NCBI RefSeq assembly: GCF_030408775.1
Contig: NZ_CP047210.1
Coordinates: 62,001 to 126,000 of the forward strand
Reading direction: 5' to 3'
Length of the DNA: 64,000 nt
Source of the DNA: Corynebacterium fournieri
GTDB lineage: Bacteria; Actinomycetota; Actinomycetes; Mycobacteriales; Mycobacteriaceae
Shown piece after piece: positions 1 through 64,000 of this stretch. Made by a program: the position numbers and the translations under genes. The notes under the pieces were generated by a model that saw only the letters and a program-made list of their open reading frames with translations, had not been told where the DNA came from and did no database searches. How positions within the stretch are numbered: position 1 is the first letter of the stretch; each line of letters opens with the position of its first letter.

Positions 1-648
1 CCGGCGCCGGTTGTCACCACCGTTGAGGGCCCGGCCGTCACGGAGACGCTGCCGCCGATCACGGTCACCGAGGTGCCGACGACGCTGACCACCTCCACGC
101 TGCAGGTGGACGAGGGCAAGGACGTCCTCGGCCGCTGCATCGCTAACGCGGTGCGCTCGCCGATCCTGTACATGGTGCCGCTGCTGCTGGCGGGCCAGGT
201 GCTCGGCGAGGTGGCTGCCCCGTACGTCAAGGCTGTCAACGACCAGTTCAACAAGATCTCCTCCGAGATCCAGGATGAGATCCGCCGCAAGACGCCGAAC
301 TTCGGTTACGGCCGCCGCGGTGAGGAAAACGAGCAGGTCGCCGAGCTGCGTGCGAAGGCTGAGGCCGCGAACCGCATGCTGCAGGAGCTGGCAATGCGTC
401 CGGACGTGCAGCAGTACGGCCAGTGGGCGGCAATCGCCGCCGGCGTGGTCGTGGCAGGCTCCGTGCTCTACGACTGGTGCTCCAACGAGCCGGGTGAAGC
501 CTTCACCGCGATCGGCTCGAACGGCTCCTCTTCGAAGGGTGATGTCGAGGTCGACGGCTCCTCGCTGCGCGGCCGCGACGACTCGGTGGAGACGATCGTT
601 GCCCCGGTGACTGACACCGACGGCAGCGCGGAAGGTTCCTCTGAGTAA
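1..648 (+). CDS. Surface protein, 3' part only (C-terminal two-helix Cys anchor module)
   Basis: The reading frame is open from base 1, so the gene starts upstream; 215 codons are visible. The first ~35 residues are a Thr/Val/Pro-rich stalk. Then comes a module beginning GRCIANAVRSP, a hydrophobic helix (about ILYMVPLLLAGQVLG), a polar loop of about 85 residues with coiled-coil character (heptad-like EEIQDE and AELRAKAEAANRML stretches), a second hydrophobic helix (AAIAAGVVVAGSVLY) and DWCSNEPGEAF, followed by a Ser/Asp/Glu-rich tail. The same module, with the same Cys positions, ends the SdrD_B protein at 55892-59734. There is no LPXTG motif. I infer a cell-surface protein held in the membrane by two helices. 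A strong hairpin terminator follows at 666-700. Confidence 0.75.
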   Translation, partial: PAPVVTTVEGPAVTETLPPITVTEVPTTLTTSTLQVDEGKDVLGRCIANAVRSPILYMVPLLLAGQVLGEVAAPYVKAVNDQFNKISSEIQDEIRRKTPNFGYGRRGEENEQVAELRAKAEAANRMLQELAMRPDVQQYGQWAAIAAGVVVAGSVLYDWCSNEPGEAFTAIGSNGSSSKGDVEVDGSSLRGRDDSVETIVAPVTDTDGSAEGSSE

Positions 649-665
649 CCGATCCAGCTAGGCAG

Positions 666-700
666 ACAACCCCGGCAGGCACACCGCCTGCCGGGGTTGT
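666..700 (+). terminator. Terminator after the partial surface gene
   Basis: A perfect 15-bp stem (666-680 with 686-700) and a 5-nt loop lie 18 nt after the stop codon. There is only a short T-rich stretch after it, so this is a GC-rich hairpin rather than a classical U-tract terminator. Confidence 0.8.
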
Positions 701-716
701 CGCTATGTTTGGGGGC

Positions 717-1268
717 ATGTTTACGGAACGTGAGATCGTCGTAAAGCAAACGAAGGCTATGGGGCGCGACGAGTTCGCGATTGAGGGCCCGACAGGCGAG
801 CTGCTGGGCACCGCGCGGCAGACGCTGCGGATGAGCGACTTGGTCAAGGCGTCGCGCGGGGTGGAGGTGTTCGACGCGAACGGCACACATGTGCTCAGCA
901 TCGAAGACCCGGTCAACTTCATCCGCGACCAGTACGTGGTGCACCTGGTCAACCCGCCGCTGCAGCTGGCCAAGCTGACCAAGCGGTTTGCCTGGATCGG
1001 GGCGAAATACGATGTGGAAATGGCCGGTCTTCCGGACGTGCAGATCGAGGGCCAGGCCTTCCAGCTGAACTACACGCTGAACAGCCAGGGTCGCGTGATC
1101 GCGCGCGTGGACGCCGAGTATTCCGGTATGGGGCGGATGCTCATGGGCAAGACCAGCTACCGGGTGCGCATTGAGCCCGGGCTTGACGAGCGCCAGTACG
1201 CGGCGGTTGTGGGCATCACGCTGGCGATTGACATGCGCCGCGCGAAGATGCGCAAGAACTCGAGTTAG
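717..1268 (+). CDS. LURP-one-related / scramblase-like family protein
   Basis: A 183-aa cytosolic protein without signal peptide or membrane helix. It looks like the LURP-one-related (tubby C-terminal-like beta-barrel) family: a beta-rich protein with the pattern 'EREIVVKQ..', 'VFDANGTHVLSIEDP', 'ARVDAEYSGMGRM..KTSYRVRIEPG'. These are often annotated as phospholipid-scramblase related but their bacterial role is unknown. The start at 717 is preferred over the ATG at 705 because a -10 box TATGTT at 704-709 ends exactly 7 nt before it, the usual leaderless arrangement in this window. It stands alone between two surface-protein loci. Confidence 0.6.
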   Translation: MFTEREIVVKQTKAMGRDEFAIEGPTGELLGTARQTLRMSDLVKASRGVEVFDANGTHVLSIEDPVNFIRDQYVVHLVNPPLQLAKLTKRFAWIGAKYDVEMAGLPDVQIEGQAFQLNYTLNSQGRVIARVDAEYSGMGRMLMGKTSYRVRIEPGLDERQYAAVVGITLAIDMRRAKMRKNSS

Positions 1269-1768
1269 CGGGCTTTCGCCTTGCGACGCCCCGTGCCACC
1301 GCAACGGGGGTAAAAAACGGGGGTAGTGGGGTTTTCCGGATTGCTGAACAATCCGCCGATCTTTGAACAATCCAGGGGTTTTGCGTCGTTTCTGGGGGGG
1401 GGGATTCGCCCAAACTCAGGCCGTATGAAATGTATGGGCAACCCAAATGTGCAGGTAGGGGTGGATCTGGGCCCGACCATGCTAGAAAACACCTTAAGGT
1501 GCATAAAATGCAGTTCTGATGGATTGTTCAACCATCCGCGCGCGACAACGATTTGATCGTTGAACAATGCGGGAGAAACCGCGGAACAAGCGTCCGGATT
1601 GCTGAACAATCCGCAGGCCAAGACGGGTAGAAACGTTGAACAATCCGGATGGAATGTTCAACGATTTCAGGGTCTTTTCAGGCTCCGATTGAACGTTTTA
1701 CCAGCGCATATTCGGTGCATAAACTCATGGATGTAACAAAGAGAAATCAGCACCAAGGAGTCACCGAG
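1269..1768. other. 500-bp non-coding region with palindromes and a G10 tract
   Basis: No convincing gene. The region has a run of ten G (1394-1403), at least six copies of a TTGAACAATCC-like motif (listed separately), a direct repeat ggtgcataaa at 1499-1508 and 1714-1723, and a possible promoter for the following protease (TTTTAC at 1697-1702, 17 bp, TAAACT at 1720-1725). Short open frames on both strands translate the repeats themselves and look spurious. Confidence 0.6.
1337..1695. repeat. Array of palindromic TTGAACAATCC-type motifs
   Basis: Copies: 1337-1355 and 1595-1613 are identical 19-mers (7-bp arms CGGATTG/CAATCCG, loop CTGAA); 1362-1373; 1521-1537 (ggattg/ccatcc arms); 1558-1570, next to AACGAT-TTG-ATCGTT at 1547-1561; 1634-1663, a 30-bp palindrome with 13-bp arms and one mismatch; and a partial copy at 1686-1695. 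The dyads share the core TTGTTCAAC/GTTGAACAA. They lie upstream of the protease gene and could be regulator sites, a structured RNA or the remains of a mobile repeat. Confidence 0.7.
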
Positions 1769-3013
1769 ATGCGAGCAGCATTCCGAAACACCATCGCCGC
1801 AGCAGTTGCCGCCGCCATCGCGGTTTCCGGCGCGAGCGTCGCACACGCCGACGAGATTGAGCTGGCGCCACTGCGCACCAACACCGCAACCCTCGTCGAC
1901 TCCGATGGTGACGGCCTGCCCAACATCTGGGAGGAAGAAGGCGTCGTGTTGGCCGACGGCACCGAAATACCTCTGCCGGACTGGGGCGCAGACCCCAACC
2001 GCCCGGATCTGTTCCTCCAGCTGAACTGGATGGCCTCCGAATACGACACCCTCGGCTGCGATACTTCTGCCGTCCGCGAGTGCTCAGAAGCCAACCGCAC
2101 CTCCTACGCCCCGTCGAAGCAGGGCCTGGATGATTTAGTGGACCTGTTTGAAAACCACGGCATTAGCCTGCACATCGACGCCGGTGAGCACTACACCAAC
2201 ATCGCCAACTACAGCGATGCCCACGGCGGTGAGACCATCGATTACCGTGGCATCTACTTCGATGCGAGCCGCCAGGAGGCATTCCAGCTCATCGACACCA
2301 TCGATCAGCTCGGCGAGCGCGCCAACATCTTCCGCCCCGGCGTTTTGGGCGACCGCATGCGTGCCGGCTCCAACGCCACGGGCCTGTCGCTGGTGGGGGA
2401 TAACACCTTCTACGTTGCCAACCCCGGCGGCCGTGCCAACGAGGAGCAGGTGCGCAACACCATCCTGCACGAGTTCGGCCACACACTGGGCCTGCGCCAC
2501 TGGGGCGCCGCCAAGTACGTCGAGGACATCGCCGAAGGCTCCCCCATGCAGGACGGCTACCACTCGGTGATGAACTACAACCACCAGTTCGACTACTTCA
2601 ACTACTCCGAGCAGCCCTACTTCGCTGACACCCCGCACGGCAAGGTGTTCATCCCCGCCGACTGGGACAGCCTGGAAATCGCCAGCCCGCGTATCGGCGC
2701 CTACGCCGAATCCATCGGCGCCCGCGCCGAGATCATCGAGCAGCCCGAGGAAATCGTCGAGATCGAGCAACCCGCACCGGTCGAGGTCGCCGAAGTGCAC
2801 GAGATGGTCGAGCTCGTCCCGGCCGAGGAAATCGAGGTCGCAGAGGCAGAGGCACAGCCCGGTGCGGTCCCCGCAGAGCCAGTCAAGGCAGAAGTCAAGG
2901 CCGAGCCCAAGGTCGAGGTCCAGAATCAGGTCAACATCGCAGCCATCATCGGCGGCATCGTCGCAGCCCTGGCAGCCCTCGGCATCGGCGGAGCATTCCT
3001 CGCAATGCGCTAA
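1769..3013 (+). CDS. Secreted, membrane-anchored zinc metalloprotease
   Basis: 414 aa. The ATG at 1769 is chosen because AAGGAG lies 8 nt upstream and a clean signal peptide follows (MRAAFRNTI..., cleavage likely after VAHA). The mature part has a Ca-binding-like DSDGDGLPNIWEEE motif, as in many secreted surface proteins, then the metzincin-type zinc site HEFGHTLGLRH at about residue 236 and a following S-V-M-N-Y turn that may be the Met-turn. After the catalytic domain comes a long Glu/Val/Pro/Ala-rich stalk and one C-terminal hydrophobic helix (IAAIIGGIVAALAALGIGGAFLA) ending in MR. It should act outside the cell, tethered to the membrane. Substrate unknown. A terminator follows. Confidence 0.8.
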   Translation: MRAAFRNTIAAAVAAAIAVSGASVAHADEIELAPLRTNTATLVDSDGDGLPNIWEEEGVVLADGTEIPLPDWGADPNRPDLFLQLNWMASEYDTLGCDTSAVRECSEANRTSYAPSKQGLDDLVDLFENHGISLHIDAGEHYTNIANYSDAHGGETIDYRGIYFDASRQEAFQLIDTIDQLGERANIFRPGVLGDRMRAGSNATGLSLVGDNTFYVANPGGRANEEQVRNTILHEFGHTLGLRHWGAAKYVEDIAEGSPMQDGYHSVMNYNHQFDYFNYSEQPYFADTPHGKVFIPADWDSLEIASPRIGAYAESIGARAEIIEQPEEIVEIEQPAPVEVAEVHEMVELVPAEEIEVAEAEAQPGAVPAEPVKAEVKAEPKVEVQNQVNIAAIIGGIVAALAALGIGGAFLAMR

Positions 3014-3030
3014 GGGCAAGAACCACACAC

Positions 3031-3063
3031 AGTGCGTCCCGCAACCGGAGCGCACTCTTTTTT
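3031..3063 (+). terminator. Rho-independent terminator after the metalloprotease
   Basis: Imperfect stem agtgcg...cgcact extended by further pairs, followed by a run of seven T interrupted by nothing but one C before it. It lies 18 nt after the stop codon. Confidence 0.75.
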
Positions 3064-3083
3064 ATGTGCGATACCATCTGCTC

Positions 3084-4454
3084 GTGACTAAGGCGCAGCG
3101 CTGGGGATTTTTCGCGGTGGTTTCGCTCGGGCTGCTCATGATCGGCCTGGACAACTCCATCCTCTACACAGCGCTGCCGGCGCTGGAGGGAGCGCTCGGT
3201 GCGAGCCCGGAGCAGGGCCTGTGGATCATCAACGCTTACCCGCTGGTGCTCTCCGGCCTGCTGCTGGGCACGGGTGCGCTGGGCGACAGGGTGGGCCACC
3301 GCCTGATGTTTCTGGTGGGACTGGCCATTTTCGGCCTGGCCTCCCTGGGCGCGGCGTTCGCGCCGGGGCCTATGGAGCTGATCGTCGCCCGCGGCATGCT
3401 CGGCATGGGCGCGGCGGTGATGATGCCGGCCACCCTCGCGCTGATCCGCCTGACGTTTCCGGACGAGCGGGAGCGCAACACCGCCATCGGCATCTGGGGT
3501 TCGGTGGCAGTGGCCGGCGGCGCGCTCGGCCCAGTGGTCGGCGGCGTGCTGATCCAGCACTTCTGGGTCGGCTCCGTCTTCCTCATCAACGTGCCCATCG
3601 TGGTTGTCGCGCTCGTGCTCACCGTCGCGCTTGCGCCGGAGAACCTGCCCAACCTGGACAAGCAGTGGGACGTGGTCTCCTCCTTTTACGCGCTGCTCGC
3701 GCTGTCGGGGGTAACTATGGCCATCAAGCAGGCGGCGCACATGCAGAGCCGGGCGCTGCTTCTCGGGGCGTTGGTTGCCGCCGTGCTGGGCGGTGTGTTG
3801 TTCGTGCGCCGCCAGCACCGCCTGGCAGACCCGCTGCTCACCTTCGACATCTTCCGTTCCCGCATGTTCACCGGCGGGGTGCTCGCGGCGGTGGGCGGCA
3901 TGTTCGTCCTTGCGGGCGCGGAGCTGATGACCACGCAGAAGCTGCAGCTTGTCGACGAGCTCACGCCCCTTGCCGCCGGAGCCACAGTCGCCGTGATGGC
4001 CTTTGCGGCCATCCCCGCGTCCACGCTCGGCGGCGCCAACCTGCACACGGTGGGCTTCCTGCCCCTGATCGCGGGCGGTTTCGTCGGTGCCGCGGCGGGA
4101 GCTCTCGTGGTGGCGGCCGGAGGGTCGTCGATAAGCGTGATGCTCGGGCTGGTGCTGCTGGGGCTGTCGGCGGGGTCGGTGATGAGCGTGTCCTCGATCG
4201 CGATCATCGGCGCCGCACCGATGCACCGCTCGGGGATGGCCGCGGGCGTGGAGGAGGTCTCCTACGAGCTGGGCACGCTGGTCACCGTGGCGCTGACCGG
4301 CTCGCTGCTGCAGGCGGGATTGGACCGCGGGGCCGACTACACGGACGCGTACACTGGGGTGATGGCCATGTTGGCGGGGGCTGCGGTGCTGTTTAGCGCG
4401 GCAACGTGGTGGTGCTTCAGGGACAATCCGAAGTCTGGAGGAACCCATGCCTGA
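3084..4454 (+). CDS. MFS drug-efflux type transporter (DHA2 family, 14 helices)
   Basis: 456 aa of almost continuous hydrophobic helices, the length of the DHA2 (QacA/EmrB/SmvA-type) proton antiporters. Family marks include LDNSILYTALPALEGALGAS in helix 1, the motif-A-like loop GALGDRVGHR after helix 2, RGMLGMGAAVMMPATLALI in helix 4, and WGSVAVAGGALGPVVGG (motif C, antiporter signature). The substrate cannot be told. The GTG at 3084 has no Shine-Dalgarno sequence; a TACCAT box 6 nt upstream supports a leaderless start. The stop overlaps the next start by 8 bp, so the two are probably co-transcribed. Confidence 0.85.
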   Translation: MTKAQRWGFFAVVSLGLLMIGLDNSILYTALPALEGALGASPEQGLWIINAYPLVLSGLLLGTGALGDRVGHRLMFLVGLAIFGLASLGAAFAPGPMELIVARGMLGMGAAVMMPATLALIRLTFPDERERNTAIGIWGSVAVAGGALGPVVGGVLIQHFWVGSVFLINVPIVVVALVLTVALAPENLPNLDKQWDVVSSFYALLALSGVTMAIKQAAHMQSRALLLGALVAAVLGGVLFVRRQHRLADPLLTFDIFRSRMFTGGVLAAVGGMFVLAGAELMTTQKLQLVDELTPLAAGATVAVMAFAAIPASTLGGANLHTVGFLPLIAGGFVGAAAGALVVAAGGSSISVMLGLVLLGLSAGSVMSVSSIAIIGAAPMHRSGMAAGVEEVSYELGTLVTVALTGSLLQAGLDRGADYTDAYTGVMAMLAGAAVLFSAATWWCFRDNPKSGGTHA

Positions 4455-5640
4455 CATGAACCCCCGCGCGTGGCACCGCAAGGCCTCGCGCCCGGTGAGT
4501 ATTTGGATGGCGGTCTTTCTCGCCGTCGGGCTTGCCCACCCGTTTCTTCCGGACGGGCCGTGGCTGCTGGTGCACATTTTCACGCTGGGCATTTTGACCA
4601 ATTCCATCGTGTTGTGGTCCCAAAACCTTACCGAGCGCTTCCTGGGGCGGAAGCTGGACAGCACGGCCCGGCCCGCCCAGCTCACCCGCACCTATCTGCT
4701 CAACGCCGGCGCTGTCGCGGTGCTGGTGGGCCAACCCGCCCGGTGGTACTGGCTGACCTGGACGGGGGCGCTGGTGATTGCGGTAGCGCTGGCCTGGCAC
4801 GCGGTGGTGCTGGCGGGGCAAGTCAACGCTGCGCCGCGCAAACACGCCGGCGTGGCCGGCCTTGTCGCGTCAGCGTGCTGCCTGCCGGTGGGCGCGCTGT
4901 TCGGCGCCGCCCTGGCCGCGGGGCTGCCGGGGCAGTGGCACGGCGCGGTGCGGCAGGCCCACATGTTCACCAACGTCGCGGGCTTTGTTGGCTTGGCGGC
5001 GATGGGGGCGCTGAGCGTGCTGTTCCCGGCCATGTGGCGCACCCGGGGCCAGGACCGCATCGGGGTGGCACTCGCACTCGCCTCCGCCGGCGTGGTTGTC
5101 GCGGTGGCGGGCTCGCTGATGCGCGCACCTGCGGTCACTGGGGTGGGCACCGTAGTCATCCTGGCGGGCTGGGTGTGGCTCTACCAGGGGTTCGTGACAA
5201 GTGCGCTGACGGTGCTGCGGGATCCGCGCGGGCGCGTGACCTACCCGGCGCTGTCCGCGCTGTGCGCGGTGACGTGGCTCATCGGCGGGTTGGCCTGGTA
5301 TGCGGTGCGGGTCTTCGCTGGGACGTCGGATGTGCCCACGCTGCCGCTGCTACTCGGGTTCGCGGCGCAGCTGCTCATCGGCACCATGAGCTACCTCATG
5401 CCGGTGACCATGGGCGGCGGACCGGCCGCGGTGAAGGCGGGGCTGAGCCAGCTCAACCGCGCCCCGTACCTGCGCGTCGGCCTGTTCAACGCCGCACTCT
5501 TGGCGTGGCTGGCGGTGGGCAACTCCTATGCGCGCATCGCGTTTTCCTTCGTCGCGTTCGGTGTGTTGGTGGCGTTTATCCCGCTGCTGGCGCGGGCGGT
5601 GAAGGCGCAGGTTGCGGTGATTAAGTCACGTCGACCCTAA
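4447..5640 (+). CDS. Polytopic membrane protein like the N-terminal half of actinobacterial copper nitrite reductase fusions
   Basis: 397 aa with about ten to twelve hydrophobic helices. The opening WHRKASRPVSIWMAV..., WLLVHIFTLGILTNSIVLWSQNLTE and the late SYLMPVTMGGGP resemble the membrane half of AniA/multicopper-oxidase fusions of corynebacteria, a domain related to NnrS-type haem-copper proteins. Here it is alone, without the copper oxidase half. GGAGG lies about 5 nt before the ATG, which overlaps the upstream transporter gene. It faces a cupredoxin gene tail to tail (20-bp overlap) and is near hmp, so a role in nitrogen-oxide or copper handling is inferred. Family assignment is from memory of the pattern only. 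Confidence 0.55.
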   Translation: MPDMNPRAWHRKASRPVSIWMAVFLAVGLAHPFLPDGPWLLVHIFTLGILTNSIVLWSQNLTERFLGRKLDSTARPAQLTRTYLLNAGAVAVLVGQPARWYWLTWTGALVIAVALAWHAVVLAGQVNAAPRKHAGVAGLVASACCLPVGALFGAALAAGLPGQWHGAVRQAHMFTNVAGFVGLAAMGALSVLFPAMWRTRGQDRIGVALALASAGVVVAVAGSLMRAPAVTGVGTVVILAGWVWLYQGFVTSALTVLRDPRGRVTYPALSALCAVTWLIGGLAWYAVRVFAGTSDVPTLPLLLGFAAQLLIGTMSYLMPVTMGGGPAAVKAGLSQLNRAPYLRVGLFNAALLAWLAVGNSYARIAFSFVAFGVLVAFIPLLARAVKAQVAVIKSRRP

Positions 5641-6004
5641 AGGTCATGCCCATCGTCTTGTGCCCGGCGATGGTGCACCAGCCCAAGGTGTCCACGTTGA
5701 ACTCGCCGAAGTAGGTCGTCGAGGTCTCGCCGGGGGTAAGGCGGCCGGAGTTGGCGTCCCCAATTTTGAGGTCGTGCTCCTTCTCGCCGTCGTTGACCAG
5801 GTTGACCACGAGTTTGGTGCCGCGGGGGACTTCGATGCGGTCGGGGATGTAGTGCATCCGCTCGATGCGCACCTCGGCGGTGACCACGTCGTCGCCGGTG
5901 GGGATGTCGCCTTCCTTCGGCAGCACGAGCGCCGAGGTGGACGCCGCGCTAGCGAGGATGGCTGCGGTGATCGCCCACGCGGCAGGCTGTGTCCGGCGTG
6001 TCAT
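5621..6004 (-). CDS. Secreted cupredoxin (type-1 copper protein)
   Basis: 127 aa. The N-terminus is a signal or anchor sequence (MTRRTQPAAWAITAAILAS...). The rest is a cupredoxin fold with visible copper ligands: His in EKEHDLKIG, then Cys, His and Met in GWCTIAGHKTMGM (C-x4-H-x4-M). Such small proteins pass electrons to or from copper nitrite/nitric oxide enzymes. ATG at 6004 is chosen because AGGAG sits 7 nt upstream; longer versions lack a signal peptide. A TATAGT box at complement 6026-6031 fits a promoter. It is divergent from the regulator at 6097 and overlaps the convergent membrane gene. Confidence 0.8.
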   Translation of the reverse strand: MTRRTQPAAWAITAAILASAASTSALVLPKEGDIPTGDDVVTAEVRIERMHYIPDRIEVPRGTKLVVNLVNDGEKEHDLKIGDANSGRLTPGETSTTYFGEFNVDTLGWCTIAGHKTMGMTFRVDVT

Positions 6005-6033
6005 GTGTCCGCTCCTAACGATGCGACTATAAG

Positions 6034-6062
6034 TTGTAGGACAATTCAGGGAGGCGTATAAT
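6034..6062 (+). promoter_or_regulatory. Promoter of the Cys-rich regulator, with a dyad on the -35
   Basis: TTGTAG (6034-6039), 17 bp, TATAAT (6057-6062). The -35 overlaps the dyad TTGT-agg-ACAA (6034-6044), a candidate autoregulatory operator in the divergent cupredoxin/regulator space. Confidence 0.65.
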
Positions 6063-6096
6063 AGATCTGACCTTAAGATAACCCAGGAGAATGCGC

Positions 6097-6780
6097 ATGG
6101 AACGGACGCATGCACCCCGCCCGGCCGGCGACCTGCTCAACGCAGTCGGCCGTTTGAGCCTCAAGCAGCTCGAGGTGTTTCAGGTCATCCAGGACACCCC
6201 GGACGGCATGCAGGTTGCCCAGATCGCTAGCGCGCTGGGCATGCACCCCAACACCGTGCGGGGCCACCTGGACGAGCTGATGGCCGCCGGGGTGGTCAAC
6301 CGCCACGTCGCGCCCGCGCCGGGCCGCGGCCGCCCCTCCCACGTCTACACCGCCCGCGTGGCGCACACGAACATGGCGTCAAAGGCCATCATCGCCCTGG
6401 TGGAAGTGCTGGCCAGCACTGTGGCCAGCGGGGACACGGACACTGCCAAGGACCTCGGACGCCAGTGGGCGGGCCGGGTGAACCAGCGCCGCCACGGCAA
6501 CCTGCGCGTCGACCTGGACACTGCAACCCGGCACACCGCCCAAACGCTGCGCGAGATGGGCTTCGACCCCGTGCTGCGTCCTGAGTGCTCAAATGCGCGC
6601 GTGCGCGAGTTGGGGCTGCACGCCTGCCCCTTCGTCGCGGAGCGGGGAACCCGTCCCGCGACGGTCGTGTGCGCCCTGCACGAGGGCTTTTTGGACCAGG
6701 GCGCCGGCGACGTGAAGGTGGAGCTGTTGCCGCACGACCGCCCCGGCGAGTGCGGCGCGCGGCTGAGCAAGATGGGCTAG
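6097..6780 (+). CDS. ArsR/SufR-like transcriptional regulator with C-terminal Cys cluster
   Basis: 227 aa. Residues about 25-90 form a winged helix-turn-helix (QVAQIASALGMHPNTVRGHLDELMAAGVV). The C-terminal part carries four spaced cysteines (RPEC, HACPF, VVCALH, GECGAR), the pattern of SufR-like regulators that hold an iron-sulphur cluster. Next to hmp and a cupredoxin gene, a nitric-oxide or redox sensor is the natural inference; it may play the part ArnR plays in C. glutamicum, but it is not shown to be that protein. The start at 6097 rather than 6091 is set by AGGAG 7 nt upstream. Its stop overlaps the hmp stop by 4 bp. Confidence 0.75.
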   Translation: MERTHAPRPAGDLLNAVGRLSLKQLEVFQVIQDTPDGMQVAQIASALGMHPNTVRGHLDELMAAGVVNRHVAPAPGRGRPSHVYTARVAHTNMASKAIIALVEVLASTVASGDTDTAKDLGRQWAGRVNQRRHGNLRVDLDTATRHTAQTLREMGFDPVLRPECSNARVRELGLHACPFVAERGTRPATVVCALHEGFLDQGAGDVKVELLPHDRPGECGARLSKMG

Positions 6781-7949
6781 GACACCAGCCAGTCGTTCGG
6801 GCTGAACAGCTCGTAGAACACGTTGGCCGGGGCCTTGTCCGCCGGAAGCGCCGCCAGCTCGTCGCGAAGCGACTGCAAAAAGCCCGTGCCGCCGCACAGG
6901 TACACGTCCGCGCCTGCGAGGTCGAGCTCGCGGACGTCGATGCGCTCGTCGCTGTCGCGGAAGAAGGTCTGGAGCGACCCGTCGCCCAGCGCATCCATCA
7001 GCTTGCGGGTTTGCTGCGCCTGCGCCCAGGTCTCCGCCGAGCGGTCCGCGTGCAGGTAGGTGACGCGGCGGCTGTCGCTGTGCTTGGCCAGGTAGCTGAG
7101 AATGCCGGTCAGCGGCGTGGAGCCGATGCCGGAGGAGATGAGCACGATCGGGCGCTCGCCCGGGCGCAGCACGAGATCGCCGGCGGCGAGGGTGACGTCG
7201 ACAGTGTCGCCGGTGGACACGCGCTCGGTCAGGAAGGTGGATACCTCGCCGTCGCGCTCCACCGCGATGCGGTAGTGCGCGGCGTCGCCTTCGATGATGG
7301 AGTACTGGCGCAGCTGGCGGGCGCCGTCGTCGAGTTTGACGCCGATGGAGGTGTACTGGCCCGGCTTCGGCTCCGTGAAGTCGCCTTCGACCGTAAACGC
7401 CGTCACCGTGTCGGACAGCGCCGTTTTTTCAACGACCTTGCCCTTGCGGAACACGTCGCCGTCTGCCACGCCGTCGGAGGCGTAGAGATCCTTTTCGGCC
7501 TTGATCAGCACGTCCGCCATGAGCCAGTACACCGCGCTCCACGCCTCGGCCACCTCGGGGGTGACGGCGTCTCCGAGCACTTCAGCGATCGCGGCCATCA
7601 GGTTTTCGTACACGATCTGGTACTGGTCCTCGGTCACTCCGAGGGAGACGTGCTTGTGGGCGATCCTGTTCAGCATCACCACCGGGTCCGGCGCGGACTC
7701 GTCCACCAGGTGCGAAGCGAACTTCACCACCGACGCCGCGAGCGCCTTCTGCTGCGCCTGCTGCTTCTGGTTGCCGCGGTTGAACAGGTCGGAGATGAGC
7801 TCGGGGTGCGCCGCGAACATCTTCGAGTAGAACGTGTTCGCGATGGTGTGGATGTTCTCGCCCACCGGTCCGAGCGTGGCCTTAACCGTTTCAGCGTGCT
7901 CGGGGGAGAGGTGGGTGTTCTTCGAATCGGGGAGTGTGTCGTTGTACAT
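6777..7949 (-). CDS. hmp: Flavohaemoglobin, nitric oxide dioxygenase
   Basis: 390 aa, close to the usual ~395. The N-terminal globin domain (about 1-145) has the proximal haem His in RIAHKHVSLGV and conserved Tyr/Glu context. The FAD/ferredoxin-reductase domain has RQYSII (FAD binding) and the NAD domain has ISSGIGSTPLTGIL and LCGGTGFL, ending FYELFSPNDW. It oxidises NO to nitrate with O2 and NAD(P)H in the cytoplasm. AAGGAGG precedes the ATG. A TATAAT box lies at complement 7988-7993. It is transcribed towards the Cys-rich regulator, with 4-bp convergent overlap. Confidence 0.95.
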   Translation of the reverse strand: MYNDTLPDSKNTHLSPEHAETVKATLGPVGENIHTIANTFYSKMFAAHPELISDLFNRGNQKQQAQQKALAASVVKFASHLVDESAPDPVVMLNRIAHKHVSLGVTEDQYQIVYENLMAAIAEVLGDAVTPEVAEAWSAVYWLMADVLIKAEKDLYASDGVADGDVFRKGKVVEKTALSDTVTAFTVEGDFTEPKPGQYTSIGVKLDDGARQLRQYSIIEGDAAHYRIAVERDGEVSTFLTERVSTGDTVDVTLAAGDLVLRPGERPIVLISSGIGSTPLTGILSYLAKHSDSRRVTYLHADRSAETWAQAQQTRKLMDALGDGSLQTFFRDSDERIDVRELDLAGADVYLCGGTGFLQSLRDELAALPADKAPANVFYELFSPNDWLVS

Positions 7950-7987
7950 GAGCTGGCCTCCTTGAAGTAGCGGAACGACTAAACACG

Positions 7988-7993
7988 ATTATA
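7988..7993 (-). promoter_or_regulatory. -10 box (TATAAT) of hmp
   Basis: A perfect TATAAT on the minus strand about 38 bp before the hmp start. No good -35 is visible, which suits an activated or repressed stress promoter. The adjacent sequence has two TTGT elements (7998 and 8009), in the space shared with the glutaminase promoter. Confidence 0.6.
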
Positions 7994-8038
7994 TCCGTTG
8001 TAAAAGGGTTGTTCCGGCTGCAGCTCTACACTGGCTCC

Positions 8039-9655
8039 ATGCGCTCGCCAGTGAAAGAACACCTCCAAGCCATCGTCGACGACGTCCGCGACCAAGACAG
8101 CGGGGAACGCGCCGACTACATCGACGTGCTCAAAAACGCCGACCCGGACAAGCTCGCGCTGGCCCTGTGTACCACCGACGGCCAGCTGTATTCCGTGGGT
8201 GACGAGGACTACGAGTTTTCCATCCAGTCCATCTCCAAACCCTTCGTCTACGCCCTCGCGCTGGACATGTACGGCCCCGACGAGGTGCATCAGCACGTCG
8301 GCGTGGAGCCGTCCGGCGAGCCGTTCAACATGCTTTCGCTTGACGACGACGGACGTCCCGCCAACCCCCTCATCAACGCGGGCGCCATCACGGTCAACCA
8401 GCTCATCGGCGGCCCCGACATCCCGGTGGAACAGCGCAGCGAGAAACTGCGGGACTACTTCTCCCGCCTGGCCGGCCGGGAGCTGGACGTCGACCAGCGC
8501 GTGCTGGACTCCGAGCTGGACAGCGCGGACCGCAACAAGGCCTTCGCCCACATGCTGCGCGAGGCCGGCATGATCACCGACGACGCCCACGACGCCGTGG
8601 CCAGCTACATCGCCCAGTGCGCGGTGCTTGTCACCGTGAAAGACCTCGCCGCCATGGCCGCCACCCTGGCCAACGGCGGCACGCAGCCCGTCACCGGTGA
8701 GAAGATCGTCTCCCCGGAAGCCGCCCGCCTGGCCCAGGCGGTGATGGTCTCCTCCGGCATGTACGACGCGTCGGGGCAGTGGATGGTCAACGTGGGCATC
8801 CCCGCAAAGTCCGGTGTGGCCGGCGGGCTGATCGGCACGCTGCCGGGGCAGCTCGGGATCGCGTCGCTAAGCCCCCGCTTGAACAAGCAGGGCAACTCCG
8901 TGCGCGGCGTGAAAATCTTCCGCGAGCTGTCCAGCTCGATGGGGCTGAACCTGCTGTCTTCCAACTACTACCTCGCGCCGGGCATCAAATCCGTCGAGCG
9001 GCGCGACGGCGCCGAGGTGGTGGAGCTGCAGGGGATGATCAACTTCACCGCCGCAGAGAAGATCCTGCGCGGGCTGACGCAGCGGCGCCTGCACTGCACA
9101 AAGCTCATCTTCGACGTCTCCAACGTCACCGGGTTTAACAAAGCCGGCCGCGACCTGATCAAAGACGGGCTGCTGCAGTTCAAGGACGACGGCTTTGAGG
9201 TGGCCATCTACGACCCCGACCACACCCTGTCCGACTGGACGTTCGCAGACGGCACCACCGCCCAAGCCATCCGCGACTTCACCGCGTCCTTTTCCGTGCC
9301 GGCCACCCGCGAGGAGGTCTACCGCGCCATCACCGCGCCCGGCAACTGGTGGGACAAGAAGGCGGAAGGAAACGCAGCTGAGCAGGGCGGCGAGTTCCAC
9401 GTCGAGGACCGGGAGTTCTCCGTCCAAGAAGCCGACAGCGACAGAGTGGTTTGGACCGTCGAACCCACCGAAAGCGAGTGGGACGACACCTCCCTCATCT
9501 TCGACATCGAGGAAGAAGACGGCGAAACCAAGGTCAACTTCACCCACCGTGGCGTGCGCCCGCACGACCGCGGCTACGAGGAGATTGCCAAGACCTGGAA
9601 GGACCGCATTGCCAAGGGGCTGCAGCCGCTAATCGGGCGGGAGGACAACTCCTAA
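8039..9655 (+). CDS. glsA: Glutaminase fused to STAS and SRPBCC domains
   Basis: 538 aa, much longer than a plain glutaminase (~310). Residues 1 to ~310 are the serine-dependent glutaminase (beta-lactamase fold) with SISK catalytic motif, NPLINAGAI and AKSGVAGG; it hydrolyses glutamine to glutamate and ammonia. About 318-410 is a STAS domain (VVELQGMINFTAAEKIL, KLIFDVSNVTGFNKAGRDL). About 414-533 is an SRPBCC/AHSA1-like domain (SVPATREEVYRAITAPGNWWDKKAEG, WTVEPTESEWDDTSLIFDI). Glutaminase-STAS fusions are known; the added SRPBCC domain looks unusual. TACACT (8027-8032) 6 nt upstream of ATG supports a leaderless start. The next gene begins 1 nt after its stop. Confidence 0.9.
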   Translation: MRSPVKEHLQAIVDDVRDQDSGERADYIDVLKNADPDKLALALCTTDGQLYSVGDEDYEFSIQSISKPFVYALALDMYGPDEVHQHVGVEPSGEPFNMLSLDDDGRPANPLINAGAITVNQLIGGPDIPVEQRSEKLRDYFSRLAGRELDVDQRVLDSELDSADRNKAFAHMLREAGMITDDAHDAVASYIAQCAVLVTVKDLAAMAATLANGGTQPVTGEKIVSPEAARLAQAVMVSSGMYDASGQWMVNVGIPAKSGVAGGLIGTLPGQLGIASLSPRLNKQGNSVRGVKIFRELSSSMGLNLLSSNYYLAPGIKSVERRDGAEVVELQGMINFTAAEKILRGLTQRRLHCTKLIFDVSNVTGFNKAGRDLIKDGLLQFKDDGFEVAIYDPDHTLSDWTFADGTTAQAIRDFTASFSVPATREEVYRAITAPGNWWDKKAEGNAAEQGGEFHVEDREFSVQEADSDRVVWTVEPTESEWDDTSLIFDIEEEDGETKVNFTHRGVRPHDRGYEEIAKTWKDRIAKGLQPLIGREDNS

Positions 9656-9656
9656 C

Positions 9657-10814
9657 ATGCTCGACCGCACGATTTGGTGGCACGTCTACCCGCTGGCCGC
9701 CCTCGGTGCGCCGATTCGGGAAGAGAAGGATCGCGCGCACCGGCTGCGGGCGCTGGAGCCGTGGCTGGACTACCTCATCGAGCTCGGCTGCAACGGCCTG
9801 CTGCTCGGGCCCATCTTCGAGTCCGCAACCCACGGCTACGACACGCTGGACCACTTCCGCATCGACTCGCGCCTCGGCGACGACGCCGACTTTGACTGGC
9901 TCATCAGCGCCTGCCGCGACCGCGGCATCCACGTCATGCTCGACGGCGTGTTCAACCACGTCGCGCGCACCCACCCCTGGGTGGAGCAAGGACTGGCCGG
10001 CAACACCGACTGGGAGGGCCACGGCGAGCTGGCCGCCCTCCACCACGCCGACCCCGCCATCAAGGACGCGGTGGCGGACATCATGTGCCACTGGCTGCGC
10101 CGCGGCATCAGCGGCTGGCGCCTGGACGTCGCCTACGCCGTACCGCCCGAGTTCTGGCGCGAGGTGCTCGCCCGGGTCCGAGACGAGTTCCCCGACGCGA
10201 TGTTCCTCGGCGAGGTCATCCACGGCGACTATTCGCAGATTGCCGCAGAGGGCACCCTCGATGCCGTGACCCAGTACGAGCTGTGGAAGGCCACTTGGTC
10301 CTCGCTGGTGGACGTGAATTTTTGGGAGCTCGCCCACGCGCTCGAACGGCACCCGGCCGATGTACTGCCCAACACGTTCGTGGGCAACCACGACGTGGAC
10401 CGCATCGTCTCCACCGTGGGGGAGGACAAGGCGGTGCTGGCCGCGGCGGTGCTCATGACCACCCCCGGCATGCCGTCTGTCTACTACGGCGACGAGCAGG
10501 GCTTCACCGGCACCCGCGGCGAGGGCTGGTCCGCCGACGACAGCGTGCGACCGGCCCTGCCCGCCTCACCCGCGGAGCTTTCGCCCCTGGGCGGGTGGAT
10601 GTTCACTGAGCATCAGAGGCTCATTGCTTTGCGACGTCGCAATGCGTGGCTCACCCACTCCCACCTCGAAGTGCTGGACAAGACCAACGAGACCATCTCG
10701 TTTCGCTGCTCCGACGGCGAGCAGTCGCTGCAGACGGACCTCTGGCTTGAACCCGCCCCCGGCGTGCGGGTGCATGCGAACGGCGAAGAGCTCTACAGCT
10801 GGATGTTGAAGTAG
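9657..10814 (+). CDS. Alpha-amylase family (GH13) glycosidase
   Basis: 385 aa, a compact GH13 enzyme without signal peptide, hence cytoplasmic. All four family motifs are visible: DGVFNHVA (near residue 95), GWRLDVAY with the nucleophile Asp (~156), FLGEVIHG with the acid/base Glu (~186), and FVGNHDVDR (~240). It lacks the long C-terminal beta domain of typical amylases. Substrate is unclear: alpha-glucan, maltodextrin or trehalose-type sugars are possible. It starts directly after the glutaminase gene, so both probably share one transcript. Its 3' end overlaps the convergent secreted protein by 22 bp. Confidence 0.85.
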   Translation: MLDRTIWWHVYPLAALGAPIREEKDRAHRLRALEPWLDYLIELGCNGLLLGPIFESATHGYDTLDHFRIDSRLGDDADFDWLISACRDRGIHVMLDGVFNHVARTHPWVEQGLAGNTDWEGHGELAALHHADPAIKDAVADIMCHWLRRGISGWRLDVAYAVPPEFWREVLARVRDEFPDAMFLGEVIHGDYSQIAAEGTLDAVTQYELWKATWSSLVDVNFWELAHALERHPADVLPNTFVGNHDVDRIVSTVGEDKAVLAAAVLMTTPGMPSVYYGDEQGFTGTRGEGWSADDSVRPALPASPAELSPLGGWMFTEHQRLIALRRRNAWLTHSHLEVLDKTNETISFRCSDGEQSLQTDLWLEPAPGVRVHANGEELYSWMLK

Positions 10815-11338
10815 GCGAGGATCTGCGTGAGCGCGTCACGCAGGATCTTCAAAATGTCCGGCAGCTGCAGTGTGGCCACGTTCGCCACCGGCACCTCGAA
10901 GGTCGGAGTGCCCGCCGGGGCGAGGTTGATCTGCAGTTGTTGCTGCTGCGGTTTTTGCTGTTGTTGCGGCTGCGGCTGCTGGGTCTGCTGCTTCGGGGCC
11001 GGTGCCTGGTTCTGCGGCTGGCTCTGGCTCTGGGGCTGGCTCTGCGCCGGCTTGCCCTGGGTGCCCTTCAGGCCGCAGCGGTTCGCGGCTTCGTCGACAC
11101 GCGAGAGTGCGTCGAGGATCTGCGGGCCGCGGCGGTCAAACGCGGCGATCGCGCGGGCCTGGCGGACTTTCTGCTGGTAGTCGGCGTCGTTGGTCCAGTA
11201 GCGCGAGGCCTGGTCGCAGGAGATCGGGCCGGATGGCAGCTTGGCCAGGGCGTCGTCGATGGTGTCTGCGCTGGCGGTCGGCGCGAGGGCGACGGTTCCG
11301 GCGACGATGCCGGTCATGGCGAGGGTGCGAATCTTCAT
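10793..11338 (-). CDS. Secreted protein with Gln-rich linker, unknown function
   Basis: 181 aa. Signal peptide MKIRTLAMTGIVAGTVALAPTASA with cleavage after ASA, then a helical N-terminal part with two cysteines (ISCDQASRYW, ANRCGLKG) that could form a disulphide, a Gln/Pro-rich linker of about 45 residues, and a short hydrophobic/amphipathic C-terminus (VANVATLQLPDILKILRDALTQILAYFNIQL). ATG at 11338 gives the signal peptide; the longer frame does not. The pattern resembles secreted corynebacterial proteins of unknown role. The C-terminal helix might bind membrane. Confidence 0.65.
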   Translation of the reverse strand: MKIRTLAMTGIVAGTVALAPTASADTIDDALAKLPSGPISCDQASRYWTNDADYQQKVRQARAIAAFDRRGPQILDALSRVDEAANRCGLKGTQGKPAQSQPQSQSQPQNQAPAPKQQTQQPQPQQQQKPQQQQLQINLAPAGTPTFEVPVANVATLQLPDILKILRDALTQILAYFNIQL

Positions 11339-11408
11339 GCAGGCCAGTATGTCACGGATGGGGCAAATGTGGCAGGTGTGGCGTAAAGCTTTGTGGCCCA
11401 AAAGCCAA

Positions 11409-11474
11409 ATCCAGCTAGTAGGTTCCAGCTTTCAGGCCGAAAAGGGGCTGTTAGCTGAGTCCTACTAGCTGGAT
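11409..11474. repeat. Long inverted repeat / extended hairpin
   Basis: Perfect 14-bp arms (atccagctagtagg at 11409-11422 and its complement at 11461-11474) enclose further shorter pairings (cagct/agctg, cag/ctg, cc/gg), so the 66 bases can fold into one long imperfect hairpin. It lies between two secreted-protein genes on the minus strand. It has no T-tract; it could terminate, act as an RNA element, or be a relic of a mobile repeat. Confidence 0.6.
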
Positions 11475-11489
11475 CTAGCCAGAGGCGGC

Positions 11490-12056
11490 CTACTTTGGGC
11501 GTTTTTCGCATCCCACGCCGTCGCCGTCGCGGTCCAGGTGGGATCCATACCCTGCCTCTCCGCGGCGAATCGGGCGGCCAAGATCATTCCAAACTGCCCG
11601 GCAGTTCGGATACGATTTCGATGCCGCTGCCGGGCGCGGTGCAGGGGCTGGTGCAGGCGCAGGGGCTGGTGCCGGGCGCGGTGCAGGGGCTGGTGCAGGC
11701 GCAGGGGCTGGTGCAGGCGCTGGCTTCGCCGCCGGGTGGCACGGAATGAGCTGTGGTGCCGGGTTCGGGATAATACCCTGCTTCATCGCCCAGCACACGC
11801 CACCAGCGATCGCCGCATTGACGGCGATGACCCCCACAACGCCGAGAACGATTTCTAGTGTGGTGAGTTCTTCATCGACTGCCGGAGTAGAGGGGGAAGT
11901 CGTAGCGGTTTCAGTCGGGGATGGGGTGACGGCTACCGAAGTGGGTGCCGAGGCAGACGGCGTGGCAGTGGGTTCTAGGGCGCTGGCGGTGGGGACGAAG
12001 AGTGCACCGGCGGCGAGGGAAGCTGCGGTGATCGCAGATACAAGAGATTTCTTCAC
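11490..12056 (-). CDS. Secreted or membrane Excalibur-domain protein with Pro-Ala linker
   Basis: 188 aa starting at a GTG. N-terminal signal peptide (MKKSLVSAITAASLAAGALFVPTASA), a Thr/Ser/Pro region, a hydrophobic segment (TLEIVLGVVGVIAVNAAIAGGVCWAM), two blocks of repeated Pro-Ala separated by Arg, and a C-terminal Excalibur domain (SYPNCRAVWNDLGRPIRRGEAGY..LDRDGDGVGCE), whose DxDxDGxxCE motif binds calcium. The Pro-Ala stretch would span the wall and display the Excalibur domain. The DNA coding for it (about 11630-11725) is a GC-rich repeat open to slippage. An AATAAT box 7 nt before the GTG fits a leaderless start. Confidence 0.75.
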   Translation of the reverse strand: MKKSLVSAITAASLAAGALFVPTASALEPTATPSASAPTSVAVTPSPTETATTSPSTPAVDEELTTLEIVLGVVGVIAVNAAIAGGVCWAMKQGIIPNPAPQLIPCHPAAKPAPAPAPAPAPAPAPRPAPAPAPAPAPAPRPAAASKSYPNCRAVWNDLGRPIRRGEAGYGSHLDRDGDGVGCEKRPK

Positions 12057-12092
12057 GCTCCTAATTATTTCACAGCTGTTTGAGAGCAGTTT

Positions 12093-13403
12093 TTACGCCC
12101 CGACGAAGCGGCGGATCAGGGAGCGGTACGCCCGCACGGTCAGGTCCACGTCCTCCACGGCGACGGATTCGTCGTGGCTATGCAGCTGGCCCAGCACGGA
12201 ACCCAGCGTCTCGTCGCGGGCGTGCAGCGCGAAGCCGTAGCCCACGCCGCCTTTACGACGGGCAAAGCGCAGGTCCGACCCGCCGGCGGCGATGGTCGGC
12301 ACGACTGGCACGCCGGGGAAGAATTCGTTGAAGGTGGACAGGATGGCGTCGTAAAGCGGACCGCTCGTGGGGGAGACGGTGCCCTCCTCGGTGATGAGGT
12401 GGGTGATCTCCACCTCGTCGGCGAGGTCGCCGAGCGCCTCACGCAACAGCTCGTCGATCTCGTCCTGCGTCTGGCCCGGCAGGGGGCGGATGTCCAACTC
12501 CATCCACGCCACCGACGGCAGCACGTTAATCGCGTCGCCGGCGCGCAGTACGGTCGGCGAGAGGGTCAGGTGACTCATGGCGTGGGAGTAGCTCTCGAGC
12601 TGGCCGAACGCCTCGTAGCCCTCGCCGCGCAGCAGGGCCGCCTCGGTGTCCGGGTCGAACTTCCAGGCGCGGACGTAGCCTTCCCAGATGTCGTCGCTGC
12701 GCACGGCCGGTTCGATCGCGGCCACGCGCCGGGCCACTTCACCGATCTTCGCCACCGCCATGTCCCGGCCGAACGGGGCGGAGCCGTGGCCCGCGTCGCC
12801 GTGCACGGTCAAGCGGCGCTGGCCCGCGCCCTTCTCGCCCACGACCACCACCAGCGCGTCGGAGCCATCAACAGCGGGGATGTGGGAGCCGCCCTCCTCG
12901 GACAGGCAGTTGTCCCAGGAGAAGTCGGCGTTGTCAGCCAGCCAGGCGGCACCCAGGCCCCCGCGCGCCTCCTCGTCGGCGCAGCCCACAAAGGTCACGG
13001 TGCCGCGGGGGCGCTCACCCCGCGCCACGTCGCGCACGCACGCCGCCATCGCCGCGGTGATGTAGAGCATGTCTGTGGCACCCCTGCCAAAAACGCGCCC
13101 GTCGACGATCTCGCCGCCGAAGGGTTCGTGGGTCCACTTGTCCTTATCCACCGGCACGACGTCGGTGTGGCCGAGCAGGGTCAGCGGCTCAGCCTCTGGG
13201 TCGGTGCCCTCCACGGTGAAGGCGATGGACACGCGCCCGGGGTGGGGCTCGTAGCGCTGAACGCGGACGCCGGTACCTGCGAAGAAAGCCTCGAGCGTGC
13301 CGGCGTTTGTTGCTTCCTGTCCAGAATCTGCCGTGAGATAGTTGACACATCCGTTTTGGATGAGGTTCTGCAATAGTTCGAGGGTGTCATGGGTTAGGCT
13401 CAT
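12093..13403 (-). CDS. M20 family metallopeptidase (succinyl-diaminopimelate desuccinylase / dipeptidase type)
   Basis: 436 aa, cytoplasmic. M20 marks: LLGHTDVVPV (first zinc His and Asp), GRGATDML, the catalytic and zinc Glu in CADEEARGG, HGDAGHGSAP in the dimerisation domain and a late H in ALHARDE. These enzymes hydrolyse dipeptides, N-acyl amino acids or N-succinyl groups; the exact substrate cannot be read. ATG at 13403 follows a TAGGCT box by 8 nt. It is divergent from a TetR-type regulator with 40 bp between starts, so that regulator is a likely controller. Confidence 0.8.
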   Translation of the reverse strand: MSLTHDTLELLQNLIQNGCVNYLTADSGQEATNAGTLEAFFAGTGVRVQRYEPHPGRVSIAFTVEGTDPEAEPLTLLGHTDVVPVDKDKWTHEPFGGEIVDGRVFGRGATDMLYITAAMAACVRDVARGERPRGTVTFVGCADEEARGGLGAAWLADNADFSWDNCLSEEGGSHIPAVDGSDALVVVVGEKGAGQRRLTVHGDAGHGSAPFGRDMAVAKIGEVARRVAAIEPAVRSDDIWEGYVRAWKFDPDTEAALLRGEGYEAFGQLESYSHAMSHLTLSPTVLRAGDAINVLPSVAWMELDIRPLPGQTQDEIDELLREALGDLADEVEITHLITEEGTVSPTSGPLYDAILSTFNEFFPGVPVVPTIAAGGSDLRFARRKGGVGYGFALHARDETLGSVLGQLHSHDESVAVEDVDLTVRAYRSLIRRFVGA

Positions 13404-13443
13404 AGCAGATAAGCCTAACGTTGGATACCCCTGGAGCATCAGG

Positions 13444-14034
13444 ATGAACGAACACTCTCTGCCCGGCCGTCGCTCGGAAAGCACTGACCCCCGGGCGCTG
13501 CGCACGCGCAAGGCGCTTGTCGACGCCGCCCTGCGCCTCCTCAACGAGCACGAAGTGGCGGATCTCAACGTCTCCCAGATTGTGAAAGAGGCCGGTGTCA
13601 GCCGCCAGGTCTTCTACCAGCACTTCGCCGACCGCGACGCGCTGATTCTGGCCGTCGCCGCGGACTGGGTGCTCGACGCGTACGAGCGCTTCGCGGAGCG
13701 TTTCGAGATCGACCAGAACTTCGAGGCGTCAGTCGTCGAACTGGCTAGCGTCGTCGACGGAAAAAACGAAGCTGCCGTGCGCCTGATCGATTCCCCGGTG
13801 CACACCGTGTTGGACAACGAAGTGCAGCGCGTTATGCAGGACACGATGCGCGAGCAGCTGCTACCGCGCTCGAAGGAGTGGGGGGATGCGGACACCGAGC
13901 TAGTCGCCGACATGTCCCGCGTCTACGTCGCCGGCATACAGCGCCTCATTGAGCAGTGCGTCCGCGAAGGCTGCACCGCGGAGGAGATCGGCCGCCGCGC
14001 CGAAGCCGTGCGCCGTGTGTTCATTCGTGAGTAA
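13444..14034 (+). CDS. TetR family transcriptional regulator
   Basis: 196 aa. Residues about 15-65 are a TetR DNA-binding domain: RTRKALVDAALRLLNEHEVADLNVSQIVKEAGVSRQVFYQHFADRDALI (split here by its helices), followed by an all-helical ligand domain. GGAG lies 8-9 nt before the ATG. It is divergent from the M20 peptidase gene and 9 bp upstream of amn, so it could regulate either. Ligand unknown. Confidence 0.85.
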   Translation: MNEHSLPGRRSESTDPRALRTRKALVDAALRLLNEHEVADLNVSQIVKEAGVSRQVFYQHFADRDALILAVAADWVLDAYERFAERFEIDQNFEASVVELASVVDGKNEAAVRLIDSPVHTVLDNEVQRVMQDTMREQLLPRSKEWGDADTELVADMSRVYVAGIQRLIEQCVREGCTAEEIGRRAEAVRRVFIRE

Positions 14035-14043
14035 CCTGGCTGC

Positions 14044-15402
14044 ATGTGTGAGGTACCGGAGGTCGTCGCAAAGCTTCAAGCCCTCTACGAAAAGTCGTGC
14101 GACATCGCGCGATCGGGGCAGTTCGACCGCTACGGGGAGGTGCGCTACCCCAAGCTGACAGTTGAGGTGCTGCAGTGGCGCCCCATCGACCGCTCCGAGC
14201 CCTTCGGCTACGTCGACGAGGCCGGCACGTACTCCGCCGTGATCTCGCGGCCCGACCTGATGGAGGGCTACCTCACCGCCCAACTTGAGGCGTTGACCTC
14301 GAACTACCCGTGCGACGTGCAGGTGGACTACTCCGATGTGGTCATCCCGCCCGCCTACATCAAAGGCATGCCGCCTATCGACGAAACGCTGAACCTGCCG
14401 CGGCCCACCCTCGACGAAGTCCACGACGCAATCGTCGACGGCCACTGGGACGCCTTCAACGGAGCCGAAAAGCCGCTGTTCCACTTCGGCCCGCAACGCT
14501 TCGACCTCGCACTGGCGCGACTCGAGCACTACACCGGAATCGAAGCCGACTCGCTGCAGCGGTTCATCCTCTTCACCAACTACGCCATGCACGTCACCGA
14601 ATTCGTGAAATTCGGGCTGCGGGAACTATCCGACCCCGAATCGCGCTACACCCGGCTGGTGCTGCCCAGCGGCGAGACCGTCTCCGACACCGTGGCGCTG
14701 GAGGATCTTGAGCTCGGCTCGAAATTCCAGATGCCGCGCTACGACCTGGTCACCGAGAACGGCGACGGCATCACCATGATCAACATCGGGGTCGGCCCCT
14801 CCAACGCGAAAACCATCACGGACTCGCTGGCGGTGCTGCGCCCGGAGGCGTGGATCATGATCGGCCACTGCGCCGGCCTAGACGCGCGCATGCGCATCGG
14901 CGATTTGATTTTGGGCAACGCCTACGAGCGCCACGACCACGTGCTGGACGACTATCTGCGCCGCGAGCTGCCCATCCCCGCCGTGCCCGAAATCCAGCGC
15001 ACCCTGGAAAAAGCGGTGTCGAAGGTCTACGGCTCCGACGCGTCGCTCATGCGCACCGGCACCGTGCTGAGCACCGGCGACCGGAACTGGGAGTGGAAGG
15101 ACCCGCGCGACCTGTGGGAGTGGCTGCGCGGATCCACCGCCGCGGCCGTGGACATGGAATCCTGCACCGTCGCCGCGAACGGCTACCGCTACCGGGTGCC
15201 GTACGGCACCCTGCTGGCGGTGTCCGACCTGCCGCTGCACGCCGTGCCGAAGCTGCCGGCCGGGGCCCAGGCGTTCTACTCCAACTCGAAAGAGGCCCAC
15301 GTGATGTGCGCGGTGCGGGCGGTGGAGAAGCTCGCGCGGCACCCGGAGCGGCTGCGGACCCGCAAGCTGCGGCGCGCGATCGGCGAGGTGCCGTTTAGGT
15401 AG
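14044..15402 (+). CDS. amn: AMP nucleosidase
   Basis: 452 aa; the E. coli enzyme has 484. The N-terminal AMP-nucleosidase domain (about 1-165) is followed by a nucleoside-phosphorylase-like domain: GITMINIGVGPSNAKTITD, MIGHCAGLDARMRIGD, VDMESCTVAANGYRYRVPYGTLLAVSDLPLH. It splits AMP into adenine and ribose 5-phosphate in the cytoplasm. A TAACCT box 6 nt before ATG supports a leaderless start. The gene ends 3 bp before the end of the convergent DAACS transporter. Confidence 0.92.
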   Translation: MCEVPEVVAKLQALYEKSCDIARSGQFDRYGEVRYPKLTVEVLQWRPIDRSEPFGYVDEAGTYSAVISRPDLMEGYLTAQLEALTSNYPCDVQVDYSDVVIPPAYIKGMPPIDETLNLPRPTLDEVHDAIVDGHWDAFNGAEKPLFHFGPQRFDLALARLEHYTGIEADSLQRFILFTNYAMHVTEFVKFGLRELSDPESRYTRLVLPSGETVSDTVALEDLELGSKFQMPRYDLVTENGDGITMINIGVGPSNAKTITDSLAVLRPEAWIMIGHCAGLDARMRIGDLILGNAYERHDHVLDDYLRRELPIPAVPEIQRTLEKAVSKVYGSDASLMRTGTVLSTGDRNWEWKDPRDLWEWLRGSTAAAVDMESCTVAANGYRYRVPYGTLLAVSDLPLHAVPKLPAGAQAFYSNSKEAHVMCAVRAVEKLARHPERLRTRKLRRAIGEVPFR

Positions 15403-15405
15403 GGG

Positions 15406-16635
15406 CTACCAGCGGCTTTCGTCGAGGATCTTCTCCCGCTTGGCCACCACCGTGGCCACGACGGACTGGCCGGTGACGTTGACGGCGGTGCGGCCCATGT
15501 CGATGATCGGGTCGACTGCCAGCAGCAGGCCCACGCCGGAGAGCGGCAGGCCCAGGGTGGACAGGGTGAGGGTGAGCATGACCGTTGCGCCGGTGGTGCC
15601 AGCGGTGGCCGCGGAGCCGAGCACGGACACGATCACGATGAGCAGGTAGTCCGACACGGCCAGGTCGATGCCGTAGAACTGGGCGACGAACAGGGCGGCG
15701 ATGGCGGGGTAGATGGAGGCGCAGCCGTCCATCTTTGTGGTCGCGCCCAGCGGGATGGCGAAGGAGGCGTAGGAGGAGGGCACGCCCATCGCTTCTTCGG
15801 TGGTGCGCTGGGTGACCGGCATGACGCCCATGGAGGAGCGGGTGGCAAAGCCCAGCGTGGTCACCGGCCAGACGCGGCGGAAGAACTCCAGCACGGGGAT
15901 GCGGTGCGCGGCCAGAACCACCGGGTAGAGCACGAACAGCACCAGCGCGAGGCCGATGTAGATGGCCAGCACGAACTTGCCCAGGGAGCCGAGGGCGTCC
16001 CAGCCGTAGGAGGCCACGGCGTTGCCGATGAGCGCGGCGGTGCCGATGGGGGCGAGGCGGATGATCCACCACAGCACTTCCTGGACGACCTTGAGCAGGG
16101 ATTCGTTGAACGCGATGAAGGGCTCGGCGGGCTTGCCCACGCGCACTGCGGCGATGCCGAACAGCAGCGAGATCACCAGGATCTGCAGCACGTTGAACTT
16201 CACGGAGTCGCTGGAGACGCCGAGGCCGAAGATGTTGGCGGGCACCACGGAGTTTAAAAAGCCCATCCAGGAGCCGGTGGAGGACGGCTCCGCCGCGGTT
16301 GCCGCGTCCACCGAGGTGTTGGCGCCGGGCTTGACCAGAAGGCCGACCCCGATGCCGATGAGCACGGAGAACAGTGCGGTGATGGCGAACCAGACCAGGG
16401 TTTGCGCGGCCAGGCGCGCGGCGTTGGTGACTTGGCGCAGGTTGGCCACGGAGGTGATCACGGCGGTGAATACCAGCGGCGGGATCAGCAGTTTCAGCAG
16501 CTTGACGTAGGTGGATCCGACCCAGTCCAGGGTTGCTGCCAGGGGTTCGACGTCCACGGCGAGAAAGCCGAGGGCGAGGCCGATGATGAGGCCGTAGATG
16601 ACTTGTGCGCCGAAGCTTGTTGCCCACTTAGGCAT
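15406..16635 (-). CDS. DAACS family sodium/proton:amino acid or dicarboxylate symporter
   Basis: 409 aa with eight or more hydrophobic helices and two re-entrant loops. Family marks: LLKLLIPPLVFTAVITSVANL, TRSSMGVMPVTQR (serine-rich hairpin), ATTKMDGCASIYPA, SVLGSAATAGTTGATV and DPIIDMGRTAVNVTG. Members carry glutamate, aspartate, C4-dicarboxylates, serine/threonine or cystine; the pattern near TRSS is nearer to neutral amino acid or cystine carriers, but this is weak. AGAAGGAG precedes the ATG at good distance. It sits divergent from the sirtuin gene. Confidence 0.88.
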   Translation of the reverse strand: MPKWATSFGAQVIYGLIIGLALGFLAVDVEPLAATLDWVGSTYVKLLKLLIPPLVFTAVITSVANLRQVTNAARLAAQTLVWFAITALFSVLIGIGVGLLVKPGANTSVDAATAAEPSSTGSWMGFLNSVVPANIFGLGVSSDSVKFNVLQILVISLLFGIAAVRVGKPAEPFIAFNESLLKVVQEVLWWIIRLAPIGTAALIGNAVASYGWDALGSLGKFVLAIYIGLALVLFVLYPVVLAAHRIPVLEFFRRVWPVTTLGFATRSSMGVMPVTQRTTEEAMGVPSSYASFAIPLGATTKMDGCASIYPAIAALFVAQFYGIDLAVSDYLLIVIVSVLGSAATAGTTGATVMLTLTLSTLGLPLSGVGLLLAVDPIIDMGRTAVNVTGQSVVATVVAKREKILDESRW

Positions 16636-16771
16636 GCGGGGCTCCTTCTAGACAGAACTGTTCATTTATGTGTTTAAGACGTGGATAACCTACTCCGTTG
16701 CTACCAAAATGCAAACTGGGCAAACAGACAACACGGTCTGTTTGTGGTTGTCGGTCTACACTGCCCAAAAC

Positions 16772-17704
16772 ATGGAAACCCACTTCGACGACCCAGCTAT
16801 CGCCATGGCGCACAGATCCGCCGTGCGCTCCATCGAGCGGGTTGTCACGGAAACGGCTGAACCCACCGAGGACGCCGCCAGCAGGATCCTCGAGCAGCTG
16901 CAGGACCCGAAAACGCTGGTCATTACCGGCGCGGGCATCTCCACCGATTCGGGGATTCCCGACTACCGCAGCAAAAACGGCCGCCTGACCAAGGGCCGGC
17001 CGATGACGTTCCAGGAGTTCGCGCACTCCCCGGCGCAGGTGCACCGCTACTGGGCCCGCGCCTTCGTGGGCACCCGCTTCATGCTGACCGCGCGCCCGAA
17101 CCGCGCCCACTTCGCCTTGGTGGAGCTCGAGCGGGCCGGCCTGTTGCGCGGCATTGTCACCCAAAACGTGGACGGGTTGCACGCCAAGGCCGGCTCCGAG
17201 CACGTCATTGCGCTGCACGGCGACATGGAGCACGTGGTCTGCCTCGACTGCAAGGCCCTGCACGAGCGTTCGCTTATCGACGCCCTCCTCACGGCCGCCA
17301 ACCCCACCTTCTTCGAGTCCGTCCAGGTGGAAGGCTCCATGCTCAACCCGGACGGCGACGTGGAGCTCAGCGACCGCGACGTGTCCCGCTTCCGCATGAT
17401 CGCCTGCCCGAACTGTCACAGCAGCCGCCTCAAGCCGCATGTGGTGTATTTCGGAGAAGGGGTGCCTACAGAACGCAGACAAGCGGCTGAGCAGTGGCTG
17501 GCGGATTCCACCGGCGTGATCGCGATTGGCACCTCGTTGGCGGTGATGAGCGGCTACAAGTTCATCCTGGACGCGAAAAAGCAGGGCAAACCCACCGCCG
17601 TGATCAACGGCGGGCCCGGGCGCGCGGACGCCAAAGTGGACACGCTGTGGCGAGTAAACATCGGCGACGCGCTCGATGAGATCCTGGACGGGCTCGACCT
17701 GTGA
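16772..17704 (+). CDS. Sirtuin NAD-dependent protein deacylase
   Basis: 310 aa. Sirtuin motifs in order: GAGISTDSGIPDYR, TQNVDGLHAKAG, catalytic His in ALHGDMEHVVC, a zinc site made of CLDC and CPNC, KPHVVYFGEGVP, and GTSLAVMSGY. It removes acyl groups from lysines using NAD in the cytoplasm. About 45 extra N-terminal residues precede the core. The ATG at 16772 is about 9 nt downstream of TACACT (16757-16762). Its stop overlaps the next GTG by 4 bp, coupling it to a GT87 mannosyltransferase gene. Confidence 0.9.
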   Translation: METHFDDPAIAMAHRSAVRSIERVVTETAEPTEDAASRILEQLQDPKTLVITGAGISTDSGIPDYRSKNGRLTKGRPMTFQEFAHSPAQVHRYWARAFVGTRFMLTARPNRAHFALVELERAGLLRGIVTQNVDGLHAKAGSEHVIALHGDMEHVVCLDCKALHERSLIDALLTAANPTFFESVQVEGSMLNPDGDVELSDRDVSRFRMIACPNCHSSRLKPHVVYFGEGVPTERRQAAEQWLADSTGVIAIGTSLAVMSGYKFILDAKKQGKPTAVINGGPGRADAKVDTLWRVNIGDALDEILDGLDL

Positions 17705-18768
17705 TCGGACTGATCCTGCTGCTCGCCTTCGCGGTGTGGCGCTACATCGACACCGGCCTGCCGAATGCTTTTACCGCCGATTTTCCCAGCGACCTGAAGG
17801 TTTACCTGCTGGGCGGGCAGAAGGTCGCGGCTGACCAGCCCCTCTACGAAAGTGACCTGCTGCCCGGCCTGCCGTTTACCTACCCGCCGTTCGCCGGCGT
17901 GGTGTTTTCCTGGTTTACCGAAAGCACCGCGCTTGGTATCGCGTGGAAAATTTTATCTGTGCTGGTGCTGCTGTTGGTGGTGCGTGCGTCTACAAGCAAA
18001 CACGCCGTCTTGCTTACCGCGGTGTTCGTGCTGTGCCTGTCGCCTGTGCAGGGAACGCTGTACTTCGGGCAGATCAACCTGCTGCTGGTGGGCCTGGTGT
18101 GCCTGGATTTCCTGCCACGCAACAAACTGCCCGGCATTGGCGTGGGGCTCGCGGCGGGCCTGAAGCTCACGCCGGCGTTCTTCCTGCTCCTGCTTGTGCA
18201 GCAGCGCCGGTGGGGTGCCGTTTGCATTGCCGCGCTGACGTTCCTGTGCACCGTGGCCACCGGGTTTTCGGAGGTGGTGGACGCGAAGAGTTTCTGGACT
18301 GATGCCATGTTCGCCACCACCCGCATCGGCACCGACGACAACCCGGGGGCGCAGTCCATCCGCCAAGTGCTCGCCCGCGCCGGGGTGGACTCGCCGGTGC
18401 TGTGGCTCGCGCTCGTCGCCGCGGTGACTGCCCTTGCGCTTTTTGCTTCTCGACGAGCTCCCGCACCCCTGGCCATCTCGTTCATCGGCATGACGTCCTG
18501 CCTGGTCAGCCCGTTTTCCTGGTACCACCACTGGGTGTGGGTCGTGCCCATGCTGGTGTGGGTGTACAACCGCTGGGGCCCGCTGGTGCTGGCGCTGTTT
18601 ATGGTGCCGTTTGCGTCGGTGAACCTGTTTTACGTGCCGGACGTGCTATTTATACCCGTTCCAGTCGGCTTCATGCTCTGGTACAGCCTATACTCAGGCT
18701 ATGCGCATCCGTCTTCTCGCCGCCGCTCCAATAGCAGCTCTGACACTCGCCCCGTTCGCCGCCGCTGA
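17701..18768 (+). CDS. GT87 family polyprenyl-phosphate-mannose type mannosyltransferase
   Basis: 355 aa of about ten membrane helices. The GT87 (DUF2029) pattern is visible: an early Asp-rich exoplasmic loop (FTADFPSDLKVYLLGGQ), PFTYPPFAGVVFSW, GQINLLLVGLVCLDF, GVGLAAGLKLTPAFFLLLL, and SPFSWYHHWVWVVPML near the C-terminus. Such enzymes (PimE, MptC types) add mannose from polyprenyl-phosphate mannose to lipomannan or PIM outside the membrane. GTG start overlaps the sirtuin stop. Its last 68 bp overlap the next gene, which has its own -10 box inside this gene. Confidence 0.8.
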   Translation: MIGLILLLAFAVWRYIDTGLPNAFTADFPSDLKVYLLGGQKVAADQPLYESDLLPGLPFTYPPFAGVVFSWFTESTALGIAWKILSVLVLLLVVRASTSKHAVLLTAVFVLCLSPVQGTLYFGQINLLLVGLVCLDFLPRNKLPGIGVGLAAGLKLTPAFFLLLLVQQRRWGAVCIAALTFLCTVATGFSEVVDAKSFWTDAMFATTRIGTDDNPGAQSIRQVLARAGVDSPVLWLALVAAVTALALFASRRAPAPLAISFIGMTSCLVSPFSWYHHWVWVVPMLVWVYNRWGPLVLALFMVPFASVNLFYVPDVLFIPVPVGFMLWYSLYSGYAHPSSRRRSNSSSDTRPVRRR

Positions 18769-19564
18769 CCCGGCACCCGTCACCGGCGTGGAGCTGAACC
18801 AGCCCGCCGGCCAGGTCGTCGCCGTCGAAGCGAAATTCAATCTCACCTCCGACCAAGACACCGCCATGCGCGAACTGCGCAAGCTGCGCGGCGACATGTG
18901 GGACCGCAACGTGGCCTTTGACGGGATGACCCTGCGCCAGGCCGCGGCAAAGCAAGGGCTGAAGACCCGCCAGGCCTACGTGGACGCCGCCCAGTACGAT
19001 GCCGGCCTGTCCCGCGTCGCCCTCCAGCGCGGCGCCGAGGCGACGCAGTTCTTCCGCCACGAGCGCCCGTACAACGCCACCTGCACCGCCAACTGCGGCG
19101 ACACGGGGACCGCGACCTACAAGGGCAAGGCCGGAGCAGGGGAGAACCTGCACTCCGCAGCCAACATGGGCAAGGCGATGCAAGACTGGGGCTACGGCGA
19201 GGTCAACGACCTGGTCCGCGCCAACGGCCACTTCAACACCGGCAACGGACACCTGCACAACCTGCTCGACCCGCAGCTGAAGCGCTACGGCTTCGCCAGC
19301 GTGGTCACCGCGGAAGGCGAGGCGAGCGTGACGGCAGCCGGCTGGACCACCGCCGGTTCCGAGCGCATCGAGGGTGAGCAGAACACCGTGCTGCACCGTC
19401 CCGCCAATGGCAGGGAAACGCCCAACACCACCCCGAAGAAGCTGGTTTTCGGCGGGTCTTCCCCGCGGGACATTGTCGCCATCATCACCGCCGTGCTGAC
19501 GGTGTTGTCGGTGCTGTCGGCGCTGTATAAGTTCGTCGAACCCTTGATTAATCAGGCACGCTAG
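18701..19564 (+). CDS. Secreted CAP (SCP/PR-1) domain protein with C-terminal helix
   Basis: 287 aa. Signal peptide MRIRLLAAAPIAALTLAPFAAA, then a CAP-like domain: R-x-A-x-H-type context replaced by HERPYNATCTANCG, AGAGENLHSAA, GHFNTGNGHLHNLLDPQLKRYGF. A C-terminal hydrophobic helix (IVAIITAVLTVLSVLSALYKFV) suggests membrane tethering. Function in corynebacteria is unknown. The start is fixed by TATACT (18689-18694) 6 nt before the ATG, although this lies inside the GT87 gene. Its end overlaps the convergent lipoprotein gene by 17 bp. Confidence 0.78.
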   Translation: MRIRLLAAAPIAALTLAPFAAADPAPVTGVELNQPAGQVVAVEAKFNLTSDQDTAMRELRKLRGDMWDRNVAFDGMTLRQAAAKQGLKTRQAYVDAAQYDAGLSRVALQRGAEATQFFRHERPYNATCTANCGDTGTATYKGKAGAGENLHSAANMGKAMQDWGYGEVNDLVRANGHFNTGNGHLHNLLDPQLKRYGFASVVTAEGEASVTAAGWTTAGSERIEGEQNTVLHRPANGRETPNTTPKKLVFGGSSPRDIVAIITAVLTVLSVLSALYKFVEPLINQAR

Positions 19565-20303
19565 ATTCGAGCAGCTTCGCCACCTGGTCGAGCGCGTCGA
19601 TCGTGTCGTCGTAGCTGCCGTCTGCCGAGCGTGCGCCGATGGACACACCGTAACCGTCGAACCAGCCGAACTGCCGGGTGTGCCAGGCGCCGTCCTCCTC
19701 GTTGTCGGACCAGCCGCCCTTGAACGGCACGTGCTGGAGCTGGCCCAGCCCGTAGGACTGGTCCTCGGCGATGTGGTGCATGTCCGCAATGGTCGGGTCG
19801 TCCTCGTCTAGCTGGCTGAGGTAGTAGGCGTACTTGGCCTGCTCGGCGAACGACCACTCCGTCATGCCGAACGCGCCCTGCGCCTCCACGTGGGCGCCGG
19901 ACTTGGCAATTTCTTCCTCGACCTTTTCCGCGGCCTGAGCGTCGCTGCCCATGCAGTCCCACAGGGCGCGTGCGGAGTCGTTGTCGGACCACTCCACGGA
20001 CGCTTCGGTGAGGTCGTCAATGTATTCCTCGCCGTACTCGCAGTGCGCGGCCGCGGCCCGGGCGATGGGGATCTTGATGGTGGACCACGCCGGAAGCACG
20101 TCCAAGGACCCGGCTCGGGTCGTGGCGGAGCCGTCGTAAAGCGCGACGCCCACCTCGGTGTCCGTGTCCTTTTCAACAGCCGCCACCGCCTCGTCGAGGC
20201 CCGCGAAGGGAGTGGTCGTCGTGGGGGTCTCCAGGGGCGGCTCGGGGGAATCGGTGGCGCAGCCCGCCAACAGCAGCACACACAGCCAAGCGGCGCGCTT
20301 CAT
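19548..20303 (-). CDS. Lipoprotein serine hydrolase of the class A beta-lactamase / PBP-like fold
   Basis: 251 aa. Lipobox LLAGCATD gives a diacylglyceryl-Cys at residue 14 or so. The hydrolase domain has the three active-site motifs of serine beta-lactamases and DD-peptidases: S-T-I-K in AWSTIKIPIA, SDN in WSDNDSA, and KGG in PFKGGWS. The omega-loop Glu of class A beta-lactamases is not evident, so true beta-lactamase activity is doubtful; a peptidoglycan-related hydrolase is as likely. It begins directly after the ROK regulator gene (0 bp gap), so it is likely co-transcribed with and linked to that regulator. Confidence 0.75.
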   Translation of the reverse strand: MKRAAWLCVLLLAGCATDSPEPPLETPTTTTPFAGLDEAVAAVEKDTDTEVGVALYDGSATTRAGSLDVLPAWSTIKIPIARAAAAHCEYGEEYIDDLTEASVEWSDNDSARALWDCMGSDAQAAEKVEEEIAKSGAHVEAQGAFGMTEWSFAEQAKYAYYLSQLDEDDPTIADMHHIAEDQSYGLGQLQHVPFKGGWSDNEEDGAWHTRQFGWFDGYGVSIGARSADGSYDDTIDALDQVAKLLESSVPD

Positions 20304-21359
20304 CTATTTCCCCGCCACCTTCAGCGGCTCACGCAGCACGAAATCGAGTGCCACGGCGCGGGCGATGTCGCGCACCACCTCGGGGTGGGAGGGGATCACG
20401 CGCAACGCCGGGGTGCTTTCCGTCTCGGAGCGCACGGTGCGCGCGAAGGGGCCGCTGGCCAGGGGGTCGTCGATAAATGCGCTGCCCGCGACCACCACGG
20501 TTGCCGGCGCGTGGGAGGTGCACAGCTCGGCCACCAGCGAGCCGAGCCCCCGCGCGCGGCGGTCCAGCGCGTAGCGGGTGTCCTCGCGCGAATCCGTCAC
20601 CGCGTCCTTCAAGGTGCGGATCTCGGGCACACCGATGGCGTCGATCAGCCCCCGGGTGGTCAGCTCGCCCTGCTCCACCTCGATCGGCTCCACGCCTTCC
20701 GGGTGGGAGATGGCGCACGCGATGGAGTCGTCCGCGAACAGCGCCATCACCGACGGGATGTTCAGCGACGGGGTGGACTGCATCTCCGAGCCCACGATCG
20801 CGCTACTGATGGAGGACACCTCCACCGGCACCGAGAACTGCTCGCGCATCTGCTCGCCGATGTTCACGCCGTCCCACCCCAGGTTCGGCGCGAACACTGT
20901 GCCGCCTTTGCGCACGCTGCCGGAGGTGGTCACGCCGACGGTGCGCAGGGGGCGCTCCACTTTGGTGGTCAGCTTGTTCAGCTGCGCCATGATGGACTGG
21001 ATGAAGTCGTCCTCGCTGACGTTGCTGACCGTGATGTCCATGTCGCGGGAAATGAGGGTGCGGCCCTTCAGGTCGAACAGGGCCACGTAGGTGGATTCGG
21101 TGCCCACGGACACACCGGCGTGCACCCCGGGGGTCTCCGCCAGCTCCAGCGGGATGGTCGGGCGGCCGCGCCCCTTGGACTGGGTCAGGTCGTTGCGCTC
21201 CGTGACGTAACCGGCGTCCACCAGAGAAGCGATGGCGCGGGTCACCGTCGGCTGCGACAGCCCGGTCTCCTTGACAAGGTCGCTTCTCGACGTCGTCTCG
21301 TACAACCGAATCAGGTGCAGGCATTTCGCTGCTGGTGTGCGCGGACGTGAGAAAATCAT
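20304..21359 (-). CDS. ROK family transcriptional regulator
   Basis: 351 aa. N-terminal winged helix (TSRSDLVKETGLSQPTVTRAIASLVDAGYV, here split by helices) followed by a ROK-fold sugar-kinase-like body (GVHAGVSVGTESTYVALFDLKGRTL, VGVTTSGSVRKGG, APNLGWDGVNI). The Cys-rich ROK zinc signature of sugar kinases is not seen, so it probably senses rather than phosphorylates a ligand. ATG at 21359 is preferred; TAAATA at complement 21368-21373 lies about 8 nt before it. It is divergent from the DUF885 peptidase. Confidence 0.8.
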   Translation of the reverse strand: MIFSRPRTPAAKCLHLIRLYETTSRSDLVKETGLSQPTVTRAIASLVDAGYVTERNDLTQSKGRGRPTIPLELAETPGVHAGVSVGTESTYVALFDLKGRTLISRDMDITVSNVSEDDFIQSIMAQLNKLTTKVERPLRTVGVTTSGSVRKGGTVFAPNLGWDGVNIGEQMREQFSVPVEVSSISSAIVGSEMQSTPSLNIPSVMALFADDSIACAISHPEGVEPIEVEQGELTTRGLIDAIGVPEIRTLKDAVTDSREDTRYALDRRARGLGSLVAELCTSHAPATVVVAGSAFIDDPLASGPFARTVRSETESTPALRVIPSHPEVVRDIARAVALDFVLREPLKVAGK

Positions 21360-21390
21360 GATGAATATATTTACTCGCTGAACGCTCAGA

Positions 21391-21418
21391 TTGTCCATTT
21401 GGCCAGCTCGGATACAAT
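21391..21418 (+). promoter_or_regulatory. Promoter of the DUF885 peptidase gene
   Basis: TTGTCC (21391-21396), 16 bp, TACAAT (21413-21418). The -10 ends 8 nt before the ATG at 21427, so the mRNA is probably leaderless. Confidence 0.65.
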
Positions 21419-21426
21419 CGCTCGGC

Positions 21427-23061
21427 ATGACCAAGCGCGAGCCGTCCCTGTTGGACGCCACATGTGAGGACTTTGTCTATGACCTGGCCGAAATCAGCCC
21501 TACCCTGGCCACCCAGATCGGCGTAGACGGCCACGACGGGGAGCTGCAGGACTTCTCCCCGGAGTACTGGGGGCGCCTGGCGGACAGGATGCGCGACCTT
21601 GTCGCGGACGTGGACGCACTCAACGACTGCACCGACGCGTCCGACGACGAGGACGACTTCGACGACGTGGACAACCTCACCGCCGCCATCCTGCGCGACC
21701 GGATGAGCGCGGAACTGGAGTTCCACCACCGCGGCGAGCTGCTGTGCCGGCTGAACAACATCGACTCGCCGGTCCAGACCATCCGTGACTCTTTTGCGCT
21801 CATGCCGAAGGTGACGCAGGAGGATTTGGACAACATCGCCTCGCGCATGTCGCGCATCCCGAACGCCTTGGCGGGCTACCGCGAGTCTTTGACCGAAGCG
21901 GCGGGCAGCGGCGACGTGGCGTCGCATAGGCAGATCGACGCGGTGATCAACCAGTGCGAGCTGCTGGGCGACACCGAGTCCCAGCTCGACCATCTAGGCC
22001 TTAACCCGGATTCGCACGTGGTGGGCCACGCCAAGGAAGCGTTTTTGGAGATGGCGGACTGGCTGTCCACCGAGCTGTCGCCCCAGGCCTCCCACAACGA
22101 CAGCGTTGGCCGCGAGCGCTACCAGCTGTTCGCCGAGTTCTTCCACGGCCGCGAGGTGGACCTGGACGCCGGTTACGAGTGGGCGCAGGAGGAGCTGGCG
22201 CGGACTGTGGAGGAGCAGCGCGCCATCGCCCGCCAGCTCTACGGGGACGTCTCCGTGGCGGGGGCGTACCGCAACCTGGACCAGGACGAGCGCTACATCC
22301 TGCGCGGCACCGACGCGCTGCTCGAGTGGATGGCCGGCATCAACGAACAAGCCGCCGAAGCGTTCCCCGTGCCGGAGGGCCTGCACCAGGTGCAGTGCGG
22401 CATCGACTACGCCGGCTCCGGCGGCATCTTCTACACCCCGCCGAGCGACGACATGCTCCGCCCCGGCACCATGTGGTGGTCTGTGCCGGAGGGCCAGGAG
22501 ACCTTCCACACCTGGCAGGAGCTGGCCACCGTCTTCCACGAGGGCGTGCCGGGCCACCACCTGCAACACGGCTACGCCCTGCTCAACCGCAACGAGCTGA
22601 ACCTGTGGCGCCGCTCCGTGTGCTGGAATTCCGCCCACGGCGAGGGCTGGGCCCTCTACGCCGAGCACCTGATGGAGGACCACGGCTTCTTCGAGGACCC
22701 GGGCTACCGCATGGGACTGCTGGACTCCAGGCGCCTCCGGCTCGCCCGCGTGATGGTGGACATCGGCGTCCACCTGGGCAAGTGCACCCCGGAGGGCACC
22801 GGCACCTGGGATGCCCAGTACGCCAAGGCCTTCCTGCGCGACAACACCGCCATGCCTGAAGCGAACCTCGCGTTCGAGCTGGACCGCTACATGGGCTGGC
22901 CGGGCCAGGCGCCGTCTTACGCGCTGGGCTACAAGGATTGGGTGGATCTGCGCCGGCAGGCGCTCGCCCAGGGCATGAGCGAACACGAGTTCCACGTCAA
23001 GGCCCTGAAGTTGGGCTCAATGCCCATGGACATGCTCACCCACGAGGTGTTAAACCACTGA
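21427..23061 (+). CDS. DUF885 family zinc metallopeptidase-like protein
   Basis: 544 aa without signal peptide. The DUF885 marks are HEGVPGHHLQ (about residue 371, an HExxH-like zinc site of the form HExxPGHH) and a downstream Glu in AHGEGWALYAE, followed by GLLDSRRLRLARVMVDIGVH. Characterised relatives are few; a cytoplasmic peptidase is the usual guess. It begins from a leaderless promoter divergent to a ROK regulator, and its end overlaps the AbrB-family gene by 26 bp. Confidence 0.82.
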   Translation: MTKREPSLLDATCEDFVYDLAEISPTLATQIGVDGHDGELQDFSPEYWGRLADRMRDLVADVDALNDCTDASDDEDDFDDVDNLTAAILRDRMSAELEFHHRGELLCRLNNIDSPVQTIRDSFALMPKVTQEDLDNIASRMSRIPNALAGYRESLTEAAGSGDVASHRQIDAVINQCELLGDTESQLDHLGLNPDSHVVGHAKEAFLEMADWLSTELSPQASHNDSVGRERYQLFAEFFHGREVDLDAGYEWAQEELARTVEEQRAIARQLYGDVSVAGAYRNLDQDERYILRGTDALLEWMAGINEQAAEAFPVPEGLHQVQCGIDYAGSGGIFYTPPSDDMLRPGTMWWSVPEGQETFHTWQELATVFHEGVPGHHLQHGYALLNRNELNLWRRSVCWNSAHGEGWALYAEHLMEDHGFFEDPGYRMGLLDSRRLRLARVMVDIGVHLGKCTPEGTGTWDAQYAKAFLRDNTAMPEANLAFELDRYMGWPGQAPSYALGYKDWVDLRRQALAQGMSEHEFHVKALKLGSMPMDMLTHEVLNH

Positions 23062-24034
23062 GGATTTTGGGCAGCCACCCGGCGAACAGGATCACCATGA
23101 TCAGCCGGATTACCTGCAGCGCCACCACCGCCGGGCTGGTGGCCAGCACCAGCACCGTCTCCAGCGCGCCGGGGCTGGTGGCCAGGTAGCCCTCGTAGAA
23201 GCTCAGCCCCAGCCACTTGGCCATGAGCCAGCCCATGCCGGCGCAGGCGAGCATCAGCCCGGCGATGTAGGCGAGGGTGGCCGGCAGCAGCCGGGAGAAC
23301 TGCCGCAGCGCCGGCACGGACAACCCGCCGCCGCACATCCACCCGATGGCCAAAAAGCCCACGATGGACAGCAGCCGCGGCGGCACAATCTCCACGTCCA
23401 CACCCGCGCCCACACACACCGTAAGGATCATCGGGCCGAACACCGAGGGGTTCGGCAGCCGGACCAGCCGGCCCACCACCGCGCCGGCGACTATGAGCCC
23501 CGGCACGAGCAACCACATCCACCAGGCGGGGTCCGCGTCGGTGTGGGAGGTGGTGGAAAACTGCGAGGCGACCAGCGGCAAGGACACAGACACGATGAGC
23601 AGGCGCAAATACTGGCTGAGGCTGACATAGCGGATGTCCGCGCCGGCGTCGCGCGCGAGTGCGGGCATGAGCGACGCGCCGCCGGGCAGCAGTGAGAGCA
23701 CGCCCGTTTCGCGTGAAACGCCGTGGTTTGCCAGCACCAGCCCGCCCACAAAGCCCAGTGCGATCACCGAAGCGCTGGCCACCACTCCGGGCAGCAGGTA
23801 GGGCAGCGGGTTCATTCCCACCAGCGGCAGCGCCGCCAGCACGCCCACGGTGCCGCGGGCGAAGGTGAACAGGTGCTCGTTGACGGGCAGGTCCTCCTCC
23901 GTGACCAGCGCCACCGAGCCGGCTCCCAAAATCCCGGCGAGGATCCAGGCGGCCGGCACGTTCAGCCAGGACAACAGTAGGCCCAGCGCCACGGAGAGGG
24001 GAGCAGCGACGAGCCAACGGTTCATGTGGGGCAT
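23036..24034 (-). CDS. AbrB family membrane transporter
   Basis: 332 aa with about ten helices arranged as two similar halves, each opening with a Pro-rich helix (SVALGLLLSWLNVPAAWILAGILGAG and AGAVVGRLVRLPNPSVFGPMILTVCVG) and each containing a Gly-rich S-P-G-G/A-L motif (SLLPGGASLMPALARD; ATSPGALETVLVLA). This is the AbrB/'putative ammonia monooxygenase' membrane family, whose true role is unknown and which is not a monooxygenase. Start is at the ATG at 24034 or 24025. Divergent from a TSUP transporter with starts nearly touching. Confidence 0.8.
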   Translation of the reverse strand: MPHMNRWLVAAPLSVALGLLLSWLNVPAAWILAGILGAGSVALVTEEDLPVNEHLFTFARGTVGVLAALPLVGMNPLPYLLPGVVASASVIALGFVGGLVLANHGVSRETGVLSLLPGGASLMPALARDAGADIRYVSLSQYLRLLIVSVSLPLVASQFSTTSHTDADPAWWMWLLVPGLIVAGAVVGRLVRLPNPSVFGPMILTVCVGAGVDVEIVPPRLLSIVGFLAIGWMCGGGLSVPALRQFSRLLPATLAYIAGLMLACAGMGWLMAKWLGLSFYEGYLATSPGALETVLVLATSPAVVALQVIRLIMVILFAGWLPKILSGLTPRG

Positions 24035-24043
24035 AGTAGTCGC

Positions 24044-24790
24044 GTGCTATTCGTTCTCCTTGTCGCGTCCGCGTTCGCGGGTTGGATCGACGCCGTCATC
24101 GGCGGCGGCGGGCTCGTGCTCATTCCGGTGCTGATGTCGGCCACGTCCATGCCGGTCGCGTCCGTGATAGCCACGAACAAGGTCGCCGCGATCTCCGGCA
24201 CCGCCTCCGCCGCGGCGACCCTCGTGCGCCGGGTCGGGGTGCCCAGGGTGACCTGGGTCTACGCGTTCATCGCGGGGGTCGCCGCCGCGCTCGGCGCCAG
24301 GGCAGTCTCGCTTATCGACGACTCCGTGTCCACCCCCATCATCCTCATCCTCCTGCTCGCGGTGGGGGCCTTTGTCGCGGCCAACCCAACGTTCGGGCAA
24401 GAGGGAAGCGGCGTCTTCTCCGGCAAGCGCCTCGCCCTAGCCGCCGTGGCCGTGGCTGTGATCGGCGGCTACGACGGCTGCTTCGGGCCCGGCACCGGCA
24501 TGTTCCTGATCATGGCGCTGACGGCTATTTTCACCCAGGGGTTCGTGCGTTCGGCTGCCATGGCGAAGGTGATCAATACCGCCACGAACCTCGGCGCGTT
24601 GGTGGTCTTCGGCCTCGGCGGGTTTATCAACTGGCCACTGGCGCTCGGTTTGGCCGTGGCCAACGTGGCCGGCGCGCAGCTGGGTGCGCGGACGGTGCTT
24701 AAGGGCGGCTCCGCGCTGGTGCGCGTGGCGCTGCTCGGGCTCGTGGTCGTGCTGTGCGCGAAGCTGGGGTGGGACCTACTCCAGCACTAG
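24044..24790 (+). CDS. TSUP (TauE/SafE) family transporter
   Basis: 248 aa with about eight hydrophobic helices. The N-terminal AGWIDAVIGGGGLVLIPVLM and the repeated GGYDGCFGPGTGMFLIMAL are the two-fold TSUP motif. Members export sulphite, sulphoacetate or related anions; substrate here is open. GTG at 24044 is preferred over 24026 because CATAGT (24032-24037) ends 6 nt before it, and the longer form would overlap the divergent start. Its end overlaps the amino acid permease gene by 15 bp. Confidence 0.85.
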   Translation: MLFVLLVASAFAGWIDAVIGGGGLVLIPVLMSATSMPVASVIATNKVAAISGTASAAATLVRRVGVPRVTWVYAFIAGVAAALGARAVSLIDDSVSTPIILILLLAVGAFVAANPTFGQEGSGVFSGKRLALAAVAVAVIGGYDGCFGPGTGMFLIMALTAIFTQGFVRSAAMAKVINTATNLGALVVFGLGGFINWPLALGLAVANVAGAQLGARTVLKGGSALVRVALLGLVVVLCAKLGWDLLQH

Positions 24791-26227
24791 CGAGCCGGTA
24801 GCCAGACCGGCAACGGCAACCAACGCGGCGATCAGCACGATTGCCACCACGACGCGCTCGAAGGAGTTGAACAGCTGCTCGCCCTGCCTGCGGCGGTTCC
24901 AGATGTAGGGCACCATGCCCGGCACCACGGCAAGCGCGCCGAGCAGCACGTAGACCAGGTCGGCGGCGTAGATCAACCACAGCGAGTACACGGAGCCGAT
25001 CAGACCGACCAGGAGGTGGATCCGGTTGTCGCGGCGAGAGACAACAGGCCCGGAGTCGTCGAAACGCGTGCCGGCGTGCGGGTGCGTCAGGCCCTTGCCA
25101 CGGATGGTCAGCAGCACCAGGTAGATGGAGGAGAAGATGTAGGGCAGCAGGTACATGATGGTGGCCAGCTGCACCATGGCGTTGTAGGACGCCGCGGAGA
25201 GGAAGAACACCACCACGAAGAACTGGATCGCCAGCGTGGACAGCAGCTGCGCGCGCACCGGCGAGCCGTTTTCGTTGTGGCGGCCCATCGAGCGCGGCAG
25301 CAGGCCGTCCTGCGCCATCATCACGATCGGCTCGGCGCACAGCATCTGCCAGGACACGTACGCGCCCAGCACGGACAGGCAGAGTCCGACGGAGATCAGC
25401 ACGCCGCCCCAGGGGCCAACCACTTCCTCGAGCACCGCGCCCATGGAGTTGTCCGGCAGCGCCGCCAGCTCCTCCTGGCTGAGCACGCCGTAGGAGAGGG
25501 TGGACACGGCCATCAGCAGGCCCAGAACTGACAGGAAGCCGATGATGGTGGCCTTGCCTACGTCGCTGCGCACGCGCGCCTGCTTGGAGTACACGGAGGC
25601 GCCTTCGATGCCGATGAACACCCACACTGTGTACAGCATGATGCCCTTGAGCTGGTCCGCAAACGGCAGGTTGGAGCCCCAGAAATCCATGGTGAAGCGG
25701 TCCCAGGAGAAGCCGAGGAAGGCCACCAGCACGATGAATGCGACGATGGGCACAAGCTTTGCGACGGTCGTGACCGCATTCATCACCGCCGCCTGCTTCA
25801 ACCCGCGAGTGAGCCCGAAGAAGATGAGCCAGCTCAGCGCGGACACGGACAGCGCCAGCACCCAGCGGTTGGAAAAGCCGGGGAAGTAGTAACCCAACGT
25901 ATTAAAGAACAGTGTGGCGTATCCCACCTGGGCCATCACGGAGCCGAGCCAGTAGCCCATGCCGGAGGTGAAGCCGATGAAGTCGCCCAGCCCCGCACGG
26001 ACGTAGGAGTAGACACCGGAGTCCAGGTGGGGCTTTCGCACCGCCAGGATTTGGAAGACGAAGGCGATGGAGAGCATGCCGACGCCCGCGATGGCCCAGC
26101 CGGTGAGCATGGCGCCCGGGCTGGCCACTGATCCGATGTTTTGAGGCAGCGCGAAAATGCCGGACCCGATGGTGGATCCGATAATGAGTGAGACCAAGGT
26201 CCACACAGAGACGGTGCGCTTTGACAT
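24776..26227 (-). CDS. APC family amino acid permease, basic amino acid/polyamine antiporter type
   Basis: 483 aa with 12-13 helices. The N-terminal VSLIIGSTIGSGIFALPQNIG is the substrate-backbone binding helix of APC permeases. GIEGASVYSKQARVRSDVGKATIIGF and SYGVLSQEELAALPDNSMGAVLEEVVG are typical of the ArcD/LysI/AdiC branch (arginine-ornithine or lysine carriers). The substrate cannot be fixed; lysine export-import as for C. glutamicum LysI is a fair guess. Start at MSKRTVS (26227). Confidence 0.82.
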   Translation of the reverse strand: MSKRTVSVWTLVSLIIGSTIGSGIFALPQNIGSVASPGAMLTGWAIAGVGMLSIAFVFQILAVRKPHLDSGVYSYVRAGLGDFIGFTSGMGYWLGSVMAQVGYATLFFNTLGYYFPGFSNRWVLALSVSALSWLIFFGLTRGLKQAAVMNAVTTVAKLVPIVAFIVLVAFLGFSWDRFTMDFWGSNLPFADQLKGIMLYTVWVFIGIEGASVYSKQARVRSDVGKATIIGFLSVLGLLMAVSTLSYGVLSQEELAALPDNSMGAVLEEVVGPWGGVLISVGLCLSVLGAYVSWQMLCAEPIVMMAQDGLLPRSMGRHNENGSPVRAQLLSTLAIQFFVVVFFLSAASYNAMVQLATIMYLLPYIFSSIYLVLLTIRGKGLTHPHAGTRFDDSGPVVSRRDNRIHLLVGLIGSVYSLWLIYAADLVYVLLGALAVVPGMVPYIWNRRRQGEQLFNSFERVVVAIVLIAALVAVAGLATGSLVLE

Positions 26228-26315
26228 GGCGAGTAACACTACATCAGGAGTTGTCTATTACAATCATCAAACGTTCAAAGCCGTATAAACATAAACAACT
26301 GAGGGAAGACCGGAA

Positions 26316-26954
26316 ATGCGCACCAAACTTATCGCACTGGCGAGCACGCTCGCACTCGTGTGCGCGCCCATTTCCCCAGCTCATGCGGAAGATTCATACG
26401 AGCCCACCTCGGTCGTTCCGGGCTTGACCGCCACCATCGAGCCCCCACTGCCCCGCGGCGCGGCGTGGTATGAGTCGGCTTCCTTGCCCGAATGGGCGAT
26501 GCTCACACCCGACGGGACCATCCGTCTCGAGCCGGGGGAGGAGGTTACCCCCGGCACCTACGAGTGGCCCGTGGTCGCGACCTTCCCGGACGAGACCACC
26601 CAGACCTACCCGGTGCGCGTCACCGTCGGCACTGACAGCGACGCGTCCGACGAGGGCGCCGTGATCGACGCGTTCGTGCAGTACGCCCCGGAGGTGTCCC
26701 ATCGTTGCGCTGCCACCGCCCTCGGCGTGGGCCTGCCGCTGTTGGTGCTGCTGCCGCTGGGGTTCGCCTCCCAGATGAGCTTCCCGTTCGTCGCCCGTCA
26801 GAACAACCTGCAGCTGCAATTGGAGAACCTGCCGTTCCTCGTGGACGTCAAGCTGCGCGACCTCAACTCCAAGGACGTGGACATGGGCATCGCCGGCGTC
26901 CTCGCCGCAGCGGGCCTGGCCGGCGCCGGCGCCATCATCTCCCAGTGCCAGTAG
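26316..26954 (+). CDS. Small secreted Rib/YPDG-type surface protein with two-helix Cys anchor
   Basis: 212 aa. Signal peptide MRTKLIALASTLALVCAPISPAHA, then one short beta domain with the Rib/alpha-like pattern (TPGTYEWPVVATFPDETTQTYPVRVTV), then the anchor module: HRCAATALGVGLPLLVLLPLGFASQ (helix 1), a polar loop of about 45 residues, and helix 2 (GIAGVLAAAGLAGAGAIISQCQ) ending two residues after a Cys. This is the shortest complete copy of the module seen in four proteins here. GGGAAG precedes the ATG; TATAAA at 26284-26289 could be its -10. It is convergent with hrpB, overlapping by 20 bp. Confidence 0.78.
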   Translation: MRTKLIALASTLALVCAPISPAHAEDSYEPTSVVPGLTATIEPPLPRGAAWYESASLPEWAMLTPDGTIRLEPGEEVTPGTYEWPVVATFPDETTQTYPVRVTVGTDSDASDEGAVIDAFVQYAPEVSHRCAATALGVGLPLLVLLPLGFASQMSFPFVARQNNLQLQLENLPFLVDVKLRDLNSKDVDMGIAGVLAAAGLAGAGAIISQCQ

Positions 26955-29040
26955 GGTCTTCCGGCCACGCGTGCTTGGGGTAGCGCCCCCGCATCTCCTT
27001 GCGCACCTGCTGGTACGGCCCCGCCCAAAAGCTGTCCAGGTCGTCCGTGACTGCCAGCGGCCTGCCGGCGGGCGAAAGCAGGTGGTAGAGCACCTTCACG
27101 CCTGAGACTGTCTCGCCGTTTTTGCCGAACATGTGCTGCAACTTCACCCGCTTGACGGGCCGGCCAGTGTCGTACTGGTACTGCTTCGGCGCCGCGGCGT
27201 CCAGCTCCGCCGCCTGCTTCCAATCCAGCTGGCGCAGCATCGCCTGCCGCATGTCGCAATTGCCTATCGACGCACCTTCGGCCACCTCCCGCACCTCCAC
27301 CGAGTAATCGCCCCGGCCCACATCCGGCCAGCCCAAAGTCTCGTGCAGGAAGTCGAGCCGCTCCTTCAAGTGCTGCTCCTCCTTGGTCAGCGGGAAGCTG
27401 GAGAAATCCAGGTCCGTCAGCGCCTCCGCCGCCTCGTCCGGAGTCAGCTGTACCGGTGTGGAGCTCAGCTCAATTGCGCCGATCCGTGCGATTTTGCGCC
27501 CCCGCACCTTGCCGTCTTCCAGGTACGCGCGGGTTTCCTCCACCACCCGGTGCTGCGGAAAAGCGATCGGCTCCGCCTCCCGGATCACCGCACCGCCGTT
27601 AGTCCGCTGGACTTCCGCCACCGCAATCCACTCCGCGTTCGAGGGGAACTTCGCTCTTGTTCCAGACGCCAACAGGTATTCGTCGCCCACCTTCTTGGCT
27701 ATCCACTGCGGAAACGCACTGGCAATCACCTCGCCGGGATCCACCGGGCCCTTGTCCTCCACCAGCCTGTGCAACCGGGGAGCGTCGCCCGCCAGCCGCG
27801 AGATCGTCGGCGCTGCTTGGGCGCCCCACTCAAGTAGCGCCGCGCCGAGTCTCGGGTCCAGAGGCATACTCGCGAGCTTCTTGCCAAAGTCAGTGATCCT
27901 GCCGTTTTGTGTCGCCCCGAGAGCTTCGAGGTTGGACTCGGCTTGGGAGAGGTCCTTTGGTACGTCGAGAAGCGGCAAGTCCGGCGACCCCCACGCCTTC
28001 ATAGTCAGCAGCGCGCCGGTGAGATCCGCGGTGAGGATCTCCGGGGTGATGTCCGGCTGCATCTTCGCGTACTCCTCCCGGGAGAATGCGCGCACCACCT
28101 CGCCGGCGGCGATGCGGCCCGCACGCCCCGCCCGCTGATCCGCGCTAGTCTTCGCCTCCGACACCGTGACCAGGCCCGTCATGCCGCGGGCATCCCGCTT
28201 TGGCACCCTGGACAGCCCCGCATCCACCACCTTGCGCACCCCCGGCACCGTGATGGAAGACTCCGCCACCGACGTCGACACAACCACCCGCGCATCCCCG
28301 TGCAGCGCCTCGTCCTGCTCCGCGCTGGACTGCCGGCCGTGCAAGGCAACAGCATCGTCCAAAAACCCGCACACCAGATCCACCTCGCGCGCCCCAGGCA
28401 CGAACACCAGCGTGCGATGCTCGCCCCTCGTCTGCGCAGCGACGTGACGGTAAAAGTCCCTCGTGCCCTGAATCCGCTCCGCGTGCGGGGCGTAGCTGAT
28501 CTCCAACGGGTGCGTCACCGCCTCCGTGGACAGGATCTGCGCGCCCATGTGGTCGGCGAACTTGCGCGCGTCCAACGTCGCGGACATGGCCGCCAAATAC
28601 AGGTCGTCGCGCAAAAGCGCCACCTCCATGCACATCGCCAGCACCAGGTCCGTGTCCAGCTGGCGCTCGTGCACCTCGTCGACCACCACCGCGCCGACGC
28701 CCTCCAGCCCGGGATCCTTGAGCAGGCGGTTGAGCAACACCCCAGGCGTGACAAATTCGACCTCAGAGCCATCCTTGTGCTCCCCGCGGATGCTGTAGCC
28801 GACTTTGTGGCCGAGCGGGACGCCGTCGAGAAGCGAAAGCCTCTGCGCCGCGGACCTCACCGCAACACGCCGAGGAGCCGTGACCAGCGTCTTTCCCGCG
28901 ATATTGGCAATCGCCGGCGGCACCAACGTGGTCTTGCCCGTTCCGGGCGGGGCCTCGACCACCAGGGGACCTTGCTCCGGCAGCTGGTCGATGACGCGCG
29001 ACACCGGTAAATCCCGACCAATTTTCGCAAGGTCAAACAT
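26935..29040 (-). CDS. hrpB: ATP-dependent helicase HrpB
   Basis: 701 aa, shorter than the ~820 of E. coli HrpB. DEAH/RHA helicase motifs: VEAPPGTGKTTLVPPAI (Walker A), TAPRRVAVRSAAQRL (Ia), VVVDEVHERQLDTDL (DEVH box), MSATLD (III), STSVAESSITVPGV (V) and QRAGRAGRIAAG (VI), followed by the HrpB-type C-terminal domain ending with ALAVTDDL.SFW..Y..VR.EMRGRYPKHAWPEDP. A role in RNA metabolism is assumed from the family. Divergent from thpR with only 25 bp between starts. Confidence 0.93.
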   Translation of the reverse strand: MFDLAKIGRDLPVSRVIDQLPEQGPLVVEAPPGTGKTTLVPPAIANIAGKTLVTAPRRVAVRSAAQRLSLLDGVPLGHKVGYSIRGEHKDGSEVEFVTPGVLLNRLLKDPGLEGVGAVVVDEVHERQLDTDLVLAMCMEVALLRDDLYLAAMSATLDARKFADHMGAQILSTEAVTHPLEISYAPHAERIQGTRDFYRHVAAQTRGEHRTLVFVPGAREVDLVCGFLDDAVALHGRQSSAEQDEALHGDARVVVSTSVAESSITVPGVRKVVDAGLSRVPKRDARGMTGLVTVSEAKTSADQRAGRAGRIAAGEVVRAFSREEYAKMQPDITPEILTADLTGALLTMKAWGSPDLPLLDVPKDLSQAESNLEALGATQNGRITDFGKKLASMPLDPRLGAALLEWGAQAAPTISRLAGDAPRLHRLVEDKGPVDPGEVIASAFPQWIAKKVGDEYLLASGTRAKFPSNAEWIAVAEVQRTNGGAVIREAEPIAFPQHRVVEETRAYLEDGKVRGRKIARIGAIELSSTPVQLTPDEAAEALTDLDFSSFPLTKEEQHLKERLDFLHETLGWPDVGRGDYSVEVREVAEGASIGNCDMRQAMLRQLDWKQAAELDAAAPKQYQYDTGRPVKRVKLQHMFGKNGETVSGVKVLYHLLSPAGRPLAVTDDLDSFWAGPYQQVRKEMRGRYPKHAWPEDPTGTGR

Positions 29041-29065
29041 GACAATCCAGGGTAGCGTGTGGGCC

Positions 29066-29608
29066 ATGAGACGCCTCTTCGCAGCGATCGTCCCACCGGC
29101 CGATGTTCGCGAACACCTCATCACCGCCCTGCGGCCCATCCGCGACTTCTCAGGCACAGAAGTCCGGTGGGCGGATCCCGACAACTGGCACATCACGGTC
29201 GCCTTCTACGGGTCACAGCCCAACGACGCCGCCGCGGTCACCGACCACCTGGCCCAAGCCACCGCCTTCACCCGGCCCTTGAGGTTGCACCTCCGAGGAG
29301 CCGGGTGTTTTGATCGGCGCACCATGTGGATCGGCGTCGGCGGGGACAAAGCGCCCCTGAAAGACCTGATGGCCGATTGCCAACTCGACCCCGACATGCG
29401 CCGCCGCCAACGCGCGCACCTGACCGTGGCGCGGACCGGCACCCGAACCAGGGACCCATGGCTTCTCGACGACCACGCGCACGCACTCGCCATCTACACC
29501 GGACCCGAATTCGCCGCCGATGAGGTGCTGCTTTTCGAGTCCCACCTGGGCAAAGGCCGAAGCGGTGGGCCGAAATACGAGATGGTGGACAAGTTCTACC
29601 TGCGTTAG
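29066..29608 (+). CDS. thpR: RNA 2',3'-cyclic phosphodiesterase (2H family)
   Basis: 180 aa, the family's normal length. The two catalytic HxT motifs are HITVAF (about residue 42) and HLTVAR (about residue 116). It opens 2',3'-cyclic phosphates on RNA, historically called 2'-5' RNA ligase. TAGCGT (29053-29058) ends 7 nt before the ATG, so translation is probably leaderless. Its stop overlaps the HNH gene's stop by 4 bp. Confidence 0.9.
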   Translation: MRRLFAAIVPPADVREHLITALRPIRDFSGTEVRWADPDNWHITVAFYGSQPNDAAAVTDHLAQATAFTRPLRLHLRGAGCFDRRTMWIGVGGDKAPLKDLMADCQLDPDMRRRQRAHLTVARTGTRTRDPWLLDDHAHALAIYTGPEFAADEVLLFESHLGKGRSGGPKYEMVDKFYLR

Positions 29609-31026
29609 GCCTCCTCCTGCGGATCGGGGAAGGGGGCGTCCACCGGTTCTTCGGGGAAGGGCTCCACGTACGGCATCTCGGGGGCGAACCCGAAAGTCAT
29701 GCCGTACTCCTGCTCTAAGTCCTCGATCGCTGCGGTGGCTTGCTCGAGGTCCAGGTCCTCTTCGAAAGCGTCGAGGATGGTGTGGCCTTTGGCGAAGAAT
29801 TCCGCGGCGCGGGCCCGGTTCTTGCGCACGTTGTGCATGCTGGATTGCCAGCGGGGGTTGTAGGGGGTGATCTGGTCGCGCAGTATTCCTTCCTCTGTGG
29901 TGACCTCGTAGGATCCGTCGGCGAACAACCAAATAATGTCGCCCGAATACGGGTCGGGGACGTAGAAAATGCGCCGATCGGTTTTCATGTTGTGGTGGTG
30001 CTGGCACAGGGGGAACAGGTTGTCCACCTCGGTGCGGCCGCCCTCGTCGTAGGGGATGCGGTGGTCCAGCTGGCACTGCTCGGCCGGGCGGTTGCACTCC
30101 GGATAGATGCAGGTGCGGTTGCGTGCGTAGACAGCGTGGCGCATCGCCTCGCCGGGGCCGTAGCCCTGGAGCACCTTCTCTGCTTCCTTGTCCAGATCGC
30201 GCAGGATGGGGAAGTTGGTGGCCAGCCAATCCTCGAACGCGGTGGTGGCCTCCGGGGTCGTCCACCCGCTGCCCGGTATATAAACGGGGCCGCTGACCGC
30301 CCGGTTTCTTGGCGTGTAGATGTTCAACACCGGTGTCACCTCGATGCCGGCAATCTCGCCGCTGAGAAGTTTGATGGCCGCTTCGGCTGCGCTGATGCCC
30401 AGCTCGCGAGCCACGGCAGCGACGTTCGCCTGAATCTTTCGGCCGTACAACGAGTTCGTGTCCAGCTGCACCGTGGCACGGTCCTTGTATTCGTATATGC
30501 CGAAGGAGTCCGTGGTGTCCTTCACGCGCTCGTCTCGCTTGCGCTTGTCGTAGGCGCGGGACGGGTCCATCTTCTTGATGGCGGCCCGGATCCGGTCCGT
30601 GACGGTCTTTCGCTGCGGAACCGCCTGGTCGTGGCGCTTTGGGGTGAAGGTGGTGCACAGGGTGTCGTCGATAAGCTCGAGCGCTTCCTCGGTGGCATCC
30701 GGCCCCAACTCCTCGATGCCGGTGTAGACCGCGGTGAGATGGCCGATATCCATCACGCGCGTGTCCTGCTGCAGCTCACGCAGGCGCGGTAGGTCCTGCA
30801 GAGCGGCGTGCCCCAGGATCGCATTTTTGACGAACCCCTTGTGCCAACCGGTGGCGAGCTGCAGCTTTGTCACTGTGGCATCGAAGTCGTCGACGTCGTA
30901 CCCCGGGAATGCGTAGTGCCCGAACATGGTCCAGTACGTGTCCCGGATGGCCTGGGCGCATTCGCTGTCCGGGTCGTGTTTGCGCTGGTTGCGGAACTGT
31001 TTTGGTGTCTTGGTTGCGGTGGTCAC
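29605..31026 (-). CDS. HNH endonuclease signature protein (DUF222-like actinobacterial family)
   Basis: 473 aa. The C-terminal half holds an HNH nuclease site: CIYPECNRPAEQCQLDHRIPYDEGG, then NLFPLCQHHHNMKT (zinc cysteines, DH, N, H). The N-terminal half is helical and resembles the multi-copy HNH proteins common in actinobacteria, sometimes linked to DUF222. The C-terminal 40 residues are Pro/Glu-rich. The GTG at 31026 has AAAGGGGGG just upstream and a good promoter further up. These families often spread within genomes and their targets are unknown. Confidence 0.82.
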   Translation of the reverse strand: MTTATKTPKQFRNQRKHDPDSECAQAIRDTYWTMFGHYAFPGYDVDDFDATVTKLQLATGWHKGFVKNAILGHAALQDLPRLRELQQDTRVMDIGHLTAVYTGIEELGPDATEEALELIDDTLCTTFTPKRHDQAVPQRKTVTDRIRAAIKKMDPSRAYDKRKRDERVKDTTDSFGIYEYKDRATVQLDTNSLYGRKIQANVAAVARELGISAAEAAIKLLSGEIAGIEVTPVLNIYTPRNRAVSGPVYIPGSGWTTPEATTAFEDWLATNFPILRDLDKEAEKVLQGYGPGEAMRHAVYARNRTCIYPECNRPAEQCQLDHRIPYDEGGRTEVDNLFPLCQHHHNMKTDRRIFYVPDPYSGDIIWLFADGSYEVTTEEGILRDQITPYNPRWQSSMHNVRKNRARAAEFFAKGHTILDAFEEDLDLEQATAAIEDLEQEYGMTFGFAPEMPYVEPFPEEPVDAPFPDPQEEA

Positions 31027-31054
31027 CGTCCCCCCTTTCCGTCTGGTACTCTCC

Positions 31055-31083
31055 ACTATATAGAACACATGGACGAACGGCAA
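31055..31083 (-). promoter_or_regulatory. Promoter of the HNH endonuclease gene
   Basis: Minus strand: TTGCCG (31083-31078), 17 bp, TATAGT (31060-31055), about 28 bp before the GTG, leaving a short leader with a strong Shine-Dalgarno sequence. Confidence 0.6.
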
Positions 31084-31160
31084 GGGGGGTGAACAGGAAA
31101 AACTAAAATAAAAACACTCAAATATTCGAACGCGTGGGTCAGATGCGCTACATTGAGCAC

Positions 31161-31802
31161 GTGCTCGTCATTCCGCGGCCGCCTGCCCGCATCATCCCTG
31201 GTGCGGTCCATTTGCCTGCCTTCCTCAGCCCGGATGAGCAGGAGAAACTGGTTGATCAGGCGCGTGCGATCGCACGCGAGGTGGCGGGGACGCCGGTTGC
31301 TATGCGACGTCCACAGGTCGGCCACGGCCAGATGGACGCCTGGCTGCTCTCGCTCGGATGGTTCTGGGCCACTAATCCCTACCGCATGCTCAAAGAGGTG
31401 GACGGCCACCAGGTCCCGCCCGTCCCCGAGAACTTTCAAACGATCGCGGACGAGGTGATGGAGCGCGCCCGGCAGATTGACCCGCTGGTCGGCCCCACCC
31501 CGACCATCCAGACGGCGCTGGTGAACTTTTACCCGCCCGGCAAGGGGATGGGGCAGCACGTGGACGCCGAGGAGGAGTCCGAAAACGCCGTGGTCAGCCT
31601 GTCGTTCGGGCAGGACACCATCTTCCGCATCGAGGGGCACGACGTGCTGCTCATGTCCGGTGACGCGGTGGTGTTCGGCGGACCGGCCAGGAGGGCGAGG
31701 CACGGTGTGCTGGGGGCGAGGAAAGGCACCTCACCCCTGTTGAACGGCCGCCTGAACATCACCATGCGGCAGATGGGGCAGCCCCTACACTCGGGTACAT
31801 GA
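31161..31802 (+). CDS. alkB: AlkB-type 2-oxoglutarate/Fe(II) dioxygenase
   Basis: 213 aa. The iron site is H-x-D in GQHVDAEEE and His in RRARHGV; the 2OG-binding Arg is in LNGRLNITMRQ. ALVNFYPPGKGMGQHVD matches the AlkB family, which removes alkyl groups from damaged nucleic acid bases. The GTG at 31161 is chosen because TACATT (31149-31154) ends 6 nt upstream; an ATG at 31143 overlaps that -10 box. Its TGA overlaps the ATG of the following SDR gene by 4 bp, so the two are coupled. Confidence 0.85.
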   Translation: MLVIPRPPARIIPGAVHLPAFLSPDEQEKLVDQARAIAREVAGTPVAMRRPQVGHGQMDAWLLSLGWFWATNPYRMLKEVDGHQVPPVPENFQTIADEVMERARQIDPLVGPTPTIQTALVNFYPPGKGMGQHVDAEEESENAVVSLSFGQDTIFRIEGHDVLLMSGDAVVFGGPARRARHGVLGARKGTSPLLNGRLNITMRQMGQPLHSGT

Positions 31803-32509
31803 GCGAGCAGAAGGTAGCAGTAGTCACGGGCGGATCGGCAGGCATCGGGGAGGCCACCTGCAGGGCGCTGGCGGCGGACGGCTGGAAGGTCGTCGTGGCG
31901 GCAAGGCGCCTGGAGAAGTGCAAGGCCATCGCGGAGGAGATCGGGGGCGTGGCGCTCGAGTTGGATGTGACGGACCGGAGGAGCGTCGACAAGCTTGCGG
32001 CCCTAGAGCGCGTGGACCTGCTGGTCAACAACGCGGGCGGGGCGAAGGAGCTGGACTATCTGCGGGATGCGGGCGACGAGGACTGGCAGTGGATGTTTGA
32101 GACGAACGTGATGGGCACGATGCGCGTCACCCGTGCGCTGTACCCGCAGCTCAAGGCAGCAAAAGGGCTGGTGGTCAACATCGGTTCGGTGGCGGGCACG
32201 GACGCGTACAAGGGCGGCTCCGGCTACAACGCCGCCAAGCACGGGCTGCGGGGTGTGACCAGGGCGTTCCGGCGTGAAGAGGCGGAACACGGCATCCGTG
32301 TGTGCGAGATCGACCCGGGGCGGGTGAAAACGGACTTTTCGCTGAACCGCTTCGGCGGGGATGCGGAGCGCGCAAACAAGGTCTACGAGGGCAAACTCAA
32401 CTTAAGCGCCGCGGACATCGCCGAGGCGGTGCGGTGGGTGGCCAGCTTGCCGTCGCACGTCAACGTGGACACGATGAGCATCATGCCCGTGGATCAGGCG
32501 GAACGCTAG
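31799..32509 (+). CDS. Short-chain dehydrogenase/reductase
   Basis: 236 aa, a classical SDR: TGGSAGIGEA (cofactor loop), NNAGGAKEL, the catalytic Ser in VNIGSVAG, and Y-N-A-A-K (GYNAAKHGL). VCEIDPGRVKTDFS follows as in the family. AARRLEK after the second strand suggests NADP preference. Similar to the YdfG/serine-3-dehydrogenase group, but the substrate is not evident. Translationally coupled to alkB. Confidence 0.87.
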   Translation: MSEQKVAVVTGGSAGIGEATCRALAADGWKVVVAARRLEKCKAIAEEIGGVALELDVTDRRSVDKLAALERVDLLVNNAGGAKELDYLRDAGDEDWQWMFETNVMGTMRVTRALYPQLKAAKGLVVNIGSVAGTDAYKGGSGYNAAKHGLRGVTRAFRREEAEHGIRVCEIDPGRVKTDFSLNRFGGDAERANKVYEGKLNLSAADIAEAVRWVASLPSHVNVDTMSIMPVDQAER

Positions 32510-32519
32510 ACTGGCCGGC

Positions 32520-32807
32520 ATGCATATCGACGTGCCCATTACGGGCGAGACGATCAAACTCGGCCAATTTCTCAAGCTGGCCAACCTCGTCGAATCCGGC
32601 GGCCACGCCAAGGAAGCGATTGTGGCCGGCGAGGTCACCGTCAACAACGAGGTGGTCACCTCGCGCGGGCATTCGCTTATCGACGGCGATACCGTCGGCC
32701 TCGGCGAAGACTCAGCAACCGTCGTTGTGGACGGCGAGGACGGCGACTACTTCGACGAACGCACCGCCAACGACGACTTCGACCCCGAGAAGTGGAGGAA
32801 CATGTAA
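32520..32807 (+). CDS. S4 domain RNA-binding protein (YbcJ-like)
   Basis: 95 aa. The S4 fold covers GETIKLGQFLKLANLVESGGHAKEAIVAGEVTVNNEVVTSRGHSLIDGDTV (described here in parts: helix-turn LGQFLKLANLVESGG and the loop AGEVTVNNE). The C-terminus is acidic. It likely binds rRNA or tRNA. TAGACT (32507-32512) ends 7 nt before the ATG. Its TAA overlaps the ATG of the next gene by one base. Confidence 0.85.
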   Translation: MHIDVPITGETIKLGQFLKLANLVESGGHAKEAIVAGEVTVNNEVVTSRGHSLIDGDTVGLGEDSATVVVDGEDGDYFDERTANDDFDPEKWRNM

Positions 32808-33487
32808 TGCCGGCATTCGAGGGCAAGGAAGGCATGCCGTTTTGGCAGGACCTGGTCACCCAGAACCTGCTCAAGTCCACCCACTTCTACTCCGAGCTGC
32901 TGGGCTGGGAGATCGTCGATGGCACGGCGCGCAAGGAAGGGCTCCCGGTCGCCGGCCTGATCCCGGCGCAGATGGACATGTGGGTGACCTCCTTCATCGG
33001 CAACCCGGAAAACGTGGAGAAACTGGGCGGCAAGGTGCTCAGCTCCGACGACACGGTGGTGCTGTGCCAGGACCCGGCTGGCGGCCTGTTCGGGCTGAAA
33101 GACCCGGAGGAGCGGTTCGTCGCCGCAGGTGAACCGGGTGTTCCGGTGTGGTACGAGTACGCCGCGCCCAGCATCGACGTGATCGACTTCTACGGCGAAC
33201 TCTTCGACTGGGAGATCCGCGAGGAGGACGGCTACTTCATCGCGTTCGAGGACGGCGCACCCTTCTTGGGCATGTTCGTCGGCGAGCACGCCCAGTGGTT
33301 CAGCTACTTCGGCGTGCGCGACTTAGACGCCGCCTGCAAGCAGGTGGAGGCGCTGGGCGGCGGCGTCGAATTCGGACCCGAGAATGGGACTGCGGGCGTG
33401 CACGACGCCAATGGCGCGCAGTTTTTCCTGTCCGAGGTGGACGAGCCCACGTTCGACGAGGTGGACGAAGCGGAATCCGTGCTGTGA
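32807..33487 (+). CDS. VOC (glyoxalase/bleomycin-resistance fold) protein, two modules
   Basis: 226 aa. Two VOC modules: about 1-105 (FWQDLVTQNLLKSTHFYSELLGWE) and about 112-220 (YEYAAPSIDVIDFYGELFDWEI). This tandem type is common in actinobacteria; metal ligands are not clear and the substrate is unknown. The start overlaps the S4 gene stop (TAATG) so it is coupled. It ends against the convergent gene with no spacer. Confidence 0.8.
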   Translation: MPAFEGKEGMPFWQDLVTQNLLKSTHFYSELLGWEIVDGTARKEGLPVAGLIPAQMDMWVTSFIGNPENVEKLGGKVLSSDDTVVLCQDPAGGLFGLKDPEERFVAAGEPGVPVWYEYAAPSIDVIDFYGELFDWEIREEDGYFIAFEDGAPFLGMFVGEHAQWFSYFGVRDLDAACKQVEALGGGVEFGPENGTAGVHDANGAQFFLSEVDEPTFDEVDEAESVL

Positions 33488-34138
33488 TCAGGAAAGCGCG
33501 GCTGCCGCATCCTGCACTCGGCGACGGATTTCTGCCGGTGTGGAAATAAACCCGTCCGCGTAGTACTCGGTGCCTTCCAGCCCGGATCCCTTCCTCACCT
33601 GCACGAACGCGGGTTTCGCGGGCTGGGCGGTGGGGAAGGTGACGATGTAGTTGGTCGCGTCCGGCAGGTCCACATCCCCCAGCGCCCAAACTGTTTGTGC
33701 ACCGGTCATTTCCACGGCCCGGGCTGCGTCGTTCACGTCGTCCACATCCAGGATGGTGGTGCCTGACAGCTCGGCGGCGGCTGCTACGTCGGGGCGCCAG
33801 AACATTTCCTTGGCGTGGGCGGGGCCGTCCCAAAGCGATACTGCCCAGGTGCCGTTCGGCTGGCTCGGGCGGAACACCGTGCCTAGCTCGTGGGCCTCCA
33901 CGCCGACCCCCTGCGCCCACTTGGTGGCGGGCAGCGCATGATCCACGGCGCTGCCCAGCATGAGCATGGCGGCGTGGGTGATGCGGTCCGGCAGTAGCGC
34001 CAGGTAGTTCGGCGAATCCTCGTAGGTGGCGTGGATGTAGGACGCCAGCTGCTCCAGCTGCAGCTCAGGCGGCATGTCCCGCTTGATCCCGCCGACGTTG
34101 AAGTCTGGGTCGCCCTGCTCGTTGATGTGCTCTACCAA
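33488..34138 (-). CDS. Conserved-type protein of unknown function at the end of the aftA-emb operon
   Basis: I do not recognise this 216-aa cytosolic protein. It is mixed alpha/beta with an N-terminal helical half (PPELQLEQLASYIHATYEDSPNYLALLPDRITHAAMLML in part) and a C-terminal beta-rich half (TWAVSLWDGP, TNYIVTFPTAQPAKPAFVQVRKG). It has no signal peptide. The start is uncertain: a TTG at 34138 overlaps the end of the M13 peptidase gene by 7 bp and keeps the open frame upstream of the first ATG. It is the last gene of the leftward operon. Confidence 0.55.
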   Translation of the reverse strand: MVEHINEQGDPDFNVGGIKRDMPPELQLEQLASYIHATYEDSPNYLALLPDRITHAAMLMLGSAVDHALPATKWAQGVGVEAHELGTVFRPSQPNGTWAVSLWDGPAHAKEMFWRPDVAAAAELSGTTILDVDDVNDAARAVEMTGAQTVWALGDVDLPDATNYIVTFPTAQPAKPAFVQVRKGSGLEGTEYYADGFISTPAEIRRRVQDAAAALS

Positions 34139-36024
34139 ATTGTCACCCTGTCTTCCGGGTCGATCCACATCGGGGAGCCTTCCTCCACATCGAACGCCTC
34201 GTAGAACTCGGCGACGTTGGAGGCGATGACGTTGCAGCGGAACTCGTTGGGGGAGTGCGGGTCGATGGCCAGCAGCTGGGCAGCCATTTCCGGGCGCGCC
34301 TTGGAGCGCCACACGCGCGCCCACGCCAAGAACAGGCGCTGGAAGCCGGTGAACTCGCCGTCCAAGTCGCCGAAGCTCTGCGCCGCCGCGTCCTCCATGC
34401 CGTGATCCGCCAAATACCTCTTGTACGCCACCACGGCGATGCCGAGCCCGCCCAGGTCGCCGATGTTCTCGCCGAGGGTGAACTCGCCGTTGACACCCTT
34501 CGAGTTCGTGCCCTCGAGCACGGACGGCACCAGGCCGTTGAACTGCCCGACCAGCTTGGCGGTCAAAGCCTCGAAGTTCTTGCGGTCCTCATCGGTCCAC
34601 CAAGAATTGAGGTTGCCCAGCCCGTCGTAGCGCGAGCCCTGGTCGTCGAAGCCGTGGCCGATCTCGTGGCCGATCACCGCGCCGATCGCGCCGAAGTTCT
34701 CGGCGGCGTCTGCTTCTGGGTCGAAAAACGGCGGCTGCAAGATCGCGGCGGGGAAGGTGATGTCGTTGACCACCGGGTTGTAAAACGCGTTGACGGTCTG
34801 CGGGGAAGACACCCACTCCTCGCGGTCCGATGTTTTGCCCAGCTTGGACAGCTGGTAGTCGTGTTCGAAGGCGGCGCCGCGGCGCACGTTGTCCACCAGG
34901 TCCTCGCCGAAGGTGAGCCCCGTGTAGCTGCGCCACCTCTCCGGGTAGCCGATCTTCGCGTTGAAATTGGCGAGCTTCTCCAGCGCACGCTCCTTGGTCG
35001 GCTCGCTCATCCACTCCAGCTGCTGGATGCGGGAGCGGTAGGCGGAGGTGAGGTAATCCACCAGCTCCAGCATCTTCTCCTTGGATGACGCGGGGAAGTG
35101 CCTCTCGACGTAGCTTCGCCCAATATCCTCACCGACCAGCGACTCCGCCAGCCCCACGCCGCGCTTCCAACGGTCGCGCTGCTCCGTCGCGCCGCTGAGC
35201 TTGTGGCCGTAAAACTCGAAGTTGGCCTTGCCGATCTCCTCGGACAACACCCCGGCACGGGATCGCAGGATGTTCCAGGCGGCCCACAGCTGCCAGTCCG
35301 CCAGCGTTTCCCGGCGCAGCATGGCGTCCAAGTCGGCGGTGTAGGACGGCATCATGTCGATGACCTTGCCGGACAGGCCGGAGGCGTCGAGAAGCGTCCG
35401 CACAAGCGGCGGCATCTCCTCGAGCGTGGTCGGGTTGTAGGTGGCCACCGCGTCGCGGGCCTTGACCACATTCCAGTGGCTCGCAGCCAGCTGAGTTTCC
35501 AGGTTCACAATGCGCTCCGCGGCGAGCTGGGGGGTCAGGCCCAGCAGGTACTTCGGCTCCAGGAAGCCGAGCATGGTGGCCACGTGCTCGCGGTAGTCGG
35601 CGAGGGTTTGCGCGTGGTCCTCCTCGCGGTAGTAGGCCTCGTCCGGCAGGCCCAGGCCGGACTGGACGACGTAGGCCACGGCATTTTCGCCGTCGGAGTC
35701 CTTCTCCACCCAAAACGTCACCGGGCCGCCGATGCCCACGCGCTCCAGTTCGCCCAAGTTCCGGGCGAACTCCTCCGGGTCCGCAACCTCGATCTTGGCC
35801 AAATCTTCGTCGATGGCGCCGATGCCGGCGGCGTTGACGCGCTCGACGTCCATGAAGGACTTGAACAGATCGCCGCCGAGACCCTCACCGTCCTCGAGGA
35901 TGGCGCGCACATCCGCCTCGGACTTGTCGCGCAGGACGTAAAACGCGCCGTCGATGCCGCGGTCCGCGGGAATCTCGTGGGCTGCCACCCACTTGCCGTT
36001 CACAAGTTCAAAGAGGTCATTCAT
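34132..36024 (-). CDS. pepO: M13 family zinc endopeptidase (PepO/neprilysin-like)
   Basis: 630 aa, full length for the family. Zinc site AVIGHEIGHGFDDQGSRYD (HExxH) with downstream GENIGDLGGLGIA (third ligand Glu and Asp) and the typical NAFYNP and FRCNVIASNVAEFYEAFDV near the C-terminus. No signal peptide, so it should be cytoplasmic. It lies inside the envelope operon, overlapping the cutinase gene by 8 bp upstream and the small unknown gene downstream, so its presence there may reflect co-expression rather than a wall role. Confidence 0.92.
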   Translation of the reverse strand: MNDLFELVNGKWVAAHEIPADRGIDGAFYVLRDKSEADVRAILEDGEGLGGDLFKSFMDVERVNAAGIGAIDEDLAKIEVADPEEFARNLGELERVGIGGPVTFWVEKDSDGENAVAYVVQSGLGLPDEAYYREEDHAQTLADYREHVATMLGFLEPKYLLGLTPQLAAERIVNLETQLAASHWNVVKARDAVATYNPTTLEEMPPLVRTLLDASGLSGKVIDMMPSYTADLDAMLRRETLADWQLWAAWNILRSRAGVLSEEIGKANFEFYGHKLSGATEQRDRWKRGVGLAESLVGEDIGRSYVERHFPASSKEKMLELVDYLTSAYRSRIQQLEWMSEPTKERALEKLANFNAKIGYPERWRSYTGLTFGEDLVDNVRRGAAFEHDYQLSKLGKTSDREEWVSSPQTVNAFYNPVVNDITFPAAILQPPFFDPEADAAENFGAIGAVIGHEIGHGFDDQGSRYDGLGNLNSWWTDEDRKNFEALTAKLVGQFNGLVPSVLEGTNSKGVNGEFTLGENIGDLGGLGIAVVAYKRYLADHGMEDAAAQSFGDLDGEFTGFQRLFLAWARVWRSKARPEMAAQLLAIDPHSPNEFRCNVIASNVAEFYEAFDVEEGSPMWIDPEDRVTIW

Positions 36025-36874
36025 GCCCCAACTCTACATCCGGCACGGGGATCTGGACCGGCGCTTCAGACTGCCCGATGATCCAGTTGCTGGCCTCGCG
36101 CTGCTGGGCCAGGGTGTAGCCACCGTGAGAGCCGATGTTGGAGAAAATGCCTAGCGACTTCAAGCCCAAAGCGCGGAAGAGCACGTTGAACTCGGCGGCG
36201 GGCAGGCGCCCGGCCGCCAGGTTGGTGCGCATGGCAGGGGCGACCAGGCCGCGGTGGGACTCCTGCATGGAGCACACCAGATCGTCCACGCGGCAGATCT
36301 CCAGCACGCGGGGACCGAGCGCACCGTAGCCGTCCGGCAGCGACCCCAGCGAACCGCGCGAGTGTGGCGACGTGCCGGAGGACAGCACCGCCCCGTTGCC
36401 GCCCTGGTGCGGGTTAGCAAACAACGCCACACCGGAGACCCGCTCCGGGTTGATCGGGCCGCGGCCGTTGGCGATGTCGCTGGTCAAGGTGGCGGCGATG
36501 TCCGCGCCGAGGGAGTAGCCGGTGAAGCTGAACCGCGCGTCGGGGCAGGCGTTCGCCAGATTGGAAACGGTGGCTCGCGCGCGCCTGAGGCCGCCGGCCT
36601 TCGACTTCTCGTACTCCTTGGTGGCGAACGGGGTGGAGGAATAGGACACCCACACCGGCTGGATCTCCCCGCCGGTGCCCAGGCGGGTGAGGATGCCCGT
36701 CATGAACACGTTGCCGCCGTGTGGCACGAAGTCCGGGATCCCTTCCGCCGTGTTCGCGCCGCCCGGCACCGCGACCAGGTAGTGGGCGGAGCAGTGCTGC
36801 GGTTTCGCCTCTGCGGGCGCGGCTGTCAGGGCCAGCAGCAGGGCTGCTGCGGCGGCGATTCTTGGCATTTTCAT
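36017..36874 (-). CDS. Secreted cutinase-family serine esterase
   Basis: 285 aa. Signal peptide MKMPRIAAAAALLLALTAAPAEA, then a cutinase alpha/beta-hydrolase: nucleophile in FTGYSLGADIAA (G-x-S-x-G), Asp region ICRVDDLVCS, His in NIGSHGGYTL, with paired cysteines. In mycolate-containing bacteria such enzymes act on lipids or esters of the envelope; a mycolate-related esterase is possible but not proven. AAAGGA is 9 nt before the ATG. It starts 14 bp after emb and runs into pepO. Confidence 0.88.
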   Translation of the reverse strand: MKMPRIAAAAALLLALTAAPAEAKPQHCSAHYLVAVPGGANTAEGIPDFVPHGGNVFMTGILTRLGTGGEIQPVWVSYSSTPFATKEYEKSKAGGLRRARATVSNLANACPDARFSFTGYSLGADIAATLTSDIANGRGPINPERVSGVALFANPHQGGNGAVLSSGTSPHSRGSLGSLPDGYGALGPRVLEICRVDDLVCSMQESHRGLVAPAMRTNLAAGRLPAAEFNVLFRALGLKSLGIFSNIGSHGGYTLAQQREASNWIIGQSEAPVQIPVPDVELGHE

Positions 36875-36888
36875 GGCGGTATGTCCTT

Positions 36889-39800
36889 TTACTCGTTCGG
36901 GTCGCGGACCTTCATCGGGCCGGGGGTGTACAGGCCCCACCTGGTCGTCTGCGCGGTATCCACCTGGGCCAGCGCCGGCACCTCACCGGCGGAGTTGGTG
37001 CGCAGCTGGTACTTGGCCACGGAACCCCAGTCGCGCTGCCAGTCGTCGCGCAGGTAGCCCGGGATCTCGTAGGAGGTGTTCACGGCCTCCGTCGGGGCGA
37101 GCGCGCCGCCGCCGAGGAAGTCCATAAAGCCGGACAGCTTCGCCTTACCCGGGGCGTCCGGCATGATGCGGTACTCCGGAATCTCGTTCACGCCGGCCTC
37201 GTGGAAGAAGGGGCGCTGGCAGGGGTATTGGAACGCCACGGTCCAGTCCAACAGGCCCGGGGTGTCGGCATCGAACACCTCGCTCAGCTCCACCAGCTTC
37301 GGGTTGCGCAGCGGGGTCACCGCCAGCCAGTCCTTCTCCGCCAGGGAAGCGTCCTCGGCGACGAGGCGGACCGTGTCGGCGTCCTCCGGCAGCTCGTCCA
37401 GTGGGTAGCGCACGTTGCGCCACTGCGGAGTGGGGCCCTGGTCCAGCATCTCCACGTCGCCGAGCTTTTCCACGCCACCTTCGGTGGTGCGGCCGTACTC
37501 CATCTTCAGCTCCGTGCCGTCCTCCTCGATGCCGTTGATGTCGTGGTGCTTGATGCGGCCAGCCACGGAGGCGACCAGCAGCGGACGGTCCTCGGACTTC
37601 TCCGGCAGTTCGAACCATGCAGTTTCCAGGCTTGCCGATTGCGTCGGTTCGTCCTCGAAGGTGCCCAGCACCGGCACGCGGGTGTAGTCCAGGCCGAACG
37701 GCAGGCGCACAGTCGAACCGTTCACGCCGCGCATGGAGCGTGGGCGGTTGCCCTGCGTGTTCACACGGGAGGTGGACTGCGCCTCGTCCGAGGTCGGGTC
37801 CACATCGGCGGTGTCGTCGTCCTGCACCTGCTGGCCGCTCACGTCCGAGGTATCGGCGTTTTCAGAGGCGATGTAGGCCGGCACGCCGTCCGGGGTGAAC
37901 GCGTGGTTGTCGCCCGAATCCAGGGAGCGGCCCAGCGGAACGCCGTCGATAGGCGTGAGGAATGCGTCGTTGGTGTCGTCCTCCAGCAACACGTCGGAGC
38001 CCTGGGCGCAGCGGTCGCCCGCGAAGGTGCGCACGTTGCCCATGCCCACGGAGTAGGCGGGCGCCTGGGAGACGAAAGACTTCACAAACGTCAGGCACGA
38101 CAGCGCCACGATCAGCGCGGCCGCCACGGCGATGGGGGCGGACATGACACCGGCCCACCGGGAGGCGTCGATAGGCTTGGCGCCCTTCATCGCCTGCACC
38201 ACGCCCAGCACAAACACCGCCAGCGCCAGCGCCAGCACCACAGAGTTCGCCTCCACGGCCTTCAGCTGCGGCACGCGGTCCCACCACGGCACCGCGTAGG
38301 AGGAGACGTACCACCAGCCGTTCCAGCCCGCGAGTGTGAGCGCCAGCAGGAACAGCACGGCCGCGGCGGCGAAGGAACGGTTGCGGTTGGACTGCAGCGC
38401 GATTCGCGAGAGCACCACAGACCCGTACGCCGCGATCGCCGCGCCCAGGCCCGCGTAGATGCCGAAGTGGTGGGTCCACTTCGTCGGCGTGAACATGAGG
38501 AAGAAGGTGGAGAAGCCGATGATCAGCATCATCCGCTTGGCCGTGTCGGTCTTCTCCCCGCCGCGCGCGAACCACCACAGGATCAGGCCGATGCACAGCA
38601 GCAGCACGAACATGGGGAAGCGGCGCGCCAGCGAGCCGTCCACCGTCTGCTCGAACAGGACGGAGTAACGGCTCCACTCTTCGAACCAGTGCATCGCCGG
38701 GCCCACCTCGGAGCGCACGGCGGTGGCCTCCAGCACGCTGGCCAGCGTCTGGTCCTTGAACACCGGCACCATCACAGCCATTCCCGCGGCGAGGAACGGC
38801 GCGATGTACGCGAGCTTCGCTTGACGACGTCCAATGGTGCGCAACACCCACGGCAGCGCAATCAAGAACACGCCCACCGCGGCCAAACCGGTCGGGCCGC
38901 ACGCCAGCGTCAGCGCCGCCACGATGGTGCCCCACGCCGCCGGCACGAGGCGGTCAGTTTCCATGGCGCGCTCGAACAGCGCCCAGGTGGCCATGAGGCC
39001 GAACGCGATGATCGGCTCCGGGCGGGTGCCGTTGTTGTACGGCAGCCAGAACGCCAGGAAAACCAGCGCGGCGGTCCAGTGCGCCACCCTCCTCTGGGTT
39101 CCCAGCTTGGGCAGGATCTCGCGGGAGAGCAGCCACCAGGTGCCCAGCGCGGCGAAAAGCGCCGGCAGGCGCATCCACATCGACGCCGTGCTCACCTGTG
39201 ATAGCAGCGCCAACAGGTCGTAGAACGGGGAGCCGAACGGCGCCTCCGGCACGCCGTACCAGCGGTAGTAGTTGGCCATGTAGTCCGTGTTGGCGGCCAC
39301 GCGGGCCATGGTGAGCAGGTAGCCGTCGTCGGAGGTGTTGGCGCCGAAGACGTGCCAGAAACCGAGCACGGCGGCCACCAGGCCGTCGAGAGGCGTCAGG
39401 CCCTTGCGCCGCAGCTTCGGGGCGGGACGGTCCAGTTTGCGCAGCGCGGCCAGCGAAACCAGCGCCGAGATCAGGCCGATCACCATCGCCAACGTCTTCA
39501 CCAGCGTGGGCTTCGAGGTGAACCGGGAGTTGATGTCCACGTGGGCGTTCAACCCCTCGCCGATCAGCTCCTGCGAATCCTGCAGCTCCGTGTAAATGCC
39601 GGTGAGCTGCGGGCGGTAGTCGTCCTCGCTCTCCTCGGCGTAATCCGTGTCCGGGATCTCCACGGTGGTGGAATCGTGGGCGAGCTTCGCTTCAAGCCGT
39701 GCGTCGGCGGGCAGCTTCTTTACCTGCGCCGGGCTCAGCTGGAGCAGCACCTCGTTGAGCGAGCTGACCACAAGGCCGCCCTCGGGGGAGGTGACAAAGA

Positions 39801-40083
39801 AGCCGCGGTCGCTCGCCTTCGGGGAGCCCTCGGGGAGGGTGCCCAGGATGAGGGACTCGCCGTCACGCAGCTCGCCGACCGCCTTGAGCGGCACCGTGAC
39901 GTCGAGCTCCTGCGGCGCCAGCGAAATCAGCGGCGCGTTGACGGAGGCGACCGAGTCATTCTGCGGCCACGACACTGAAGATTCCGTCTGCTTCACCGGC
40001 AAAAACGGGGTGAGCAGCAGCAGGACGAACGCGATGAGGCCCGCGACGATAGCGGTGGTCTGGACTTTTTTCACAGCGGACAC
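36889..40083 (-). CDS. emb: Arabinosyltransferase Emb
   Basis: 1064 aa. N-terminal helix, a carbohydrate-binding-like domain, about 13 membrane helices, and a large C-terminal exoplasmic carbohydrate-binding domain. The glycosyltransferase C motif is in DDGYLLTMARVAANTDYMANYYRWYGVPEAPFG (the DDGY Asp pair, described in parts). It extends the arabinan of arabinogalactan from decaprenyl-phospho-arabinose, and is the ethambutol-target family. Corynebacteria have a single Emb where mycobacteria have three. The GTG at 40083 follows AAGGAAG and lies 1 bp after the aftA stop. Confidence 0.95.
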   Translation of the reverse strand: MSAVKKVQTTAIVAGLIAFVLLLLTPFLPVKQTESSVSWPQNDSVASVNAPLISLAPQELDVTVPLKAVGELRDGESLILGTLPEGSPKASDRGFFVTSPEGGLVVSSLNEVLLQLSPAQVKKLPADARLEAKLAHDSTTVEIPDTDYAEESEDDYRPQLTGIYTELQDSQELIGEGLNAHVDINSRFTSKPTLVKTLAMVIGLISALVSLAALRKLDRPAPKLRRKGLTPLDGLVAAVLGFWHVFGANTSDDGYLLTMARVAANTDYMANYYRWYGVPEAPFGSPFYDLLALLSQVSTASMWMRLPALFAALGTWWLLSREILPKLGTQRRVAHWTAALVFLAFWLPYNNGTRPEPIIAFGLMATWALFERAMETDRLVPAAWGTIVAALTLACGPTGLAAVGVFLIALPWVLRTIGRRQAKLAYIAPFLAAGMAVMVPVFKDQTLASVLEATAVRSEVGPAMHWFEEWSRYSVLFEQTVDGSLARRFPMFVLLLCIGLILWWFARGGEKTDTAKRMMLIIGFSTFFLMFTPTKWTHHFGIYAGLGAAIAAYGSVVLSRIALQSNRNRSFAAAAVLFLLALTLAGWNGWWYVSSYAVPWWDRVPQLKAVEANSVVLALALAVFVLGVVQAMKGAKPIDASRWAGVMSAPIAVAAALIVALSCLTFVKSFVSQAPAYSVGMGNVRTFAGDRCAQGSDVLLEDDTNDAFLTPIDGVPLGRSLDSGDNHAFTPDGVPAYIASENADTSDVSGQQVQDDDTADVDPTSDEAQSTSRVNTQGNRPRSMRGVNGSTVRLPFGLDYTRVPVLGTFEDEPTQSASLETAWFELPEKSEDRPLLVASVAGRIKHHDINGIEEDGTELKMEYGRTTEGGVEKLGDVEMLDQGPTPQWRNVRYPLDELPEDADTVRLVAEDASLAEKDWLAVTPLRNPKLVELSEVFDADTPGLLDWTVAFQYPCQRPFFHEAGVNEIPEYRIMPDAPGKAKLSGFMDFLGGGALAPTEAVNTSYEIPGYLRDDWQRDWGSVAKYQLRTNSAGEVPALAQVDTAQTTRWGLYTPGPMKVRDPNE

Positions 40084-40084
40084 C

Positions 40085-41914
40085 TTACTTCCTTACCGCG
40101 ACAGCGAACGGGCCGATCTGTTTGACGTCCCAGTCCTTTGCAAATGCTTCCGGGTTATAGAACAGCCCCTCGTAGCGCACGTTCGGCTGGCTGGGGTAGA
40201 TGTCGTGCGCGATGTGCGTCTTGTAGCCGTCCTTGCCGTTGTCGCGGAAGATGAACGCGGTTGGCGGCTCCCACTGCGAGTTATCCACGGCCTCGGTGAA
40301 CTTCTCCGGGTCGTCGTAGGAGATCTCGGCCCACTGCTTCAGTTCGTCGTTGCGGTGCTCGAACTCGCCCAGCGGGTTGGCGTAGTGGCTGGTGTAGGCG
40401 TTGAAGCCGAAGAAGGGGTGGAAGGCCATGAAGTTGATCTCGTCGGTGTAGATCACCGCGTCATTTTCCTTGTGGCCGTGCTCCTCGATGTAGGCGGCGA
40501 TCTCGTTGTAGTAGCGGCCCGCGTCAGCCGGGAAGCGGTCTGCGCGCTCGCCGTAGCCGTCCGTGTCCGCGTAGGCCTGGTCGATGTAGTCCTCGTTTTC
40601 CACCGGGATGTGCTGCACCATTTGCAGCGCGCCCACCGCCAGGATGGCGGCGACGGCCGGGGTGTACTTGTTCAGCCCGAACTCCGCGATGGCGATGACG
40701 CCGAGGGTGGCAAACAGCTCCACAATGAGCACCTCCAGGCGGAAGCCCAGCAGCGAGGTGCCCAGCAGGGTGATGGCCATGGAGGCCAGCGCCCACAGGT
40801 AGCACACGCCTATCGACGCACCAAGGGCCCCCACCTCCGGATCCTTGATCCTGCTGACCAGGTAGATCAGGCCGATCATGGATAGCAGGCCGACCAGGGA
40901 GAACGACAGGAACGGCAGGGGGAAGTACGTGCCCTCGATGGGCAGGAAGTGGTTGGCGGTGGACTCCATCTGCTCGTCGCCGGTGAGCACCCACCAGACG
41001 TACGGGCCCCAGGACACCGCGGCGATGGCCAGGGATATGGCGCCGACGACCACCAGGTGGACGACCGGGGTGAAGCTGTGCTTGTTAAACGCCAGCACGA
41101 TCGCGATGACCACCACCGTCAGCGCCGCGATCGCAGTAAACAGGGTGTAGAAGCTGGCGGAGATGCCCAGGTAGACGGCCAGCGCGATCGTGGCTGCCCA
41201 GGAGCCACTCACCGCCCGGTAGGCCATCACTGCAGCCGCCGGCAGGAACATGGCCACCACGGCCGCGTACGGCTCCTCGGGCACCTCCGTGAGCACGACC
41301 GCCGTGGTCACCGTGGCGATTGCCAGCGCGGTCGGCAACGAGCCTGTGAGCCTGCGCCAGACCGGGGTGAGCATGGCCGCGGCCGCCGCCAGGGTGGCGA
41401 TTGCGTACGGCTGGTACACCTCCCAGCCCGGCATGTCCAGCACGTTGGCGGTGCGCCCGCCCAGCCAGAACCAGCCCATGGGGTAGAAGGTGGGCAGGCC
41501 CTTGTACGCCATGTCGGCGTGGCCGAGGTTCTCCGTCATGCGCGACAGGAACTGGGTGCGGAAGCCCTGGTCCACCTGGATGCCGTCCAGGTACAGCCGG
41601 GTCGCGCCGAGCGGGATGCCGATAGACGACACCACCAGCCCCGCCGGCACCAACGACATCACGGCCGAGGAAATCCAGGGTTTCTTGCCCTTGGTCCACA
41701 GCACGGCCAAAACGACGCCGACGCCGATGCAGACGAAGGAGGCGGCGGTGGCCAAAGACCTGGTCACCATCGACGTGTTAAACGCCGGCAGCGAGATCTT
41801 GTGCAGCACGAACCAGGCGGCCAGGGCGATCACGCCGCCGGCGAGCCCGGCCGCGACAGTCCGGGCAGCGGTTTGCCCAACCGACTGCTCGTCGGGGTGG
41901 TAAGCGGTAGTCAT
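40085..41914 (-). CDS. aftA: Arabinofuranosyltransferase AftA
   Basis: 609 aa with about 11 membrane helices and a C-terminal exoplasmic domain. It puts the first arabinose on the galactan, using decaprenyl-phospho-arabinose. Family signs include LPTFYPMGWFWLGGRTANVL (described in part) after an early loop, and the ending VRYEGLFYNPEAFAKDWDVKQIGPFAVAVRK. The ATG at 41914 starts 20 bp after the stop of a NarL-type regulator gene, so the two could be transcribed together. It is tightly followed by emb. Confidence 0.93.
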   Translation of the reverse strand: MTTAYHPDEQSVGQTAARTVAAGLAGGVIALAAWFVLHKISLPAFNTSMVTRSLATAASFVCIGVGVVLAVLWTKGKKPWISSAVMSLVPAGLVVSSIGIPLGATRLYLDGIQVDQGFRTQFLSRMTENLGHADMAYKGLPTFYPMGWFWLGGRTANVLDMPGWEVYQPYAIATLAAAAAMLTPVWRRLTGSLPTALAIATVTTAVVLTEVPEEPYAAVVAMFLPAAAVMAYRAVSGSWAATIALAVYLGISASFYTLFTAIAALTVVVIAIVLAFNKHSFTPVVHLVVVGAISLAIAAVSWGPYVWWVLTGDEQMESTANHFLPIEGTYFPLPFLSFSLVGLLSMIGLIYLVSRIKDPEVGALGASIGVCYLWALASMAITLLGTSLLGFRLEVLIVELFATLGVIAIAEFGLNKYTPAVAAILAVGALQMVQHIPVENEDYIDQAYADTDGYGERADRFPADAGRYYNEIAAYIEEHGHKENDAVIYTDEINFMAFHPFFGFNAYTSHYANPLGEFEHRNDELKQWAEISYDDPEKFTEAVDNSQWEPPTAFIFRDNGKDGYKTHIAHDIYPSQPNVRYEGLFYNPEAFAKDWDVKQIGPFAVAVRK

Positions 41915-41934
41915 ACGTAACAGTTTCGCATACG

Positions 41935-42579
41935 CTACCCAACTCCACGTTCTGCCAGGTACATCAGGATCGCGCGTACTCGACGGTTGTCCTCGTCGGG
42001 GGTGAGCCCCAGTTTGGAGAAGATGCTGGAGACGTGCTTCGCCACCGCAGCGCCGGAGAGGTAGAGCTGCTCGGAGATCTGCGCGTTGGACAGGCCCTCC
42101 GCCATGTGTTCGAGTACTTCCGTCTCGCGCGGCGTGAGCGTGGTTAGCCAGCGCGAGCTCGCGGCCATGAGCGCGCTCGCCACGTCCGGGTCGATGACCA
42201 CCCCGCCGGACGCCACGGTTTCGCACGCCTGGATGAAGTCTTTCACTTCGGCGACACGATCCTTGAGCAGGTAGCCGGTGCCGCCGTCGCCACCGGAGAA
42301 CAGTTCCCGCGCGTAGGCGGGCGCAACGTACTGCGAGAGCACCAGCACGTTAACCGGGCCTCGGTGGCGCAGCTCAAGTGCTGCTTGGAGGCCGTCGTCG
42401 CGCATGTTCGGCGGCATCCTCACGTCCGTGATCACCAGGTCGGGCACATGCGTATCGACGACTCCCTGTACCCGATCCGCACTGTCCACCTGCGCCACGA
42501 CCTCGTGGCCGCGCCGGGTGAGCAGGCCGGCAACGCCTTCCCGCAGCAGTGCGGAGTCGTCCGCGATGGCAATCCTCAT
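41935..42579 (-). CDS. NarL/LuxR-type response regulator
   Basis: 214 aa. Receiver domain with acidic pocket ADDSALL and phospho-acceptor Asp in LVITDVRMPP, Lys in YLLKDRV; C-terminal LuxR helix-turn-helix (LTPRETEVLEHMAEGLSNAQISEQLYLSGAAVAKHV in parts). Overlaps the kinase gene by 4 bp. Its likely targets are the divergent ABC transporter and its own promoter, where a 20-bp palindrome lies (43270-43289). aftA follows 20 bp downstream. Confidence 0.9.
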   Translation of the reverse strand: MRIAIADDSALLREGVAGLLTRRGHEVVAQVDSADRVQGVVDTHVPDLVITDVRMPPNMRDDGLQAALELRHRGPVNVLVLSQYVAPAYARELFSGGDGGTGYLLKDRVAEVKDFIQACETVASGGVVIDPDVASALMAASSRWLTTLTPRETEVLEHMAEGLSNAQISEQLYLSGAAVAKHVSSIFSKLGLTPDEDNRRVRAILMYLAERGVG

Positions 42580-43253
42580 GGCACAATCCCACTTTCTCCC
42601 CGGAACAACAGCAAAGGAATACGCGCGGTGACGGTGGTCGGCCCGCCGTCAGGCGAGTGCAGTTCCAGCTCGCCGCCGAACGCCGCGATGCGCTCCTGCA
42701 TCCCGTCGAGCCCGCCGCCGGGGGTGATGCGGGCGTTGCCGCCGCCCTGGTCGGTGACCGAGATGTTCAAGGTGTGGTCGCAGGTCACCAGCACGCTGAC
42801 CGGTTGCCGTGGTGCATGCTTCGCGGCGTTGGTGAGTGCTTCGGCGGTGAAAAAGTAGGCGGCGGCGGTGACGGAGTCGTCGATACGCGGCAGCGCGTGT
42901 GGCGCGCGGACCGTGACGTGTGGACCGTACTGCGCGGCAGCCGTCTCGATGGCGGCGATGAGCCCGTGGTCCGATAGCTCGCGAGGGTGGATGCCGCGCA
43001 CGGTTCTCCTGAGTGCGTCGAGGCCGTTGTGAAGGTCGCGCGCGGCGTCGTCGAGAAGCGGCGAATCGACGTCGAGCCTGGCCTCGCCCAGCTTCATCGC
43101 CGCGGCCACGAAGTGCTGCTGCGCGCCGTCGTGCAGGTCGCGCTCGATGCGCAGGCGCTCCACCTCGTACGCCTCCGCAATCTTGCGCCGCGATGCGGTG
43201 AGCTGGTGAATTTTTGCCGCTGCCCGCTGTTCGTGGTTTATTCTTCGCCGCAT
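42576..43253 (-). CDS. Soluble histidine kinase (HisKA_3 type) without sensor domain
   Basis: 225 aa. A short N-terminal coil leads into the phospho-acceptor helix (ERLRIERDLHDGAQQHF, His in DLHDGAQ), then an HATPase domain with N-box EALTNAAKHA and G-boxes DQGGGNA and GGGLDGMQER. The usual N-terminal membrane sensor region is missing: the frame before the ATG holds no helices. It is therefore a short cytosolic kinase. Its start is supported by TACGCT (complement 43261-43266) 7 nt upstream. Partner of the overlapping response regulator. Confidence 0.85.
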   Translation of the reverse strand: MRRRINHEQRAAAKIHQLTASRRKIAEAYEVERLRIERDLHDGAQQHFVAAAMKLGEARLDVDSPLLDDAARDLHNGLDALRRTVRGIHPRELSDHGLIAAIETAAAQYGPHVTVRAPHALPRIDDSVTAAAYFFTAEALTNAAKHAPRQPVSVLVTCDHTLNISVTDQGGGNARITPGGGLDGMQERIAAFGGELELHSPDGGPTTVTARIPLLLFRGESGIVP

Positions 43254-43260
43254 GTCCGAA

Positions 43261-43289
43261 AGCGTAGCGGGGTAGAGCTAGCACTACCC
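43261..43289 (-). promoter_or_regulatory. Kinase promoter -10 and adjoining 20-bp palindrome
   Basis: TACGCT (complement 43261-43266) lies 7 nt before the kinase ATG. Directly upstream, 43270-43289 is a near-perfect palindrome (GGGTAGAGCT/AGCACTACCC, one mismatched pair) that covers the -35 region and sits in the space shared with the divergent ABC transporter. It is a good candidate site for the response regulator. Confidence 0.6.
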
Positions 43290-43336
43290 ATATTCGGGAG
43301 TCAGGGCCATAGTGCTTAGCCACGACCACCTGTGAA

Positions 43337-44011
43337 ATGGAAACCATGCTTGAACTCAGAGACATCACTAAGTCATTCCCCCAGCAGCGGGTCCTCGAAG
43401 GCATCAGTCTGACGGTGGGCGACGGCGAATCCGTGGCCATCATGGGGCCTTCGGGCTCTGGTAAATCGACGCTGCTGCACTGCATGTCCGGCGTGCTCGT
43501 TCCCGACCAGGGCGAGGTGCTGTTCGACGGCCGCGATGTAGCCGCAATGAGCGACGCCGAACGCTCGCGCCTGCGCCTGGAGCACTTCGGCTTCATCTTC
43601 CAAGACGGCCAGTTGCTGCCGGAGCTGACCGCCACCGAAAACGTCGCCCTGCCGCAGATCATGCGCGGGGTGCCGCGGTCGCAAGCACACGACGAAGCCA
43701 TTGACATGCTCACACGCCTGGGCTTGGGTGCCTATGTGGACCGGTACCCGGGGCAGCTCTCCGGTGGCCAGGGGCAGCGCGTAGCCATCGCGCGTGCTTT
43801 GGCCGGGCCGCCGTCTGTCGTGTTCGCCGACGAGCCAACCGCGGCTCTGGACCAGGCCACCGGCCACGAAGTCATGCAGCAGATCGTGGCCGTGTGCCAG
43901 AAGTTCGGTGTAGCACTCGTGGTGGTTACGCACGACCCGAAGATCGCCGACTGGTGCAGCCGCCGCGTTGAAATCCGCGACGGCCTGATCCACTCGGAGG
44001 TGGCGCGATGA
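43337..44011 (+). CDS. ABC transporter ATPase (MacB/BceA/LolD type)
   Basis: 224 aa. Walker A GPSGSGKST, Q-loop FIFQDGQLLPELTATENV, signature LSGGQGQRVAIARAL, Walker B VVFADEPTAALD and H-loop VVTHD. The family pairs with FtsX-like permeases for lipoprotein/peptide extrusion or antibiotic resistance. The start may be 43337 or 43346. It overlaps the permease gene by 4 bp and is divergent from a two-component system, the usual layout of peptide-sensing BceRS-BceAB modules. Confidence 0.92.
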   Translation: METMLELRDITKSFPQQRVLEGISLTVGDGESVAIMGPSGSGKSTLLHCMSGVLVPDQGEVLFDGRDVAAMSDAERSRLRLEHFGFIFQDGQLLPELTATENVALPQIMRGVPRSQAHDEAIDMLTRLGLGAYVDRYPGQLSGGQGQRVAIARALAGPPSVVFADEPTAALDQATGHEVMQQIVAVCQKFGVALVVVTHDPKIADWCSRRVEIRDGLIHSEVAR

Positions 44012-45399
44012 GTGCGGTGACGTTGATGCGGTCGGCGGTGTCGCAGACAAGCGAAGGGCGCTCGCAGCGGCAGATCGGCGAGCGTTGGGTGCGTGCGCTG
44101 TCGCTGGTTGCGGTGACGGTGGCGACCTGGATGCTGTGCACCCTTATGGGCGGCACCTGGATGTTCGTGGCGCGCGACAGACACCCGCACGAGGCGCTCG
44201 TGGAAGTCTCGAAAGACCTGGGCGGGCCGATCTCCATCACGTATATCTTCCTCGCGCTATTCGCGTGCGTGCTGCTCGTGCCGAGCCTGTTGGGTCTGCT
44301 CACCCAGGCCGCGCGCGCGAACCTGGGCGGGCGCGAGGAGCACCTGGCGGTGCTTCGCCTCATCGGCGCGACCGCCGGCGAGGTACGCGGGATGATGATC
44401 CTGGAATCGCTGCGCCAGGCGCTTGTCGGGTTGGTGCTGGGCTCGGTGCTGTACATAGTTACGTGCCCGGCGTGGAGTTTGCTGACGTTCCAGGAAAAGC
44501 GCGTCGACACCTGGGAAATGCTCACCTGGTGGGTCATCCCCATCGCCTGGATCGTCGTGCTGGTGTTGGCTGCGTGCTCAGTGTGGCTTGCTTTGCGACG
44601 AGTCTCCGTCACCCCACTCGGCGTCACCAAGAAAATCCCACCAAAGGGACAGAACATGATCACGCTGGTGCTCTCACTGGTTGGTGCGGTGGTGCTGTAC
44701 CGCTACCTAAGCTCGCTGAGCATCGCTCCGCAGGCAGACGCGTTGGAGTTCGTGGTGGTGCTGGTCGTAGCCGGCGGCATTCTCAACGTCAACGCACTGA
44801 TCGCCGTCGGCGTGATCCAACTCCTCGCACGCCTGAGCTACCGGGTCCCCGGGGCCGCAAACTACGTTGCCACGCGTCGGGTCGGCCGAGGCGCGAAAAC
44901 CACCTGGAAGCGAGTGACCGCCCTGTACTTCGTGGCGTTCATTGGCGGTATTGGCGCCTGGATCTCCGCAGTACCGGAAGTCGAGGAAGAGCCCGTCCTG
45001 AAGATGATCACGGGTGATACTCCCCCCGGTGTGGCTATCACCGCCGTCTTCGCGGCGGTCTTGCTGGTGTCATCCACCCTGCTCACTCAGGCACTGGCCG
45101 TGGTGGAGCAGAAGCAACTGACCAAATCGCTCTACTTCATTGGCGCGCCGGCCGCGTTCCACACCAAGGTGGCCGTGCGCGAGGTTGGGGTTCCAATGCT
45201 GGTGGTGGCCCTGCTGGGATTCGGCATGGGCAGCCTGATGGGCACCGCCATGGTCGTGGTCCACGTCAATGTGATGGACAAGTTGGTGCTGTTCGGCGGG
45301 CTTGTTGCGGTCGCGCTGGTTGGCTGTGTCCTGGCGGTGGTGGGGACCGGTCGGCTTCGCGAGCAGGTGCTGCTCGGGATGGGCCGGGCGAACGACTAG
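44008..45399 (+). CDS. FtsX-like ABC transporter permease
   Basis: 463 aa with about eight to ten hydrophobic helices in two FtsX-like halves: near residues 75-200 (LLTQAARANLGGREEHLAVLRLIGATAGEVRGMMILESLRQ in parts) and near 340-455 (QKQLTKSLYFIGAPAAFHTKVAVREVGVPM). Partner of the overlapping ATPase. The large extracellular loop of MacB or BceB is not obvious, so substrate is open. A bidirectional terminator follows at 45462-45505. Confidence 0.85.
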   Translation: MSAVTLMRSAVSQTSEGRSQRQIGERWVRALSLVAVTVATWMLCTLMGGTWMFVARDRHPHEALVEVSKDLGGPISITYIFLALFACVLLVPSLLGLLTQAARANLGGREEHLAVLRLIGATAGEVRGMMILESLRQALVGLVLGSVLYIVTCPAWSLLTFQEKRVDTWEMLTWWVIPIAWIVVLVLAACSVWLALRRVSVTPLGVTKKIPPKGQNMITLVLSLVGAVVLYRYLSSLSIAPQADALEFVVVLVVAGGILNVNALIAVGVIQLLARLSYRVPGAANYVATRRVGRGAKTTWKRVTALYFVAFIGGIGAWISAVPEVEEEPVLKMITGDTPPGVAITAVFAAVLLVSSTLLTQALAVVEQKQLTKSLYFIGAPAAFHTKVAVREVGVPMLVVALLGFGMGSLMGTAMVVVHVNVMDKLVLFGGLVAVALVGCVLAVVGTGRLREQVLLGMGRAND

Positions 45400-45461
45400 G
45401 TGGTTCTGACACTTTCAGGCAGAAAAAGTCAGGGTCCTGGGGAAATAGGGCCCGTCTGACA

Positions 45462-45505
45462 AATTCAGCCGCGATCCGTCAGCGGGGACGGGTCGCGGCT
45501 GAATT
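45462..45505. terminator. Bidirectional terminator between the ABC permease and dprE2
   Basis: A 19-bp stem with one wobble pair (45462-45480 with 45487-45505) and a 6-nt loop lies between two convergent operons. AATT at each outer end gives a short A/T flank on both strands. Confidence 0.85.
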
Positions 45506-45517
45506 ATGCGCGCAGTA

Positions 45518-46282
45518 CTAGAAGTTCAGCTTGCTCATGATCGGCGCCGGGATGGCCTTCAGCACCAGAGAGATGGGGCCGAAGAGCTTGTGCACGAACA
45601 CGGAGGACTTGCCGGCCAGGGCGGCCTCGACGGCGGCCTCGGCGACATCTTCCTTGTTCACGGTGAGCGGGGCCTCGTCGAGGCCGTCGGTCATCTTGGT
45701 GCGCACCTGGCCGGGGCGGACCACGGTGACGGTCACGCCGTCGTCCTTGAGCGCCTCGCCGAGCTGCAGGTAGAACCCGTCGATGCCGGCCTTGGAGGCA
45801 CCGTAGACGAAGTTGGAGCGGCGCACGCGCTGGCCCGCCACGGAGGACAGGGCGATGATCTTGCCGTTGCCCTGGCGTTTCATGTGCTGGCCCAGCAGGA
45901 CGCCGACGGACATCGGGGCGGTGAAATTGGTCTGCGCGGACGCGACTGCCGCAGCCTGGTCTTGCCAGAGCTGTTCCTGGTCACCGAGGGTGCCAAAGGC
46001 GACCACGGCAACGTCGACCTCGCCGTCCTCAAAGGCCGCGTCGATGACGGCCGGGTGGGAGGCGAAATCGAGCGCATCGAAGTCGATCAGGCGCACGTGG
46101 CCTGCGCCGGCTTGTTGGACGGCCGAGATCGCGCCGTCGATACGCGGGGAGTCCTTGCGCGCACACAGGGTGACGGTGGGGTTGCCGCCGCGGGAGGCGA
46201 GCTCAGCGACGATGGCGAGGCCGATCTCGCTGGTGCCGCCGAGGAGCAGGATGTGCTGGGCTTGGCCTACTGCATTCAACAT
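45518..46282 (-). CDS. dprE2: Decaprenylphosphoryl-2-keto-ribose reductase DprE2
   Basis: 254 aa SDR enzyme: LLLGGTSEIGLAIV (NAD loop), ALSSVAGQRVRRSNFVYGASKAG (Ser and YxxxK in parts). With DprE1 it epimerises decaprenyl-phospho-ribose to the arabinose donor used by AftA and Emb. AAGGAG is 8 nt before the ATG; the gene starts 12 bp after dprE1. Confidence 0.95.
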   Translation of the reverse strand: MLNAVGQAQHILLLGGTSEIGLAIVAELASRGGNPTVTLCARKDSPRIDGAISAVQQAGAGHVRLIDFDALDFASHPAVIDAAFEDGEVDVAVVAFGTLGDQEQLWQDQAAAVASAQTNFTAPMSVGVLLGQHMKRQGNGKIIALSSVAGQRVRRSNFVYGASKAGIDGFYLQLGEALKDDGVTVTVVRPGQVRTKMTDGLDEAPLTVNKEDVAEAAVEAALAGKSSVFVHKLFGPISLVLKAIPAPIMSKLNF

Positions 46283-46294
46283 GGTCGGTTCTCC

Positions 46295-47692
46295 TTAGTT
46301 CAGCTCAAGTCGGCGGGACATGTCGGACGCGAACACGCCGGTCGGGTCGATGTTGCGGCGGGTTTTCAGCCAGCCGGGCAGCTCCGGGTACATCTTGTGG
46401 AACTTCTCGGCGGAGGTGCGGGACTCCTTAGCCAGGTAGAGGCGGCCGCCGAACTGCATGACCTGGTCGTCCAGGCGGTCCAGGAACTCGTTGAGGCCCG
46501 GGCGGATCGGGAAGTCCACGCACACGTTCCAGCCCTTCATCGGGTAGGACAGCGGCGCCTGGTTGCCCTCGCCGAACAGCTTGAACACGTTCAGGGCCGT
46601 GTAGTGGCCGGAGGTCTGGATGTCGTAGATGATGTCCTTGAACGGCTCCACGGCGTCGGTCGGCACCACGAACTGGTACTGCAGGAAGCCGGCCTTGCCG
46701 TAGCCGCGGTTCCACTCGCCGATGAGATCCAGCGGCTGGTAGAACTGCGTGAGGTTTTTGATGTCGTTGCGCGACGGCTTGCCCATCAGGTAGTACGCCT
46801 CGCCGATGGCCATCAGCGACAGCTTGTTCATGGTCCAGGACGGGAAGACGTCCGGCACCGTCATCAGCTGCGGGGCGTTGAACTTCAGCGGGTTCTTGGC
46901 CAGCTTCGGCGCGTACTCCTTGAGCTGGTCCAGGGTGGCCAGGGAGCCGCGGGAGATGGTGGAGCGGCCGGTCTTCGGCGGGCCGGAGATCGCGTCGAAC
47001 CAGGCGGAGGAGTAGGTGTAGTTGACCTCGGAGCCGTCGGAGTGCAGCGCGATCGTCTCGTCGAGGGTGTCGGTGCGGTCGGTGTCCGAGATGAAGTAGG
47101 CGGTCTCCGTGAACGTCATCTGGATGCGCGCGCGCAAAATGATGCCGGTCAGGCCCATGCCGCCGACGGTGGCCCAAAACAGCTCTGCGGTCTCGCCGGT
47201 CGGCTCCAGGTGCAGCACCCGGCCGTCGGCCACCAGCAGCTCCATGGACAGCACGTGGTCGCCGAAAGATCCTGCGGAGTGGTGGTTCTTACCGTGAATG
47301 TCGGGGCCGATGGCGCCGCCGATGGTGACCTGACGGGTGCCCGGCAGCACCGGAACCCACAGACCGTACGGCAGCGCGGCCTTCATCAGCTGGTCCAGGG
47401 TCACGCCTGCGTCCACGTCGACGATGCCGGTGTCCGGGTCGATGGAGTGGATGCGGTTCAACGGCGTCATGTCCACGACCAGGCCGCCGCCGTTTTGGGC
47501 GGGGTCGCCGTAGGAGCGGCCCATGCCGCGGGCGATGATGCCGCGCCGCTTGTGCTCCGGCAGTTCGGAGTTTTCGTCGGCGACTTGCTTGACTGCTTGC
47601 GCGATGGTGTCCACGTCAGCGGTGGAAAGGACCTGCGCGGTGGAAGGGGCGGTGCGGCCCCAGCCGTAGAGAGATTGGGTCGTCAGTTCCAT
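46295..47692 (-). CDS. dprE1: Decaprenylphosphoryl-beta-D-ribose oxidase DprE1
   Basis: 465 aa flavoprotein. FAD-binding part: [44 protein letters not shown] (in parts), and the substrate-side Cys in [10 protein letters not shown], which corresponds to the benzothiazinone target Cys387 of M. tuberculosis. It oxidises decaprenyl-phospho-ribose to the 2-keto form. The ATG at 47692 is chosen because TAGGGT (complement 47700-47705) lies 7 nt upstream; the ATG two codons earlier would sit within that gap. Confidence 0.96.
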
Positions 47693-47712
47693 GGCCATAA
47701 CCCTACCGCCGG

Positions 47713-47949
47713 TTACAGGTCCATGATGCTACGAATCTCCGCGGGGAGCTCCTCTTGGCTGGAAATCACAGGTTTGCCCGCTTCCTTGTGCTCGCGCAGG
47801 ATCTCGTAGATGCGGGTGCGCCCCTTCGAATCCACGAAGGGCAATTCCTCTGCCATGAGGCGGACCATGAAGTCGGACAACGGAGCGTCGATACGCTGCG
47901 CTGCCTCGTGGATCGCGTGCGGGTCGTCGCCTTTGTAATGCTTCCTCAT
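47713..47949 (-). CDS. Small protein of unknown function
   Basis: 78 aa, charged and helical, no signal peptide: [20 protein letters not shown]..., with [29 protein letters not shown] do not recognise it. ATG at 47949 follows TAGGCT by about 8 nt. It lies between dprE1 and a divergent gene, 20 bp upstream of dprE1. Confidence 0.6.
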
Positions 47950-47974
47950 AGAAAGAAAGCCTATATTGGGCGCC

Positions 47975-48757
47975 ATGTCCAGCACCCTCTACCGCTCAGA
48001 CCACCTCGCGCCGGTGATCCGTCTGGAGGACCGCCGTGCCGGCGCGACGCTGCTCGTGCGCGTCGGGCTGGTCTCAGACGAGGTGGTGTACCGCTGGGTC
48101 GGCATCGACGAAAACACCACGATCGCGCGGTGCTGCGACGTGGTGGGCGAGGTCTTCGGCATCGAGGGCGTCGGCGCGGATGCGCCCCAGGAGCGTCTGC
48201 TTTGCGACGTCTTACAGTCCCCCGGCCAATCCACCCACTTCTCCAAAGGCTTGTGGTCCTTCGAGATGCAGCTGGCCAACCTGTACCCGCGCGACGAGTC
48301 CACCCCGCCGTCCGTGTGCGTGGCCGGCTCCGGCTCGTTCGGCTCGGTGCCCTTCGACATCGTCGATGTCAACGCTCGCCTGATGGGGGAGGTGCAGCTG
48401 CCGGGGCTGCGCGCGGAGGTGCGCGAGTTCATGGACCGCGCCGGTGGGCACGACTTCGCCCCGCTGCTGCAAGCCTTGGACGTCGGGACGGGCCCGCGCC
48501 TGCAGCAGCTGCCCGTGGAGCGCGAGCGCCGGGCCCGCGACGCGTTCTGGTCCCTCGTGTTCGCCCTGACCTGCTGCGCCGGCGAGGAAACCGCGCAGAT
48601 CGCGGAGAGCATCTACGCCTCCTTGGGCTACGAGCCCCTGCCTATCGACGACCTCCGGTCCCTCTGCCCCGAATCCCTCTCCCAGCTGGACAACATCGGC
48701 GGCGAAAGGGCCCCAGCGGAGATGCTGGATATCTACCGCCAGCTCATGCGCGGGTAG
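47975..48757 (+). CDS. Protein of unknown function next to dprE1
   Basis: 260 aa, cytosolic. The N-terminal half resembles a plasmid pRiA4b/IS-type beta fold (LVRVGLVSDEVVYRWVGIDENTTIARCCDVVGEVFGI) and may be a degenerate ORF3-like domain, but I am not sure. TATATT (47962-47967) ends 7 nt before the ATG. The stop codon lies within the -10 box of the following gtrA-like gene. Confidence 0.6.
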   Translation: MSSTLYRSDHLAPVIRLEDRRAGATLLVRVGLVSDEVVYRWVGIDENTTIARCCDVVGEVFGIEGVGADAPQERLLCDVLQSPGQSTHFSKGLWSFEMQLANLYPRDESTPPSVCVAGSGSFGSVPFDIVDVNARLMGEVQLPGLRAEVREFMDRAGGHDFAPLLQALDVGTGPRLQQLPVERERRARDAFWSLVFALTCCAGEETAQIAESIYASLGYEPLPIDDLRSLCPESLSQLDNIGGERAPAEMLDIYRQLMRG

Positions 48758-48768
48758 GGTATTCGCCC

Positions 48769-49233
48769 GTGGCATCCACTTCTACCCTGAAACAGCAGCT
48801 CATCCCGTTCTTGGTCATCGGCGTCGGCTGCGCCGTGATCGACTTCGGCATCACCTACACCCTGGACGTGCCGTTGGGGTGGCAGCGCGACGTTGCCAAG
48901 GCCGTCGGCTGGGTCTTCGGCACCATCGCCGCCTACGTGCTCAACTCCAAGTTCTCCTTCAACGCCAAGATCAACGCGAAGAAGGCCAGCGCCGTGTTCG
49001 TGCTCTACGCGGTGACCTTCGCGGTCCAGCTGGTTCTGTGGAGGGTGACGGATGCCCCTTTGGCGTCGTTAGGCTTGGTGAACCCGTGGAAGAACCTCGT
49101 CTCCTTCATCATCGCCCAAGGCGTGGCCACCGTGACCAACTTCGAGCTGCAGCGCCACTGGATCTTCCGCGAATCTAAGGCCTCCGGAAGTCCTCTTTCG
49201 CGCCCCTCCGAAGCAGCCCCAGCCACTCGATAA
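48769..49233 (+). CDS. GtrA family membrane protein (Rv3789-like)
   Basis: 154 aa with four hydrophobic helices: QLIPFLVIGVGCAVIDFGITYTL, AKAVGWVFGTIAAYVLNSKFSF, AVFVLYAVTFAVQLVLWRV, NLVSFIIAQGVATVTNFELQRHWIF (last one part helix). The Mycobacterium homologue next to dprE1 (Rv3789) has been linked to arabinan assembly, either moving the lipid-linked arabinose donor or assisting AftA. GTG at 48769 is 8 nt after TAGGGT (48755-48760). Its end overlaps glfT1 by 59 bp. Confidence 0.85.
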   Translation: MASTSTLKQQLIPFLVIGVGCAVIDFGITYTLDVPLGWQRDVAKAVGWVFGTIAAYVLNSKFSFNAKINAKKASAVFVLYAVTFAVQLVLWRVTDAPLASLGLVNPWKNLVSFIIAQGVATVTNFELQRHWIFRESKASGSPLSRPSEAAPATR

Positions 49234-50077
49234 ACGCCTTCGGGTCCTTCTTCTCCAGCAAGAAGAACCAGCCGAAGCGCACAATCTCCTGCAACTGCAT
49301 CTTCTTCATGCCGCGCTGGTTGATGATGTAGCCGCGGTTGCGGTACGTGAAGTAACGCTTCGTGGGGTTGTCCGGAAACTGCGCGTGCGCGCGGCCGCCC
49401 ATGATGGGATGGAACTCGCCCGAGCCATCCGGGTGTAGGTAAAAGGTGGTCAGCGCAGTGCCGTACTTCATACCGCTTTGTGCCAGGCGGCGGTGGTACT
49501 CCACCTCGTCGCCGCGGATGAACAGGCGGTAGTCCGGTACACCGATGCGCTCCATCGCCGCCGCGCTGATCAACGCGCCGTTGAACAAGCTGGCGTACTG
49601 GGGCAGGAAATCGCCTTCTAACTCATCCACGCGGCGGTGCCAGGTGGTGCCCTGCCTCAACGGGAAGGCGAGTTTTTCCGGGTCGTCGATGTTGGCCACC
49701 ACAGGCGAGACCTCCGCCAACTGGTGCTTCGCCGCGGTTCGGTAGAGCTCTTCAAGGACGTGCTCGTCTTTCGGGCGGCCGTCGTCGTCCGCGCACCAGA
49801 TCGCGTCCGCGCCCAGCGCCAGCGCGTGGAGGAACCCGTACGCGAAGCCGCCCGCCCCGCCGAGATTGGTCCTGGAAGGCAGGTAGACGGCGCGTTCGCC
49901 CGCGAGGTCCTGCAGCAGCCGCTCCACCTCCTCCTGCGCGCCGTTATCCACCACAATCACCCAATCCACCGGGTGCGTTTGGTTCACCACCTGCTCGAGC
50001 GAATGCCTCAGCAGCTCAACGCGGCGGTGGGTGACAATCACGGCGGCCGTCGTGCCGCGGGGATTCAGCGCAGTCAT
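49175..50077 (-). CDS. glfT1: Galactofuranosyltransferase GlfT1
   Basis: 300 aa, as in mycobacteria (Rv3782, ~304). GT2 fold: AVIVTHRRVELLRHSLEQV, IVVDNGA, GGAGGFAYGF and the metal-binding WCADDDGRP. FIRGDEVEYHRR holds the catalytic acid. It adds the first galactofuranoses to the decaprenyl-linked disaccharide that starts galactan synthesis. The ATG at 50077 is 7 nt after CACAAT on the minus strand. It lies with wzm/wzt, which export the product. Confidence 0.93.
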   Translation of the reverse strand: MTALNPRGTTAAVIVTHRRVELLRHSLEQVVNQTHPVDWVIVVDNGAQEEVERLLQDLAGERAVYLPSRTNLGGAGGFAYGFLHALALGADAIWCADDDGRPKDEHVLEELYRTAAKHQLAEVSPVVANIDDPEKLAFPLRQGTTWHRRVDELEGDFLPQYASLFNGALISAAAMERIGVPDYRLFIRGDEVEYHRRLAQSGMKYGTALTTFYLHPDGSGEFHPIMGGRAHAQFPDNPTKRYFTYRNRGYIINQRGMKKMQLQEIVRFGWFFLLEKKDPKAFIEWLGLLRRGAKEDFRRP

Positions 50078-50131
50078 GCCCTTTATTGTGCCCGAGGGAT
50101 CCAAACGCGCACTTTTCGCGTCTAACCAGGC

Positions 50132-51121
50132 ATGGGGAAAGTGCATGACGGAATGAATGTCGAGTTCGAAGCGGTGCTCACTCACGCGAGCCAACGGACT
50201 GCGGGGATGGAGTACAGGAGGGTCAGCGGGCAGCGCTATCTACCGGTGGACCATTGCCGGGAGCAGTGGCAGGTGGAGCTGGGGGCCAAACACCACCCGC
50301 GCGGGGTGCTCTACTGGGCCCCGGCAGCGGCGCGCGCAGTTGCCCATACAGTGGAGCGGCCCGGTGCCGTGGTCGGCGGGTTTTCGGCACTGGCGTTGTA
50401 CGGGCTGCCTTTCCTGGTGGAGGGCGCGGACACGCTGTTGTTCTGCGCTACGGCCGCCCGGTCCGCAGTTGGAGGAGAGCACTCGCCGACAGTGCGGAGG
50501 CCCTCGCGTGCCCCTGTCTCCACCTGGCAGTTGCACCACCGCGGAGTTGCCCTTCGGGCGGCTGCCCCCGCTGATGCGGTGGTGCAAGCGCTACAGCAGG
50601 TGAAAAAGGGTGAACACAGGTGGGGTGTTGTCGATGTAGCAGGCCGGCAGCCGTCGGAAATAATGGCGCTCCAGCTCGTCGACTGCGCTCGTCGCTTCCT
50701 CGGTCTGTCGGTGCGAGAGATCCAAGTCGCGGCGAGGGGGAAACTTGACTCGCGTTGGCTGAAAAGCCTTCTGGCCAGCAGCAGCTGCCGTGCGGACTCC
50801 CCCAAGGAAACGGAGATGCGCTTGCTGGTTACGGCCCTAGCCGACCGCTACGGATACACCGTGGAAGAACAAGTGCCGCTCATCGTGGACGGCAAGGTCG
50901 TCACCGTCTTTGACCTGGCTATTCCGGAGCTGAAGATCGCCATCATGTACGACGGCGCCCACCACTTGGAGTGGAAACAACGAAAGAAGGACTCGTCCAT
51001 CACCATCAAGATGACAATGGCTGGTTGGACGCCAGCGCGTTGCGCCTCGGAGACCATGTTCGAGTGCATCAGGCTGATCGAAGGGCTGATGCAGAAAAGT
51101 TCAGCCGGGCAGCCCGGCTGA
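50132..51121 (+). CDS. Putative nuclease-fold protein of unknown function
   Basis: 329 aa. The N-terminal part (GVLYWAPAAARAVAHTV, PGAVVGGFSALALYGLPFL) resembles AbiEi-antitoxin-like domains of actinobacterial proteins; the C-terminal part (SPKETEMRLLVTALADRYGY, VFDLAIPELKIAIMYDGAHHL) has the spacing of a Vsr/DUF559 PDDEXK nuclease: Glu, Asp, then E-x-K. These assignments are by pattern and uncertain. The start is unsure because ATGs at 50132, 50144 and 50156 are all near. It splits the wzt-glfT1 pair and has weaker codon bias than its neighbours, suggesting later arrival. Confidence 0.55.
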   Translation: MGKVHDGMNVEFEAVLTHASQRTAGMEYRRVSGQRYLPVDHCREQWQVELGAKHHPRGVLYWAPAAARAVAHTVERPGAVVGGFSALALYGLPFLVEGADTLLFCATAARSAVGGEHSPTVRRPSRAPVSTWQLHHRGVALRAAAPADAVVQALQQVKKGEHRWGVVDVAGRQPSEIMALQLVDCARRFLGLSVREIQVAARGKLDSRWLKSLLASSSCRADSPKETEMRLLVTALADRYGYTVEEQVPLIVDGKVVTVFDLAIPELKIAIMYDGAHHLEWKQRKKDSSITIKMTMAGWTPARCASETMFECIRLIEGLMQKSSAGQPG

Positions 51122-51131
51122 TTGAACTTTT
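51095..51131. terminator. Bidirectional terminator hairpin after 51121
   Basis: Stem cagccgg/ccggctg (51102-51108 with 51114-51120) extended by aaaagtt/aactttt (51095-51101 with 51125-51131) across a 4-nt bulge. It covers the stop codon of the plus-strand gene and has A/T ends on both strands. Confidence 0.7.
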
Positions 51132-51162
51132 CCGCAGGGCGCGTGCTGCCACCTGGGGGTTC

Positions 51163-51196
51163 TGAATTATTCCGCGTCTCTCGGTGGAGTAATTCA
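51163..51196. terminator. Second hairpin between convergent genes
   Basis: An 11-bp stem with one wobble (51163-51173 with 51186-51196), loop 12 nt, lies between the plus-strand gene ending at 51121 and wzt ending at 51227. Confidence 0.55.
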
Positions 51197-51226
51197 ACGC
51201 CCGGCTGAACTATTTCCCCAAATTCC

Positions 51227-52021
51227 CTAGGCGGGGTCCCCGTGGAAGCGCTCCACCAGCTCCGCGACGTACTCGCCGGTTTCGGGGCCCTCGTAGGCGC
51301 CCACCACGTCCGCGACTAGGCCGGCCTCCCGGATCTCGCCCTTGTCCACCCACAGGGCGGTGTTGCACAGCTGGGCCAAAAAGTCGTTGGAGTGGGAGGC
51401 GAAGACCAAGATGCCGGACTTTTCCACCATCTCGGCCAGCTTCACCCGGGCCTTGGCCATGAAGGCTGCGTCGACGGCGCCGATGCCCTCGTCCAGAAGC
51501 AGGATCTCCGGCTCGATAGAGGTGACCACGCCAAGGGCCAGGCGGACGCGCATGCCGGTGGAGTAGGTGCGCAGGGGCATGTTGAGATAGTCGCCGAGCT
51601 CGGAGAACTCCGCGATCTCGTCCATCTTGGCCTTCATCTGCTTGCGCGTCTGGCCCAGAAACAGCCCGCGGATGATGATGTTTTCGTAGCCGGAGATCTC
51701 CGGGTCCATGCCCACGCCGAGATCGAACACCGGGGCGACGCGGCCGCGCACGTCGGCGACGCCGCGGGTGGGCTCGTAGATGCCGGACAGGAGCCTCAAC
51801 AAGGTGGACTTGCCAGCGCCGTTGTGTCCGACCAGGCCGACGCGGTCGCCTTCGCGCAGGTGCAGGTTGATGTCGCGGAGCGCCTCCACGACCACGGTGT
51901 TGGAGGCGTTTTTGCCGATGTTGCCGCCAGCGGAGGACATCATGGCCTTCTTCAAAGACCGGGACTTGGCGTCGAAGATGGGAAAGTCGACGCAGGCGTT
52001 GTAGGTGTCGATGGAAACCAC
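51227..52021 (-). CDS. wzt: Galactan export ABC transporter ATPase Wzt
   Basis: 264 aa. Walker A GHNGAGKSTLLRLLSG, Q-loop/Wzt-type VFDLGVGMDPEISGYENI, signature YSTGMRVRLALGV, Walker B ILLLDEGIGAVD and H-loop ASHS. It lacks the C-terminal sugar-binding domain of some O-antigen Wzt proteins. With Wzm it moves lipid-linked galactan across the membrane (RfbE, Rv3781 type). GTG start with AGGAG 8 nt upstream; 10 bp after wzm. Confidence 0.93.
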   Translation of the reverse strand: MVSIDTYNACVDFPIFDAKSRSLKKAMMSSAGGNIGKNASNTVVVEALRDINLHLREGDRVGLVGHNGAGKSTLLRLLSGIYEPTRGVADVRGRVAPVFDLGVGMDPEISGYENIIIRGLFLGQTRKQMKAKMDEIAEFSELGDYLNMPLRTYSTGMRVRLALGVVTSIEPEILLLDEGIGAVDAAFMAKARVKLAEMVEKSGILVFASHSNDFLAQLCNTALWVDKGEIREAGLVADVVGAYEGPETGEYVAELVERFHGDPA

Positions 52022-52031
52022 GGTGAAACTC

Positions 52032-52919
52032 CTAAACCCAGTACGGCACGCGGAAGCGCCAACGCTTCATGGCAAGCAAAGTGATCAGGACGCCGACCAC
52101 CGTGCACGCCAGGACGATGACCCAGTGGTAGGAGGCCAGAGGTTCGTCGATAAGCGGGGCCCGCACGATCTCGAGGTAGTGGTACAGGGGGTTGATCTCC
52201 GCGAGCATGGCGCGCTGGGCGACCTCGCCGCCCTGCTCCTTGAGCGTGCGCGTGGTCCAGACGATCGGGGTGACGTAGAACAGTAGCTGCACCAGGGCCT
52301 CTAGCAGCGGGGCGACGTCGCGGAAGCGGGTGGCCACCATGCCGAAGAACATGGACACCCACACGCCGTTGACCACCAACAACGCCAGGCCGGGGATGAA
52401 CAGCAGGGTGTGCAAGGTCAGCGGGATGCGGAAGATCAGCACCAGCAGCAGCCAGATCACCATGTTGTGCGCCAAAAACAGCAACTGGCGCCACACCAGG
52501 CGGTACACGTGCACCGACAGGGCGGAGGGGAGCTGTTTGATCAGGCCTTCGTTTTCGATGAAGACGTTCGCGCCGTCCTTGATGCAGCCGGAGATGAAAC
52601 CCCAGACGATGAAGCCGACGGTGACGTGGGGGAGGAACTCGGCCACGTCGATCTGGAACAGCATGGAATACAGCAGGCCCAGCGCCAGCGACATCACGCC
52701 GGTGGCGATGGTGATCCACAGCGGGCCGAGCGTGGAGCGCTTGTAGCGCTGCTTGATGTCCTGCCACCCCAGCTGGAGCCACAACTCGTGCTGGCCCCAG
52801 CCGCGGACAAGGTCATCGAACGCGCGGCGGAAGGTCTTGGACTGAGACGGCGGCGTGTCTTCGCCCGGAGGGCTGGTCATGCGGGCGACGTCTGCGCGCA
52901 GCTGTTCTACGTTGTGCAC
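52032..52919 (-). CDS. wzm: Galactan export ABC transporter permease Wzm
   Basis: 295 aa with six membrane helices of the ABC-2 type (RQDIKQRYKRSTLGPLWITIATGVM in part, PHVTVGFIVWGFISGCI, INPLYHYLEIVRAPLI). Homologue of Rv3783/RfbD. The GTG at 52919 is chosen because TAGGGT (complement 52927-52932) ends 7 nt upstream; an ATG at 52880 is the alternative. It partners Wzt. Confidence 0.92.
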   Translation of the reverse strand: MHNVEQLRADVARMTSPPGEDTPPSQSKTFRRAFDDLVRGWGQHELWLQLGWQDIKQRYKRSTLGPLWITIATGVMSLALGLLYSMLFQIDVAEFLPHVTVGFIVWGFISGCIKDGANVFIENEGLIKQLPSALSVHVYRLVWRQLLFLAHNMVIWLLLVLIFRIPLTLHTLLFIPGLALLVVNGVWVSMFFGMVATRFRDVAPLLEALVQLLFYVTPIVWTTRTLKEQGGEVAQRAMLAEINPLYHYLEIVRAPLIDEPLASYHWVIVLACTVVGVLITLLAMKRWRFRVPYWV

Positions 52920-53024
52920 GCAGATCACCCTAGTGCACCAGATTTCAGCGCCCGAGCTGGCGGTGTGCGCCGTGTCGGACGGGCGTGCATAATTGGGGCA
53001 TTCTTGCCTGAAGGGAGGTCGGCC

Positions 53025-54236
53025 GTGGCGTATGACGTGTGGGGTGTGCGCGGTTTGTATACCTCGCTTGGCAGCGGCTGGACGTATCTGAACGCGCACG
53101 ACAGGCCGCAGGTGCCGGAGAAGGTCGCGTCTGCGGTCTCGCGTAGCTTCCGCAGTGCGGCGACGGTGCCGTTGCCGGAGCCGTCCCTGGGCTCGCACTC
53201 GAAGGAGGCGTTGGGCCAGCCGGAAGGGGCGCAGTACCCGGAGGCGGCGCGGGTGGCCATCGCGGACCTGACCGGTGTGGCGGCGGACCAGGTGGTGCTG
53301 GGCCCGAGCGTGCCTGCACTGTACTCGGCGCTGGTCAACGCGATGAAGCCGATGTTGCGCCGTAATTCCTCTATCGTGCTCAATCCGCTGGACCGGCCGC
53401 ATTTGACCAAGCGTCTGCGGCGCGCCGGGCTGGATGAGGCGTGGGCGCAGGCGGACCTGGCCACCGGTGATCTGCCGGCGTGGCAGTACAGCGAGATCGC
53501 GGACGGCTCCACCCGCCTGGTGTCCGTGCCGGCGGCGCACGCGGAGCTGGGCAACGTGGTGCGCGTCGCCGACATTGTGGAGGCGGTGCGCGAAAAGTCG
53601 AGGGCGTGGGTGCTTGTGGACGCCACCGCGTACGCCCCGTACCGGCCCGTTGACCTCGAGGCCTGGGGCGCTGACGTGGCCGCGGTGGACATCGCTCAGC
53701 TGGGTGGGCCGGATATCGCCGCGCTGATCTTCCGCGACACCGCCATGTTCAAGCGCCTGGACATGGACGCGCTGGATCTGGAGGTCTCCCAGGGCCTTGC
53801 GGGCGCGGTGCCGGCGGTTGTGGACCACTACGCCTCCCTGGTGGAGGGCTATTCCGAGCGTGCGACGCGCCGCAACCGCCTGAAATACTCGATGGGAGAG
53901 ACCACGGCGTACCTCAACGGCTTGCGCGATGATTTGCACACGTTTTTGGGCACTTTGCCTGCCGTGCACATCGTCGGCGTCAGCGGCGAGGCGGCGGCGG
54001 ATGCGCGTGTGGAGCGCATTCCGCGCTTGGCCTTCGGCGTGACCGGCGTGCCCAGCGAGACGGTGCTGCGCCGCCTGCTGGCCAACGGGATTGTGGCCAC
54101 GCAGACATGTGCGACCCCGCTTCTGGACGACATGGGGGTCGCCGACATGGGCGGCGCGGTGACCATTGCCATGTCGCCGTTTAACACGCAGAACGACATT
54201 GAGCAGTTGGTGCGCACCGTCGCATCGCTTGCTTAG
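53025..54236 (+). CDS. Class V aminotransferase-like protein lacking the PLP lysine (Rv3778c-like)
   Basis: 403 aa with the fold-type-I class V (cysteine desulphurase-like) layout. The Asp that pairs with the PLP ring is in WVLVDATAYAPY (about residue 198), but where the family has S-x-H-K about 25 residues later the sequence reads VDIAQLGGPDIAALIF, with no lysine. Catalysis through a PLP Schiff base therefore seems lost. The gene position next to wzm/wzt and a quinone reductase matches the Rv3777-Rv3783 order of mycobacteria. GTG start with AAGGGAGG 6 nt upstream. Confidence 0.8.
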   Translation: MAYDVWGVRGLYTSLGSGWTYLNAHDRPQVPEKVASAVSRSFRSAATVPLPEPSLGSHSKEALGQPEGAQYPEAARVAIADLTGVAADQVVLGPSVPALYSALVNAMKPMLRRNSSIVLNPLDRPHLTKRLRRAGLDEAWAQADLATGDLPAWQYSEIADGSTRLVSVPAAHAELGNVVRVADIVEAVREKSRAWVLVDATAYAPYRPVDLEAWGADVAAVDIAQLGGPDIAALIFRDTAMFKRLDMDALDLEVSQGLAGAVPAVVDHYASLVEGYSERATRRNRLKYSMGETTAYLNGLRDDLHTFLGTLPAVHIVGVSGEAAADARVERIPRLAFGVTGVPSETVLRRLLANGIVATQTCATPLLDDMGVADMGGAVTIAMSPFNTQNDIEQLVRTVASLA

Positions 54237-54255
54237 TGGCGCTGACGCGCCACTA
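54234..54255. terminator. Minimal bidirectional hairpin made of two stop codons
   Basis: A perfect 9-bp stem with a 4-nt loop (tagtggcgc-tgac-gcgccacta). The first three bases are the stop of the plus-strand gene and the last three are the stop of the minus-strand gene. Confidence 0.7.
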
Positions 54256-55188
54256 GAGAGCCAGAAGGATTTTGCCCGTGTTGTCCCCCGAATCCAGGTG
54301 TTCGTGCGCCTGCTTGGCCTGATCCAGCGGGAAGCGCGCGGAGATGTTGGGTTTGATCTGCCCGGATTCAATCAGCGGCCAGACATGTTCCACGGTTGAG
54401 GCGACGATGGCCGCCTTCATCGGCCGCGGGCGTGCGCGCAGGGTGGTGGCGGTGACGGACAGGCGCCGCGGCATCATCCGCCCCAGCGACAGGGTGCCCT
54501 TCGGCCCGCCTTGCACCGCGATGACGATGAGGTGGCCGTCCGTGTTCAGCGCCTTAATGTTCTGCTCCAGGTACGGCCCGCCGACCACGTCGAGGATCGC
54601 GTCCGCCCACCCGGGCAGCTCCGCGGCGAAGTCCTGTTCCTTGTAATTAATAAGGATGTCCGCGCCCAGGTCCCGGCAGTACTCCAACTTGTCTTGGCTG
54701 CCGGCGGTGACGGCGACCTCGCAACCCATGGCCTTGCACATCTGGATGGCAAACGAGCCGATGCCGCCCGAGCCGCCGTGGATGAGCACACGGCTGCCCT
54801 GTTGGATGCCGGCGATCATGCCCAGGTTCGACCACACCGTGCAGGCCACCTCGACCACGCCGGCGGTCTCCTCCACGGTCAGGCCCGAAGGGATCGGCGT
54901 GAGCTGGCCCTCCGGCACCGCGACGTACTCGGCGTAGCCGCCGCCGGCGAGCAAGCAGCCGACCTCTTCGCCCTTTTTCCTGGTGGTGGTGCCCGGGTCC
55001 ACGATCACGCCCGCGCACTCCAGGCCCATAATCTCCGATTCGCCCTTTGGCGGCGGGTACTTGCTCGCGGCCTGCATCAGATCGCCGCGGTTCACGCCGG
55101 CGGCGGTGACCTTCACGAGCACTTCGCCGTCTTGCGGGGTGGGCGTAGCTGCGTCGTAAAGCGCGAGCTTCTCATTGATTGCTTTCAT
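54253..55188 (-). CDS. Zinc-free quinone oxidoreductase (Rv3777-like)
   Basis: 311 aa MDR protein: N-terminal GroES-like fold (VKVTAAGVNRGDLMQAASKYPPP, MGLECAGVIVDPG), then a Rossmann domain (VLIHGGSGGIGSFAIQMCKAMGCEVAVT). No structural zinc cysteines. It reduces quinones or enones with NADPH. The start at 55188 is close to a plus-strand region holding a small gene. Convergent with the aminotransferase-like gene. Confidence 0.87.
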   Translation of the reverse strand: MKAINEKLALYDAATPTPQDGEVLVKVTAAGVNRGDLMQAASKYPPPKGESEIMGLECAGVIVDPGTTTRKKGEEVGCLLAGGGYAEYVAVPEGQLTPIPSGLTVEETAGVVEVACTVWSNLGMIAGIQQGSRVLIHGGSGGIGSFAIQMCKAMGCEVAVTAGSQDKLEYCRDLGADILINYKEQDFAAELPGWADAILDVVGGPYLEQNIKALNTDGHLIVIAVQGGPKGTLSLGRMMPRRLSVTATTLRARPRPMKAAIVASTVEHVWPLIESGQIKPNISARFPLDQAKQAHEHLDSGDNTGKILLAL

Positions 55189-55373
55189 GCGGCCAGGCTA
55201 CCCGTGATTGAGATGCGGCTAGCGCGTTGAAAGGTAGGCAATGACTGTCGGGGTGGGTCTCCGGGTCGAGGGTGACTAAAGATTAAAAGAATATTACGAA
55301 TTCAGCCCACAAACAGGTTGTCTAATCGTTATAGTCAGATTGCTCCGTCCATATTCCCAAAGAAGGGTTTGCC

Positions 55374-55520
55374 ATGGTTTCCATCCTCTTGAGTCTCGCA
55401 TCCTCCGTCGGCCTTATCTGGTCCGTGCTCGAGGTTTTCAACGTCACCCAGCAGCACCCGGGTATCTCCATTCCGGACGCCGCTCGCGTTGCAGCGCGTA
55501 AGTACGGAATCAACATCTAG
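55374..55520 (+). CDS. 48-aa small protein
   Basis: Reads MVSILLSLASSVGLIWSVL, then EVFNVTQQHPGISIPDAAR, then VAARKYGINI: a hydrophobic/amphipathic N-terminal helix followed by a charged helix. AGAAGGG is 7 nt before the ATG, TATAGT (55330-55335) lies upstream and a terminator follows at 55533-55570, so it has the layout of a real monocistronic gene. It is in the size range of corynebacterial PorA/PorH porin peptides but is not recognisably one of them. Codon use is good (few rare codons). Confidence 0.7.
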   Translation: MVSILLSLASSVGLIWSVLEVFNVTQQHPGISIPDAARVAARKYGINI

Positions 55521-55532
55521 TCGGTCAATGCA

Positions 55533-55570
55533 AATGCGGGTCCCACCGGTTGGCGGGGCCCGCATTTTCG
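55533..55570 (+). terminator. Terminator of the 48-aa gene
   Basis: Stem aatgcggg/cccgcatt (55533-55540 with 55559-55566) plus extra G/C pairs, followed by TTTT. Confidence 0.8.
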
Positions 55571-55608
55571 TGTTGTAAAGTATGTTCGTCGCAAATGCTT
55601 AGCGACGT

Positions 55609-55696
<88 letters not shown>

Positions 55697-55740
55697 ATTA
55701 CTTTTCGGGGCCTTTGCTTAACGACGCCTTCCGGTTTCCC

Positions 55741-55772
55741 TCCCATTGTTAAATTCAAATGAATTTATGGGA
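55741..55772. promoter_or_regulatory. Nested inverted repeat upstream of the adhesin gene
   Basis: aaattc/gaattt (55751-55756 with 55761-55766) nested inside tcccat/atggga (55741-55746 with 55767-55772), with a 4-nt bulge. It is A/T-rich in a G/C-rich region and lies 120 bp before the SdrD_B gene; a protein-binding site is possible. Confidence 0.45.
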
Positions 55773-55891
55773 AGACCCTAGAGGAGTCCTCGTGGTCGGG
55801 TGTAAAGTCCCTGGCGCACCCGTTTTTATGCGCTGGCGTGGAGCGGGAAAGATAGTTTCAAAAGCATTGCTCGCTGATGCGGAGGACATGA

Positions 55892-58800
55892 ATGAGCGAG
55901 AATAAACGACCAAACACGAGGAAAAACCGCTGGTGGCGCAGTGTCGCCGCGGTAGTAAGCACGGTGGCGCTAGGCGTCGGCGGAGTTGCAGTGCCGCCGG
56001 TAGCGGGGGCGTACATCCAAGATGACTCTCTCACCACTCAGCACGGGGACGACCTTGGTGCGAAGCCGGCCACTTCGATCTCAGTTAGCCCTGAGAAGGT
56101 GAATGTTCAGCCAGGTGACACCTTCGACATGGAAGTACGTGTCGACTCTGAGGTGCCCCATCCAGAGAGTTCTGCCGGGACATATGGCGAATCGGATGCG
56201 ACTGCGTTGATCGTAGAACTGCAGCTAGATAAAAGGTTCACGGTGGACCCTTCCGAAGCGGTCTTCAAGTGGAACGATGGACAAAGCCGTGAGTTGGCAG
56301 ACTTGAGAGAAGACTCGGCGACGACTCAATCGTTTTTGTTTGAGTTCGATCAAAAAGCGTCCTTGGGAGCGAATCCTGGCTTCACGCTAACCCTGCCGGT
56401 AACTGTCTCGGAAACTGCCGAACAGGGAGACGAGATAGATGTCACTGTGGCATCTCAAGTTGTTATCCGCCCAACGCTGGATTGGACCTACGGGGATTTT
56501 CGTCTAGAAGAGACAAACGACGAATGCGTTCAAAAAGCTGTAGGAGATCTTAAGTTTGACAATCCGGACCAATACGGTACTTGGCTCGCTGACCTGTGGT
56601 TAGGCTCTGACTCGCCCAACTTCTCGCTTGAAGGTGATCCTGTCTTCAAAGTGACGGGGCCTGAGGGTGAGGACTTGACGCAAGAGGTGTTCGCTTCAGC
56701 GGACTATCCTCAGTCGACCCTTGATCCGTCCGAGTCTCCGGAAATCTTCACAGGGGCGGATGGAACTAGCTTCGAGAACTACCGTTGGCTTCGTCGTTAC
56801 GAGTGGCGTCTTAATGAGAAGGCCTTTTCGGGAGACATCTGGATACCTGAAGGGTCCACGGTGCATGTCGAACAAAACATTCGATCCTCGCAGTGTGCGT
56901 TTTCCCCCGACGAGAAGTTCGGAGTGAAGATTGAGAGTCGCAACGCTCCGCTTTTCACAAATGCGGTAGACACGCTGAACGCGACTGTAGCTGCGGAGCC
57001 GGAGACACCTGAGGATCCGCCTGCAGAACCACCTGCGACGGTAACCAAATCCGTGACTGCGACCACGACTGTCACCACTGAATCAGTGACGGCTACGGTA
57101 ACTCCGACGACGGTGACCACGACGCCGACCTCGACGGCACCGACGAAGGTGACCACGCCGACCTCGACGGCACCGACGAAGGTGACCACGCCGACCTCGA
57201 CGGCACCGACGAAGGTGACCACGCCGACCTCGACGGCACCGACGAAGGTGACCACGCCGACCTCGACGGCACCGACGAAGGTGACCACGCCGACCTCGAC
57301 GGCGCCAACGGAGGTGACGACTCCGACCTCGACGGCACCGACGAAGGTGACCACGCCGACCTCGACGGCACCGACGAAGGTGACCACGCCGACCTCGACG
57401 GCCGGCACCGTTACCACCACAGTTGGGACCAAGACCGTCACGGCAACCACGACGCCGACGACCGTCACTACCACCCCTACTTCGACCGCACCGACGGTAA
57501 CGGTCACTCCGACTGCTACGGCAGACTGTGATTGCGAACCCACGACCACCACCAAGACTGAAAAAGTCCCGGAGCCGGTGCCAACCACAATTCACACCAC
57601 CACGACTGCGGAAGCGCCGAAGCGCAGCTCCATCGGAGACAAGGTCTGGGAGGACACCAACGGTGACGGTAAGGAGGACCCGGATGAGAAGACGGGTGTT
57701 CCGGATGTGACCGTGATTGTGAAGGATCCGGAGGGCAACGAGGTCACTCGTACCGTCACCGACGAGGACGGTAACTGGAAGGTTGACGTCGAGCCGGGCG
57801 ACTACGTTGTTGAGTACGTTCCGGGTGGTCACACCCCGTCGCAGCCGGATCAGGTCAAGCGCACTGTGACGATCAAGCCGGGTGAGAAGCGCGACGACGT
57901 TGACCTTGGTGTTCTGCCGTCTGGTTCTGTTGGTGACCGTGTGTGGGTTGACGAGGACGGCGACGGTAAGCAGGGCGAGAACGAGAAGGGCCTTGAAAAC
58001 GTTGTGGTGTTGGTGTCCCGTGAGGGTGAGCCGACGCGTTCTGCAGTGACCGATGCAAACGGTGATTGGAAGATTGAGGGTCTGAACCCGAACGCTGAGT
58101 ACGACATTCGCTTTGTGAAGCCGGATGGCTGGGAGGTCACCGGTAAGGTTCCGGGTTCGGATGAGTCTGGTCTGGCTTCGAAGGTGACGGTGAAGCCGGG
58201 TGAGTACAACGACACTTACGACCTTGGTCTGAGGAAGCTTGATACGTGTCGCGAGTGTGAGCCGGTCAAGCCGGGCACTATTGGCGATCGTGTCTGGATT
58301 GATGAGAACGGTGACGGCAAGGAAGACCCGAATGAGAAGACGGGTGTTCCGGATGTGACCGTGATTGTGAAGGATCCGGAGGGCAACGAGGTCACTCGTA
58401 CCGTCACCGACGAGGACGGTAACTGGAAGGTTGACGTCGAGCCGGGCGACTACGTTGTTGAGTACGTTCCGGGTGGTCACACCCCGTCGCAGCCGGATCA
58501 GGTCAAGCGCACTGTGACGATCAAGCCGGGTGAGAAGCGCGACGACGTTGACCTTGGTGTTCTGCCGTCTGGTTCTGTTGGTGACCGTGTGTGGGTTGAC
58601 GAGGACGGCGACGGTAAGCAGGGCGAGAACGAGAAGGGCCTTGAAAACGTTGTGGTGTTGGTGTCCCGTGAGGGTGAGCCGACGCGTTCTGCAGTGACCG
58701 ATGCAAACGGTGATTGGAAGATTGAGGGTCTGAACCCGAACGCTGAGTACGACATTCGCTTTGTGAAGCCGGATGGCTGGGAGGTCACCGGTAAGGTTCC

Positions 58801-59734
58801 GGGTTCGGATGAGTCTGGTCTGGCTTCGAAGGTGACGGTGAAGCCGGGTGAGTACAACGACACTTACGACCTTGGTCTGAGGAAGCTTGATACGTGTCGC
58901 GAGTGTGAGCCGGTCAAGCCGGGCACTATTGGCGATCGTGTCTGGATTGATGAGAACGGTGACGGCAAGGAAGACCCGAATGAGAAGACGGGTGTTCCGG
59001 ATGTGACCGTGATTGTGAAGGATCCGGAGGGCAACGAGGTCACTCGTACCGTCACCGACGAGGACGGTAACTGGAAGGTTGACGTCGAGCCGGGCGACTA
59101 CGAGATTGAGTACCGCCCGCGCGACTGGAAGCCGACCGACCCGAAGCGCGTGACCCAGAAGGTCACTGTGGAAGAGGGTAAGGATTACCTGGACCTCGAC
59201 CTTGGTGTGCAGAAGCCGAAGCCGGGCGAGCCGACCCCGCCGACCGAGAAGCCGGAGAAGGGCTCGTCGAGCGAGACGCTCGACCGCTGCGTGGCCAACG
59301 CTGTGCGCTCGCCGCTGCTGTACTTGGTGCCGGTGGCGCTGCTGGGTGCCTTCGGTGGCGAGCTCGCCCGTCCGTACATGGGCGCGATCAACGAGCAGGT
59401 CAACCAGATCAACGCGCAGTTCCAGGAGGCCATGCGCCGCAACAGCCCGGACTGGGGCCACGGCGGCCGTGGCGGTCGCGACAACGACCAGTTCGCTGAG
59501 CTGCGTGGCCAGATCGATGCGGCGAACCGTCGTATCGCGGAGCTTGGACAGGATCCGAACGTCCAGCGCTTCGGCACCGTCGCCGCTGGCATCATCGGAC
59601 TGATCGCCGCGGGCGGCGTGCTCTACGACTGGTGCTCCAACGAGAAGGGCGAGGCCTTCACCTCCATCGGTGGCTCCTCCGCCAAGGAGTCCGGTGCGGA
59701 AGGCCGCCAGTCCTCCAGCAAGGACGCGGCATAA
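55892..59734 (+). CDS. Large SdrD_B-repeat surface adhesin with two-helix Cys anchor
   Basis: 1280 aa. GGAGG is 6 nt before the ATG. Signal peptide of about 40 residues with a basic start (NKRPNTRKNRWWRSV) and cleavage near VAGA. Residues ~45-365 form a beta-rich N-terminal adhesin-like region with few cysteines. About 375-560 is a Thr-rich stalk including eight and a partial ninth copy of the 11-mer PTSTAPTKVTT. About 577-1110 holds five SdrD_B domains (GDRVWVDEDGDGKQ-type calcium motifs), in part coded by a 648-bp tandem duplication, with a linker TCRECEPVKPG. The end is the anchor module (LDRCVANAVRSP...helix...loop...helix...YDWCSNEKGEAF) and a Ser/Lys tail. No LPXTG. A likely adhesin; length can change by recombination. 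Confidence 0.9.
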   Translation: MSENKRPNTRKNRWWRSVAAVVSTVALGVGGVAVPPVAGAYIQDDSLTTQHGDDLGAKPATSISVSPEKVNVQPGDTFDMEVRVDSEVPHPESSAGTYGESDATALIVELQLDKRFTVDPSEAVFKWNDGQSRELADLREDSATTQSFLFEFDQKASLGANPGFTLTLPVTVSETAEQGDEIDVTVASQVVIRPTLDWTYGDFRLEETNDECVQKAVGDLKFDNPDQYGTWLADLWLGSDSPNFSLEGDPVFKVTGPEGEDLTQEVFASADYPQSTLDPSESPEIFTGADGTSFENYRWLRRYEWRLNEKAFSGDIWIPEGSTVHVEQNIRSSQCAFSPDEKFGVKIESRNAPLFTNAVDTLNATVAAEPETPEDPPAEPPATVTKSVTATTTVTTESVTATVTPTTVTTTPTSTAPTKVTTPTSTAPTKVTTPTSTAPTKVTTPTSTAPTKVTTPTSTAPTKVTTPTSTAPTEVTTPTSTAPTKVTTPTSTAPTKVTTPTSTAGTVTTTVGTKTVTATTTPTTVTTTPTSTAPTVTVTPTATADCDCEPTTTTKTEKVPEPVPTTIHTTTTAEAPKRSSIGDKVWEDTNGDGKEDPDEKTGVPDVTVIVKDPEGNEVTRTVTDEDGNWKVDVEPGDYVVEYVPGGHTPSQPDQVKRTVTIKPGEKRDDVDLGVLPSGSVGDRVWVDEDGDGKQGENEKGLENVVVLVSREGEPTRSAVTDANGDWKIEGLNPNAEYDIRFVKPDGWEVTGKVPGSDESGLASKVTVKPGEYNDTYDLGLRKLDTCRECEPVKPGTIGDRVWIDENGDGKEDPNEKTGVPDVTVIVKDPEGNEVTRTVTDEDGNWKVDVEPGDYVVEYVPGGHTPSQPDQVKRTVTIKPGEKRDDVDLGVLPSGSVGDRVWVDEDGDGKQGENEKGLENVVVLVSREGEPTRSAVTDANGDWKIEGLNPNAEYDIRFVKPDGWEVTGKVPGSDESGLASKVTVKPGEYNDTYDLGLRKLDTCRECEPVKPGTIGDRVWIDENGDGKEDPNEKTGVPDVTVIVKDPEGNEVTRTVTDEDGNWKVDVEPGDYEIEYRPRDWKPTDPKRVTQKVTVEEGKDYLDLDLGVQKPKPGEPTPPTEKPEKGSSSETLDRCVANAVRSPLLYLVPVALLGAFGGELARPYMGAINEQVNQINAQFQEAMRRNSPDWGHGGRGGRDNDQFAELRGQIDAANRRIAELGQDPNVQRFGTVAAGIIGLIAAGGVLYDWCSNEKGEAFTSIGGSSAKESGAEGRQSSSKDAA
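57121..57402 (+). repeat. 33-bp tandem repeat in the adhesin stalk
   Basis: Eight near-identical 33-bp units coding PTSTAPTKVTT (one unit has E for K) plus a degenerate ninth. Such repeats are prone to slippage and change the stalk length. Confidence 0.9.
57684..59102 (+). repeat. 648-bp tandem repeat of SdrD_B domains
   Basis: Unit 1 57684-58331, unit 2 58332-58979, and a partial unit 58980-59102. The units agree base for base over the lengths compared, including third codon positions, so the duplication is recent or kept alike by recombination. Each unit codes two SdrD_B domains. Confidence 0.9.
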
Positions 59735-59750
59735 CCGCTAAGTAACAGCG

Positions 59751-59784
59751 AAAACCGGCCAGGCTACCCGCCTGGCCGGTTTTT
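59751..59784. terminator. Bidirectional terminator after the adhesin gene
   Basis: A perfect 13-bp stem (59751-59763 with 59771-59783) with 7-nt loop, AAAA on one side and TTTT on the other, between convergent genes. Confidence 0.9.
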
Positions 59785-59800
59785 CTATTGCTGATGTCGG

Positions 59801-60298
59801 CTACACGAGCTCGTCAGGGAAGAGCTCCGGCATGGTGTGGAATTGGCGTTCGCCGGGAAAGTCCGAAGGGACGTCGATAAGCAAATCCTTTGCACGCTTG
59901 GTGTCGGGGCGGTTCTGGCCCGCAACAACCTGCACCTTCTCAACGGGGAACTCGCCGCGCAGCTGGACGACGGCGCTACCATCGTTGCGGTACGCGAAAT
60001 TCTCGCCGAGCAAGCCAGTGACCTCGGAGATGCGATCGGTGGAGGTGCCGACGTTGTCGAAACGCCAATTGCCCTCCAGCTCGCCGAGCGGGACTCCCAG
60101 CAAAACAACGCCCTCAGCGGCCTTGGTCAGCGCGGACGTTTTCGGGGTGAGGTAAAACGGCACAGACGCGCTCTCGCCGACCAAGGGGCCAGTGGTGAGC
60201 GAATCCAGGTTGGCAGGGAACCAAACCAGGTAGTCAGACGGGTCGTTGGAATTGTCGCGGGCGGCGAGGCCGGACGTGAGCCAAGTGTGGATTTTCAT
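59801..60298 (-). CDS. Protein of unknown function
   Basis: 165 aa, cytosolic, mixed alpha/beta, no motif I recognise (MKIHTWLTSGLAARDNSN..., ending ERQFHTMPELFPDELV). TATACT (complement 60306-60311) ends exactly 7 nt before the ATG, the local leaderless pattern, which supports it as a real gene. It lies between the adhesin and the tRNA cluster. Confidence 0.65.
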   Translation of the reverse strand: MKIHTWLTSGLAARDNSNDPSDYLVWFPANLDSLTTGPLVGESASVPFYLTPKTSALTKAAEGVVLLGVPLGELEGNWRFDNVGTSTDRISEVTGLLGENFAYRNDGSAVVQLRGEFPVEKVQVVAGQNRPDTKRAKDLLIDVPSDFPGERQFHTMPELFPDELV

Positions 60299-60383
60299 GT
60301 GGCCGAGTATACGGATTTCGTGCTGGGGAAACGGGCGAGTATTTGGACGCGCGGGGCCGAACAGGTAATGTGGAGCAAGGTCT

Positions 60384-60474
60384 GGAGATGTGCCAGAGTG
60401 GCCGAATGGGGCTCCCTGCTAAGGAGTTGCCCCCTTGACGGGGGCCGCAGGTTCAAATCCTGTCATCTCCGCCA
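60384..60474 (+). tRNA. tRNA-Ser (GCU anticodon)
   Basis: 91 nt with encoded CCA. Acceptor GGAGATG/CATCTCC, anticodon loop ctGCTaa, long variable arm ccccttgacggggg, T-loop GGTTCAAATC. Two nt before tRNA-Arg. Confidence 0.95.
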
Positions 60475-60476
60475 CC

Positions 60477-60549
60477 GCGCCCGTAGCTCAACGGATAGAG
60501 CATCTGACTACGGATCAGAAGGTTGGGGGTTCGAATCCCTCCGGGCGCA
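60477..60549 (+). tRNA. tRNA-Arg (ACG anticodon)
   Basis: 73 nt, CCA not encoded. Acceptor GCGCCCG/CGGGCGC, anticodon loop ctACGga, T-loop GGTTCGAATC. The IS element begins 3 nt after its 3' end. Confidence 0.95.
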
Positions 60550-60552
60550 CGC
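60538..60552 (+). repeat. Left target-site duplication of the IS element
   Basis: cctccgggcgcacgc, which includes the last 12 nt of tRNA-Arg. The same 15 bases follow the element at 61985-61999. Confidence 0.8.
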
Positions 60553-61984
60553 TGTCATGAGTCGCGTCATGCTTGACGCATGAGTCGCGACATGCTGGAC
60601 GGACCGGCATCCCAGTTGTTTTTGTTCTGGGGTGCCGGTTTTGTTCATTTGGGGTGCAGTGGTGGGTCGCCGTGTTTCCAGTAGGCCTTTTGGTAGTCGC
60701 AGGCGGTGTCGATGTAGTGCTCTGTGATGACTTCTCCGGTTTCGACCAGTGATGTGATGATGTGGTTGTCGGTGATGACCATGAGGATTTTCTTGTGTTT
60801 GTAGGCGCGTCCGATGCCGAGGTGGAAGAGTTTGCCGGCGTAGCGCACGGAGACTTTGCCGTTTTTGTCGACTGTGTCGTTTCGGGTGCGCCATTCTTCT
60901 TTGGGGTTGTCGTTGGGTGTGGCTTTGACTCCGGTGGTGTATGCCTGCTGCGGGGTGCGTCTGCCTAGGGCGCGGTGGGGTCGGGTGCAGTTGTAGTATT
61001 GGCGAAACTCGTTGAGGAGTTGTTGCAGCTCATCGATGGTTTGTGCTGGGGGTCGGGCGGTGATCCATTTTTTGATGGTTTGGTGGAATCGCTCAATTTT
61101 TCCTTGGGTTTGGGGGTGGCCTGGCCGGCCGTTTTTCTGTTGGATTTTGTGTGCGACGAGCACTTTTTCGAATGCGTTTCGCCCGCCTTTGCGCCCGGCT
61201 AGGCGGGCGGTGAACACCAGTCCGTTGTCCGTCAGCGTGGATGCTGGCGGGCCGTATGCGCCGATCAGGCGGGTGAGTTCGGCGGCGACGGCGGGGCCTG
61301 TAAATGCGGCGGCCGCGGTGATTGACAACAGGTATCGCGAGTGGTCGTCGAGGAAGTCGAGGACTTCTACCCGCGTGTTATCAGCGAGGAAGAGGTGGGT
61401 GATGTCGGCTTGCCAGCATTCGTTGGGCATCGCGGCTTCGAAGCGGATGTAGGAGCTTTTCGGCTTCTTTTGCGGCTGCGGGGTGATCAAGCCCTCGTTG
61501 GTGAGGATGCGGCGGATCGTTGAGGTTGAGGGGGCGCGTTTGCCGGCCTGTTCGAGGTGGTAGGCAATGGTTTCGGGCCCGGCGTCGAGTCCGTGTCGGG
61601 TGAGTTGTTTGCGGATGCTGATGATGTCGTTGCGTAGTGCTTCCGGGACGGCGTGCGGGTGGGTGTGCGGGGCGCGTGATTTCGGTGCGATTGCCTCGGC
61701 GCCGCCGGCGTCGTAGGCGTTGAGGATTTGGTGGACGCGTTGGCGCGAGATGCCGAATCGTTTGGCGACGTTGGTGGGTGTGCCGCCTTGGCCTCTGACG
61801 GCTCTGACGATGGCGATGTTGCGGTTAGGACTGTTCATAGTGTCAAACATGTCCCGACTCACCAGTCAAACGTCACCGACACGACTGAGGTAACCCTAAG
61901 TGTCAACTATGACGCGACTGACCTGTCAAGGATCACAACGCCTTCCGCAGGCACACCCCGTCAAATATGTCGTGACTTCAGACA
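60553..61984 (-). mobile_element. IS481-family insertion sequence, 1432 bp
   Basis: Ends: the left begins TGTCATGAGTCGCG and the right (minus strand) begins TGTCTGAAGTCACG; 19 of the first 25 bases agree. Flanked by a 15-bp direct repeat. Each end carries extra copies of an AGTCRCGWCAT-like motif: left 60560-60577 and 60583-60600; right 61842-61859, 61902-61919 and 61960-61977. One transposase gene fills the centre. Family and boundaries come from these features; a database match was not made. Confidence 0.85.
60645..61850 (-). CDS. IS481-family transposase
   Basis: 401 aa. N-terminal helix-turn-helix region (NVAKRFGISRQRVHQILNAYDAGG), then a DDE/rve catalytic core: Asp in WQADITHLF, Asp in TLTDNGLVF, Glu in QGKIERFHQTIKKW, and a C-terminal part with RPHRALGRRTP. 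No frameshift, so it may be active. The start may be 61850 (MFDTMNS) or 61838 (MNSPNRN); the upstream right-end repeats overlap its promoter region. Confidence 0.92.
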   Translation of the reverse strand: MFDTMNSPNRNIAIVRAVRGQGGTPTNVAKRFGISRQRVHQILNAYDAGGAEAIAPKSRAPHTHPHAVPEALRNDIISIRKQLTRHGLDAGPETIAYHLEQAGKRAPSTSTIRRILTNEGLITPQPQKKPKSSYIRFEAAMPNECWQADITHLFLADNTRVEVLDFLDDHSRYLLSITAAAAFTGPAVAAELTRLIGAYGPPASTLTDNGLVFTARLAGRKGGRNAFEKVLVAHKIQQKNGRPGHPQTQGKIERFHQTIKKWITARPPAQTIDELQQLLNEFRQYYNCTRPHRALGRRTPQQAYTTGVKATPNDNPKEEWRTRNDTVDKNGKVSVRYAGKLFHLGIGRAYKHKKILMVITDNHIITSLVETGEVITEHYIDTACDYQKAYWKHGDPPLHPK

Positions 61985-61999
61985 CCTCCGGGCGCACGC
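61985..61999 (+). repeat. Right target-site duplication of the IS element
   Basis: cctccgggcgcacgc, identical to 60538-60552; original sequence that followed tRNA-Arg continues from here. Confidence 0.8.
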
Positions 62000-62007
62000 T
62001 CGCTTTC

Positions 62008-62027
62008 ACCCCCGCTTCGGCGGGGGT
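62008..62027 (+). terminator. Original tRNA-operon terminator, now displaced by the IS
   Basis: An 8-bp stem (ACCCCCGC/GCGGGGGT) closed by a TTCG tetraloop, followed by TTTC. Without the IS it would sit about 20 nt behind tRNA-Arg. Confidence 0.75.
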
Positions 62028-62089
62028 TTCGGCGTTTCTGGGGTGCGGGGTCTGATGGATTCCGCCGCGAAGTGCCACGGCAATGGGCA

Positions 62090-62118
62090 GAAAAATGCCC
62101 CGCCGGCGGGGGCGGGGC
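62090..62118 (-). terminator. Terminator of the Asn-rich repeat gene
   Basis: On the minus strand, an 8-bp G/C stem (62118-62111 with 62104-62097) is followed by ATTTTT, just past the stop codon at 62134. Confidence 0.75.
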
Positions 62119-62133
62119 TGGGGTGCGGAGGCG

Positions 62134-64000
62134 TTAGCTCTGGCGGGTCTCCACCACCGGGGCCGCGACAGTTGCGACCGGCTTGTTGTTGCCGTTGCTG
62201 CTGCCGCCGACGGTGACATCGACACCGTTGACGCGTGGGATGCAGGTGCGGACGGCTGCGGTCACGAGCAGGGCAGCGACGACACCAACTGTGGCGCCAC
62301 CTGCGGCGGTGACCTGCGCAGGCTCGATGTTGAACTGGCGTGCAGCGTCGTTGAATGCGCGCTCAGCCCGCTGGGCAGTGTCGCTGAGGCCCGGGACGTA
62401 AACCTGGCTGGCCAGTGCCAGCGGGATCAGAGCGACCAGCGGGAGACCCAAGCCCACCAGGGAAGCGATGCAGCGCGGGTCGGAGGAGCCGCCGTCGACG
62501 CCGACGTTCGCATCGATGAGGTGATCGCCGTTTTCGTCCTGGCGCTTGCGGGAGGAGCCGAAGCCCACCAAGCCGCCGTTGGCGTTGCCCGTGACGAGCA
62601 CCTCAGCGTTGGCGTTGCCGGTTGCCACGACACTGTTGTTGGACCCGTTGTTGGATGGGTTCGCGTTGCCGGTGACGACGGCGCTGTTGTTGGACCCGTT
62701 GTTGGATGGGTTCGCGTTGCCGGTGACGACGGCGGAGTTGTTCGACCCGTTGTTGGATGGGTTCGCGTTGTTAGTCACCACGGCGCTGTTGTTGGACCCG
62801 TTGTTGGATGGGTTCGCGTTGTTAGTCACCACGGCGGAGTTGTTCGAGCCGTTGTTGGATGGGTTTGCGTTGTTAGTCACCACGGCGCTGTTGTTGGACC
62901 CGTTGTCGTTGGCGTTGCCGGTCACAACTACAGACGGGTTCGCGTTGCCGGTGACGACGGCGGAGTTGTTCGAGCCGTTGTTGGATGGGTTCGCGTTGTT
63001 AGTCACCACGGCGGAGTTGTTCGAGCCGTTCTCGTTGGCGTTGCCGGTGACGACTACGGACGGGTTGGCGTTTCCGGTGACAACTACGGACGGGTTCGCG
63101 TTGCCGGTCACCACGGCGGAGTTGTTCGAGCCGTTGTTGGATGGGTTTGCGTTGTTAGTCACCACGGCGCTGTTGTTGGACCCGTTGTCGTTGGCGTTGC
63201 CGGTCACAACTACAGACGGGTTCGCGTTGCCGGTGACGACGGCGGAGTTGTTCGAGCCGTTGTTGGATGGGTTCGCGTTGTTAGTCACCACGGCGGAGTT
63301 GTTCGAGCCGTTCTCGTTGGCGTTGCCGGTGACGACTACGGACGGGTTGGCGTTTCCGGTGACAACTACGGACGGGTTCGCGTTGCCGGTCACCACGGCG
63401 GAGTTGTTCGAGCCGTTGTTGGATGGGTTTGCGTTGTTAGTCACCACGGCGCTGTTGTTGGACCCGTTCTCGTTCGCGTTGCCGGTAATGACCGGGTTCG
63501 CGTTGCCCGTGATGACTACCGTCGGGTTGGCGTTGTTGGACAGATTGTCCTTGATCTCGACAGTCGGGTTGGCATTGCCGGTGATGACCGGGTTGCCATT
63601 GTTGGACAGGTTGTCCCGCGGGTTGACGTTGTCGGTGATGACCACGTTCGGGCTGCCGTTGTTGTTGCCGATGTTCGACGGGTTCGCGTTGTTGGTGATC
63701 ACAACGTTGATCAAGCGTCCCGCGCCGTCACCGCTGGTTCCACCCTGATTGCCGCTGGTTCCACTCTGATTGCCGGTGTTTCCGCCCCCGTTACCGCCGG
63801 TTAAGCCACCGATGATGTCGCCCAGGCCGCCGATCAGATTGCCACCGGTACCGGCACCGATCAGGCTGCCCAGGATTGGCCCGAGGATGCTAGCGACGGT
63901 GCCTGCCGTTTCTGCGGGTGTCTTTGACGGGTTCTTGGCCGCAATCTTCAGGGTGGTCTTGAACGTGTCAGTTCCGTCGTTCACCTCAATCGGAAGGTCG
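62134..64000 (-). CDS. Asn-rich repeat surface protein, 3' part (two-helix Cys anchor)
   Basis: At least 622 codons; the frame is open to the window edge so the N-terminus is outside. The visible start is helical and Gly-rich (GSLIGAGTGGNLIGGLGDIIGG), then a Gly/Asn linker, then about 300 residues of a repeated unit of roughly 8 + 8 residues: (V/T)GNANPS.. and NNGSNNSAVVT, sometimes with VVVTGNANPS. This periodic Val/Asn pattern suggests a beta-solenoid with asparagine ladders. After a short spacer comes the anchor module: PRCIASLVGLGLPLVALIPLALASQ (helix), a polar loop of about 45 residues, a second helix (GGATVGVVAALLVTAAVRTC) and a short tail. Function unknown. Confidence 0.82.
   Translation of the reverse strand, partial: DLPIEVNDGTDTFKTTLKIAAKNPSKTPAETAGTVASILGPILGSLIGAGTGGNLIGGLGDIIGGLTGGNGGGNTGNQSGTSGNQGGTSGDGAGRLINVVITNNANPSNIGNNNGSPNVVITDNVNPRDNLSNNGNPVITGNANPTVEIKDNLSNNANPTVVITGNANPVITGNANENGSNNSAVVTNNANPSNNGSNNSAVVTGNANPSVVVTGNANPSVVVTGNANENGSNNSAVVTNNANPSNNGSNNSAVVTGNANPSVVVTGNANDNGSNNSAVVTNNANPSNNGSNNSAVVTGNANPSVVVTGNANPSVVVTGNANENGSNNSAVVTNNANPSNNGSNNSAVVTGNANPSVVVTGNANDNGSNNSAVVTNNANPSNNGSNNSAVVTNNANPSNNGSNNSAVVTNNANPSNNGSNNSAVVTGNANPSNNGSNNSAVVTGNANPSNNGSNNSVVATGNANAEVLVTGNANGGLVGFGSSRKRQDENGDHLIDANVGVDGGSSDPRCIASLVGLGLPLVALIPLALASQVYVPGLSDTAQRAERAFNDAARQFNIEPAQVTAAGGATVGVVAALLVTAAVRTCIPRVNGVDVTVGGSSNGNNKPVATVAAPVVETRQS
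62632..63540 (-). repeat. DNA repeats coding the Asn-rich units
   Basis: Blocks such as ttgttggatgggttcgcgtt recur with small changes, in single-unit and longer (about 240-bp) higher-order repeats; for example 62929-63055 and 63220-63330 look nearly the same. Copy number is expected to vary between strains. Confidence 0.85.

Follow-up and report, generated by a model that had tools for sequence, protein, structure and literature searches.

Introduction

Substrates of the LPXTG sortases carry an LPxTG-type motif followed by a single helix and a basic tail, and signals of the PEP-CTERM and archaeosortase type are made up of a short motif, one helix and a basic end and are served by a dedicated partner enzyme. 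Little is understood about the targeting of large proteins to the mycolic-acid outer membrane and their retention there. In C. glutamicum, the S-layer protein PS2 (CspB) is anchored in the mycomembrane after export by a C-terminal hydrophobic helix; the excerpt of the report used here does not mention a sortase (PMC12337289). Proteins of C. glutamicum are also O-mycoloylated, according to excerpts of two reports, on Ser and less often on Thr, in flexible stretches rich in Ser, Gly and Ala, often at several positions per protein and in a Cmt1-dependent manner (PMC11066868, PMC5310785). The sites described there include both disordered, Ser-rich termini of PorB (Ser-7 and Ser-98) and positions close to the termini of PorH and ProtX; as far as these excerpts go, there is no strict consensus from which O-mycoloylated proteins could be predicted from sequence (PMC11066868, PMC5310785).

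Sortase-independent C-terminal anchoring and O-mycoloylation are thus already known. What is new in the locus described here is a domain family that has no name in the libraries searched.

Four tails in the Corynebacterium fournieri window

The host genome is a single contig of 2.39 Mb, and the window (the whole stretch of DNA analysed, 64,000 nucleotides) covers its positions 62001-126000. A sequence-only reading of the window had claimed that four surface proteins with unrelated ectodomains end alike, and all four tails are indeed present. Each has the same order: an Arg directly ahead of a first cysteine (Cys1), about 23 hydrophobic residues that include two conserved prolines (helix 1), a linker, about 22 hydrophobic residues (helix 2), a second cysteine (Cys2) and a short end. 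The Cys1-Cys2 spacing is 113, 79, 114 and 75 residues in the proteins at 1-648, 26316-26954, 55892-59734 and 62134-64000, respectively, giving a long type (113 and 114) and a short type (79 and 75). Because these spacings have to hold helices of about 23 and 22 residues, the polar loops come to about 30-34 and 68-69 residues, and not to the 45 and 85 or so estimated originally. The two types are homologous (probability 98%, E ~2e-13 in a profile-profile comparison).

The first tail (positions 1-648, + strand) is of the long-linker type and terminates a giant surface protein with a stop-to-stop frame of 3326 codons. (This protein and the one at 62134-64000 extend beyond the window, and their frame sizes were taken from the whole-genome search.) Its putative hairpin module, which matches the profile, spans 136-480, with Cys1 at 136-138, helix 1 at about 139-207, helix 2 at about 412-477 and Cys2 at 478-480. 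Three Gly-Ser-Ser patches lie between 523 and 642 (523-531, 556-564 and 634-642), all behind Cys2 and none ahead of Cys1, and the C-terminus reads GSSE. The giant protein is adjoined by a LURP-one-related/scramblase-like protein (705-1268, +).

The second carrier (26316-26954, +) is a protein of 212 residues with a signal peptide, recognised by eye, a RibLong domain and a short-linker tail whose module lies at 26706-26948 (Cys1 26706-26708, Cys2 26946-26948). It is the least typical of the four, with a single residue past Cys2 and a Gly-Ser-Ser patch on neither side. The third (55892-59734, +; 1280 residues) starts with a signal peptide, again by eye, continues with Thr/Pro repeats and SdrD B-like domains, and ends in a long-linker tail with the module at 59288-59635 (Cys1 59288-59290, Cys2 59633-59635) and Gly-Ser-Ser patches upstream (59261-59269) and downstream (59672-59680). 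It holds an array of TTPTSTAPTKV repeats, and its SdrD B-like domains occur in long blocks that are duplicated almost identically.

The fourth protein, on the - strand (62134-64000), is represented by the C-terminal 621 codons of a stop-to-stop frame of 846 codons and is a repeat-rich surface protein with a short-linker tail. Its module occupies 62242-62472, with Cys1 at 62470-62472 and Cys2 at 62242-62244, preceded by a Gly-Ser-Ser patch at 62482-62490 and followed by another at 62197-62205. The ectodomain (62500-63800, -) consists of Asn-rich repeats, about NANPSNNGSNNSAVVTG, in near-identical copies. An rve-type integrase/transposase gene (60645-61862, -) sits between the third and fourth tail genes. 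Elsewhere in the window, the frames 45506-47809 (+, 767 aa) and 50132-51121 (+, 329 aa), both putative genes, have no Pfam match at E 0.001.

Carrier proteins and gene neighborhoods

That the tail is shared by differing ectodomains is borne out by Pfam, which finds RibLong in one window carrier and SdrD B-like domains in another. Among seven relatives from the named genomes scanned in the same way, four have Rib or RibLong domains and three have no match at E 0.0001. One tail protein (L133, 2446-6264) combines Rib/RibLong, a lamin-tail domain, an endonuclease/exonuclease/phosphatase-type domain and collagen repeats, and is possibly a surface-anchored nuclease.

Signal peptides, judged by eye, are present on two of the window carriers (26316-26954 and 55892-59734) and in seven of eight further start regions in the host, the eighth being unresolvable. 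Of the 53 tail frames in named loci, about 36 begin with a plausible signal peptide by the same judgement; the others comprise 12 without a signal peptide by script and 5 false ones, several of them cut by the end of the locus. The signal peptides of many tail proteins (L116-L121, L131, L134) share a stretch like RRRGTS[IV]AAAALSxALVAP, which may act as a separate targeting signal or may reflect paralogy.

Tail genes are often clustered: of the 33 named loci, which measure at most 12 kb, 16 contain two or more tail frames. The neighbors that recur at these loci resemble, by eye, PurT, PurA and a YhgE/Pip-type protein, in a few groups of loci that have the same neighbors, and are read as marking shared chromosomal sites. 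No obvious dedicated partner gene is found among them. Neighbors of this housekeeping-like kind speak for a general enzyme, for instance a mycoloyltransferase, rather than for a dedicated sortase, but they are no proof of it.

Distribution of the family

A profile built from the tails and searched across genomes, the check proposed with the original observation, shows that the family extends well past the first four members. With profile A2, the host genome alone has 10 tails, and 80 of 242 Corynebacterium genomes are positive. Searches of the host genome with single sequences already yield further copies; this, together with the profile matches across the genus, makes it clear that the likeness of the tails is not due to chance. 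Profile A3 (27 rows) matches 90 of the 242 genomes at E <=0.001, from which nine borderline genomes (E 6.6e-5 to 9.0e-4) were set aside to leave about 81. One of the nine, G086, owes its match to a small coiled-coil protein (L063) without the cysteines, which is not a tail, and neither is the similar protein of G126 (L064), a genome outside the nine. Both proteins, which we take to be of the DUF3618 type, have one helix near the C-terminus and match the tail profile weakly. The remaining eight borderline genomes were excluded by analogy with G086.

Positive genomes have from 1 to 15 tail matches, at the ends of open frames of up to 3414 codons (profile A3). About 161 of the 242 genomes are without a tail, some 148 of these having pks13; the tail is thus not a universal device. 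The named scan, whose reach is limited to close relatives so that absence from it carries little weight, returned 33 loci, all of them in Corynebacterium, from species that include C. haemomassiliense, C. wankanglinii, C. gottingense, C. meitnerae, C. bouchesdurhonense, C. phocae, C. pilosum and C. riegelii.

Outside this genus, the sole convincing tail in a family sample of 401 genomes from 31 genera belongs to genus g3 (L059, E 3e-21), with both cysteines and a Gly-Ser-Ser patch upstream. (Genera g9 and g29 gave matches, at E 0.0018 to 0.0097, that extend over just a part of the model and were left uncounted.) In a phylum sample of 396 genomes, no tail was found except in the host itself. 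These searches scored the best 10 first-look candidates per genome in the family and phylum samples and the best 17-18 in the set of 242. The module is nearly confined to Corynebacterium.

Conserved cysteines and Gly-Ser-Ser patches

At E 1e-6, 201 loci gave 216 domain segments. In the Cys1 column of these, 206 have cysteine, 8 a gap and 2 some other residue; in the Cys2 column, the corresponding numbers are 204, 11 and 1. Removal of 17 partial HMM segments and of identical tails left 153 unique complete tails. (By eye, several of the 17 keep both cysteines, and others are cut at one end.) Every one of the 153 has both cysteines and no cysteine in between, and so does the pair recur in all 77 tails that remain at 70% non-redundancy, which settles the question of cysteine conservation raised with the original observation. 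Both columns are likewise invariant in the 27 rows of A3 (an initial M represents a V codon in rows L025 and L028). Of the 77, 65 come from loci outside the A3 listing, some of these being window tails under other locus ids. One or both cysteines are missing from L123, from the frame at 6588 in L109 and from the frame at 1905 in L056, which appear truncated or decayed. In L080 (genome G014), the tail is split over two reading frames, one of which encodes helix 1 and the other helix 2.

Arg or Lys directly precedes Cys1 in 129 of the 153 unique complete tails (64 of the 77). Beyond Cys2, the proteins continue for a median of 32 residues (the longest for 321), and this end is Ser-rich, has a median net charge of -1, and in 76 of the 77 tails has no further cysteine. 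The visible ectodomains are poor in cysteine as well, with 78 in 33,005 residues and none at all in 43 of the 72 that have at least 100 residues visible. Cys1 and Cys2 are therefore each other's likeliest partners in a putative disulfide.

The module is flanked by Gly-Ser-Ser patches, a feature that the sequence-only reading left unmentioned. GSS occurs within the 20 residues before Cys1 in 44 of the 77 tails and behind Cys2 in 61, whereas shuffling of the same residues would give 6.8 and 18.7, respectively. It is found on both sides in 33 tails and on neither in 5; 33 tails have none ahead of Cys1 and 16 none behind Cys2. For comparison, only 12 of 1614 ectodomain 20-mers hold GSS. GSS and Cys1 are separated by anything from 2 to 14 residues, a variability that suits a flexible patch better than a folded part.

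Relation to known families

The module had been described as nameless, and no Pfam or NCBIfam model covers it. Scans of 27 members gave matches to single members only, at E 0.0002 or weaker and, where a curated cut-off is given, far under it; one member weakly matched two models of cyanobacterial HpsJ (E 0.0002), one of them named exosortase-associated. No CTERM domain model was among the matches. Among the papers listed from an open-access library, none was recognised as a description of the module. The reported absence of LPXTG holds for the whole family: LPxTG occurs in none of the 153 tails and the looser L[PAG]xTG in 5, which, with two helices and an end that is not basic, rules out an LPXTG sortase signal.

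Mycolic acids and mycoloyltransferases

The host has a Cmt1-like protein (L138, host genome 1027842-1029209) whose best solved match is Cmt1 itself (4h18, E 8e-38). It has a Ser-rich N-terminal region and ends in GSSGSSE. Among 12 relatives of at least 67% identity, all 11 that could be read have a Ser-rich end (L222 was left unread), preceded by letters that drift. Relatives at or below 66% identity are without the GSS end, which is therefore a property of the near clade of the host and not of all tail-bearing species; in all, only 10 of the 28 proteins read, host included, have GSS within their final 60 residues, and among those that lack it are several from tail-bearing genomes. At E 1e-40, this subfamily is present in 62 of the 242 genomes, and tails are found in 44 of the 62 with it versus 37 of the 180 without. 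A role as the dedicated enzyme was rejected, since the correlation is mostly one of kinship: within the near clade, as set by eye, the figures are 21 of 24 versus 11 of 17 (p = 0.13).

Loss of pks13 accompanies the loss of mycolic acids, according to the excerpt used here of a report that names four species without the operon as well as uncertain ones (PMC8733736). In our set, pks13 was identified by a thioesterase match in a frame of 1583 codons and by reading the sequence. Tails are absent from all 12 near-complete Corynebacterium genomes in which pks13 was not matched (hypergeometric 0.007 if they were independent). This is consistent with a link to mycolic acids rather than strong support for one, because the 12 probably represent few independent losses. 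A pks13 match is also lacking in two genomes of 53% and 77% completeness. In the second of these, eight tails occur alongside a Cmt1-like protein that shares 90% identity with the one in the host, and its pks13 gap was therefore treated as incompleteness. As a control, PorB was matched in 49 of 101 sampled genomes and in none of the 12 without pks13, a weak comparison because only three of the 12 (G090, G125, G235) were seen in the sample, with 32 negatives unlisted.

Where might the tail be inserted?

The simplest reading of a module shared in this way is that it serves as an anchor. We would give an even chance to the fuller proposal that the tail is a disulfide-closed helical hairpin that anchors exported proteins in the mycomembrane, with the help of O-mycoloylation and without a sortase. 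The N-terminal signal peptide, which was recognised by eye on many carriers, would direct export, after which the tail would fold as a two-helix hairpin, its ends clamped by a disulfide between the conserved cysteines. The hairpin would then enter the mycomembrane or attach to it, and an enzyme of the Cmt1/MytC type would O-mycoloylate at least one serine in the Gly-Ser-Ser patches ahead of Cys1 and behind Cys2. The outcome would be a combined hairpin-plus-lipid anchor in which sortase plays no part. Membrane insertion, the disulfide, the mycomembrane as the site and the lipidation of the tail are steps that we infer from sequence.

The picture drawn in the sequence-only reading, with both helices crossing the membrane, implies a hairpin in the inner membrane, and the outer one was not considered there. 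Both helices would span the cytoplasmic membrane, the loop would be cytoplasmic, and the cysteines would pair outside. A signal peptide followed by later hydrophobic stretches normally gives just this topology; both helices contain a 19-mer with a mean Kyte-Doolittle value of at least 1.6 in 67 of the 77 tails, hydrophobic enough to cross, and Cys1 and Cys2 stand at what would be the outer helix ends. On the other hand, a cytoplasmic linker would be expected to hold basic residues. The linker (32-93 residues, measured from one best 19-mer to the other) has on average 4.2 basic and 5.6 acidic residues, and its net charge is positive in 11, neutral in 12 and negative in 54 of the 77 tails, figures that stand without a control set of inner-membrane hairpins. 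(In L077, a unit of about 29 residues is repeated in tandem, which makes for a longer loop.) The rarity of a net positive loop makes for a poor fit, an argument and not a proof. The basic residue adjoining Cys1 is on the supposedly outer side, and the Gly-Ser-Ser patches and the near-confinement to Corynebacterium are left unexplained. We think the mycomembrane the more likely target, with PS2 as a precedent for helical C-terminal anchoring of an exported protein there, and the inner-membrane hairpin on the whole unlikely, even if one might expect the inner membrane to retain helices of such hydrophobicity.

Could the tail be an assembly domain? It would then form a helical oligomer or a pore-like unit, in the manner of PorB, that attaches to the mycomembrane but does not span it as a hairpin. 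Among the best 60 of 123 matches to solved structures (up to E 10), most are viral spike and other helical proteins, with a best E of 0.0008; these match the linker weakly and are read as reflecting its probable coiled-coil similarity, there being no convincing solved relative by sequence among the 60. In the excerpt consulted, PorB is described as a helical bundle with a disulfide (PMC5310785), and all 12 PorB-family proteins fetched have Ser-Ser in their last 20 residues and a Cys pair 52-63 residues apart. However, there is no profile match between the two. When A3, its long type and its short type were compared with 12 trimmed PorB-family sequences, the probability was 0.0-0.2%, versus 98% for the comparison of long with short tails as a positive control, and none of the 27 tail members matched PorB at E 0.01; homology to PorB (PF11565) was therefore rejected. 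Moreover, the mean best 19-mer of 2.0 is above what a soluble bundle would need. We regard an assembly domain as improbable.

Least probable is a cleaved sorting signal, cut by an exported protease or transpeptidase that attaches the protein elsewhere as in CTERM and sortase systems, for while the tail does occur on unrelated ectodomains with up to 15 matches per genome and the Gly-Ser-Ser ahead of Cys1 could be a cut site, known sorting signals have one helix and a basic end, and the tail has two helices, a second conserved cysteine, a Ser-rich and slightly acidic end, and no obvious dedicated partner among the recurrent neighbors of the 33 named loci.

Discussion

More tentatively, and with confidence clearly below even, we propose that the tail is a general outer-membrane sorting domain of Corynebacterium, in which a disulfide-closed alpha-helical hairpin and mycoloylated flanking Gly-Ser-Ser patches would make up one module that directs proteins to the mycomembrane surface. 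It would then be a bipartite device of protein and lipid that serves up to about 12 different adhesin-like proteins per cell, some of them longer than 3000 residues. If the hairpin-plus-lipid anchor in the mycomembrane is correct, the modular tail, with its invariant cysteines and its Gly-Ser-Ser patches, would provide one sequence signature for O-mycoloylated proteins, predict surface proteins in many corynebacteria, and explain a set of giant proteins that are presently unannotated. It could also be used as a portable display anchor.

How does the tail compare with the known systems? Like LPXTG/sortase anchoring, it would be a C-terminal anchor common to unrelated surface proteins, from which it differs by its two helices and by the lack of both an LPxTG and a basic end. 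It does not fit the PEP-CTERM/archaeosortase type, having two helices, a neutral to acidic end and no obvious dedicated partner. PS2, known here by description only, has one predicted terminal helix, and the description mentions neither paired cysteines nor flanking Gly-Ser-Ser; the tail, in contrast, has two hydrophobic helices between its cysteines in place of a single C-terminal one. As in the tails, the O-mycoloylated proteins PorA, PorH, ProtX, Cmt1 and others are described, in the excerpts available, with flexible Ser/Gly-rich patches at their termini or loops, a likeness that would fit lipidation of the tail. (No tail protein was matched to the published C. glutamicum table.) With PorB/PorC (PF11565), the tail has in common a Cys pair and Ser-rich termini, the pair being 52-63 residues apart in PorB and 75-129 in the tails; PorB, however, is a small free-standing protein, whereas the tail is a module appended to others.
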